Below are positions 1 through 64,000 of a stretch of DNA of 64,000 nucleotides, one piece after another. This DNA is from Spirogloea muscicola (lineage: Eukaryota; Streptophyta; Zygnematophyceae; Spirogloeales; Spirogloeaceae), in assembly GCA_009602725.1 (NCBI GenBank), contig WELB01000132.1, positions 287,327 through 351,326 of the forward strand. Direction: 5' to 3'. The translations under genes and the position numbers were made by a program. Position 1 is the stretch's first letter; each line of letters starts with the position of its first letter. Below the pieces are notes generated by a model. That model was not told where the DNA came from. It did not search any database and worked only from the letters and a program-made list of their open reading frames with translations.

Positions 1-10628
<10,628 letters not shown>

Positions 10629-11997
10629 ATAGTCGGCTCCCATTACAGAGTCTTCATGTACAGATTGACAACGTCTCCTGATAGTATCAGGCTTATTCTT
10701 TTTGGAATTGCGGCCGCTTTCAGCCACTTATTATGATCTCCTGGGGCTTCAAGCTGGTCAGAGTGAATCCAGCTGCACTTTGGGTCCACGCTTCTCGACT
10801 CTTTGCAACAGAGGATGCGAATACTAGAAGCCTGAAAAGGGTAGCTTGGTGGCAAAAGTCATTGCATTGCCCAGCAGCACATATCAGACTCGATGAAGCA
10901 GAGCCAATCCCAGGCTGCGCACTAGACCTGCATGTTACGTCCCCAGCTCCAGATATGGACGAGCAACTGATGATGCTGAACAGCGGCTTCACTTCACGGC
11001 AGCCAAGTGCGTATTCCTGTTCGGAGCTCTGGTCTGAAAACAGAAAGCCAAAGCCATGTACCCGTGCATGTGGGCCTTTCCATGCAAAGTCCATGGGCCT
11101 GCTGCTTACGGAAGGGGCTACTCAGGCTTCGCAGAGAGCTGCTTGTTCAGCTCATTGCCCCCCTTCATTGGTGGTACTTTTTCTGCTGACCGTCGTAACC
11201 CCACGTTGACTAAAATTTCTTTCTACTGGAATAACACGTTGCAATGCCTCTTCATTGTGCTAATACACCTGGCGTGCACAGGGCCAGGCTGCTGCAACTT
11301 TGCTTCATCAACAAGGTGGTGAGTCCCCAGGGTTGAAGTGACTGACAAATTGTGAGCTGGTGTAGGCCAAAGTCTTGCAAATGATGAAGCACGTTAAGCA
11401 TGTGCAAGTACCAAGTAAGTCAGCCTTAGTCACGGATGCTTTGGCTGTCTTTATCATAGCATGGCAACTTTACGGGAGGTGTGGAAGTTGTGAGCCGAAA
11501 TCTTGCAGAATAGCCCCCCCACAGCATAACGAGCATCTGTATGTGCACACATGTAGAAAATCTATCCAAGTGCATGACATGGGCAACGTTATTTACTGTG
11601 ATGAATGATCATAACAACTTGCCAGCATGGCCATTGTCATGAATTGAATGTACTGCAGATCTGTTTGTATTCGCCAGTTTGCAGTTTGCAGCTCTTCTTT
11701 GGAGCTAGAAGTAACCTTTTATTTGGGGCACATGCTTCACCATGTGGCTTATCTGGCATGGAGCCTCATGCGGCCTAGGGCAAGCTGGCACTGGCACTGG
11801 CTCTGCTTGGGCTGACTAATCAACATATCTGAGGCTCCCCAGAGGAAGGCGCGAGCTCAAGATGAGGGCGTTCGGCCATGAGCGCAGAGTCGGGTAATGC
11901 GGCCTTATCGTCCGTGCGCTTTGACACAAGGTGTCCGCTAACCTTGGATGACCGCAGATAGACGAAGTGACATGGCAAAATTGCGGCGTGAACAGCC
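10629..11997. other. Convergent intergenic region and 3' UTRs
   Basis: This lies between the stops of the NOV-like gene (+) and the selenium-binding-protein-like gene (-). I find no open frame with family resemblance or sensible splice sites. A 7-bp-arm palindrome (CCTGATA-G-TATCAGG) lies at about 10677-10691, within 65 bp of the NOV stop. Nothing else is recognised. Confidence 0.5.
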
Positions 11998-14477
11998 TTA
12001 ACTGCCCCCTCCATTGGTGGTGGGGAAAACAGCAATGCCACGGGGGTTGTAGACCTTGTCAGGAAAACGAGTGGCAAGATCCAACTTGAAGCGTGGGTCA
12101 AGGTATACAGAGGTGGCATTGAAAATGATAACGTGTATTTGCTTGGTGCCAGCTTCTTGGACAACGCCGTATGGCTGGGGCAGGGGTGCCAGGTTGCCAT
12201 TGGCCACCGGCTTGGGGCCTGCGTGAACGACAGGGACTCAGCTATTAGTGTGGGGAGACGTGCAAGTAGACATCCTTGACAACATGGCTTGTCACTTGAT
12301 GTTGCCACAGGCCTAAGCCATGCAGAAAGCATGGACGGCATGTGGACTGTGGAAAGAATGCAGGCCAGGTTGCCTACCGGAGTATGTCTCGTCGAGAGAG
12401 TAGTCGGTGATGATGACGCGGTGAGAGTCTGGCGACCCTGTGCCCTGCGTACCGCAGCAGAGGTCCACCCTCACGCTGTTGGGCGCAGGAGGGGCCCTGC
12501 CTTCCAGCACCGGGAGGGTGAACACCTGCTTGACGACCAGACTGGCGGGGTTTGTCCAGTCGAAGTACACCACCTGAGACGAGCAGGCAGGAAGTTGTAA
12601 TCAGCAGAATGGCCAGTGGAGGCTACTGTCAAGGTCAGACCACTGCTTTTGCCGCAAAGAGGCCAACTTGTTGCTGCTGTAGTGGATGCTTGAGGAGATG
12701 CAAGAGATGAGTACCTGTCCGGTTCCGGTCAGTGTGAGGAACCCAAGCTTGTACAGGACAGCGGTCTGGTTGAAGTAGCGGCCAGTGATGAGCTCCATTT
12801 GGCCGGGCTTGGAGCCAGGGCCAACGCCGGGCAGTGTGTTCAGGTCAAGGGCCACGGACACCACGCCCGTCTTCGTTGCAAGATAGTAGATCTTGCCTGA
12901 GAAGCGGCCTGTAACAAGAACAGGTGGAAGATCTCAGCATTGACAGTGAAGGCTACAGCCACACATGCGGGCAACGACCAAGCTTACGATGTGTGCACAG
13001 CTTTACCTCAAGTAGTCGAGTGGAAGTGGCACTCACCAACAACGAGGGCCTTGGCTTGGCTGTCCCCTGGCAGGAACTTGACTTGCAGCAGACCGGCAGC
13101 AGCGTCGGGAACTGTGACTGTGCTCAAGATCGTGCGGGTTGTGAAGTTCCACACACGAATGGTGCTGAAGGCAACAATACCTGCAACGGGGGGCATCGTT
13201 CTCGGGTCAGGCGCTGACGACAATACGGCCACCGGCAGGCACAGCAGAGCACTAGCAAAGGAGACTTGGTGTGATGCCTGGTGCTCACCGCTGGAGGGAG
13301 TGGGGTAATTGAAGGTGGAGTTGAGGACGTAGTAGTCGGTGGTGAGCATGAAGCCAGTCTGGGTGTGGACGGCGATGCCCTTTGGACAGAAGCCGGGAGG
13401 CGGAACATCGGGGTACTCGGCGATCACGTTGGTGGCATTGTCGAACTCGGCAAGCCGACCACCCTCGCCACCTGAGACATGCTTGTGTGCAAGGTGAGCT
13501 ATGACCACCTCACCGCATCAACTTCCAAGCTATGTACTTAGCGACCACCTTCTTGACACCTCTGCAGCATTCTGAAGACAATTACATCATGTACAGAGTG
13601 GCACTGAGACGCCGTACCATAAGGATCGGCGAGCATGGTGACAAGGAAGCCGCCGTTGGCGAGGGGGTAGAAGTCCTGGGGCGAGGCGGAGAGGGGCGGG
13701 TTCTTGGGCGCCAGCGGCTTGATGTTCTTGGCGTCCGTCATGTTCCAGAAGAAGACCTCGTTGTTGGGCTTCTTCTGCTGGCCCGTGTAGAAGCTCAGGC
13801 TGCCCGCGCCCGCCATCAGGTAATTGAAGTTGGCCAGCGACATGGAACCCGGCTGTGCAGCCAGGCAAGCACACGAGGCGAATTCCGTCCTCAGTCATGG
13901 GCAGAAGGGGCAGCCGCAGGGCCTTTAGTAAGCGAGGATCCAAGTGATCCAGGAGCTGAGGCCATGCGGAAGAATTGAGGCTAGCCGTCCCACTCGTGAG
14001 TCCGGAAGCGCGCGCTGACCTCGTTGCCGGTGGGGCTGTTGAGCACGTTGTAGGTGATGATGGTGCCGTAGGGGTGGCCGCCGACGAGCGCATTGTTCCA
14101 GCCGATGACAAACATGGTGTCTCCGAGGGTCTTGTTGGCCTCGCCTGCAGCCCGGCCGGGCGCGCAGCGCAGCAAGCTCAGGGGCTCGGCACGGGTGGGC
14201 CGCCAGGAGAAGCCTTGCGTGTTTTGGAAAGAAGGTAATGGTCAAAGTGGCCAAGCACAGCGGGAAGCACATCCGACGACGTACATTACCCACTGCAGCT
14301 CGACCCGCTCAGTGACCAAGCCAGGAGGAGAAGCTGGGCGCGGCGAGAGAGGCGGGAGGAGGTGGGCTCACCGGCCCAGATGTAGAGGTAGTGGCCGGCG
14401 GCGTTGTTCTGGACGGCGCCGGCGAAGCCCGCGAGAGCGGTGAGAGCAACGAGCGCGGCCGCTGCGAACGCCGCCAT
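11998..14477 (-). CDS. Secreted selenium-binding-protein/methanethiol-oxidase-like beta-propeller
   Basis: Eight exons: 14477-14372, 14144-14020, 13852-13618, 13471-13289, 13180-13037, 12908-12715, 12573-12378 and 12218-11998. All have GT-AG borders and summed length 1404 nt, giving 467 aa, close to SELENBP1 (about 470 aa). The N-terminus is a textbook signal peptide (about 20 residues, alternating Ala/Leu/Val), so the product is probably secreted or endomembrane. Family-like signatures in order: DTMFVIGWN; NEPGSMSL followed by FNYLMAGAG at the position of NEPHHM and the next strand; NNEVFFWNMTD; GFCPKGIAVH; STIRVWNFTTRTI; GKIYYLATKTG; NSVRVDLCCG. The His pair of NEPHHM reads as Gly-Ser, so the metal or thiol site may differ. 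Several NxT/S sites suit a secreted glycoprotein. The family assignment rests on blade-by-blade resemblance, and another propeller (lactonase-like) is possible. Confidence 0.68.
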
Positions 14478-16489
14478 GGCGGCGGGGGCGGAGAGCCGGG
14501 GAGCCGGAAGGAGGAGGAAGGGAGGAGGGAGGGAGAAGGGAGGGAGGAGGGAGGGGGCCTNCGCCGACGTGGACCGGGGCTTGCCACGTGTGTTGTGGTT
14601 AAGCGTGGGAACGGAACCCTGACCGGGCAGCAGCGGCCTGCAACTAGTGTGAACGGGGCTACCCCGGGGGCCGGCCGCGGAGTGGCGGCGCCCGCCACGT
14701 GCAGGCCTGTGGGGTCGGCTGCCGGCGCGCGCGGTGCGCCGCGTCTATCGGCGACGGCTGCGGCGCCCCTTGCGCCGAGCGAGCCGCCGCCAAAGCCCCG
14801 TCTGCGTCGGCACCGGAGACAAGAAATTCCGGGATTAGCAGATTCTTTTAGTAGACTGTGGTTGGCCAGCTCAGAGAAGAAAGAATACACGAGAGTCGTA
14901 AAGGAGCAAGGAAAGCGCTAAAGATAGAGGGATTCTTCCAGTAGTGACCGATGGCTGTGCTTGGCCAGCCTAGATAAACGAATGAACAAATTTCGACGGG
15001 GCCAGAAAGCACTAGGGCACACTGCGAATCGGATGGCCGCTGGGTGCTCAATATCCCCTGCAAGAAAATGACGGCTCTTCAATGAATGGCTGGAAATAGT
15101 ACAAAGGAGGAAAGAATCTTAGTGAAGAGGGTTCGGGGCACTTTACCCAACTGATAGTCAGCAGCTAATGGATTGATGGAGAGCTGGCACTTATGTGCCT
15201 CAGCACGCACGGCACTGCTCAAAGTAACACGATCTTACTTCACCATCACCTCATCCTAGCAACCTCTTAGTGCAGGCACTCCGACCTTGTCCGCCTTTCT
15301 TTGGGCTGGCCTTTCACAGCCAGCGCCCACTTCGGGAACGCTTGCTTTCTTCCGACCAGTAGGGCAGCCACTCGTCCAACATGGAAATTCTTTCTGAAGG
15401 GGCGATGGCTGTGAGAGGGGGAGGCCAAGCCGACCTCATGCAATGGGCAAGGAATTGGAGAACAAGCATATGCGCAAGTGGCTACCAAGAGTAGGTGCTC
15501 GATGCTCCTAGTTAACAAGGGCAGACGGAGTGTGGCCACACAGAAATAGCTCTACTGCAGAGCGGCTGAGGAAATAGGGCGAAAACACGACTGGAGGGGA
15601 CATGTCATCCAGGAGTGAGCACAGGGGACATGTAGGGGCCGTTCAACGAGGGGAGACGATGACTATGTGGTAGCCTAAACTTCATCTCGGCAGCTCGAGA
15701 ACACCACCTCAATGCGCTTTGACGGGAAAAGCTTCACATGGGGTAATGCCGATGGTTGCAAACGAGCCGTCGACACAGTCTTGCCACTAGAGTGACAAGC
15801 CGGGGACGTGCTGGTATGATGTGAAGGGTTGACTGTTTGATGTGATCTATGCTATTAGAGGCGAATGATAGAGACAGCGCAGGTATGGCCTGAAGCATCT
15901 GGAAGTAAGCATGTCAGATTCAAATCGACTTGATTTGGAGCCAGGATTGATGGGGAGTAAAGTTAGCTTTTCCTGAGCTAGTTCATCTAAAGGGCGTGTT
16001 GAGCTGATTCCCTTAAGGGGCGTGTGGAGGTGCAATGGAGTGCCAAGAGGTAAGGCCATCTGCTTCAACCCGCTTACAATTGAAAAAGTGTGCAGCGGTG
16101 CAAAAAGGTGAAGCCATCTGCATTCGCTCCACCTGTACTTGGGAAGCGTGCAGCAGGAATTCCGCCCGGACCAGCATGAAGAGCAGGCAAAGTATTTGCT
16201 GTTCATGCTGACCACACAGAAAGTTAGGCCGTCTTACCCCACATAGACGCCACCTCGCTAGCAAAATTCATAGAAGTCAACCACGGCATACTGTACAACA
16301 GCCCTCGACCCAAGCAATGTAAGCGAGGCCGTGCCGTCGGTTGGCTAGGCACAAGCTGCCAGCCTCCATGCGGTAAGCGAACTCCTAACCCCTGGATGAC
16401 CTCCGGACCCGAGAGCAACATGCGCTGTGCTTCCGCCTAAACGAAGGAGCTTGCGTGGTGCTTCGCTGCCGCATCCTGCGCCAGGTACG
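14478..16489. other. Intergenic region with dispersed hairpin-repeat copies
   Basis: A GA-rich tract (about 14505-14560, with one undetermined base at 14561) marks the 5' flank of the propeller gene. Copies of the dispersed GGCTG-hairpin repeat lie at about 14940-15000 (reverse), 15300-15330 (forward) and 15395-15425 (degenerate). The copy at 14940 shares its flank (CTTCCAGTA and a following GGGGCCAGAAA tract) with one at 35.69 kb. The rest, up to the TRM6 stop, shows no gene I can support. Confidence 0.5.
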
Positions 16490-19400
16490 TCAGGACTGTC
16501 TCAAGCGCTTGGACACAAGACGGTTGTCATCGGTGGCTGGACTCGCCGAGCCCAAGCCTGCTTCACTCGCCTCCCTGGCAGCCCATGCTTGCCCAGCGGC
16601 CTTCTCGGCCCCACTCCTAGGAGCCACCCGGATGCCACTCAGTACGTAGCCCCCGCTGCCGCTCATTAGCATGTGCGGGTGGCTCCTTGCGGGCAGGATC
16701 TGCCACGCCATGCCACATGCTCTATAATCAGGCAATGACTGAGCCAGGTGATTCTAAGTGTTGTGACCGTAACATAGATGTTGAAACAGAAAGCGGGGGT
16801 GCTTTCATCAGAAATTCAGTGAGGGCGGGCAGAAGCACAGGGCGATGCAATCGTCACACCTGGTACTCGCGGAGCCAAGGCTCTGCCAGCTGGAGGGCCA
16901 CGGCGTGCTTGCTGCTCTGGAGCCAGTGCATGCAGTCTGCCAAGGGCTTCTCAACCACAGCAGGCCGTCCACAAACGAGATGGCATACGCAATCAGTCTT
17001 GATTGTACAATATGAGCTTGCCTATGCCATCTCACACAGAATAGAGCAATGTTGCGTGTCGCCCAGTGTCACCACCAAGCGGCACTCACCTGAAGATGTG
17101 TGTGGTAGATGGCAAATGGACCCGACAACTGCAGCAGCAGAAGGAGGGGCTCAACAATGGCAAGTGGCTGCAGGCTTGGTGCAGCCACAATGAGGCTGCA
17201 GGTCACACTAGCAATTGATGTCAACAGCAAACCCACATGCAACGCACAGAACTGCAACACCTTCAGTGCTATGCCATCATGCTGGCAAAACTGGTCTGAA
17301 CGCCTATTGCTGCATCACACAGTCTCGCTAGACATTGAAATCTAGCTGTCTGCTGAAGATGCTACACTCTGGAATCAGCTGGTACCTTGTGAAGCCCCGC
17401 TGGGCCCACCACTGTAGCTGCTCCGGAGGAGCTCGCCGCCCCGCCTTGCCAGCCTTGCCCGCTTGGAGCTCTGACCGAGCGCTCCCAGAGGCTGCCTCAG
17501 CGACCTCATGGGCCAGTCGATGGCTCTCAGATCTGTCCTCCTCGCTATTCTCCTCTTGCACTGCTGGAGCCGCACCAGCCACCGTGCTTGCTGACATCTG
17601 CAGCACTGCTTCGCCATGGGCAACAGGCACCGCAGGTAAACGACCTCCTTCATCTGCAACAGCCTCGATGGGCATCTCCTCAATAGCAGCTCTCTCGCCT
17701 TGCTCAGTGCCCGCTGCCATGCTGTCCTCATTGCACCGCCCCGGTGCCGAAGGCGATGCCATTGGAACAGCTGCTTGCTGACCAACCTTGGGATCCAACG
17801 CAGCAGACTGTCTAGCAGCGATCAACTCTGCAATAGAGGTTCTTATTATGCTGCGCATGGACAGGACAGACGTGTTCTCACTAGTTGTGCCTGAGGAAAG
17901 TAACGGAAATGAGATGCTGTTGCAGTATCCAGCATGCTCAAGGAATTCTAGCTATAGAGCAAGTACATACTTTGTATGCCACCAGTGCAGCAATACATCT
18001 AACAACCACACTCTCACATTGACCACGTATATTTTGGCAAATGTTTTTTAATAAAGCACATCACCAGGCTTGACAGCATTCAACTGTCATTCTAAAAGTA
18101 TTACCCATGCAGGATGTCAAGAGCCCTGTTGTCCTGCAGACTGTGCAAAAGAAACAACTTACCAGCTGGCAGAGCATGGATCGAGGTTGAAGAGGCGCAC
18201 AATATCAATGGAAGCAGGCCTCGTCCCCCAGTATGCGCTGCAAACTGACCCAAACCCTGTGCAAAGTGCGAGAGTGCAACAAGAAAAATTGAGGAGCTCC
18301 ATAGGTAGCCATAATCAGGGTTTCATGTAACACTTGTTAATGCTGTGGACAAAACTTCGGTAATGTGTTCTGACGACCCCGCCAGAATACGCTTGTTTCA
18401 AGATTGATGCATATATCAGGCAGTGGTTTGTCACCAAATCAGGAAACTCTAACAAACAATATGCAAACCAAAAAGGCACATCGGAGACGGAACACCTTGA
18501 CTTTGCAACTTGGCATCATACCAGTGGGCTGCCAGTGGGCCTGGGGGAGTGAGCACCTCCAAGGCGCTCAGCGACTGCTGCGGTCAGGAGGCCTCCGCAG
18601 CCGTCTACTACAAGCACCTCAGCGTGAGCACCCACGTTCGCAAGATTGAGGAGGAGCGCCAAGCTGTCAACGCGCAGAAATCTGCCGCAGCATTTGGCAA
18701 TCATTGCAGCAGGTCAATAACTCTGCTTCAGTATCTGAGTCAAGACCCAATGTCCGTACTCGTGTCTTTGCGACCCGTCACAGTGCCTGTGTGACCAGTC
18801 TGTGAGAGGAGAATTGCGCCTCGATGACATCATGCTTCTGAGAGCTGACAAAGTCATGGACGCTATCGAATGCAGGGCATTAGATGAGGCTGCCGCAGCA
18901 TAGTCAGGTGCACTTCATAAGTAAATGCTTGTCTACTCACTGGTCCAGACAGTCACGTACAGCCTACCCAGTCTTTGAAGGCGCCTTGAGGAAGTATGCC
19001 GCACACAAGCTGGCAGCAGGCCACAAGGGGTGAAGGGGGATGTCAGGCAGTCATCTCGGCAGCTGCATTGCAATTGGACACCATTGCAACTGTCGTCATG
19101 GCCAATCTTCTGACTAAGCACCCAGGTTAGGGAGCAGTCTGATATGGCCTTGTCGTGTACCATTATCATGCTGAACATAATGACTACATTGCATAGGCAT
19201 CCTTCAAGGATGTGAGCGCAACTGCCAACACCAGGACAGGCTGTCCAAGGCCCACATGAAGCTCGCTGCTTCCACCAAGAAAGCTCACCTGTTGGCTGTT
19301 GGCCGCCGCACTGTGACCCGTGGTGCATATTTCTTCTGCTTCCGCACCCGGTACTTCTCCTGCAGGATGCACAACGGGCAGGGTTGCTCAATGTGAGTGT

Positions 19401-21274
19401 TCGGCTATGCTAAGGCCAGCTAAGGACCACTGGACTTGGCGCTACAAGTTGCGGCCTTGTTGCTATGGGTCTGTCAAGCACAAGCTGCAGCGGTCATTAG
19501 CATATGCTTAGCTGACTGTACAACCGTAAGCTCGTCACCAGAGTGCTCTTGACAGCAGTGAAGCTCAGCCTTCCCAATCCAGACCCTCAGGCATGCAGCA
19601 CATTCAGGGCCAGACCACCAGAAGAAGAAGGTAGTGGACTCTCTGCAGCCGGCTTGACCTGAGAATACTCAGTCTTTGCGTTGAAAGTGGCACTGTTCTC
19701 CACAAGCGCCTGCACAATCTCACCGCCCGTTGTGCCCTCCCTGCGCTGCTGGTGCGTGCATCAATCAGTCTCCGTGCCTGAAGCCAGGCGTCCAAATTGG
19801 CTAGACAATGAGGCTTCCAGCAAGACACAACCCGCCAGTGTCTATCCAAAGAGAATGGACAAAGAGAATGCAAAGCCTGCCGATAGCAGCAGAGACACGT
19901 GCACCGAGAGCCAGGCTTGTATATTATGTGAGAGCTCTGGAAACTTGCAGCCAAGCACATCCCAAAGTGCAGGCTGTGGCGTGCTTCACCTCCGCATGCG
20001 CAAGATGTCATCCTCTGTCAGCGCCTGAGCCGTGTTGGTGTCAGAAAGGGATCGGTTGTCCTTGTCCTGCATATCGGCATTGGCTGCGGCACTGACGCCT
20101 GCGCCCTTTGGGGCCTCGTTGCTGCCGCTGCTCCCTGAGAGCAGATTTGCACGACGCGTGCAGACGACCCTCAGCACGTTGGGCACTCAGAACAGCTCTA
20201 AGTCAGTGCGAATGGCAGGAGGAGATCTACTTAGCGACTCAGAGTGAGCGTCTGGCATTTAGTACGTGAACAGTCTGCGGAATGCAAGGTTAAGAGCTAT
20301 GATGGAGATGTCATGCAAGCAGCCTTGTAGCCCTAAACCCCTAAACCCTACAATCCTAAACCCTACAACCAAGACCCTAAACCCTATCGAAGTGACCACG
20401 GAACATGGCGCGAGGCACAATCGCCGCAGCATCCAGCCACAACTCGCCCAAGTCACTCAGCTCAAGCCCTGGACCGCCCTGGCCCCCAACATGAGCCCTC
20501 CTGGGGCACAACTCATGTCCTATTTGGGAGCTGCAGTAATGGACACCCCTTTCCTAAGAGCTAAGGCCCAGCGGTGGCAGCCTCAAGAACATGGGAAAGC
20601 CGACTACTTGCTTCCAACTGGTGGTCTCCAGCAATCCGGCTGCAATCCATGTCATGCAAGCCCGCTTTGCCTCCAGCCGGCATGGCCTGCCGGGTCTCGT
20701 ATCGCAAGGACAGGAAAGGTGACGCACCGTCGAGCTTCACCAAATGAGCTCTGCCGTCGCGGTTGCTGTCGGCGGTGCACAGCTCAAAGGTGGCGCCGAA
20801 GGGGCACCCGACGAGCTCCACGAGGTCGCACGACGCCTTGCCCACCCTTAGCTTCCTGCAGCCGCCGGCGCTCATCCATCAGAATGAGACTCAGCTAACG
20901 AGGGCTCACACCGTCTCAGAGGTTGGCAATCTGGCCATTGAGTAAGTAGGAATCTGTTTGATGTCAAGAATAGGGTTTAGCATGGGGATGCGGGATACAC
21001 GCCGGGACTTGCGGCGGGATGTGCGGCGCGGGTGGCGGGGGCCAGACCCGCCGCGCCGGACGGTGACGAAGGACTGCCGCTCCCCGTTGACGTCGACGAG
21101 CACGGTGGAGCCCTCGGTGATGAGCGCTCCCGGCGCCGCTGCCGCCACCGCCGCCGCCTGCGGCGCTGCCTCTGCCGCCGGCAGCTCCTCCGACGGCGGC
21201 GTCGGCGGCGGCGGCGGCGGAGTCTCCGTCGCGGAAGCCGCCGCAGCGCCCGCCGCACTCGGCGGGGCCGCCAT
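16490..21274 (-). CDS. TRM6: tRNA (adenine(58)-N1)-methyltransferase non-catalytic subunit TRM6/GCD10
   Basis: Twelve exons: 21274-21048, 20855-20728, 20134-19990, 19740-19659, 19359-19289, 19009-18968, 18681-18557, 18256-18163, 17880-17386, 17195-17090, 16949-16860 and 16699-16490. Summed length is 1815 nt, giving 604 aa. Junction codons restore family motifs: STVLVDVNG and VELVGCPFGATFEL (N-terminal barrel), DTNTAQALTEDDI, GEIVQALVENSATF, EKYRVRKQKKYAP, SLCAAYFLKAP, GFLRVDSLALLLNLANVG, VAERLGGFGSVCSAY, IDIVRLFNL, and at the C-terminus WLQSSKHAVALQLAEPWLRE and SGSGGYVLSGIRV. TRM6 pairs with catalytic TRM61 to form m1A58 in tRNA, including initiator tRNA. TRM61 is not in the window. An acidic/Ala-rich linker (exon 9) precedes the last strands. 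The start is the first ATG after the GC-rich leader, opening an Ala/Pro-rich extension. Splice site 17880 (acceptor TAG) was chosen by phase. Confidence 0.93.
20330..20392. repeat. Interstitial plant-type telomeric repeat in TRM6 intron 2
   Basis: Seven or so copies of CCCTAAA and near variants (CCCTACAA, CCCCTAAA) lie in the intron between TRM6 exons 2 and 3. The motif is the Arabidopsis-type telomere unit read on the C-rich strand. Degenerate copies on the opposite strand lie near 20968-20978 in intron 1. Confidence 0.85.
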
Positions 21275-21299
21275 GGCGGCGGACGCGCGCTCGAGACCT

Positions 21300-21326
21300 G
21301 AAGTTTGCCCTAACCCTAGCCTCGGA
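21300..21326 (-). promoter_or_regulatory. Telo-box-like element just upstream of the TRM6 start
   Basis: Read on the TRM6 strand, TAGGGTTAGGG lies about 30-45 bp before the start codon. Telo-boxes near the start are known in plants for genes of translation and ribosome biogenesis, which fits TRM6. No transcription start is visible, so the role is inference. Confidence 0.4.
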
Positions 21327-21719
21327 CCGCACCCGGCAAACGGCGGACCGACGGCGACGGGACGCTGACGACTCAGTTCGTCGCTACGTTTCCTGGGAAG
21401 TCCAAACGCCGGACAACGAGCCGGGCGGGGAAGTCGATGGGGCCGCAGGGCCGGGGAGGTGGGTGGCGCCGCCTCCAGATCTGGCGGCTCCTGCTCCCAA
21501 TCTGGCGGGGAGTGGTACGCGGCCCGCCTCGCTTTCACAGTCGAGCATCCTGTTCAGCCAATGTGCACCGCACGGCGAGCTGAATGCGCCGTAGCCAAGT
21601 CTGTGGGCGGCGGCACCGGGCTCGCCAGACTTGGCGGGGGCAGGGGGCCTGGCCGAGCTGCAGGCGGCAGCTGGCGCCTCCCCCCCGTCCTCCCTCGCTT
21701 GCCCGGCCGGCACACACCG

Positions 21720-21815
21720 CCGCCCCTCCTCTCCGTCCCTGGCCCCTTGCCTTATTCCCTCCCCCCCCTCCCCTCTCCCTCCCTCTCTCTCTCTCTCTCC
21801 CTCCCTCCCTCCCTN

Positions 21816-21845
<30 letters not shown>
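21720..21845. repeat. (CT)n microsatellite between divergent genes
   Basis: A C/T-only tract of about 90 bp (CCCTCC blocks, then CT dinucleotides, one undetermined base at 21815) lies between the divergent TRM6 and MAPK-like genes. CT/GA tracts are common in 5' leaders of green-lineage genes. Here it sits about 0.5 kb from either start. Confidence 0.85.
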
Positions 21846-21847
<2 letters not shown>

Positions 21848-22298
21848 CGCAGACGCCCTCTCACACCCTGGGCCCAGGCGGGAGCACCCCGAGCACCCTC
21901 TCGAGCCCGCAGCAATGCCTGGAGCTTGGCTGCAATGCAGGTGGGGAGTCATTGATATCAGGCAGTCACTGCCCAGTCTGCCGTAGGGTGCTAAGTGCCC
22001 CTCTTGCTTTCCTCTCGCGCGTGTTTTGACAGTCTAGCCAGCCCACTGCCGCAATGTGGCGGCTGCATACGAGGTCCGCCTCTGCCCCGCTCTTAACCAC
22101 GTTCCACACTAAACCTGCAACTTTCTGCTCTGCTAGTCTTACAAAGAGGTCCTGGCACCCTCTTGTCACCTGCTCCATGCACAGGTCAGCCACAGCCGTT
22201 GCCGGAGGCACTCTTAGGTGAAGGTCGTGCCAGTGGACCGCTGAACTTTGTCACTTTGGTGGAGTCTGGCTGGATCTAGAGCTGGAGCATCTGCAGCC

Positions 22299-25166
22299 AT
22301 GAGGATCATGAGGCCAGATCGCGAGGTCGCAGCTGCAACGTTCTGCATGAGCAAGCATGGGGAGCCGCAGCATGACTATGAGCTGCAGCAGAATGTATCA
22401 CCGAACTCGGCCTTGTCCCAAGTGGGCCTGGCAAGAGACAGTCTAAAGCCCCACCCCAAGTACGCCATTATCCCCTGGACGAATACAGAGCGTGCCTTGA
22501 AAAAGGCTGGAGCAATGGGCATTCTCTGCACCTTCAGGGACCTCGAGACCAAGGAGAGAGTCGTTATAAGGATGATGTGCGACGCCTTTGGCAACATTGT
22601 TGCTGCCCGCCGACTGCTTAGGTACTAAAGTATCACACTTTGGCATGTATGACTTGCTTGTAGAACCAGCGTATTGCACAGCATATATGGTGTCATTGCT
22701 ACTGCCTGCTATACATGTCGTCATTACTGTTTACTGATCTCTGACTACTGCAAGTCGCGACCAGAGGCCTCAATGTTTTGCTAAGACTTGTTGATCAAGA
22801 TTATAGTTGTCATATCGTCCTCTCAGGGAGGTCACCATATTGTACCAGGCGCAGCATGAAAACATCCTCGCCTTGAGGTGAAACACGACAGTCTTCCTGC
22901 CAGGACTTCATGACTGAAGATTATGTAAATTATAAATTTCAAAGCTCTTGAGCGAGAGCGAGTCAGTACATTCTTGAGCAGTAACGAGTCCGTGCATAGC
23001 TGATTGTTTAGTCAAGCTATTCTTCAGTGCTAGTAGTCTGGTCACATGCGAGTGTATGAAGGTCAGAACGCAACACATGCTGGAGAATGTGCTGAAGTGC
23101 CGTAAACAGTAAGCTGCTCAATCAAGTTACAGAAATGCTGACTTCCTGACGCTGCACATCTATTAACCTCATTTCTAGGGACATTGTGATCAAGAGCAAA
23201 CATCTGGAGCAAGTCAACGATGTATACTTGGTCTACGAGATGATGGACACCAGCCTCCACGACCTGCTAAGGATCCGGAGGCTTGAGGATGACTACTGCA
23301 GGTTCTTCTGCTACCAGCTCATGAGAGGGCTCAAGTATCTGCACTCTGCAGGTGTTGCCCACAGGAATCTGAAGCCGAGCACCCTGCTTGTCAATCTTGA
23401 GACTCTCGAGCTCCGCATCTCCGGCTTCTTTCTTGCTCAGTCAGTGCACAGCGCTGGAATGCGCACAGGTCAGGTCTCCCTCATTGAATTTTAATGCATG
23501 TATCATGGCGAGGGCACACACTGATTCAGTGACAGTGCAGGCAATCACAGTCTGAATGGATGAGGGCTTGCGCAGCGATAGACATATCATGCTGGCCTCT
23601 CTCATCTAGTACGTGAGCTGCTGTCCCTGCACATGAGATATCATCTCATGTGCAGACGAATGGCAGGGCAGCCAACCATTAACTGACCGGCAATGAATGT
23701 GTGTATTGTGCTTGCAGAGTATGTTGCTGCAAAGTGCTATGACGCTCCAGAATTGCTACTTAGCTGCGGCCACTGTACCACAGCCGTGGATATGTGGTCT
23801 GCTGGATGCATCTTCCTTGAGATGCAAAGTGGGCAGCACATTTTCCCCAAAGCAAACAGTAACCTCCACCCTTTACACCAGGTGAGTCATGTATAATGGC
23901 CTCAGTAAGTCCGCCTACATAGGGGCAGCTGAGCAAATTCCACCCGCTTTAGTTCCAAACATGCAATGTGTCTCCAAGTGGTTACGTTAGTAGCCTCGCC
24001 AGCACTGGAAGGAGCCACTGCCTATGGTCAATGTTGATGCATGAGATAACTATCATTATCACGTGACCGTCAGAGCTGGCCAATCATGCAATATGAATAG
24101 TTTGCAGATTTCAGCTATTGCCAAGGTGATTGGATCCCCACAACATGGATCCGACCTCAATTTTCTGCAAGACTTTGAAGTGCAACATGATGTTCACAAT
24201 TTTATAGGCGGCCATCCCAGATTGACACTTGCTTGTCAGTTTTCTGGCCTGTCCGACTTAGGTAAGAGGCTGCTCTGTGACGTCATGAATGCAGTGCCAC
24301 CAGTGCAACTGTGAGCGTCAGATTCATGCATTAAGATGTGGGTGGCCTTTCGGTATTCGTGAGGCAGTGTATTCGTCATCTGCTGCTACGCAAGACTGTA
24401 GTGCCATCCCAGCTCATGGGCTGCAACAGTAAATTACAGGTCGAGTCAAACTGACTCGACCTGAAGATATCACATGGCTAGATGTCAGGACCACAACTCA
24501 CAGAAATTGCGTCAGAACGTAGAATAAGTGACTGGCAAGGAGAAGCTCCCCTTCACCTAGCTGGCCGGCTCTCCACGTTGAGCCACGCCAAGCTAAGAGC
24601 ACTTAAATTGCACAATACTGCAGCGGCTGACTTTGCGGAGAGGCTTCTCGATATCAACCCTTCAAAGAGGATGACTGCAGTGCAGGTGCACTTCGTATCT
24701 CTTTACTTCAGCCCAGCATCGCATATCCCGCCTGGTAGGAGCCGTGTATTCGATGGCATATTGAATTTGCTTATCATGCTGCAGAGCCGCTTTGCTCGCA
24801 ATTTAATCTGGTGGCCCAACATCTTCAGTGCATGGTAATTGCAAATGCAAGGACTTCATTGGTGTCTTGCAAAGCTGCAATTATACTTGCTGTCCGAGTA
24901 TGGTCAGTCAAATGTCTAGCTCAATGGTAAGTCGATCGTTCGAAAGAAGGATCGCTTCTTTCGTATCATGCACTCATTCATCTGATATTGGCCTGTCTTC
25001 TTGTCAGGCCCTGAGTCACCCATACCTGGCCAATCTCCGGGATCCCAGTGATGAACCTAATTGCTACACGGAGCTCGCAATAGGGTTAAGAGATGAAGGC
25101 CTATCAATGGCTCAGATCAAGACTCAAGTGTTTCAAGTGGCATCCAAATATCGGTGCAAGAGCTAG
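22299..25166 (+). CDS. MAP-kinase-fold pseudokinase retaining a TEY activation motif
   Basis: Seven exons: 22299-22621, 22827-22877, 23179-23468, 23718-23881, 24108-24261, 24624-24685 and 25008-25166. They total 1203 nt, giving 400 aa, the usual plant MAPK length. MAPK landmarks: REVTILYQAQHENILALRD (helix C with its Glu), NDVYLVYEMMDTSLHDLL, YQLMRGLKYLHSAG, APELLLSCG, DMWSAGCIFLEM, KVIGSPQ, LLDINPSKRMTAVQALSHPY. The catalytic features are all altered: the Gly-rich loop is absent (ERALKKAGAMGI), the VAIK lysine is Arg (VVIRMM), HRD reads HRN (AHRNLKPST) and DFG reads SGF. The activation-loop Thr-Glu-Tyr is kept across the exon 3/4 junction (MRTEYVAAKCY). It probably acts as a scaffold or decoy rather than a phosphotransferase, possibly still phosphorylated by a MAP2K. 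The frame is intact, arguing against a simple pseudogene. It is divergent from TRM6. Confidence 0.88.
23627..23655. other. Perfect 13-bp-arm hairpin in MAPK-like intron 3
   Basis: CTGCACATGAGAT, then ATC, then ATCTCATGTGCAG: two perfectly complementary 13-nt arms around a 3-nt loop, within the intron 23469-23717. Its function is unknown. Confidence 0.9.
24437..24463. other. Perfect 12-bp-arm hairpin in MAPK-like intron 5
   Basis: CAGGTCGAGTCA, AAC, TGACTCGACCTG: perfect 12-nt arms around a 3-nt loop, in the intron 24262-24623. The architecture matches the hairpin at 23627, but the sequence is unrelated. Confidence 0.9.
24941..24963. other. 9-bp-arm hairpin in MAPK-like intron 6
   Basis: CGAAAGAAG and CTTCTTTCG flank a 5-nt loop in the intron 24686-25007. 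It is the weakest of the hairpins in this locus. Confidence 0.75.
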
Positions 25167-25219
25167 GTGACTTGCGATGTCACAGTATCTGCCGTGACTA
25201 CTGAAAGTTGCCCGGAAGA

Positions 25220-25269
25220 CCGATGTGCTGTTGCCCATCCCAACGCTGGAATGGGCAACAGCACTTCGG
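25220..25269 (+). terminator. 19-bp near-perfect hairpin downstream of the MAPK-like stop
   Basis: Two 19-nt arms (25220-25238 and 25251-25269) pair with a single mismatch around a 12-nt loop, 54 bp after the stop codon. The position suits a 3'-UTR structure. Calling it a 3'-end or stability element is inference, since eukaryotic mRNA ends do not normally need a hairpin. Confidence 0.5.
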
Positions 25270-25717
25270 CTTTATCCATCTACAGCAACTGCTGGTCGAA
25301 GCGCCTCTTCTCTTTCAGAATATTCACATTCTTGCAGAGAAGCTACGCTTCAGGCTGATCAGCTTTTGCTTAAACTGTCTCTAGTTTCTTCGTAGTTGAT
25401 GACCCAAAGACATTTAGCTGTGCCTTCTGCCTTCACAGCATGTGCAAAGTGAGGCACCTGCAAGCTACAGAACGGCAAGAAGTATGTTCTAGCTTACTAG
25501 CTCCTTACATACCCGACAATGCACGAATAGTGCATATTCCTGTGAGTATAAGTACGTGCCATCTTGACCTAGCATGTGTGGGTCACCAAAATGCACGGAA
25601 GAAGCGCCAATCAACCATTCATTATTCCAAGCTAAAAACTTACAGCAAGTAGATCCAGATTACGAGTGGCCGAATCACTTAAGCTTGCTCGTGTCTGCAA
25701 GTATACCATAAGTGACA

Positions 25718-25745
25718 AACGTAATGCTTTTGTAAGCATTACGTT
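25718..25745. other. Perfect 12-bp-arm hairpin, 0.55 kb after the MAPK-like gene
   Basis: AACGTAATGCTT, TTGT, AAGCATTACGTT: perfect 12-nt arms with a 4-nt loop. It lies between the MAPK-like gene and a dispersed-repeat block. Confidence 0.85.
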
Positions 25746-25984
25746 GATCAAGTCATGTGCTGGAGGCAAAATTGTGAGCTACTCGCAGGAGAAGGCCTCC
25801 TGGCACACGCCTCGAGAGAGGTGAGAGTAAGCCAGAGAGAACGACTGGATCGCAGTTGGCTCAGGCAGACAGTCACTACTGAAGCCTCGAGCACCTGGCT
25901 CCAGGCTTTGAGGTTGTGAAGAAGCGGCCCTACAGTAACATGTTGGGACATCTGAACGTCGGGCCGTAGTAGTGATGGTTGGGG

Positions 25985-26110
25985 GCATTGGAAGGAAAGT
26001 TCGTGTATTTGAGAGAAACGAAGGCCAAATGGCCAAGTACAAAGGCAAGCACTAAAGACCTACATAACCTACAGCACATTGACCCGCTCAGTAACCACGG
26101 GTCAAAACAA
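25985..26110 (-). repeat. Dispersed repeat copy (partner at 50212-50340)
   Basis: Read on the minus strand, this matches 50212-50340 over about 125 bp, including TTGTACTTGGCCATNTGGCC and GTAGGTTATGTAGGTCTT. A conserved hairpin with arms TTGACCCG and CGGGTCAA lies at one end. Copies differ by a few percent to perhaps 15 percent. Confidence 0.8.
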
Positions 26111-27728
26111 TAAGGTGGCTAATCGATGCCTGAATTCTAGATGGCAGATACGAAGCCCTTTCGCCACCAACTGGAGCTCGCCCAGCTTTCTGGTGCAAAG
26201 CATTAGCCTGAGCACGCTGCAAACAGGAACTCGTCATGGCAAGAACGACAAATATGCAGCTGGCAAGCCCATCTCAGCCAAGCATTGGAAGGGCTCCTCA
26301 GAGTCCTGCCTCAGCGCAACACTAAGAAGAGCATCATCAGAGAAGACTGTGAGGGCGAGGACGAGGACGAGGACGACGTCGAGGACGAGGATGAAGTAGA
26401 AGATGACAGCATACGCGACGCTGAGAAAAGGATGAGGCAGTGGCATAGGTGGGCATATTGTTGTGTTCATCACCTGCTGCCAGGCATCTTCGTGCTGTGG
26501 CATATGCGAGATTGTCTTCGTCGATGACATTCCTCAAAGATGGCGTCACCTATAAAAGTGAGGCTGGCTACTGGGGGCTTGTGGAAGAGATCGTTGGCAA
26601 AGCTGTCAAACGGCCATCATCAATTGCCCTCTCCTGAGGCTGTGTCGCGGCTAGAATTGCCTGCTGGCAGCGGACAGCATCTAGCTGGGGTGGCGGCTAC
26701 CATATCCATGGCAAAAGCTTGTCACAATGCTCGCCTGCAGCGTCCTACGGCCGTATTATTAGTAGTTGCCAGTGGTCGAAATAGTGGCGAAGGTGGCGCC
26801 CGGCGACGGCGGCTGCCAAAACTCTGTCCTCTAAATCTTATGCAACCTGAAAGCCACTTCTGAACTGAAACAGCGGGCGCACTCAGTCGGCAGGCCGCGC
26901 CAGGGGGCGTGGCGCTCAGCACTTTGGCAGTATGCCACCGGCTAGGTCGGATGGCACATGGTAAATATACAAAAGAGCGTGGTTTGTGTGAGGAGCTAGT
27001 AAGCTAGAAGCTCGTTGCACTACAGTAGTTCGATTGTAGGCGCCTCTTGCGAAGGCGAATCTTTCGCCGAAAGCCTGGAGTGGAAAATACATATTCAGCG
27101 AATCCAATTTCGATCTAGTCGGCCTGAAGCGAGGTTCTCTGCATCATATGAGCATTCAGAAGGAGAAGAGGCGCTGCATCAGCGGTTTATGTCCCGGTCC
27201 ACGTCCGTGTATTGCAAAGAGCTTCTAGCTGACTAGGTCCTCACACAGACCACGCTCATATGTAATTTTAACATGTGTACTAGCTTGCATTGCATCTGCA
27301 TAACTGCACCATGTGAGTGCCAAAATCTCCTTCATATTCATGTGCATGCCTATTGCATCACAGCAAGCAGACACCGAAAGGATGATGCCAAGTGTCCCGC
27401 TTGCTTGTTTGCTTGCTATTGTTCGCGAATATGCTACAAGGTAACAACTGGTTATTGTTGGTGGAAGCTTGATCATGGAGTTGCTGGAGGCGAGGTGTTA
27501 GCTTGCTCCTTGACAAAGTCCGATCAGCAGGAGGCCCGAGAGAGAGGTGAGAGTAGGTCAGAGAGAAAGACGCTTCCATGAGAAAGCGGTGGCTGGGAGA
27601 GGCTCAGCCCAGAAGAAAGAACGGACAAAGAGAGGACAAGTGGACCAGATGTCAACCCAACCTGACAGCAAATCATGTCTGAGGAGGACATGTCAGCCCT
27701 CCTCCTACCTAAAGCGAACTGCTCGTTA

Positions 27729-28780
27729 CTAACTACAAAGAGCGGCATTGTTAAGGATGAGGGCTTCGATCTCATCAAGTTGTTTGAAGTCGATAAGGTC
27801 GAAGTTAGCGCACAGCGGACTGTTGGGTGACCCCCACCCGCCACAATGTGACGGTTGGAGAAAGTCGAAGACGGCGAGGTCAATGCCGTTTTCGCCATAT
27901 GAGAGTGAAGGGCATGCCTCCTGGCCGCCTGCGAGGGCCGCCACTGCCGGCACCGCCACGTCAACGGTGTCCGAGTTGACTGGAATGGGGAGGGCGCCCT
28001 GCCCGGCTGGGAGGGCCGCAGTCAGCTTGCTAGCATCCTTGCCGCAGTATGACGGCTCGAGAACCGCCTCCTGCCCGGATTGGAGAGACGCCGCTGCCGG
28101 CATCACCATAGCAGCGGCAGCGGCGGCCTGGGGTCCGATCAACTCCACAAGGCGCTGCAGCAGCGTCAGGTTCTCGGCCGTGAGCCCGGCGAGGCGACGC
28201 TCGGCGACCGCTACGGCGTTCATGATGCCAGAATAGGGCTCCACCTTCAGGAGCCTCGCCTCATCGAGAAGGCTGCAGGTTGCGATGCGCGTGTCACATC
28301 AGAGGCAGAGTTTCCGCCTACAGTCAGCGGCAGCAGAGGCCGACAATCGGGACGCAGCATATGCAGCTTGCTGCAGTGGCGGCCGGTCTCAGACCTGTCG
28401 ACCATTTGGAGTTTGTCATTGTGGGAGTCGCCGAGCGCAAGCATCTTGGTCAGCTGCTTCGCCCCGAATGCCTTGTGAATGTCCACGAACACGGCTTCGC
28501 CGTCGTTGTTGTGCTCCACCGGGAACAGGCTCGCGAGCGAGCAGCCAGCCGTCTCAGCGCCAGTGGCCGGATGCACGGTGTTGCACGACTTCTTGAAATG
28601 GCGGCAGCGGCCGCAGCTGCGCCCCTTGGCCAGGGCCCGCGGCGGCGAACGGCTGCGCTTGCGCTTGCCCTTGCCCGCCGGCGGGCTCGGCCGCAGGGCG
28701 CCGCCGCAAGCCCCAAACTGGCGGCCCGCGAGCGGAGCAGCGGCGGGCGTGGGAGGGAGGCCCAGCCTGGACCGGCCCAT
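27729..28780 (-). CDS. Unrecognised basic protein with a CX2CX6C motif
   Basis: Two exons, 28780-28395 and 28272-27729, joined in phase (930 nt, 309 aa). The start sits in CCGCCATGG context. The N-terminal 70 residues are Ala/Gly/Pro-rich, followed by a basic, SR-like patch (KGKRKRSRSPPRALAKGRS). Next comes SCGRCRHFKKSCN, whose C-X2-C-X6-C spacing resembles half of a fungal-type Zn2Cys6 cluster or a small zinc finger. The second CX2CX6C half is missing. A conserved-looking segment follows (CSLASLFPVEH, then EAVFVDIHKAFGAKQLTKML). Exon 2 starts with a predicted amphipathic helix (AVAVAERRLAGLTAENLTLL) and ends in an acidic, Phe/Asp-rich tail. A nuclear, possibly regulatory role is guesswork. 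A 48-bp gap lies about 80 bp upstream. Confidence 0.6.
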
Positions 28781-28860
28781 GGCGGCGCGGGCTGCGGGAG
28801 GAGCGGCTCCCACGACCGCCAGCCGCGTGCCGAGCTTGCGGCGCTCGCAGCAGTGCGGCG

Positions 28861-28908
28861 NNNNNNNNNNNNNNNNNNNNNNNNNNNNNNNNNNNNNNNN
28901 NNNNNNNN
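28861..28908. other. 48-bp assembly gap followed by a G run
   Basis: 48 undetermined bases followed by 12 G. It sits in the probable 5' leader or promoter of the Cys-containing protein gene (-). Confidence 0.95.
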
Positions 28909-28920
28909 GGGGGGGGGGGG

Positions 28921-31900
28921 TGCCTCCGACGCGGTCGCGCCATCTCGCGGGCGGGGGGTCACGTTGCCTCCACGTGGCGAAGTATGAGCGGCTCGACCGA
29001 CAACGGTCAGGCTTCCCGCGCAAAAGGCTTCCCTCACGTGCGCCACGCGAGCCGCCACGCAAGCTCCGCAACGGCCCGCCTTCGCGCGCTGATCTAGATC
29101 GCGATCGCTCGATCCGGACCGCATCGCGCGCGGCTCAGGACCGTCCGATGTCCGGCGCCTCCGATGCCGCGGCGCCAACGAAGGGGCCCCCGCAACGAGG
29201 GCGCAGCCTTGCAGCTGGCTCGGAAGCCGACAGTCGCTTGACCTTATTCTGAGCCGTAGCAGCTACAGCGCCTCTTGACATAAAAGCAAGGCTTGCATGG
29301 CGGTGGCATACCGCCGACGTGCTGAGCGCCACGCCGCCTGGGCGTGAGGTGGCCGCTCGCCGGCCGTGCCTGAACGCTTGCTGTTCAGATTCGAGGCAAG
29401 GGCTGCCAGCTGCCGCCAATGCCAACTTTGCTGCTGCTTCTGCCACTGTCTGCTTGCTGATAGAACGGTCGCATGAGTCCGCTTCGCGAGCAGCGCAGCA
29501 GGTGGTGTCTATCGTGGAAAAGGTAGCGGCGAGGCCAGCTGCCAAGTGGTTCTTATACCATTGCTAAAAGCACGTCGTCTCTCCACCTTGACCTAGCCGT
29601 GCTGGCCCCGATGCCGACGTTGCCACGCTTCTGCCTACGGTAATCTGTGCTTCGCTGACTAAGAAGCCTACTGCTAACACCATGGACGCGGTGGTTACCG
29701 AGTGACGGCGTTCTCTGGCCTCACAAACGAGACTTTGCGCCTGATGCATCACAAGTCGGGGCAGGTCTGTCGCCCTCGAGGCTGCCTTTCTTACACAGGA
29801 GCTTGGTGGGCCACCATTTCCTGGTGAGCCGTGACTGCGGCAAAGGCTGAGACTTGAGGGCCACTGCACTCGCAGTTGGGCTGGGTCATTCCTTATTCTA
29901 CGCGCTTCCCTGACTTTCCCTTCTGCACACAGCCACGCAGCCAGTCTCCTCCTGCACATCTTGACGACGTGAAGCAGTTCAAAGGCCAAGCGTGCAAAGA
30001 CGAACCTGACGCGCACATGCTTCTTCATACAGCCTCTCCGAGGCAATATACGAGGTGGCCATATGTGGACCCGCATCATGCCCATCAACCGGGGGCTGGC
30101 ACATCACAGGCCGGGTTGACCTTGTCGGTTGTTCTGCGAGCGCCGAAGCCCACAAAATGTTGTGGACATTGGCGTATGTAGCACACACACGTAGAAGTAA
30201 TGTCCTATGGCATGTACAAAGGCGAGGCGCCGCTTGCTTCACAGCAAGTGGCATGCGTCGCCACTTTTAAGCAGAGGAAGCACACCTTTGAAGAACTTCA
30301 ATGCCCTTAGCTGTCACACTACGGTGGCTCTGCCCACGTGTCGGAGCTGCTGAGCTCTGACACAGATGCGTAGATTGGCGGAGTGTAAATGAGGGCCAGC
30401 GAAACGAGTTTCTACATCCTCGACTAGGCAACAAGAGGATGGGACTGCCTCAAGAGGCAGTGACTGTGAGCTGTCAGCAGCCAGCTGCAATTTTGAGGAC
30501 AAGCATTGGCGTACGAAGAGGGCACGAAGGACGCACACTCCAGATTGGCTGCTGCTTTGACGGACTCAATAGGCCCTAAATATCAGGGCAGGTAGGAAAA
30601 GCTAGGTGAGAACCTGCTCTCTGCCGGAAAGCTGGATAGAGCAGAGGACTAGCTGTCGACACTGGAGTTGGTTGCTAGCCCGCTCTGCACCAGTCACCGT
30701 GCGTGCGTTGCCAGCCGCAGCAGCAGTGCAAGTTGCTGACAGAGCAGGGAGCCTGACAGGTCAAAATCCGCATTGGCAAATGTCCTCCACGGCTGTTATC
30801 ACTCTGCCATGACGTACTTTAATCTCGGGCTGGCTGCTCAGAGCCATGCTCAAATCGAAGCACGGACCGCCAAATAGTGGCAGGAAAGTGGTTAAGAAGA
30901 AATGACTCCTGCCATTCAGCGAGTGTCAAGGGCAGCAGCGCGAGCAGCCCGTCTTCAGGTGTACTAAGTAAAACTCTTCATCTCGCTCCAGCGTATACAG
31001 GCATTCAATTGGGGACTGCCGCCCCTGTGTTTCGGCGTGGCAACCTTCTTCCAGCTGCTAGATACTCCGGGTTGCGGCTGTTGACTAGGTTCACCGAGCA
31101 CCCATTCATAGTGTCCATTTGCGTAGCTGTGTAAAATGCACGCTTTCTGATTCTGTTGGACCTTGTCCATTCCTCATGGGCTGGCCTTTCACGGCCATCG
31201 CCCCCTTTAGAAGAACAACTACTCTGGGTGTGTGGGTACTAATGTCACACTGTTACCTTGGTCACCTTCAAATCAGCCCGATTTTTTGTAATAGCTTTTG
31301 CCTGAAAGTATATTTTCGGCTTAAATCGGCCACCCTTCATTACATGCGCAGTGCGCGCCTTCTCTCTTACTCTACCCTTTTCCCTTCGGACCTTGTCACC
31401 TTCTCGGGCTGGCTGTTCCCAACTCTTGCCCCCTTTACGAGAGCCACTTTCTTTGGAGCATGGGTCGGGTAAAGGCGACTGTCAGCGGCTTCATCCCGGA
31501 TGCATTGAAGGAGGACTAGCTGAAGGTGGTTGCAAATTGCCAGGGTCGGGCTAGCTACAGCGGCGGCTTCCGTGGACGCTGACGTGGCTTAACGCTGACG
31601 TCAGTGGGATTGAGAGTTGGAAGGTGGTGGGAAAGCGGTGGGCCAACCCCCATCGGCCGTCGGGGCCAAGGAAACGGGTCTGGACGAGATATGTGGCGAT
31701 TAGATGGGCGCTACCACAACTACTGAGTGGTCCATCCTCCCCCCTTCTGCCATAGCCTCGTCAGGCCCCACAGTCGCTGCTTAGCTCGTAGTTTGGCCCC
31801 TTCGAACCTTGTCAATTCTTTTCGGGCTGGCTTCTCACAGCCCTTGCCCCCATTGGGAGAGCCACTTCTTCCAGAAGCCATGTAGCCAACCAAGCGGCGG

Positions 31901-32111
31901 GAACGGGACCGTACGAGCGCGAGTTTGGCAATGGCGGGCAATCAAATGGGGCCACCGAAAGCTATGTAGCCATTTAAGAGCCCTTGCCCCCTTGCCCCCA
32001 TTGGGAGAGCCACTTCAATTTCCATTTAAGAGGCGCTCCACCACCCAACTCCCATCACTCGGTACACGCCTCCTAGCCTCCCCTCCGCGAGGAAGTTGCT
32101 GCCGCAGCGCC
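28921..32111. other. Long gene-poor stretch with repeat blocks
   Basis: No frame between 28.9 and 31.1 kb shows a recognisable domain or an exon chain. From 31.14 kb the stretch is repeat-derived: a forward hairpin-repeat copy at 31155-31215, a relative at 31300-31450 (its 5' half resembles 50390-50480), and the long unit at 31710-31870. The 3' end, CATTGGGAGAGCCACTTC, is repeated at about 32000-32018, directly ahead of the EF-hand gene, so part of that promoter or leader may come from the repeat. Confidence 0.45.
31710..31870 (+). repeat. Long form of the hairpin-core dispersed repeat
   Basis: About 160 bp nearly identical to 50545-50705 and, on the other strand, to the inner part of 45836-45960. 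In order: ACTACTGAGTGGTCCATCC, CAGTCGCTGCTTAGCTCG, CGAACCTTGTCAATTC, the hairpin core GGGCTGGCTTCTCACAGCCC, then CCCCATTGGGAGAGCCAC. High identity between copies 19 kb apart implies recent spread or gene conversion. Confidence 0.85.
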
Positions 32112-34398
32112 ATGGCGGAGCCCGCGCCCGCAGCGGAGCCCGCGCCCGCAGCGGAGCCCGCGGTGGCGGCGGCGGCGGAGGCGGATCCGGAGGCGANGGT
32201 GGCGGCGGCGGCGGAGGCGGGTCCAAAGGCGGCCGACGAGGAGCCGCCGGCGTCGTCGGCGGCGGCGGCCGCGGCGGCGGCGGCAGCGGCGACGCTGGAC
32301 GGCTCCAAGATCCGCGCGCTCGTCGGCGACGACGCGGCCTTCGCCGCCTTCGTGGACGCCAAGTTCGCCGAGCTGGACGCCAACGGCAACGGCAGGCTCT
32401 CCAAGGCGGAGCTCAAGCCCGCGCTGCTGGCGCTCGGGCCCACCTTCGGCATTCCACCGCCAGGTTTGCTGGCGGCTGTTGCAACTTGCTGCAGGCCCTC
32501 TTGCGGTGGTACCTACGAGGCCTTGTCGCCGGCGTACGATCAAAAGCTCACTCTGTGCTCATGCTAAGAGAACGAAGCTCGCCATGCCGCCATGTCCTGG
32601 CGGGCTGCATTATGCAAGACCATGTTTCTGTTACAGCTGAGCTGTTACAGACATCTGCAAGACGCCTCAATGTCGCAATCCATGTTGAATTATTATCACA
32701 ATGCATGAAACTCCGGCACTTCAGTCATCTGATACTACCACGAGGGACACCTGCGGCTCACCGACGCTGCGAAGACTGAAGTGTGGACTGGCAATCTGAG
32801 GTGCCGTGCTCAGGCACAAAGGAGGAAGCTGATAAGCTGATTGACATGGTCTTTGAGGCGGCCTTCGCCAAGGACGACAAGGAGGAGGTCACCAAAGACG
32901 AGTTTGCTGCATTCAACAGGGAGATCCTCCTCGGCATTGCCGACGGGCTGGAGGGTACGCATGCTGTGCTTTGATTCACATGCTAAGTCAGGATGGTATG
33001 GAAGTCGTAAGAGATCGGTGAATTACAGGGTATTTCTTTACTGTTCTGTTGTCTCCATCGGGCATCATGCGTGGATTGGTGATGACTTGCCGGCTTGCAG
33101 ACCAGAGCCTAAACAAATCACTACAAGGAAGCCCTGTTGGTGGCACTTCATTGTGCTGACGACTTAAGCCCGTTGCGCAGAGGATCCCGTCATGCTTGCC
33201 GTGCTGGATGGCTCCCAGTTGACCAGCCTTCTGGACGACGAGGACGAGTTCGCGATGCTGGCAGAGAGCGTCTTTGCTGAGCTGGATGCTGACAACAGTG
33301 GGAAGATATCAAAGAGCGAGCTGAAGAATGCCTTCTCCAAGTTGGGGTTGTCTGCCGGAGTGCCTCCAGTTGGAGGTGAACAGGCTGATGACAGCAACTC
33401 TCAATCTAACACAGCAGCTCACTTTCTCTTACTCTCTTTATCACACAAGCACATAATTGGCATACTGATATACAAAAAATTCTAAATGGTCAGGAGCAGT
33501 GTGAGGTCTAAAACATCTGAAATCCCAAGTGAAAGTACTTGGATTGGTTTTACTGCACGAGACATTGACTGAATCTCTTATGAGTGTTTTTTTTTGAAAG
33601 CGATTTTGCAGATGTGGTGCATTGAGGAGGATTGAAGAGATGCTGAGCAGCTGACATGGAGTTGCCTGTGGCTCCACTTTGTGCTTGCAGCAACACCCGA
33701 AGCAGATGAGCTCATCGATGGTGTCATTCAGAAGTACGGTCACGGGGAGGGGGAGCTCGGGCAGGCAGAGTTTGCCAAGCTGCTCCAAGACACGCTGACT
33801 GACATTGCCAGTTCCCTGGCAGAAAGACCTATTGTGATGGCGCATGATGTCAAAGTCCTGAACGGGGCTCGCCTGAGGAAGGTGAGCCATGAGATAGTTG
33901 AGCGCTTGGCTCTATGACTGTTACCCATCATCAGCAGCTCACACGTTCCAACAATGTCCTGGACAGATGTTGCTCACTGTTTCCTACATTGTGCCCTGCT
34001 GTCCATGTGCCCTGCTGTCCATGTGCTGCTTGCGCCCTTGCATCTTCATCTGGGTCCTATTGTCGTGTTGAAAGGTGCTGAACAACGAGGAGTTGCTCTT
34101 GGAGTCTACTACGAAAATGTTCGAGGAGTGGGACCTTGACAAGGACGAGAAGCTGAGCAAGGGTGAGATTGTCACGGCTTTCAAGACCCTGGGGCTCAGC
34201 TTCGGTCTCCCTCCCGAGACATCGCAGGCAGAGCAGGAGATCATCTTCGGCAAAGTCTTCGATGCCGCTGACTATGACCACAATGGCATAGTTGACAAGG
34301 ACGAGTTTGCCATCCTGGCCAAATCCCTTCTCAAGAGCTTGGCAGATGAGCTGGAGCAGAATCCCATCATAATCGAGACACAGATTACTGTTCGGTAG
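32112..34398 (+). CDS. Six-EF-hand calcium-binding protein (plant At4g38810-like)
   Basis: Five exons: 32112-32463, 32814-32954, 33181-33375, 33691-33881 and 34075-34398. They total 1203 nt, giving 400 aa. After an Ala/Glu/Pro-rich N-terminus of about 60 residues (one undetermined base at 32197) come three EF-hand pairs. In each of the first two pairs the first loop is canonical (DANGNGRLSKAE; DADNSGKISKSE) and the second degenerate (AKDDKEEVTKDE; YGHGEGELGQAE). In the third pair both loops look able to bind (DLDKDEKLSKGE; DYDHNGIVDKDE). The leads DGSKIRALVGDDAAF and DGSQLTSLLDDEDEF and the linker IADGLE match a plant EF-hand family typified by At4g38810, normally with fewer hands, so a third module looks added by duplication. 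There is no signal peptide or membrane segment, so it is probably a cytosolic calcium sensor or buffer. Confidence 0.85.
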
Positions 34399-37114
34399 AC
34401 AGTTTCAGCTTTGACTAGGCTAAGGTCAGCTCTCGCACAGAGGTGATGAATAAGCATAGTTCAAGATGATGACCAAGGTCATTGACGAATGCCTTTATTT
34501 CTCTTCATTTGTGTGCGCGCACATCCATTGAGGTCTTGGGAGCCTCAATAATGTTGTTGTGCTTTGTACAGCCGAACAGTTCCACTTGAGTTGGCAATGG
34601 AGGTCATAGCCTCTTTCAAAAGCTTGAGATTGCAAGATCGTAGTCGTTAGAAGGGTAAGGTGGCTTTCTGCAGTAGCTCGATAGCTCAATTTATGCAAGG
34701 TGTCATCATGGCAATTCAGTTATCACAGAGCAGCAACGGATAGTACATAGTAATGACTGGCTCAGAGACTTGTGCGCTTCATAAGCTTTGTATGACTGCG
34801 TCCTTCAGGGCTTGTCAGCTCGTGTGGTGATCTGTCTTACTCGCATCCTCCCATCAGGAGGTTGATGTAAGTTACTGTCTCAAAGGTCCCAATATTCGTG
34901 CTTGTATTGCAGTGGTGCGTAGTATTACCTGGGTCTTAGTGGCCACCTCGCCAGGCAGGCGGCTGATTTTGCTGGCTTTGACATTGCCGCAACACGAGCC
35001 CTGCTCGAACGATATCCGACAGCATCAACAAGTGTCTGCGTCGAAACCCAACAACAGAAGAAGCTCATCTACTTGCTGCGATGTGTACTTTAGGCCAGCT
35101 CAAAGGGGAAGTAATGCTCTTCCAAAGGGGTAGATGGCTGTGAAAAGCCAGCCCAGATGCAATGTAAGGGTGCATGGCTGTGAAAGGCCAGCCCTGAGGA
35201 TGGACAAGGTTCCAAGGAGCTGGAAAGTGCACAGCATACAGCTAAGCGCGTCAATTAGAGGTGCTCAGTAATGAAAGATGTGTCGAAGCGAAAGGTGGCA
35301 GGGCTGCAAAGGGCCAGCCCACAAGGAATGACAAGGTTCATGGTTACCACTAGCAGCAGCAGGTCTGACTCCAACCTGCGGCCGCAGGTCGGCTGCAGGT
35401 CAAAGTCATTTGCAGCCAAACAAGTGTCACCACGGCGAAACAAAGTAACGGCTCTATCGATTCAAGGCAATGGTTGCGAGAGGCTAGCTCAGTGGAAAGG
35501 AGTCTTTTCAAGAAGAAATTGCTCGCCCAGAGAGAATGTAAGGCAATGGCTGTGAAAGGCCAGCCCGAAGGAATGCAAAAGGTCTGAAAGGGCCGCATGG
35601 CACAAGAAGCAGGATACTTCTGTCGCAAGGAAAACAAAAAAGCATGTAACAGGCGCGGCAGGTGGGAGGAAACTCTTCCAGTACAGGGCGATGGCTGTGG
35701 TTGGCCAGCCCAGAAACAGAGTGAACAAAAGTTCGACAGGGCCAGAAAAGAGAAAAGCGCCAACGCACAAAGCGAGAGAAGGCGCGGCCAGATTGACTGG
35801 TGGCTGTGAGAGGCCAGCACAAAGGAATGGACAAGGTCTGAAGGAGCCAGATGGTGCAGAGAGCAAGGTGCGAAGTGCAAGCGACTCAAAGTGGCGATCT
35901 GGGTAGGGGGCGTCCCGGACGTCGCCGCCGCGCCGTCTGACCAGCTTGTCACCACTGGGGCCCGCCGCTGGGGCCGCATGGCGGGCCAGCTGGGAGCGGG
36001 CGACGGGACATCCGGGGCCGCCGGCGGGGGGCGCTGGCGCCGGCCAGGCGCCGCCCACGCCCGAAGGCCCGACGATGGGCCTGCCCGCTTAATTCGGGCA
36101 GCCTCGGAACGGAACACATTCATCACAGCCCGACCCCCCTCATCGAAAGTGGGGGGCCCAGCTGGGGCCATTTCGCTTCTCTGTTTCCACCCGGACTTTT
36201 TCGGCCTACCCGTCTCGGCCGGGCAGCACGGGCCCCGCGCGATCGGCCCGCCCGTGCCCTCGTGCCGGGCGGCGCCGGCTCCGCCGCCGCCGGCGCTGAC
36301 CCTTCCCCTGCTGTTCTCGCGCCGTCGGATATGGAAGGACAGAGATGGATTGCATCTGCACCGTCCAGGGCCTGTCCCCGGGGGTGCTGCAGGCTGGTGG
36401 CCCGAGTTGGCGTGAGGAAGGGAGGGAGGGGGAGCGGTTGGGCGAGAGCCTGCCCATGGGAATAATTTGATAGAGGGGAGGGAGGGGGAGNCGGGCCCAG
36501 TCGACCTTGTGCTGGTGTTGCTCTGAGCGACGAAGGCCTGCTAGAGGTCCAAAGGAGCGCCGCGGCCCCTGGCAGGCCTTGCTTGACCTGCATGCAGAGC
36601 ATCTGGTGCTGGCCCGCGACAGGCGGCGTTGGCACGGGTCACGACGCTCAACCCGACGTGTGTGCCGTCTGCGAGCATGGCCCCCACGCTCCTTGTGCGT
36701 ACCACCGATGCCCTCTGCCTTGCTCCACCTACCACTAACACCCAGAATCCCTTAATATAAGCCTTGTTTAATACCACGAGCCCGAATCATCATAACCGAA
36801 GCTTTATTAATCTCAACTCTCACCTCCTACCCTTCTCCCCCTCTACCACTCTCCCCACCTCCACTCGCCCACCTTCTCCGTCTCCTGTTCATCTCTCTCT
36901 GCGAATCGCCTCTCCACCCCGTCGAGCTGGCAAGCCAACGTCCCCCATGGCTCACATGCTCGCGGCTGCCGCCCCCTCCGCCAGCAGCCTGTGGGCTTCT
37001 TGAGCTCGCAGCAAGCAGAACCTGCACAGAACGTGGCCAACATTGGCACACCTCTTCGAGCACAAGGGCAACTCAGTGCTGGCCTCCGCCGCTTCCACCC
37101 TTGCAGCCGCCCCA
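34399..37114. other. Intergenic: repeat array, GC-rich segment and CT-rich leader
   Basis: 34.4-35.1 kb is 3' UTR and unremarkable sequence. 35.1-35.87 kb is the hairpin-repeat array listed separately. 35.88-36.5 kb is GC-rich without a supported gene (one undetermined base at 36491). 36.80-36.92 kb is a CT-rich tract that looks like the 5' leader of the coiled-coil gene. An upstream ATG at 36947 opens a frame closed by TGA at 37001, in phase with the chosen start. Confidence 0.45.
35125..35835 (-). repeat. Array of about eight hairpin-core repeat units
   Basis: Units centre near 35143, 35184, 35310, 35478, 35556, 35700 and 35810, all in the same orientation. The core reads GGCTGTGAAAGGCCAGCCC with variants, usually followed by a GGAATGGACAAGGTCTGA-like tail and preceded by CTTCCA or GGCGAT. 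Spacing is irregular (about 40-170 bp), so this is a degenerate cluster, not a clean satellite. Confidence 0.85.
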
Positions 37115-38649
37115 ATGAGCCCCTTTGCCGAGGAGAGCTACCTGCCAGGCAGCTGGACCCTCTCGGCGTGGCTCGCCGAAGGCGGCAGCGGCCCAACTGG
37201 CGGATGCAAGGTGGAGAACGGCAGCAGCGACTTCCTGGCAGCGTGGCAGCCCAACTGCGCCTTCGAGGACGACCCTCCACCACTGCGGCAGGTCAGACTG
37301 CACTCAGAACCAGCAGCTTGCAAATGCGCATGCAATTGAGCAGGCGAGCGAGTGATGCACCTTGGCAGCACCTCCTGATGCTGCCGCCACTGCTTTTCAT
37401 TGCGGAAGTGCAGGTCTATGAGGCACCGGCGGTCGGCATTGTTGGAAAGTTGCTGTGGAGGCCTAGCACCGAATGCGGAGCTGAACAGGAGCTCTGCAAG
37501 TTGGCTGCATGCAAGGACGGCAGCAGCGTCCACGGCGATATTGTCGAAGACGATGAGGCGGCGCTGCTAGCTGCCGAGCTGGAGGCAGTGCGGGCGCAGC
37601 TGAGAGCGGAGCGCCTGGCGCGGCGCGAGGCGCAGGCGCTGAGTGCGCAGATGGCCGACGAGCTGGCAGCTCATGGGGATGCACTGGATGTTGCATACAC
37701 TGAGCTCGCAGAAGCTCGCGCTGCCGCCGCAACGGCAGCCGTGGCGGCCAGCAACATCAATGGCTGCCACGCAGAGTCAGAGCAACGTGGGATGGCAGAG
37801 CGGCGTTTCTTGCGAGAGGTGGTGGGCGGCCTCAAGGAGGAGCTCGCCGGCGCGCGGCGGGAAGCGGCCGAGGCAGCTGCGCGCCAGGCGGCTGCGGCGG
37901 AGGAGGCGGAGGAGGAGGCTGTGGGACTGCGCCTGCGCGAGGAGTGGCGCATCCAGAGCTTGCACGACCGCATGGCGGAAGCGGCGGCCGAGCACACCGC
38001 CAGACTTGCCGTGCTGGCAGGCCGCGAGGCGGCAGTGGCTGCTGCTGAGGCTGCCGCTGCAGCAGCGCTCACTGCCCGCGCGGCGGCACTCGAGGGCCTC
38101 GACGAATTCCTGCGCCGTGCAGCTGCTGCTGCAATGGCTGTCGGGGCGGGTTCGGCGCCGCCGTCGCCATCAGGGGCCACTCTCAGCAGCCGGCAAACTC
38201 TGCCAGCGGCGTCAGAGGCTACAGCAATGGCTTCTGCAGTGGTCCTCGGCCGGCCGCCACGCGCCAGCGGGAGGCTGGCAAGGCTGGGCATCGCCCGAGT
38301 GACGCCATGCAGCGACGGCAGCGAGCCTGGCCTTGGTTGCAAGAAGGAGGCGGAGGTAGCCAGCCACGAAGAGCTCGTTGCACGCGTCGAGAAGCTGCTG
38401 CTATCGGTGCGGGCAGCAATGCTGGCCCTGCCGTCAGCGTCTACCACTGCATGTGCCCACACCTGCGAGGGCACTGATAGCGCAGCAAAAGCAGCGGTAA
38501 TGGCAGCGGCCGCGATTATAGCGGATGGCAAGGACAAAGCCGGCATTGTGCCCTTCAACGCCATACAACCTTCGACGCCACCGCAACGCCGCGGCTGCAG
38601 CTTCCTGAATTGGTTCCAGGCGCCACCTTCGCCGATGCTTGCCAGTTGA
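37115..38649 (+). CDS. Ala/Glu-rich coiled-coil protein, unrecognised
   Basis: Two exons, 37115-37291 and 37414-38649, joined in phase (1413 nt, 470 aa). The first 60 residues hold MSPFAEESYLPGSWTLSAWL, the best candidate for a conserved motif. From about residue 100 to 310 the protein is almost pure helix-former sequence rich in Ala, Glu and Arg (AELEAVRAQLRAERLARREA and similar), giving a long coiled coil. The last 150 residues are Ser/Ala/Pro-rich, with a short second helix (HEELVARVEKLLLSVRAAML) and a C-terminal RRGCSFLNWFQAPPSP. No catalytic domain, signal peptide or membrane segment is visible. A structural or adaptor role is inference. An in-phase upstream ATG at 36947 is cut off by a TGA. 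Confidence 0.65.
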
Positions 38650-39292
38650 GGTGGCCACCACGTTCTATTGGCACCACTCTCAGCACATTTTGCACCGGTG
38701 CCTGCTTCGCCGACACCAACCTCACCACTTGCCACTCGCTTTGCGCCCAGCCATGTTGTCTGCTGCAGTACTTGGGCACCCGGTTGCCAGCTCTGGCGTA
38801 AACCCAAAGTTGTGATAGCCCGACCCTCACTCAGCCTCTCACCTTGTGGCTCTCACTGCTCAAGGTTCCGGTAGAGATGCAGACCCCCTCTCCACCAACT
38901 TTTGAGCCCACACTCCTGCATCGCCTGCTTTGCAGCGCCTCCCCGTCGCTCTGGACCTTTGAGAGCCAAGCGGCACAATAATGTCCACAATTGCAGAACA
39001 TTACTGCATATGGCAATAAGGCTGCACCTCTGTGTGCCGTGCTTTGAGTCTTGTTCAATCATACTATCTCAATGCTGCTCTCCATCTCTTTTCTTCGACT
39101 GAATAGCTGGGGTGGGTAGCCGGCAAAACGTTGGTGTGTTTTGAAGACAACGTAGTAGTCGATCCACGGGCGCAATGGCCCCAACAGCCGCCCAGGAGCG
39201 CACAGCAGCCTCCCACAGCTCAAGAACAGAAAGGATCCCAGCGAAGCACACGGCCAGCTATGGTCACATCGCACTAACTCAACCAATTACAT
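38650..39292. other. Convergent intergenic region
   Basis: This lies between the stops of the coiled-coil gene (+) and the RRF gene (-). I see no further gene, repeat or structure. Confidence 0.5.
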
Positions 39293-42106
<2,814 letters not shown>

Positions 42107-42323
42107 CCCGCCGGTACCACCGCCGCCGCCGCAGCCGCCGCCGCCGCCGCCTCCGCCGCCTGCAAGCCGCTCGTGCTCGGGCGCTGGTCAGCGGCCCGGC
42201 TGCTGGGCCTTGCGCATTTCTGCGCCGCCGGAATGGCGCTGCTTTCGGCGGCCGTGCCGCCGTGGCTGGCTGGCGGCGCAGCGCCTCCCGGAAGGCCGAC
42301 GGGGAGCTCAGGCCTGGCCAGCG
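42107..42323 (+). promoter_or_regulatory. GC-rich 5' flank of the NOL12-like gene
   Basis: Starts in CCG-repeat sequence at the gap edge and stays very GC-rich to the start codon. With the RRF 5' end on the other side of the gap, the two genes would share a bidirectional promoter region of roughly 1.1 kb. No TATA box is visible. Confidence 0.35.
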
Positions 42324-43238
42324 ATGGCCGAAAGCCGCCGCAGGGAGTTCGTGACGGGGTTCCGGAAGCGCAAGCAGCAGCGGCGGAAGGAGGCGGAGCA
42401 GCAGCGCGAGGCGCGCGACCGCCTCAAGCGCATACAGGCCCGCAAGGAGGTAAGAGGATGGCCCCCTCCCCGGTAGGTGGGCGGCGGCGCTGGCCGTGTG
42501 AGCTCGGCGTCGCGCTTTGCCATGCCTTGGAGCTCGCTGAACTCAAGCATCGCGTTGCGGGGCTTGCCTGGGACGGACTGTGCGTGGCGGCGCAGGCGAA
42601 GCGGCAGAAGGAGCTGCTGCTCCCAGCGAGAGCCGAGACCGCAGAGGCCGAGGCGAACGACGGTGAAGAAGACGGCCAGGGCGGCGCTGGTGGGGGCGAC
42701 GAGGATGACGACCAAGCTGGAGCAGGTGTCGCAGGTGGGCCAACGCGCAGCCGCACGCCCTCCAGCGCACGCTCTGGCGGCACTAGCGGCGGCTGGGCCA
42801 GAAGCATCAAGTGGCATTGAGTTCCATTGGCACATTGCAGAGAATGCGGTGTCACTCTGTGCGCTTGCCTCGCCTTTGGCAGGGACGCTGGTGTACAAAG
42901 TTGGTGAGACGTCATCAATGGTCGTGACAGTGACGCCCATCGAGGCTGATGAGGCTGCCGGTAGCAGCCACGACGCAAGCAGGCCCGTGAGGGACGGAGG
43001 CACCGCCGGGGTGGCTGGAGGCCGGAGCGGTGGCGCGGTCGGCGGCGCCCCGGGTCAGGCGCCGGGGCAGCGGCGCTCGCCAAAGGCAAAGGCGGCAGCG
43101 GCAGCTGGGGGCAAGGCCAAGAAGAAGCGCGCCGCCTTGACGGCGCGTCGGCGGCCCAAGGGCTCCAAGGCGAGCGGCAGCCATGGCAAGCGCGGTAAGG
43201 GCAAGGGGCGGCCCGTACGCAAGCGCGCCAAGCGCTAG
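42324..43238 (+). CDS. NOL12: NOL12/RRP17-like nucleolar protein
   Basis: Three exons, 42324-42449, 42596-42734 and 42883-43238, in phase (621 nt, 206 aa). The N-terminal EFVTGFRKRKQQRRKEAE is the hallmark of the Nop25/NOL12/Rrp17 family, RNA-binding and in yeast exonuclease factors in 60S pre-rRNA (ITS2 and 5.8S 5'-end) processing. It continues as a highly charged helix (REARDRLKRIQARKEAKRQK), then an acidic linker (GGGDEDDDQAG), a short strand-forming motif (LVYKVGETSSMVVTVTPI), which corresponds to the C-terminal VTVxxI motif of the family, and a Gly/Lys/Arg-rich nucleolar-type tail ending in KRAKR. Length fits the family (about 180-250 aa). The start codon was chosen because it directly precedes the family motif. 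It is head-to-head with RRF. Confidence 0.82.
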
Positions 43239-44146
43239 TGCCTTGGCCCCGCTCTTCGTGACCATATCCTTGCCAGTGCCTTGTGCCGTATGCAGGGGTC
43301 TGTGACATTCCGGACTATCCCTGTGCCATGATGTTGAAGCTGGTGCCATTTGGGGCCAGAGCGGGCACTGATGGCAGGAACGTACTGCGTTTGCACTCTC
43401 CATGCACCGTGAGGGGCTTGGCCGCAGCCGCGTCTTAGCCATGGATGGAATGCTACGCCCCTGCCTATTCGCCTGCGCGCACTCTGGAAGCCCAGGCCTG
43501 GCAGTTGAGACGGGTTGGTGCTGGTGCGAGTGCGGCGCCAGCGTCGAACGTGCCGGCCAGATGACAATCACGTCCAAATTGGTCGCCAGGGGCCCTTCTC
43601 CAGAAGATGGTCGACAATGGTTGCAAAGTATCTCCTGTGCTCAGGTAGTACTTCCGCGAGCTGCCAGAGTGGCGGAGAGAGGGAGGGAGAGATAGACACA
43701 GAGACAAGAGACATACAGATAGCGGAAGTGAGAGAAGGGCGGGAGGAGGGGGGAGGGGGGGGGAGAGGAGGAAGGGGAGGGGGAGGGGCCGCGAGAGCGA
43801 GAGCGAGAGCGTGAGCAAGCGAGAGTGAGGGAGAAACATGCGACTGCTGAATTTGAGGAGCTGCTATAAAAGCCAGCCAGGTGCATACAGAGGGTGTTCA
43901 TGACTATATTCGGGAGGCTGCTGATATTAAAAAAAGAGCGGCTGTGAAAGCCAGCCAGATGCATACAGGTGTTCATGACGGAGCCACAGGCTAGACAGCC
44001 AGGGCGCTCTTAGTAACCCCGTGTCAGCAGTAGGAAGTCAGATGAGCTGAGGGGAGGAAGAGCAACCCCGCTGCGCAAGCCAGAGGCTGCTGCAAGGGCA
44101 CGACCAGCGGGGAGGGAGGGGAGGGAGGGAGCCGGGAGGGAGGCAA
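43239..44146. other. 3' flank of NOL12-like gene, purine tract and repeat fragments
   Basis: 43670-43830 is a GA-dominated tract of about 160 bp. 43862-43868 reads CTATAAAA and is followed by two copies of GCCAGCCAG...GCATACAG about 75 bp apart, a fragment of the hairpin repeat family. 43960-44080 is a repeat shared with 46575-46700 and, reversed, with 52825-52930. Confidence 0.5.
43960..44085 (+). repeat. Second dispersed repeat (copies at 46575-46700 and 52825-52930)
   Basis: The shared stretch includes AGGGCGCTCTTAGTAACC, GGAAGTCAGATGAGCTG and GGAGGAAGAGCAACCCCGC. The copy near 46.6 kb has the same orientation and that near 52.9 kb is reversed. It may be the flank or terminal region of a transposable element. 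Confidence 0.75.
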
Positions 44147-44760
44147 TTGGAGGGCGGGGAGGCAGATTCTGACGGCACCAACTGGACCATCTGGAAGGAG
44201 ATGGTGGAGCTGGCCATGGACCACCTTGGTCTACTGGCCATTTCACATGGGACAGAGGCAGAGCCGATGTCGCAGGAGGACGACGCGGCTGCTTCGGAAG
44301 CGCTGCAGAAGTCCAGGCGGAGACTGACTAACTGCCTCTACCTTCTGAAGTGCAGCCTCAACGATGCACAGCTGAGGCTGGTGGTGGTAGTGTGGGAAAG
44401 AAGACGCCCGCAGAGACGTGGGCGACACCGTGCAAGGAGAACAGAAATGCTTAATGCGTATAGCATCTTGCTGAGGAGTTCCACCAGTATGGCGATGGGC
44501 CCACCAGAATCTGTATCCATCGTCTGCCCAAAGGATGCGTGAGAAGGCGCAGGAGTCAGATGCAGCAGGGCAGCCTTCTCACCGGACATGTTGGTGGCAC
44601 ACCTGTTTCACAGTCTTCCGGCAAGATACAATAACACCATGGAGATGCTGCAGGTTCACAAGCCACCACTATCTTTTGACGACTGTGTAGAGCTGCTTCA
44701 AGGAGTCGAGGATCCTCAAAGACGATGGGATCGGAAAGAGTCTAAGTTAGAAGGTAATGA
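44147..44760 (+). mobile_element. Ty1/Copia-type gag fossil (fragment A)
   Basis: Conceptual translation gives a UBN2/Copia gag-like N-terminus (DGTNWTIWKEMVELAMDHL), the helical middle (LYLLKCSLNDAQLRLV) and the typical end (LFHSLPARYNNTMEML, then LSFDDCVELLQGVE). Only the gag part remains. I see no protease, integrase or reverse transcriptase, and the fragment is broken in a few places. Fairly high similarity to fragment B suggests a moderately young family. It converges with fragment B. Confidence 0.8.
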
Positions 44761-44779
44761 GCTCTATGAACGTAGGGAC

Positions 44780-44960
44780 CAGCAGCAGTTACAAACGTCC
44801 TCCCTTCTTGGAACAAGTTGTGTGCTTGGCTGTTGCTGTTACTGCTGCTGCGGCTGCAGTTCGTGTCACCAGGGCTGCTGCTGCTGCTGCTGTTCGTGCT
44901 GCTGGTGCTGCCAGGGCTGCCGCTGCTGCCACTGCTGCTGATCCCTACGTGCATAGAGCT
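44780..44960. repeat. CTG/CAG-rich low-complexity tract
   Basis: Dense GCTGCTGCTG and related triplets between the two convergent Copia gag fossils. Possibly decayed sequence downstream of gag, or a triplet expansion at the junction. Confidence 0.8.
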
Positions 44961-44989
44961 GTTTTTTTACCTTCTAACCTGGACTCTTT

Positions 44990-45930
44990 TCGATCCCATT
45001 GTCTTTGGAAGTCTTCCTTGTAGATTCTCTACACAGTCGTCAAATGCTAGTGGTGCTTTGTGCATCTGCAGCGTCTCCATTGTGTGATTGTATCTCGGCG
45101 GGAGACTCTGGAACAGGTGCGCCACCATCATGTCTGGAGAGACGGCTTGCCCTACTGTGTCCAACTCCTGCTCCTTCTCACGCACTCTTTGGGCGCAGAT
45201 ACGATATTTGCTGGACTCATCGCCATAACGTGGAAACTTCTCCGCAAGATGCTGATGCTGATCCGCGTGTTTTCCTGTACTCCTTGCATAGTTTCGCCCA
45301 CGTCGGGCGTCGTCTTTCCAATCACCAGCCTCAGCTGTGCAGCGATGAGGCTGCACTTCAGAAGGTAGAGGCAGTGAGTCTGCCTCCGCCTCTGCAGCGC
45401 TTCAGAAGCAGCCGCGTCGTCTGTCTGCAATACCGGCTCTGCCTCCGTTCCTGTAGAAGGGCCAGCAGACTAAGGTGATCCATGGCCAGTTCAACCATCG
45501 CCTTCCATATGGTCCAGTTGCTGCCGTCAAACTGCCTCAAGCCCTCGAGGCGTCCTCTGACACCATGTAGACTTGCGCCCTCCTGGCCTTGGCTAGCCAT
45601 GTGAGTGGCGAGGTGCGCCGAAGCGGGTCTCTCCGCTTCGGCGCCCGGCAGCGGCTGCAGTGGCGGCATCGCAATGCAGCGGCAGGATAGCATGCAACCC
45701 GGTTGGGATATCTGCTTGTCAAAACAAGTGGTCGCGGTGGTCCCAGCTAGGCTTGTGACTGCTGCGCCAAACGCGACCATGCACGAATCTGGCGTCTTGG
45801 CATCTCCTTCAAGTGGAGAGAGGGAGGGAGGGAAAGACTCTTCCAGTAGAAGAAGTGGCTCTCCCAATGGGGGCAAGGGCTGTGAGAAGCCAGCCCGAAA
45901 AGAATTGACAAGGTTCAAAGGGGCCAAAGT
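44990..45930 (-). mobile_element. Ty1/Copia-type gag fossil (fragment B, inverted)
   Basis: Read on the minus strand: a Pro/Ser-rich leader, the gag-like start (FDGSNWTIWKAMVELAMDHL), the same middle (LYLLKCSLIAAQLRLV) and end (LFQSLPPRYNHTMETLQMHK). It is broken in several places and limited to gag. The hairpin-core repeat at 45836-45960 directly precedes it in gag orientation, so that repeat may belong to the leader or LTR of this element. Confidence 0.8.
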
Positions 45931-46140
45931 ACGAGCTAAGCAGCGACTTCAGGGCCTGAAAATAAGGGCTCGCCGATTGAGGATAGTGAGAAGTGCGCGC
46001 CCATAGAGAAGAGGGGCTGGCAAAGCCAGCCCAAAAAAGAATGGAGAATGTCCAAAGCCAAAGAAAGAGGAGCCGGAAGAAGGACTACACTACAAAACAC
46101 TGCATAGGGGCTGGAAAAAGCCAGCCCAAAAAAGAATGAA
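45836..46140 (-). repeat. Hairpin-core repeat, long form plus two short units
   Basis: 45836-45960 is the reverse complement of the long form seen at 31.7-31.87 and 50.55-50.70 kb. Two further cores follow at about 46010-46035 (GGGGCTGGCAAAGCCAGCCC) and 46108-46133 (GGGGCTGGAAAAAGCCAGCC), both with AAAAAAGAATG tails. Confidence 0.85.
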
Positions 46141-47948
46141 CAAAGGACGAGAAGGGGCCAGGGGAAGTACGAAGAATAACAAGCACAAAAAAGGAATGAA
46201 GCAGCTACGAAGCACTCAGTAACCCCTACTAAGCAGCCTCAGGTCAGAGAGACTGGGTTCCTTGAAGCGGGTCTCCTGGCCAGAGCCCGAGGCAGCAGCG
46301 AGGGCTCTGCCTGCACGCAGGTGCAGCGCGCGGGCCATAGACCTCTGCAGCGAGACGGCCAAGCGCAGGCGCTAGCGACTGCTGCATGGGAGTCCACCGG
46401 CTCCCCATGGAAGCGGCGGACAATGGCGTGGCGTGAGATCTGGTTGAGCAGATGGGCCAGCCCAGAAGAACGAGAGGGAGGGCCATCTTCGAGCAAGGCG
46501 CGCACGATCTCTGTAAGGAGGGAGGAAGGAAGAGAGATTGCGACTGTGGTTATTTAGAAGAGCGGCCATGAAAGCCATGCAGAGGATGTTCTTTATTATA
46601 GTAGCGGAGGCACGGGTTAGGCAAACAGGGCGCTCTTCGTCTCCTCGTGTTAACAATAGGAAGCCAGATGAGCTGGGGAGGAAGAGCAACCCCGCCGAAG
46701 AAAGGGAGGGGAGAGCTAGTGCCAAATATATCGCGGGAACGTTGGACATTACGTCAGGCTGATTCCGCGGGAGTTCTGAGTGGGAAGGGGGGAAGGCGCG
46801 CGGTGCTCATGAATTTGAAAGGGAGGCCAATTCTGGCCCTACAAATGTCCTTTTGACCGGGTAATGAGCTGGCTAAGGGGGACACTAATATCCCCGAGTG
46901 AGCACATGCATATCGGACAAGCTATACTGAGGAGCCAAAACACCACCACGGAGCCATTAGCCTGGGCTAATGCACGACCAGCACGCTGGTGTATCGCGAG
47001 GGATGGGGCAAAGCGCGCGGGGCACATCTAATGATGGGAGGCCAGCTTGAGCCTTACCGCCGCGGAAGCGCTTGGTAGGGGCCACATCTCACCCTAGTGG
47101 CGTCGACTTGTGGTATCCATTTGCACCGACAACTTCATTCTCAGCAAGCAGCAGAAGTACTGTATTCAAGTGTTATATGAGGCAAATCAGACTTACCCCT
47201 TCTCTATGCGTGAGGTGGACTGCAAGATCTCAATCCTGCAACTACTGATGCAGGAGTCGTAGGTCAAGACCAGCGTGCATTGCGAGTGGACACTGAACCT
47301 CAGATACTTGCCTTCTTCTGAACGCGCCTCTGAGGTGTTCGTCAGTGCCTTGGCTAAGCAGTCTATGTATTTCACTCAGGCATGCCACTTGCAGAGTGAT
47401 ATTGTCAGTTTCGATGTGGAGCTTCTGTGGCACACTTCTGAGCAAGCAGCACTTGCTGCTTGCTGTTGTGAGAAAGTACACGCCAGTCCTTAACAAGTAG
47501 GATCCCATCTTGAACAGATGGCCATGTCAAGAAGAATGAAGAGCGTCAAACCGTGAGAGCCAGTAACGATAGCATCAACTTGGTGCATGGCTCCTCCCAC
47601 ATAACATAGGTGTTAATACATTCCTCTGGCACTCTCGTTTCCTTGACAGATCAGCTCGAGAATAGCAGGCCAAAAATGTCAAGGCCAGGACATTTCATAA
47701 GGCACCTGCTACGTGTACCATGACGACTGGGATGACACGGCTGCCCTTGCTAGTTCTACTGCCGTGCTAGATCTCCGATGTAACTGGAATTTTAGCCTAC
47801 ACCGTCAGGACGGTTGGCAGGTAAATCCGCTGGTGCCTGTACCTTACATATCAAGCACTGGCCCCGGAATTTTACACTGATTTCTGTTGAGACGACCTAG
47901 AAACACTCTATGTTACCTTTGACTGACAATGCAGAAACAGATCAAGCC
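46141..47948. other. Gene-poor stretch with one exon-like segment
   Basis: It includes a copy of the second dispersed repeat (46575-46700). At 47193-47375 on the minus strand an open stretch encodes KYLRFSVHSQCTLVLTYDSC and then SSCRIEILQSTSRIEKG, and runs into a GTAAGT donor, which looks exon-like. I cannot connect it to any upstream or downstream exon or family. Otherwise nothing is recognised. Confidence 0.3.
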
Positions 47949-49907
47949 TTAATCAAATTCTTCCACTTCCTTCTTCGTCCGCATCGCCGTGCTCAATATG
48001 ACCACATCCTCTTCCTTGTCATCATCCACGTCCTTGGGTTCTTCCTCATTCTCGTCCTCGTCTTCATCGTCCTCGTCCTCGTCCTCGTCCTCGTCCCCGC
48101 CCGAGACATCTTCGCCATCCTCGCCATCTTCGTCGTCAGCATTCTCGTAGTCTGCTTTGTCAATGCTGCGCTGGGGCAGGCTTGCAAAAAGCCCAGCCGA
48201 TGGCCCCCGCCGCCTGCCTCGCGGCTCATCGATGATGTTGCTTGTGTCGATGCCCTCTAGCTCCTTGGCTGTATCCAGCCGCTTCCTCACTCCCTTCAAG
48301 TCTGCATAACAATGGCAGCCTCAAGCCAGGGGCCGCCAATATTGCAAAGATTGCCCAGTGACAAGCCACGTAACATTCTGCTTGCCCTTGACAAATACTC
48401 ATGTATAGGGCTTTGTGTTGCGTTGTAGATGTGAGAGTAGACATTGAGTGTGAGTAGCTATGTAATTATAGGTAAGCTGAGATATGAGATTCCTCGAGAA
48501 TCCTCATTTCAGCTGTTGGCCAAAGTCAAGCCATTTCATCACTAAAGGTCCATTGTGGACTGGCACCTTTCTCCGAGGCGTCAGGCGAGAGGCCTTCCTT
48601 TGCGAGCAGCTGCACGAGCTCTGCCACCAGCACACTCTCCCGCTCTGCCTCATTCGCCCGTTTCACTCTGGAGTACACGGCCGGAGAGATCCTGCACACT
48701 CGCATGAATGCAAAGTGGTGCCAAGGAGCATTGAGTCACAACCAGCGGAGCTGCGGGCGACAGCTCTTCTGCACACCTTCTCAAGCGAGGGCGATACACA
48801 GGAGGAAGCTGCCTAGTGTAATAGAGCACGAGTCAGTGGGGCAATCTCTAAATCCTTACTTCATGCCAGCGCTTTGGAGCAAGCCCTTGAGCCGCTCAAC
48901 CTCATGGCCGTACGCAGCTCTGGGTGCCGCTGGCGGCTTAGCCTGCAGGCAGCGTCAGGACCACATTCAGGCTGCTGGCAAATCTCCCCGGTACGTTGCC
49001 GGCTATGCTATTGGTGCCAAGAAGTAGCAGCTAATCCACGAATCTTGAGTTGGCAATCAAGAGTTGTGTTGTGAACTGAAGAAGTCGTGTGTTGGCTTTA
49101 GTCTCAAAACTAGCTCAGGGTCAGACCTTGGGCTGCGGGGCTTGTCGTCGCTTTTCTGTATCTTTACTGACGTCGGACGCTTTCCGCTTCATCGGCACTT
49201 GCTTCCTGCTTGGCAACTCGCCGTCCTTCTGCCGCCGCCGCCGCCGCTGTGGAGCCGCCGCCTCGTCCTCTTCCTCATCCTCGTCCTCGACGTCGTCCTC
49301 CCCATTCGTTTCCCCCAACTGCGCTTCTGTAATATCAACACCTGCCGACACCACAGCTGGCTCCGCATCCTCGCCCACCGTAGACCCTCTAATTCCCACG
49401 TCGCCCTCCTCGGCAGCCTCCGCCTCAACATGTCCTGCTTCCTCCGGCGGCTCCTGCTTTGCAAGAATCTGCGCAGGTCCCAGTGCTGCAACTGTTGTGG
49501 GAAGTTGCAATACCACGTTGGTATCCCAGCAGGCCCAGTTGCCGGCTTCCCACGTTAGTGGCGACTGGGTGAGGGGCCCGCGAGCAGTGGCACCTGGTCC
49601 ACGAGCTCGCCCACGAGCTGCTTGTGGGCGTCCAGGCCGCCTACGGGCAGCCCGAGGTCGTCCTCAAGGAGCCGCCGCACGGTCTTGAGCGTCAGCGACC
49701 TGCACGCAGGAAGGCGCCTCTCCCAGCCTCAGCGCCTTCCTGCAAGCTTGCAGAGGCCCTGCTAGTCCTGGGCCATCGATGCCGGCAGCTGTCAGGCTGC
49801 GCCTTGTCTGAGAGGCCAGCTTTGGCGGCCTCGTACTCCTTCTGGCGGCGCAGGTCCGCCGACCGCCGTAGCACAGCAGCACGCACACTTGCAGCGACCT
49901 CCGTCAT
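47949..49907 (-). CDS. HIRIP3-like CHZ-domain histone H2A-H2B chaperone
   Basis: About six exons: from 49907, 49699-49594, roughly 49480-49127, 48894-48860, 48691-48567 and roughly 48300-47949. N-terminal exons give a DEK_C-like helical domain (TLKTVRRLLEDDLGL, then LDAHKQLVGELVDQ). A long acidic region follows (GEDDVEDEDEEEDEAA) with basic nuclear-localisation-type clusters (QRRRRRQK, MKRKA). Then comes the conserved C-terminal block RLKGLLQSAGMKISPAVYSR, LLAKEGLSPDASEK, AKELEGIDTSNIIDE, matching the region around the CHZ motif of plant HIRIP3-like proteins (for example At4g08310). Chz1/HIRIP3 proteins bind H2A(.Z)-H2B dimers in the nucleus. The tail is again acidic (DEDEDEDEDDEDEDE) and ends KKEVEEFD. 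The exon 1 donor is not a clear GT, so the join 1/2 is uncertain. The 35-nt exon at 48860 is set by phase. Confidence 0.8.
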
Positions 49908-50211
49908 TGCAGGACTGCGTGCTGCTAGTGTTGTAAGGCTGGCAACTAGTGCAAAGTGACTGATGAGCTGATGAGCTGCACTCTAGTAACTCGGCCTTGC
50001 TTTCGAGCACGGATACAAGAAAGCTGTAGGGGCCACTACTGCTGTAGATGGCCAGCTGTGAAAGAATGTACGAAGTGCGAGTGAGAAGAGAAAGGTTCTC
50101 TCAGAGGAACGAATGTTAAGGAAAGGCTAGGCTTCAAGGCTTAGGAGACGCGGCGTTCTGCATGCGCAGCAGGTGTGAGGATAACCCCGCACCTCCTCTC
50201 CTCGACCTTTA

Positions 50212-50340
50212 TGTTTTGACCCGTGGTTTCTGAGCGGGTCAATCTACTGTAGGTTATGTAGGTCTTAAGATGTGCTTGCCTTTGTACTTGGCCATCTGGC
50301 CTTCGTTTGTTTCAAATACACGAATTTTTCTCTCCATGAG
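50212..50340 (+). repeat. Dispersed repeat copy (partner at 25985-26110)
   Basis: Begins with TTTTGACCCGTGGTT, whose GACCCG pairs with the following CGGGTC, and continues through GTAGGTTATGTAGGTCTT and CTTGGCCATCTGGCCTTCG. It is the reverse complement of the copy 24 kb upstream. The downstream 50390-50480 resembles 31300-31390. Confidence 0.8.
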
Positions 50341-50544
50341 CTACTCTGCTCTACATTTCATATAGTCCCAGTCTATTGCTGTGGTTTTGCCTGAACAATG
50401 TATTGGCTTAAGTTGGCCACCCTCTCATTGATGCGCACCGCGCCGCTGTCCCTCTTCGGTTCTTTCAGACCTTTTCAGACCTAGTCCATTCCTTTGGGGG
50501 ATAGTTTACCGGCAGCTAGTCTGTCGGATGTGAGGCTCCTCACT

Positions 50545-50760
50545 CGTAACTACTAAGTGGTCCATCCTCCCCCGTTCTGCCGTAGCCTCTTCAGGCCCCG
50601 CAGTCGCTGCTTAGCTCGTAGTTTGGCCCCTTCGAACCTTGTCAATTCTTTTCGGGCTGGCTTCTCACAGCCCTTGCCCCCATTGGGAGAGCCACTTCTT
50701 CTATTCCTTTGGGCTGGCCTCTCCCAGCCACCAGTTAATCTGGCCGCGCCGTCTTGATTT
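50545..50760 (+). repeat. Long hairpin-core repeat plus a short unit
   Basis: 50545-50705 is nearly identical to 31710-31870. A second core follows at 50709 (GGGCTGGCCTCTCCCAGCCA) with the tail ACCAGTTAATCTGGCCGCG, itself a small palindrome. The same tail variant occurs near 51116 and 53434. Confidence 0.85.
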
Positions 50761-51911
50761 TTCTTCTTTGGCTAGCTGGCTAGTCACGGCCACTGCCCTT
50801 TTGAAAAGCCCCAGCCCCTACTCTTTTCAATTTGGAGATATGAAACATCGCTCTACAGGACAGAAACGTCACAGCACCAGCATCTGAAGCTTGCCTGCAC
50901 TGATTTGGGCCTCGTCCCAACGAAGTGGAAAAGAGGCAGCCGAGTGACCCACAGTAATTAATATAGAAAGACGCTTCCAGGAGAGGGCGTTACGATTAGG
51001 ACTCCTTCCTTGCTAGCTATTCCGACTTGCTCTCCTGACTAGAGGTTACCAAGAGTCCCTTTGCTGCTGTGTAAGTATTTAGCACTCCGGCTCCATCAGA
51101 CCTTGTCCATTCGTTTGGGCTGGCCTCTCCCAGCCACCAATCAATCTGGCCGCGCTTTCATTTCTGTGGAGGCTGTGAGTATCCCCCCCAAATCAATGAA
51201 GAGAAGAAGAGGAGGTGGCTTTCCTAAAACTACATGCCAGCGGTGAATGGCCCTAAAAGGACGCAAGACTAGCCGCATTCAAGCCCATAAGATGCGCGAG
51301 AAGTGGTCCTTCATATTCTAGCTGCATGAAGAAGAGGCTCTGAAAGGTGTGATGGCTGTGAATTTGCAGCTGCATTGTATGAAATAGAGAAATCGAAGCA
51401 GAGGAAGTGCTTGGTGAAGCTTGGCTGTATGTCAAAATCCTACTAGTAGTCACGCCGTAAATGGAACCAAGCGCCCAATGGTTGAGGGACTGGGTCTACG
51501 GCACTGCATATGGCAGGAGAGCATAAAGTGCCCTGCAAGCTGTCTGCTATTCCACTTTTCAACGGGGTATGTGATCCCTTCTCTCGCCTGCTAGCGTTCT
51601 TCTCGTGTAGGAGGCAGTCTGCCCCGATCCACGTTCGGTCCTCAGTGGGCTGGTCCCAGACAGCCAAGGCCCTATTCAGCTGTTCTACCTATACTGCGCT
51701 TGATACTGCAATCAAACCTCCTCTTGCTTGTTAATAATGTCTTGCACAATCATTAATAACGAGCCTGTGTCTGGGCGAACTACAGGTAGCACCTTTGCTT
51801 GCTGGCCCTTAACAACACGTCCCTATGGGCTTCACAGAGCAGTCACTTGTTGCTCTTTGATAGAAGCTCTCTTTCCCCTCTCCTAGAGTACTCTGTCGGG
51901 CCGCAGCCAAT

Positions 51912-52068
51912 GTCAGTGACCTGCCTAGCTAGCTCTTGCAGCGACATAGTGTCAGAGGAACATGAGCGGGAAACACCAGCATTGTGGCAAGTGTCAGTGA
52001 GCTGCCTAGCTAGCTCTTGCAGCCATGTAGTCAGAGGAATATAAGCGAGAGTCACCAGCATTTGCACT
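51912..52068 (+). repeat. 81-bp tandem duplication
   Basis: Two copies starting at 51912 and 51993. Both carry CTGCCTAGCTAGCTCTTGCA, then GTCAGAGGAA and CACCAGCATT, diverged by about 10-15 percent. Confidence 0.8.
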
Positions 52069-52686
52069 TCAACTGTGGGCTCGTGTGATGCTCAGAGACG
52101 CGGCTACTTGTTAGGATCGCTGCCCGCATCGAGTGTCACGCCACATCTGACTGTCATCCCAACCTAGAGCAGCAGCACCAGCAGCCGGGCTGTCTGAGCG
52201 CCTCTGCAGCTGCTGCATGCGGGGTACTAACGAGTGCAATTTAGCCTGGCAGATCAGTGGGCTGCATCATTGACTACCTTGATGAGGCCGTGTTTCCGGC
52301 CACTGCCAACATTGTCTACCCGTCCGTAAACTTCGCTGTTGTAGTTGCTCATGGCCATCCTTGCGCCAACTGTAAGGCATTCTAGGATTCACTGGGCGTC
52401 AGATGTCTTCGCCGCAAGCCTTGATTCAGGTTACGATTTGAGTCCTGCATTCAGCCCTTGGGTCAGCAGCACTCTCCACATGTCACTAGTGCGAAATGTT
52501 GGTAAGCAAAAATTCCCTGGCATCCCGTCTTCTTGGGAGTTAGGATCGTCTGTTTGTTAGCCCCTTCCGCATGTCACAAGCGCATTATTATTTTTTGGGT
52601 GAGCTGAACATTGCCTGGCATCCCGTCTTCTTGGGTGGTAGTGACGTCTGTGCTGCGCGTGCTCGCCTTGGGGAAATGTAGCCATT

Positions 52687-52738
52687 GCCCACCTGCTGCG
52701 AGCAGGGAGGCTGCCCACCTGCTGCGAGCAGGGAGGCG
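52687..52738 (+). repeat. 26-bp tandem duplication
   Basis: Two adjacent copies of a unit starting GCCCACCTGCTGCGAGCAGG, identical except for the last base. The core CTGCTGCGAGCAG is itself a short palindrome. Confidence 0.85.
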
Positions 52739-53034
52739 GCGCACTCCCGTGTCTGATATCCTTTATTGGACCTTGTCCAGTACAAGCAGCTCCCCCTTAA
52801 AGCACTTGCCCTTGTCGAGTCGTCTGGCTTGCGCAGCGGGGTTGCTCTTCCTCCCCTCAGCTCATCTGACTTCCTGCTGCTGACACGTGGGTACCAAGAG
52901 CGCCTGGTCTGCCTAGCCTGGTGGCTCCGTCATGAACACCTGTAAGCATCTGGCTGCTCTTACAGCCGCATTGGGAGAGCCACTTCTTATTCTTACAGCC
53001 GCTTTCAAATTCAGCAGCCGCATTCTTCTTTCAT

Positions 53035-53480
53035 TTGGGCTGGCCTTCCACGAGCCGTCGCGGCTTTTGTTTCTATGGGCTGGCCTCTCACAGCCATCGC
53101 CCTCTACTGGAAGCGTCTTTGGCTGTTTTTCTCTCCGGGCTGGCCTCTCACAGCCATCGCCGTCTACTGGAAGCGTCTTGCTTCCATGTCGCCGGGTCCC
53201 TCGCCCAAGTTTACCGGATGCGCCTGGCCGTCTCTTTGCAGCGGTCCCTAGCTTTTGCGGTCCACTTGCGCGCAGGCCGCGCTCTGGCGGCGGCCTCCGG
53301 CTTCCGTCAGGGCGACGTCTTTCCGCCTGCTAGCTACTCAGACTTGCATCTGCTGACGAGAGGTTACTGAGAGTTCGCTTACTGCTGTCTCAGTCCTTAG
53401 CACTCCGACTCCTTCAGACGCTGTCCATTCTTTTGGGCTGGCCTCTCCCAGCCACCAGTTAATCTGGCCGCGCTTGCTCT
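53035..53480 (+). repeat. Cluster of hairpin-core repeats
   Basis: Cores at about 53040, 53078, 53137 and 53436. The units at 53078 and 53137 are nearly identical over 45 bp (core plus ATCGCC and CTACTGGAAGCGTCTT) and about 59 bp apart. The last unit has the TCCCAGCCACCAGTTAATC variant tail. Confidence 0.85.
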
Positions 53481-54463
53481 CTTCCAGTGAGAGGCCAGCC
53501 CAGGAGAAAGAACGACTTCCAACTTCTCTGGCCGCTTCAAACATATATTCTTTCTTTGGAAGCGCTCTCAAGCCAAGCTTCAGCAGCAGCCACTGCCTTT
53601 GCTGTTATTGGGGTTCAGGTTCGGGTTCAGGGTTCACAATTGACGGCCACACCGTATTGGGTGATGGTAGGTCCACGTTGGGGTTGACAAATGTAGGGGT
53701 TTTTGGTGCACATCCAAGCCCAGGAGAGTCGAGAAGGAGATTCAGACTGGAGAGATTCGAGATTTATCTGCTTCCGTATCTGCCTCCACGGCTCAACGGC
53801 CAGCACGTAGCTGCGGGCGGGCGGGAGAAGCCGTGCCGGCAGCGTCACGTGGGCTTCGCTCAACACTGCCGCCATGACCACCAATGCCCGCGCCGTCCGC
53901 ACTCACCGCCGCATTCTGCGGTGCGCTGCCACGCGGCCGGCTCCGAAGCGCCCTAGCCGCAAGCTGGACGGCACGCGATTGCGCCACGTGGACGGCCGCG
54001 ATGCGGTGCGCGCCCGGCGGTGGCACGACAGCTCGCTGTCCGCGGGGCCGGGGGGGGGGTCCTCTGCGGGCTTCCGGCGAGGCGGCAGCTCCGATGCGCC
54101 CGCGGCGTCTGCTCTGCAGACGGCAGTTTGGCGTCAATTGCATTGGCCCGCCCGTCGGCAGGCCAGGCCAGTCGGCCGCCGGTGCCCCGCAGAGGACGGC
54201 CGTCTGCCCGCCCTGCCCGCAGGGAGAAGACTTTTCCCGGTGCCCGCTGGCGGAGGGCAATGGGGTCGCCGAGATGTGCCTCCCCCCACCATCTGACGTG
54301 GCGTCATGTCAAATAAGGTGGAGGCTACGGGCAGCCCTGGGACATTTTCCTCTCTGCCCGCCGCCGTCGGACCAGAGGGCGACCCCCGCCCTCACTCCCG
54401 CGCCCCATCCCGCGCGGCGCGGTGCCATTACCGGGCGTCATCACCGCCGCCGCCGCCGGCGCG

Positions 54464-54495
<32 letters not shown>

Positions 54496-54653
54496 TGCTG
54501 CGGCTCAGAAGAGCTCGCTCGCAGCCGCCGTCGCCGCCCGCAGCGCCGCAGAGAGCGCCGCGAACGCCGCGCGGGTGACGGAATGGGGGCACGGCGCGGC
54601 CGGCGGCCTGGCCTGGTCCTGTNGCTGGCGGCGGCGGCGGCGGCGGCGGCGGA

Positions 54654-57600
54654 ATGCCGACCGCGGCCGCGGGTTTGGCCAGAGCGGCGGCGGTCGTGCT
54701 CGTGCTGGCGGCGGCCTTGGCCTTTCCGGCGTGCGCAGAGGCCTTGACGCGGCCTCAGGACCTGGCCGCGCTCCAGGCCTTTGCCGGCAGGCTGACGAAC
54801 CCCGGCGCGCTGCCATGGCCCGAGGACGCCGACCCCTGTGACGGCACGTACCTCGCCTACGTCCACTGCGCGGCCGACCCGGCGTCCGACGGCCTGGACG
54901 CCGTCGTCGGCCTCTACCTGGACGACCTGGGCCTGGAGGGCACCGTGTCCGCTGCGCTCGGCAACCTGACACTCCTCCAGGACTTGTACCTCGGCGGCAA
55001 TGCTCTCGGCGGCGAGTTCCCCGCTCTCGGCTCAATGCCAACCCTCAAGGTTTGCAGCCATTACCACCGCCAATCAGCATGATTGCCACTTGATCCCCAT
55101 CGTCCTGCAGTGCATGGACTTTCTTGTGGCAAGAGCGCGGATCGTTCTTAGCGCCAGTAGCCGAATCCTCACGAGACGAACTGGCTGGCAAGCGGCAGAG
55201 CGTGTTATGTCATATGACTGCACTGCATTACCTGCACTTCATGCATGAGAATTGGAGGAGCACTGATTTGATTGGTATGCTGGTGCCGAGCAGAAGCTGG
55301 GGCTGCTGAGCAACCAATTCTCGTCGCTGGGCAAGGGCCTCTTCACAGGCCTGCCGAATTTGGATGTGTGTATCTCACTTTGCAACATAACTTCCTGTTA
55401 TCACTAGATTGCGCTAGTCTGCAAGATGAAGTCCCCACATCTTCTCTTTATTGAAGTTCTTGACTTTCAATCTTACGATCGTACGATCTTACGATTTCAA
55501 TCGCACGATCGTACGAAACTTGTGGCTCAACGAGGAGCCGTCAACTTTGGAGCTCACAAATTCAAGGACGCTCCGCATCGTGCTCCCGCAGTACTTGGTC
55601 CTCCTCAACAATACCAACCTCGGCGGCGGGGCTGGTTTCCAGCTCCCGGACGACTTTGGGGCCCTCAGCCAGCTCACGGTCCTGGACCTCTCCAACACGT
55701 CACTCACAGGGCCCATCCCAGCGCTCCTCTTTGGCCTCAGCTCCCTCAGCAATGTCAGCCTTGCGCTCAATAGCCTCACTGGCGGCCTCTCAAGCAGCTT
55801 CGATGGCGCCCACTTTCCCAACCTCGTCTCCCTGCGGCTCAACAACAATAAAGTGAGACGAATCTTTCTGACTCCCGTCATACAACGATCTCAGCTTGAG
55901 AATTTGCTTTCTCAATCGGACAATTGTCGGTGTTTCTGTGCATCACACTGAAGTTTGTTGGTGGGCCCATGCTTAGTTGTGAACAGTGATTTGTTGTATC
56001 ATGCGTGGTCCATCTCACGTGGTTATAATGTCCATATGTTGACTTGCGGTCACCACATGACCATCAAAGGCAAGCTTGGCCTATTTGCAGTTAAGCGGCC
56101 TCATCCCAAGCTCGCTGGCCACCATAAGCGGCCTCTACGAGCTTTTCTTGCATGGCAACGTTCTCACTGGGCCCATCCCTCCGGCGCTAGGCCAGCTGGT
56201 CTCGCTCCAGTCCCTGATACTGGAGTACAACAACCTCGTGGGCCCTGTGCCTGGATTCATGTCAAGATATAATGCAGCTTACTATCTGACTGGAAATGGC
56301 TTCTGCGGTCTGGTTGGCCAGAGTTGCGCCACTGAGACCATGGCCCTCCTCACTTTTGCGAGTGCTGTAAATTACGATACTCAGCTATCCAGCTGGATCG
56401 GCAACAAACCGTGTGTTTGGAAGTACGTTGGCTGCAACAGTGCAGGCCATGTCACAAGGTTTTCTCCATCGCAGCTCGATCTGCAGGGGACCCTGAGGTA
56501 AGCAAACTTGAGAAGCCGGACGCAGTGGTGATGGCGAAGTTGATGTGCGCTCATGTCATGCTTGCATGAGTGCAATCGGACAACTTGCAGGTCTGCAAGT
56601 CTGTGGTTGCTTGTCATACATTGTGATCTGCATCTTGCATCTCAAAGTAGATGTTGCAGAATGGTAAGCCTGCCATAAGATCCTATGGCACTTCAAACTC
56701 CACCAGCAGGCGCTTGTCAGTGCCAGAATTAGAGCAGGATCCTTTAGGATCGAGAGCTCTGGTCCAGATAGAAAATATATTTGTGCCTACGTTCAGCTGT
56801 CTATAAATTTCATGCTTCCACTGTAGATGTATGTTTCCAGTCGTGTATGATATTATTGATCCTTCTGCATGACGTTCTTTGCAGCCCGTCTCTGGCATCG
56901 CTCTCATATCTCATGTACCTCGACGTCTCCAACAACCGCCTCGCTGGCAGTGTCTCGCCACTGTTCACTCTGCTGCCGGAGCTGCTCGTCTTCAACGTTG
57001 CCAACAACAACCTTACCGGCGTGTTCCCGCTCTTCAATGCCACCCGAGTCGTTGTCACATACAGTGGCAACGGGTTCATCCTGCCCCCGAGCAGCCAGCC
57101 ATCAGCTCCACCCATGACAACGCCGTCGCTAGCGCCGGTTGTGCCGAGCCTGCCGTCGGCGCCGCCATCTCCTGGCACGCCGTCCAGCCCGCCCTCGCCG
57201 TCCACCACGCCCAACAATGCCCCCGGCACACCCCCAGCTCCAGGCGCAGGGCCGCCCGGGCCGTCTGCCCCACCTGCGCCCGGTACTCCTTCGCCGACTC
57301 CCGGCTCTGGCTCGCCAAGCTCCAGCTCTCCTGCTGGGCCCTCGCCACCGGGCGTGCCCAGCTCGCCAGCTCCGCCTCCCCTGACATCGCCCAGTGGCAG
57401 CGGCGGAGCCTCCCCACTGCCAGGGCCAGCGTCTCCTCCCCCTGCCGCACAAGCTCCAGTCCCGACTCCAGCCCCGTCTCCAGCAGCAAGCCCTGATCCT
57501 GGTCAAGGGGTTGGCGGCCGCTCCAGTGCGAGCTCCTCCATCCTGGTGGCAGCTATCGTCGTGCCGTCGATCGTCGTCGCTCTTTCCCTCGTCGTACTCT

Positions 57601-60378
57601 GTGTCATTCTACTGTGCAAGCGAAGAAGGCGGAACCATGGGCTCCGGAGGGTCTCAAGCCCCAGCAACTCGGCAGGCCTGAACAGCAAGGGCGGCTCCGC
57701 CAGCATGTCCAGCCGCTCCCTTATCGGCACTTCAGCGCTGGCACTGGCACCGCTGTCGGGCAGCCTCACCAAGTTCTCCATCACCACGCAGGACGACAAT
57801 GCTGTCAGCTCGCCGGTCAACAGCGAGTACGGGTGAGCTAGCAGTAGTGCAGCCTCTTCAGATGTGGACTTACACTTGTGTCTGCGTGTCCTGAGAGTAC
57901 TACACTATTTCTATCAAGCTTTGCAGGAGGCTTGTCAGCATTAGTACAGCTTGCTGCTCATACATGAGGTGCTTAAGGTCTTATGGCTTAGCTCCACTGG
58001 ATAACAGGGACATGTCAATAAAGCTTGAGGTCATCCAAGCAGCAACCAACAACTTTGCAGACCAAAACATAGTAGGCCGTGGAGGCTTTGGCACTGTATA
58101 CTATGGTCTACTGCATGTAAGTCTCTGCCTCTTCTTTCTGCAGTCAGTGTCTTTGGCTTGTGCAGGACTGCAGGCAAAGGGCCTGCGCAAAACTTACATC
58201 ATTATATGTGGTGGTAGAGTTGCAACATTCGATGTGAGCGTTGATTGGTTCTTGACTTCTTCCAGGATGGCACCAAGGTTGCCGTCAAGAGGATGGAAGC
58301 AGGCGCTCTGAGCCAGAAGGCTCTCAAGGAGTACGCTGCAGAGATCAGCGTCCTTGGAAAGCTGCGCCATAGACACCTGGTTGGGCTGCTTGGTTTCTGT
58401 GTCGACGGATTTGAGAGGCTACTTGTCTACGAATTCATGACACAGGTGACTGGCCACTATGCATCCTTGGTTCAAAAAAGGCCTTGAGCTACTCTTACGC
58501 CATCCCAGTCACAGGGGTTTGCTTGAAGTAGATGGCTCAGAGTGGTCATCGGCTCAACCAGGGCCACCAGCTCTTCATATTGCTGTCTGCAGGCATTGTA
58601 AGGACGATAGTCCACCTGTGGGTTGGCTTTGCGCGGCGTGCATCCTTGTCCTTCCTGACTCTGCATGACGTTTCCATGGACAGGGACCGCTGAGCAGACA
58701 CCTCTTTGAGTACCGGAGGTGGAATCTGCAGCCCCTTGATTGGAGGACAAGAATATCGATTGCCCTGGATGTTGCTCGGGGCATTGACTACCTGCACTCC
58801 CTTGCATACAAGTCCTTCATTCACCGTGACCTCAAGGTATTGCAGGGTGTCTCAAGCGCATATGAGTGTAGTGTTGTGCACCAATAGGCAGCTACCACAT
58901 CACTGGCTAGCTGCAATTTTCACCGCCTGTTTTCCTAATATGGTCAATGACTTGGCCGGCACTTATATGAAATTCCAACATGACTTGAACACTGTGCAGA
59001 CCAGTAGCTCGTTCTGGCAGTTGTCACATGATGAGGCAACATGCAGCTGATACTCTTATGTTTTTGTATGTTGGAGTGTCTGGCAGCCTTCCAACATACT
59101 TTTGGATGACTCCTTCCGAGCCAAGGTGTCCGACTTTGGCCTGGTGAAGCTGGCCCCAGAAGGACTGCACTCTATTGAGACACGGATTGCGGGAACTTTT
59201 GGATATCTCGCGCCAGAGTATGCAGGTATGCGATGTACAGGATGTATAATCTGCCTTCATTTGCGATAAGATGGTCACTGTGTGAACCTTACTGTCTGCA
59301 ATCAGGGCACAGGAAGATAAGGTGTTCTCTTCTGTGGACACGTGCTTCTACTTTACATACTCACTAATGGGTTTGGCTTGGCTGTGTTGGGTGAATCTAT
59401 TGCAGTGACTGGGAGGGTAACAGTCAAGTCAGACGTCTTCAGCTTTGGTGTCATCTTGATGGAGCTCCTGACCGGCAAGCGAGGCCTGGACGAGAGTGCC
59501 CCAGAAGAGAGCATGCACCTGGCCTCCTGGTTCCTGCCGATCATCCAAGACAGGGCGGCAGTTCTGCAGGTTCGCAAACATTGCCGAAAATTGCCTCATG
59601 CGTTTGCAGTTTGCTTGGACCCACTTCCACGGCACTTGCTGTCAGTGGGACAGACATGTGTGTCTGCACAGACAGGTGCGAGGCAGTGTGACGTAGTTAC
59701 AAATGCAGATGTTGTCTACTTAATTTGAGAAGAGTTGTCATGCAGGTGCTGGACCCATCTCTGAATGTTGGGCGAGAGGCACTGGAGAGCATGTATCAGA
59801 TTGCCGAGCTTGCGGGCCATTGCTGTGCCCGCGACCCGCGGCAGAGGCCCCAGATGAGCGATGCGGTGGCCCTTCTAACACCCCATGTACAACAGTGGAA
59901 GCCTCAGGTATGTCTGTTTCACATGATTGCGCAATGACTGACATTAACAGCTGGTTCTTTGTAACCAAGTCCCTATTTTGGGTGCCACTCTGTCCACTAT
60001 CTGCTTGTTGATGCAATGTAGGCTTGCCTGACAGGTACTGAGGACTGATTCTATCCTGTACTTAGACAATACCATAATTGAGAGTGCCACGAGACCTGAC
60101 AGGATGCTGTGCATTTGGTGAACTGAGAATGGTATACTCACATTCGACAGAGTGCAGGGAGTGCAGATTAATCTGCCAGTCGTCAATGTAGTGGAAACAT
60201 TGTCATTATGTATCATAAATCGTACTGTGACAAAACCCTTGTGGCTGTCCAGGACCCTCTGGAGGATGCCACAGGTGGCATTGACACCGGCATTAGCCTT
60301 GCGCAAGCGCTGCAGCAGTGGCAGGACATGGCAGAGGGCGACGAGCTGCCAGCCGCCTATGGAGGCTTTGGCTCCTGA
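54654..60378 (+). CDS. TMK: TMK-type leucine-rich-repeat receptor-like kinase
   Basis: Twelve exons: 54654-55049, 55294-55365, 55457-55852, 56091-56497, 56885-57832, 57969-58116, 58266-58445, 58684-58836, 59087-59225, 59406-59569, 59746-59907 and 60253-60378. They total 3291 nt, giving 1096 aa. Order: signal peptide (1-28); LRR block 1; a non-LRR island with [11 protein letters not shown] and [13 protein letters not shown] block 2 ([19 protein letters not shown]); a Pro/Ser-rich extensin-like segment (about 490-640); one membrane helix (about 642-667) with a stop-transfer KRRRR; kinase. The split LRR with island is diagnostic of TMKs, which act in auxin signalling at the plant cell surface. 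The kinase looks active: GRGGFG, VAVKRM, HRDLK, DFGLVK, APEYA. TMK-specific stretches include [22 protein letters not shown]-like sequence and the tail [15 protein letters not shown]. The long Pro-rich insert makes it larger than land-plant TMKs. The acceptor of exon 3 and the exact start of exon 6 are the weakest choices. Confidence 0.92.
55465..55516 (+). repeat. In-frame 30-bp duplication with CGATCGTACGA palindromes
   Basis: TTTCAATCTTACGATCGTACGA at 55465 (first 20 bases are diagnostic) recurs at 55495 with two changes, offset exactly 30 bp. It lies at the start of TMK exon 3 as modelled and would encode FNLTIVR and FNRTIVR. Part of it could be intron if another acceptor is used. Confidence 0.8.
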
Positions 60379-60690
60379 ACTCGATGACCAGTCCTGCCCC
60401 AGAGTGGGACAGTCTTCACTCAAGAATGTCTCCCATCTACATACTTGTCCATGTTTCGTAGCCAGGTGCTACCTGCACTGGCGGGCTCGAGCTCGAGCCA
60501 AAGCTCGTAGAGTATTTGACCATGGACAATCTCACTTCCTCAAAGGCCCCACCCCTGCCCCTGGACGATCGAGCCTAGCTTCTCCACTTACAAGCCAATC
60601 TCAGAACCGTGGACAGAAGATGAAGCCATTTGCGCTTCTGCCTTCTCAAGAACTCGCCTCTGCCCCCTTGCAGGGGGCGAACCTAACCAG

Positions 60691-60713
60691 GTGTGTGTGT
60701 GTGTGTGTGTGTG
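60691..60713. repeat. (GT)n microsatellite
   Basis: About eleven GT units with one C interruption, 310 bp past the TMK stop. Confidence 0.9.
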
Positions 60714-61075
60714 CGTGTAGCGCCCACTTACTTTCTGGATCTCCAGGTTTCTGGCCTTCGCTCTGCCGATGAGGGTGGAGAGGAGTCTCTTACCAGAACG
60801 TGACATTTCTTGTGACTAAATAGTGATGGTTAGCTGGCTCACTCAACTCTGACGTCATATGTGACATGGAGGGATGTGTACAGCATGCAAAGCAGTGCAC
60901 ATCCTTTGACTACACAAGGGCGGACTTGGCCATGAGCATAGCTTGTCGGTCGAAGCAAGCCTTGGAGTCAGCAGTGTCCGAGTCTGGTTGGACTAATCGG
61001 ATGGACTCACCACAAGAGATTACACACTAGGCAGGAGAAGATACACCTCACACGATTGGTGGCGAAGGTCCAAAG

Positions 61076-61192
61076 AGGAGGCATAGGGGAGCGTGCAAGG
61101 AGCTACGTGCCTGCTTCTTTGTGTTTTTAATGTGAGGAGGCATAGGGGAGCGTGCAAGGAGCTACGCGCCTGCTTCTGTGTTTTTAATGTTT
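61076..61192. repeat. About 58-bp tandem duplication
   Basis: Two copies of a unit containing GGAGGCATAGGGGAGCGTGC, GGAGCTACG, CCTGCTTCT and TGTTTTTAATGT. They differ by one substitution and a short indel, so the duplication is recent. Confidence 0.9.
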
Positions 61193-61948
61193 CTTTAGCA
61201 GACCATCTTTTACCGTTCATCAATTGACATGCTGCAGCTGCTGTTGCTTAAGCATAGGCTATATTCGTGGTCACTTATGGTGCATACGAGCTGATCTTGA
61301 CCAGGACAAGCGTGGGAGGATAAGCTCAATAAGTCACCCCAGCAGCAAATGGCCCCCAACGCAGCAGCATGAGGGCTGGTGAGCAGGTTTATTGACTTCT
61401 CATCAACTCTTCGCATCTGACTCAAGCCACTCAGCTAATGGTTACTGCTGGACTGCTGCCCCACACTTACTAACAAGGTAGCAAACACTCACTGTACAAT
61501 TTCCGTAAATCATGGACTACTTGTACGACATATCATTGCAACACAAGGGGGATATAGGAATACCTAGTGAGCTCAGACAAGGCTCTTGAAGATTGTCAAA
61601 ACCTCATCTCAGCCACTACACTTATGTTCCTGCCAATATTCGTGTGATTGCACAATACACCAGCCTAACCCCCTATCCGTACATGGCACAGAGCCATTCT
61701 GCTTCTGTCAGAGATGTCAAGAGGCGTGAAAGACCAACAAATGTAAACGTGGTCTAGAGTACAATGCTTCCGGGTAGGACTAGCTAATAGGTTCCAGGAG
61801 TACAGGCCAATGGCCAAGTCTACACTGAGGGAGGTCAACCTACAAGCGCATGAGCTATGGGGCTAATTGAAAGCGTCGGCTGCTTAGCTTGCCTACCACT
61901 GCAGCAGGCACATGCTTTGCACTACCTACACTGGGAGCTGCCTGAAGC

Positions 61949-64000
61949 CTAACTGAATACATCCTCCCTATCACCTTCCATGGCATCGCCCTCCTCCAAG
62001 TGGCTGAACTCCAAGAAGTGTGTCGGCCTGTGCTCCTCATGGTAGTATTCCCGGGGGGGTGCTAGCTTAATAGCATACTTCATTCCAGCCGAGTGCTTCA
62101 CCCCCATAAAATTGTAATTCCAAGGCCCGGCATCAGGAACCTGCCAGATGATAGTGTCAATACAAAAAGTCCTCAAATCGTAATTCAAGCAGCAACCAAC
62201 AATTGCCTCAATTAACACAGGACATGTAAGAGGCAATCTGATCGTTTCACAAGAAGGCAGTATGACTTCAACGTAGGCTTGTCTTGCTCAGAGGCTCACC
62301 ATGTAAAAACCAAGGAATCGGTCTGAAAGAAGCATCTGAACCTTCTCATAGTGAGTTGGCAGATAACCATGAGGGTTAGATCCACTGTCCTTGTTGGTTC
62401 GGCCCCACTCGTAGCCGCTGGGTGTGAGCTTGTAGGCTGTTAAAGAGCACGAGCCAGGTGTGAAGCTGCATGTGAGAATGATGCACTTCTCACCATCCCA
62501 CTGCTTATTGGCCTCCAAGACCCGTGCATGTGCCGACAGATCCTGCAAGTTACGAATTCACAATCTAAGCACAGGCAAAAGGCTCACATATTGGGAGCAA
62601 AGAGAAAAGGAGGTAAATATCAGAACACAACCAAGCAGTACCACATAAGTGGGAACTCTTAAATTGATGCGAAACAACTTCTATGTAAGACTGTTGGCAG
62701 GATGATAGAAACTCTAAGAAAGAATACGTCAAGAACGTGCCATATAGATAGAGTAGCAGTATGCAAGTGAGCAAGAGAACAAGGACAAGCAGCCAAACCT
62801 GAGGAGAGAGCTGTGGGCTCTCATTCGGCTGCGTGTGCATCCACCCAAGTGGCTCCAGATCTTTCAGATACTCATGCTCAGGAAGCATAGAGGGAAGGTG
62901 TACTTGCTGGTGGGTGCCCCACTGGGGAGGCATGACCACACACCTAATCTCTTTCACTTGTGGGTTATCAGCCGGGCTGACACCATACAAGTACCCTGCA
63001 ATCTGAGTCCTCAGATCCGCAATGCATATGAACTTCTTGAGGACATTCTTGGGCAAGATGTACGTGTAACCAGATTCCTGCAGCAAGATTCCACAGCCGC
63101 TGTCATGAGCGTTCCAAAGTGATCCGGACAATGTGAAGCTCAATGTACCAAGTGAGCACACATCACATGATTCCATGGACAAAGGCAGCACCTCTCACCT
63201 TTATGTCATCTGAGTTGACGTAGATGTGGTTTACACGCAGATGAAGATTAGTGGCTGAGATGGCTCGCACTCGCCAATCTGTCTTGCTGCTGAACGCAGC
63301 CTGTTCGTAGGGGCTCGTGGATGTGACAATGAGCTCATCACCGTGGACATTTGTTGTCCTTGTTGTCACAGCCGTGAGCTGAGAAGCCTCCTTCGCCTGT
63401 GAAATAACTCAACAAGGCAACATGAGAAACCAACAAGAAGCTGCTCCAAGCTGCTTAACAACCTCTTCGCAAGTGTTAGTACTGTGCTAGTCAGCTTTAG
63501 ATTGCCAACTGAGATGTGAAGGCACACAGATGTGAGAAGGGAAGGCACACAGATGAAGAAGCAGCCAAAAAATGCAAGCCATCTAATCACCTGCTTCTCA
63601 ATTTCAGCAATTTGCTGTCGCTGCTGGGATGGCGGTGTGATCTCAGCACCCAAGATAATATCTCTGATCTCAGATTGAGTCAGTGCAGACACGTTGACAT
63701 TGTTCTTCTTCGCATAATCTGACAAGATGAGATCTCTGAGGGCCACCTCGACCTTGATCCATTGATCGTCAGTGAGGCTGGGCCAAATGTGGTGGGACTC
63801 GGTGACAATGGCTTTGTCAGGCTTGAGGAGCATCTTTGCTTTCTCGTTGTTCACATGAAGTGCTCGAAGAATGAGCACTAGCCTAGAGAAGGCCGTGTAA
63901 GACGATATTGTCTTCAGCCAGTCATCGTAAATGTTGAACAGCACCATCTGTGGCTCCGTGGCCTGCACAACAACCGGTTGCTTATCTTAGCCCAACCCAG
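61949..64000 (-). CDS. PRP8: Pre-mRNA splicing factor PRP8, C-terminal part (gene continues beyond window)
   Basis: Five exons: 63962-63591, 63396-63199, 63077-62799, 62542-62300 and 62140-61949, all in phase. Further exons lie past 64000. The near-invariant PRP8 sequence is plain: [60 protein letters not shown] (end of the RNase H-like region), [20 protein letters not shown], then the Jab1/MPN domain ([99 protein letters not shown]). It ends [13 protein letters not shown] and an acidic tail. PRP8 is the U5 snRNP core that cradles the spliceosome active site. Its Jab1 domain binds and restrains the BRR2 helicase through the C-terminal tail seen here. Confidence 0.97.

Follow-up and report, generated by a model that had tools for sequence, protein, structure and literature searches.

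In the available portions of two accounts (PMC9106771, PMC8836261), yeast Mlp1 (Kdx1) is described as a catalytically inactive paralogue of the MAP kinase (MAPK) Slt2/Mpk1 that is phosphorylated by the MAP2Ks Mkk1/2 and acts by binding Swi4. MAPK pseudokinases are thus already known from yeast, and on this precedent the original prediction for the locus reported here was wrong to state that known MAPKs keep their catalytic residues. For algae, the available portion of PMC6411719 places a complete common-docking (CD) site only in A/B-group MAPKs and mentions one Chlorella ERK8-like protein suspected of being non-functional. A search of the open-licence literature found no MAPK-level pseudokinase in plants or streptophyte algae.

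The window, the whole stretch of 64 kb that was analysed (C132:287327-351326), comes from the 153-Mb, 471-contig genome of Spirogloea muscicola, a zygnematophyte that has undergone a genome triplication and whose group probably stands close to land plants. On the plus strand, at 22299-25166, seven in-phase exons (1203 nt) encode 400 aa plus stop, with GT..AG borders in all six introns, as the original prediction of a full-length MAPK had proposed. A splice-aware alignment with plant MPK4 as query, in which any GT/GC..AG path was allowed, recovered the same six introns. As this alignment returned the same exons in the window gene and in a second genomic copy, a gene-model error that hides an intact catalytic core in introns is ruled out; nor is the exon chain a product of chance, because the second copy has the same exons and six GT..AG introns of its own. 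When the protein was compared with the PDB (phmmer), MPK4 came first (7w5c, E 1.3e-77), followed by MPK6, ERK1 and p38, and the best 60 of the 1819 matches were all MAPK entries; Pfam assigned it to Pkinase (E 1.7e-46). Kinase-domain homology, the TxY site and the CD site are all present, which makes it a member of the MAPK family by descent. When the whole 64-kb window was scanned for Rfam families (at the gathering threshold) and for tRNA genes, no matches were obtained.

To assess the catalytic residues, the protein was aligned with five active MAPKs, namely MPK4 and MPK6 from the PDB and three of the genome's own, C346 (A/B), C80 (C) and C24 (TDY). It retains 76 of the 124 columns invariant in these five. 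Exon 1 (22299..22621) encodes an N-terminal extension (aa 1-68), a degenerate glycine loop (K-A-G-A-M-G) in which the first Gly is Lys69 and two of three glycines, G71 and G74, are retained, and the sequence VVIR, where the invariant VAIK Lys has become Arg91 (codon 22569-22571). Exon 2 (22827..22877) covers alpha-C and keeps its Glu109 (22828-22830). In exon 3 (23179..23468), the HRD Asp is Asn188 (23366-23368), with His186, Arg187 and the catalytic-loop Lys190 kept; the invariant catalytic-loop Asn is Thr193 (N193T, 23381-23383), a loss missing from the earlier list; and DFG is GFF (23423-23431), with D207G and G209F replacing invariant residues on either side of a retained Phe208. This exon ends at 23468 with Thr221 and the first base of Glu222, and exon 4 (23718..23881) supplies the remainder, so that TEY is rebuilt across the junction, as predicted, from a Glu codon split 23468/23718-23719. 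The P+1 segment that follows is changed, VAAKCYDAPE against VVTRWYRAPE, and still ends in the APE motif (A231-P232-E233). Exons 5 (24108..24261) and 6 (24624..24685) encode C-lobe, while exon 7 (25008..25166) carries the CD motif (25035-25064), the C-terminal tail and the stop codon TAG (25164-25166).

The Lys-to-Arg and HRD-to-HRN changes were thus read correctly in the original prediction, whereas its SGF for DFG was one residue out of register. It was right that residues on which phosphotransfer depends are replaced, but too strong in calling the glycine loop gone and every catalytic signature lost, given that two glycines, Glu109, Lys190, His186, Arg187 and Phe208 remain. Each of the four residues that define a MAPK as an enzyme is replaced: the VAIK Lys by R91, the HRD Asp by N188, the catalytic-loop Asn by T193 and the DFG Asp by G207. 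The protein is a pseudokinase in the sense that conserved catalytic residues are lost from an intact fold, the fold being predicted from homology. By established kinase chemistry, loss of the ATP anchor, the base and the metal ligands makes phosphotransfer unlikely, and the protein is probably without catalytic activity.

A homeologous copy was found at C19:207086-209990, with the same seven exons, GT..AG in 6/6 introns and the same lesions; of the 25 motif positions that were checked, only residue 69 differs, and it is non-Gly in both. The lesions are therefore older than the duplication. The copies differ at 56 of 1203 coding nt (stop included) and at 28 of 400 residues; over 1625 aligned nt of intron they differ at 235 (14.5%), with 117 further gap columns; two loci so far apart in their introns rule out a single-copy assembly error. 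The dN/dS test that the original prediction had named gave 0.304 (NG86), 0.319 (YN00) and about 0.35 (LWL85, ML), values that, coming from one pair, are pairwise and do not separate each lineage's own constraint. When the window coding sequence was mutated neutrally to 56 changes, the mean number of amino-acid differences was 40, 40 and 38 for three transition shares, and 28 or fewer were reached in 2, 1 and 4 runs per 2000, respectively. The few amino-acid changes relative to these runs, together with dN/dS of 0.30-0.35, indicate that selection still acts on the protein. Conservation is highest in the segment 185-258 (2/74 residues differ), to which TEY and the dead catalytic loop belong; in the C-lobe, 259-355, dN is 0.051 and dS 0.047, a ratio of about 1 on 14 nt changes. 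Constraint on the pair is weaker than on the active MAPKs of the genome, where seven pairs gave dN/dS of 0.011-0.101 (NG86), the ratio of the dead pair being three or more times higher. As the second copy keeps the same losses, the locus gives the impression of encoding a regulatory protein that is being maintained, not of falling into decay.

The order of the gene neighbourhood is common to three contigs, C132, C19 and C36; in addition, several kinases are present in threes and the MAPK types occur two- to threefold, all of which fits a past triplication of the genome. The match of C36 to the window breaks off at 21203 and resumes at ~27360; a run of 9,110 N (794052-803161) lies between, adjoining the first match. 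The sequenced, non-N part of this C36 stretch gave no kinase match, and the expected site of a third copy falls in the N run. Upstream of the MAPK gene, a divergent open frame (20906-21538, minus strand), probably similar to the beginning of a tRNA methyltransferase subunit of TRM6 type, has also been kept next to the C19 copy and at the gap edge on C36. Downstream, about 50 bases past the stop codon, lies a 23-nt inverted repeat (25220-25269; 91% complementary, 4-nt loop), and a stretch matching it is also found 3' of the C19 copy. A repeat of ~290 bases at 25991-26280, with more than 30 genome matches at 89-92% identity as a lower bound, has no counterpart of that form in the aligned flank of the C19 copy (25995 to 26380). 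Introns 3 and 5 contain perfect inverted repeats at 23627-23655 and 24437-24463 (13/12 nt arms, 3-nt loops), and an 826-N gap at 41281-42106 adjoins a long poly-A/poly-T-like run. Elsewhere in the genome, C179:24001-28000 (L046) carries an N-lobe exon nearly identical to that of C80, a group C MAPK, but the rest of a kinase was not found in these 4 kb; it is possibly a fragment or a third copy of the C80/C48 pair.

Three A/B comparators have 207 residues in common, of which the window protein keeps 109 (53%). By segment, retention is 3/3 for TEY, 5/6 for the CD motif and 9/12 for the catalytic loop, and 3/10 for the stretch from DFG to the activation loop, 5/10 for the P+1 stretch and 1/12 for the tail past the CD motif. 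At 53% overall, all three TEY residues would be kept by chance with a probability of ~0.15 (0.53 cubed), so TEY retention alone proves nothing. The frame is open and TEY (T221-E222-Y223) is present and identical in both copies, as had been predicted; the claim of selective loss does not hold as statistics, given this chance of about 15%. In the ERK2 structure, the phospho-Tyr is presumably held by arginines that correspond here to Lys227 and Asp230; of the arginines that presumably contact the phospho-Thr, two of three, Arg108 and Arg187, are kept, the third being Gln212, in place of the DFGLAR arginine. These contacts are not described in the available portion of PMC10458722. With Lys227, Asp230 and Gln212 at these positions, the classical readout of TEY phosphorylation may fail. 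The CD motif reads LRDPSDEPNC in the window copy and LRDPSDEPKC in the C19 copy, and the site is partly lost in the genome's active C-type (C80) and TDY (C24) genes. A MAP2K-type exon (ATFVGTVTYMSPERI...), presumably similar to plant MKK3, occurs three times in the genome, on C1, C23 and C34; the retained CD motif and this exon both lend further support to the original prediction.

We favor, with a probability of about 60%, a maintained MAPK pseudokinase that lost catalysis before the duplication and has been kept for an action free of phosphotransfer, most likely docking through the CD site, by which it would compete with or position active MAPKs. Behind this reading stand the gene structure, the lesions, their inheritance by two copies, the purifying selection and the kept CD and TEY sites. 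An A/B-type (MPK4/MPK6-like) TEY MAPK would have lost catalysis before a triplication-like duplication and would afterwards have been retained for its action without phosphotransfer; its MAPK-shaped surface with the CD site could dock the D-motifs of MAP2Ks, phosphatases or substrates, and the docked dead MAPK may then compete with active MAPKs or position them. The sequence evidence gives good support to a maintained and probably kinase-dead MAPK, and a role as decoy or scaffold is plausible; docking, phosphorylation of TEY and the direction of the effect (decoy or scaffold) are what we infer. Such a protein, catalytically dead yet under constraint and with its docking site retained, would be a natural case of MAPK docking uncoupled from catalysis, in a lineage that is probably near land plants.

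The same observations could be read as slow gene decay, where catalysis is gone, the leftover constraint reflects folding only or an earlier function, and pseudogenisation is under way. The dN/dS, at least three times higher than in active MAPKs and near 1 in the C-lobe, would agree with this, as would the fact that one of three expected homeologs was not seen, though its site falls in a run of N that may be an assembly gap. However, both copies have seven open exons and intact splice pairs (12/12 GT..AG), their overall dN/dS is 0.30-0.35, close to 0.3, a paucity of change that 2 of 2000 neutral runs match, and the dead catalytic loop and TEY lie in the best conserved segment, with 2/74 differences. 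These features are not those of a pseudogene, and we consider decay unlikely.

If the function lay in the TEY site itself, the protein would be a non-catalytic effector resembling Mlp1, which a MAP2K phosphorylates and which thereupon binds its target, a transcription factor or some other protein. TEY, Arg108 and Arg187 (two of the three presumed phospho-Thr contacts) are kept and a MAP2K exon is present in the genome; yet Arg212Q, Arg227K and Arg230D weaken the pockets for the phosphorylated loop and no partner is known, which leaves this explanation rather improbable. An atypical active kinase with compensating residues, for which Arabidopsis ILK1 is an example among predicted pseudokinases in the available part of PMC9403797, would benefit from the two loop glycines, the alpha-C Glu and the catalytic-loop Lys; it would have to operate with no usual ATP anchor, no base and neither metal ligand, since the residues that supply these functions (now R91, N188, T193 and G207) have all changed, and we hold it to be very improbable.

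Regarding the descent of the gene, a tree without a CDK outgroup places the pair on a very long branch (1.84 changes per column) together with MPK4, MPK6 and C346/C192/C166, and separates these from C80 and the TDY genes with 96/96 support. Once a CDK-like outgroup is added, the pair no longer has a clear position, and alternative groupings are not rejected, with MPK4 alone (p-AU 0.507), with C346 and its copies (0.312), with C80 (0.146) or with the TDY genes (0.13). Its complete CD motif is in keeping with an A/B-type protein, the A/B type being the only algal one with a complete site in the available portion of PMC6411719. Intron positions differ from those of the genome's A/B genes and one is common to the TDY gene. 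Recent duplication of an active paralogue, followed by the death of one copy, is ruled out, as identity to the closest two active MAPKs (C346, C80) is 41-42% and intron positions differ.

Compared with the plant A/B-type TEY MAPKs MPK4 and MPK6 (43.4% and 40.5% identity), the protein has homology over the whole kinase domain, TEY and a complete CD motif, but differs in the replaced catalytic Lys, Asp, Asn and DFG Asp/Gly and in the altered P+1 segment. The active genes of the genome correspond to the algal MAPK types of PMC6411719, with a complete CD site in C346/C192/C166, a partial one in C80/C48 and TDY in C24/C8/C229; unlike this genome, the portion of that survey available reports no dead canonical MAPK, and the word pseudokinase has 0 occurrences in it. 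A wider proposal, which we advance tentatively and at somewhat less than even odds, is that the green lineage would here have its first case of a pseudokinase maintained at the MAPK level: an A/B MAPK that has become a docking protein working through its CD site and may tune MAP2K output or MAPK access to substrates, fixed before the genome multiplication, present in at least two copies and evolved separately from its yeast parallel. That a dead MAPK could work via docking and phosphorylation by MAP2Ks is possible by analogy, as Mlp1 shows in the accounts available (PMC9106771, PMC8836261). The algal protein, which is probably dead, resembles Mlp1 as an altered member of the MAPK family, a likeness drawn from the descriptions in those portions and not from sequence comparison; they differ in that Mlp1 belongs to an independent lineage and is described as monophosphorylated, not as a full TEY switch, whereas the algal protein has the whole TEY.
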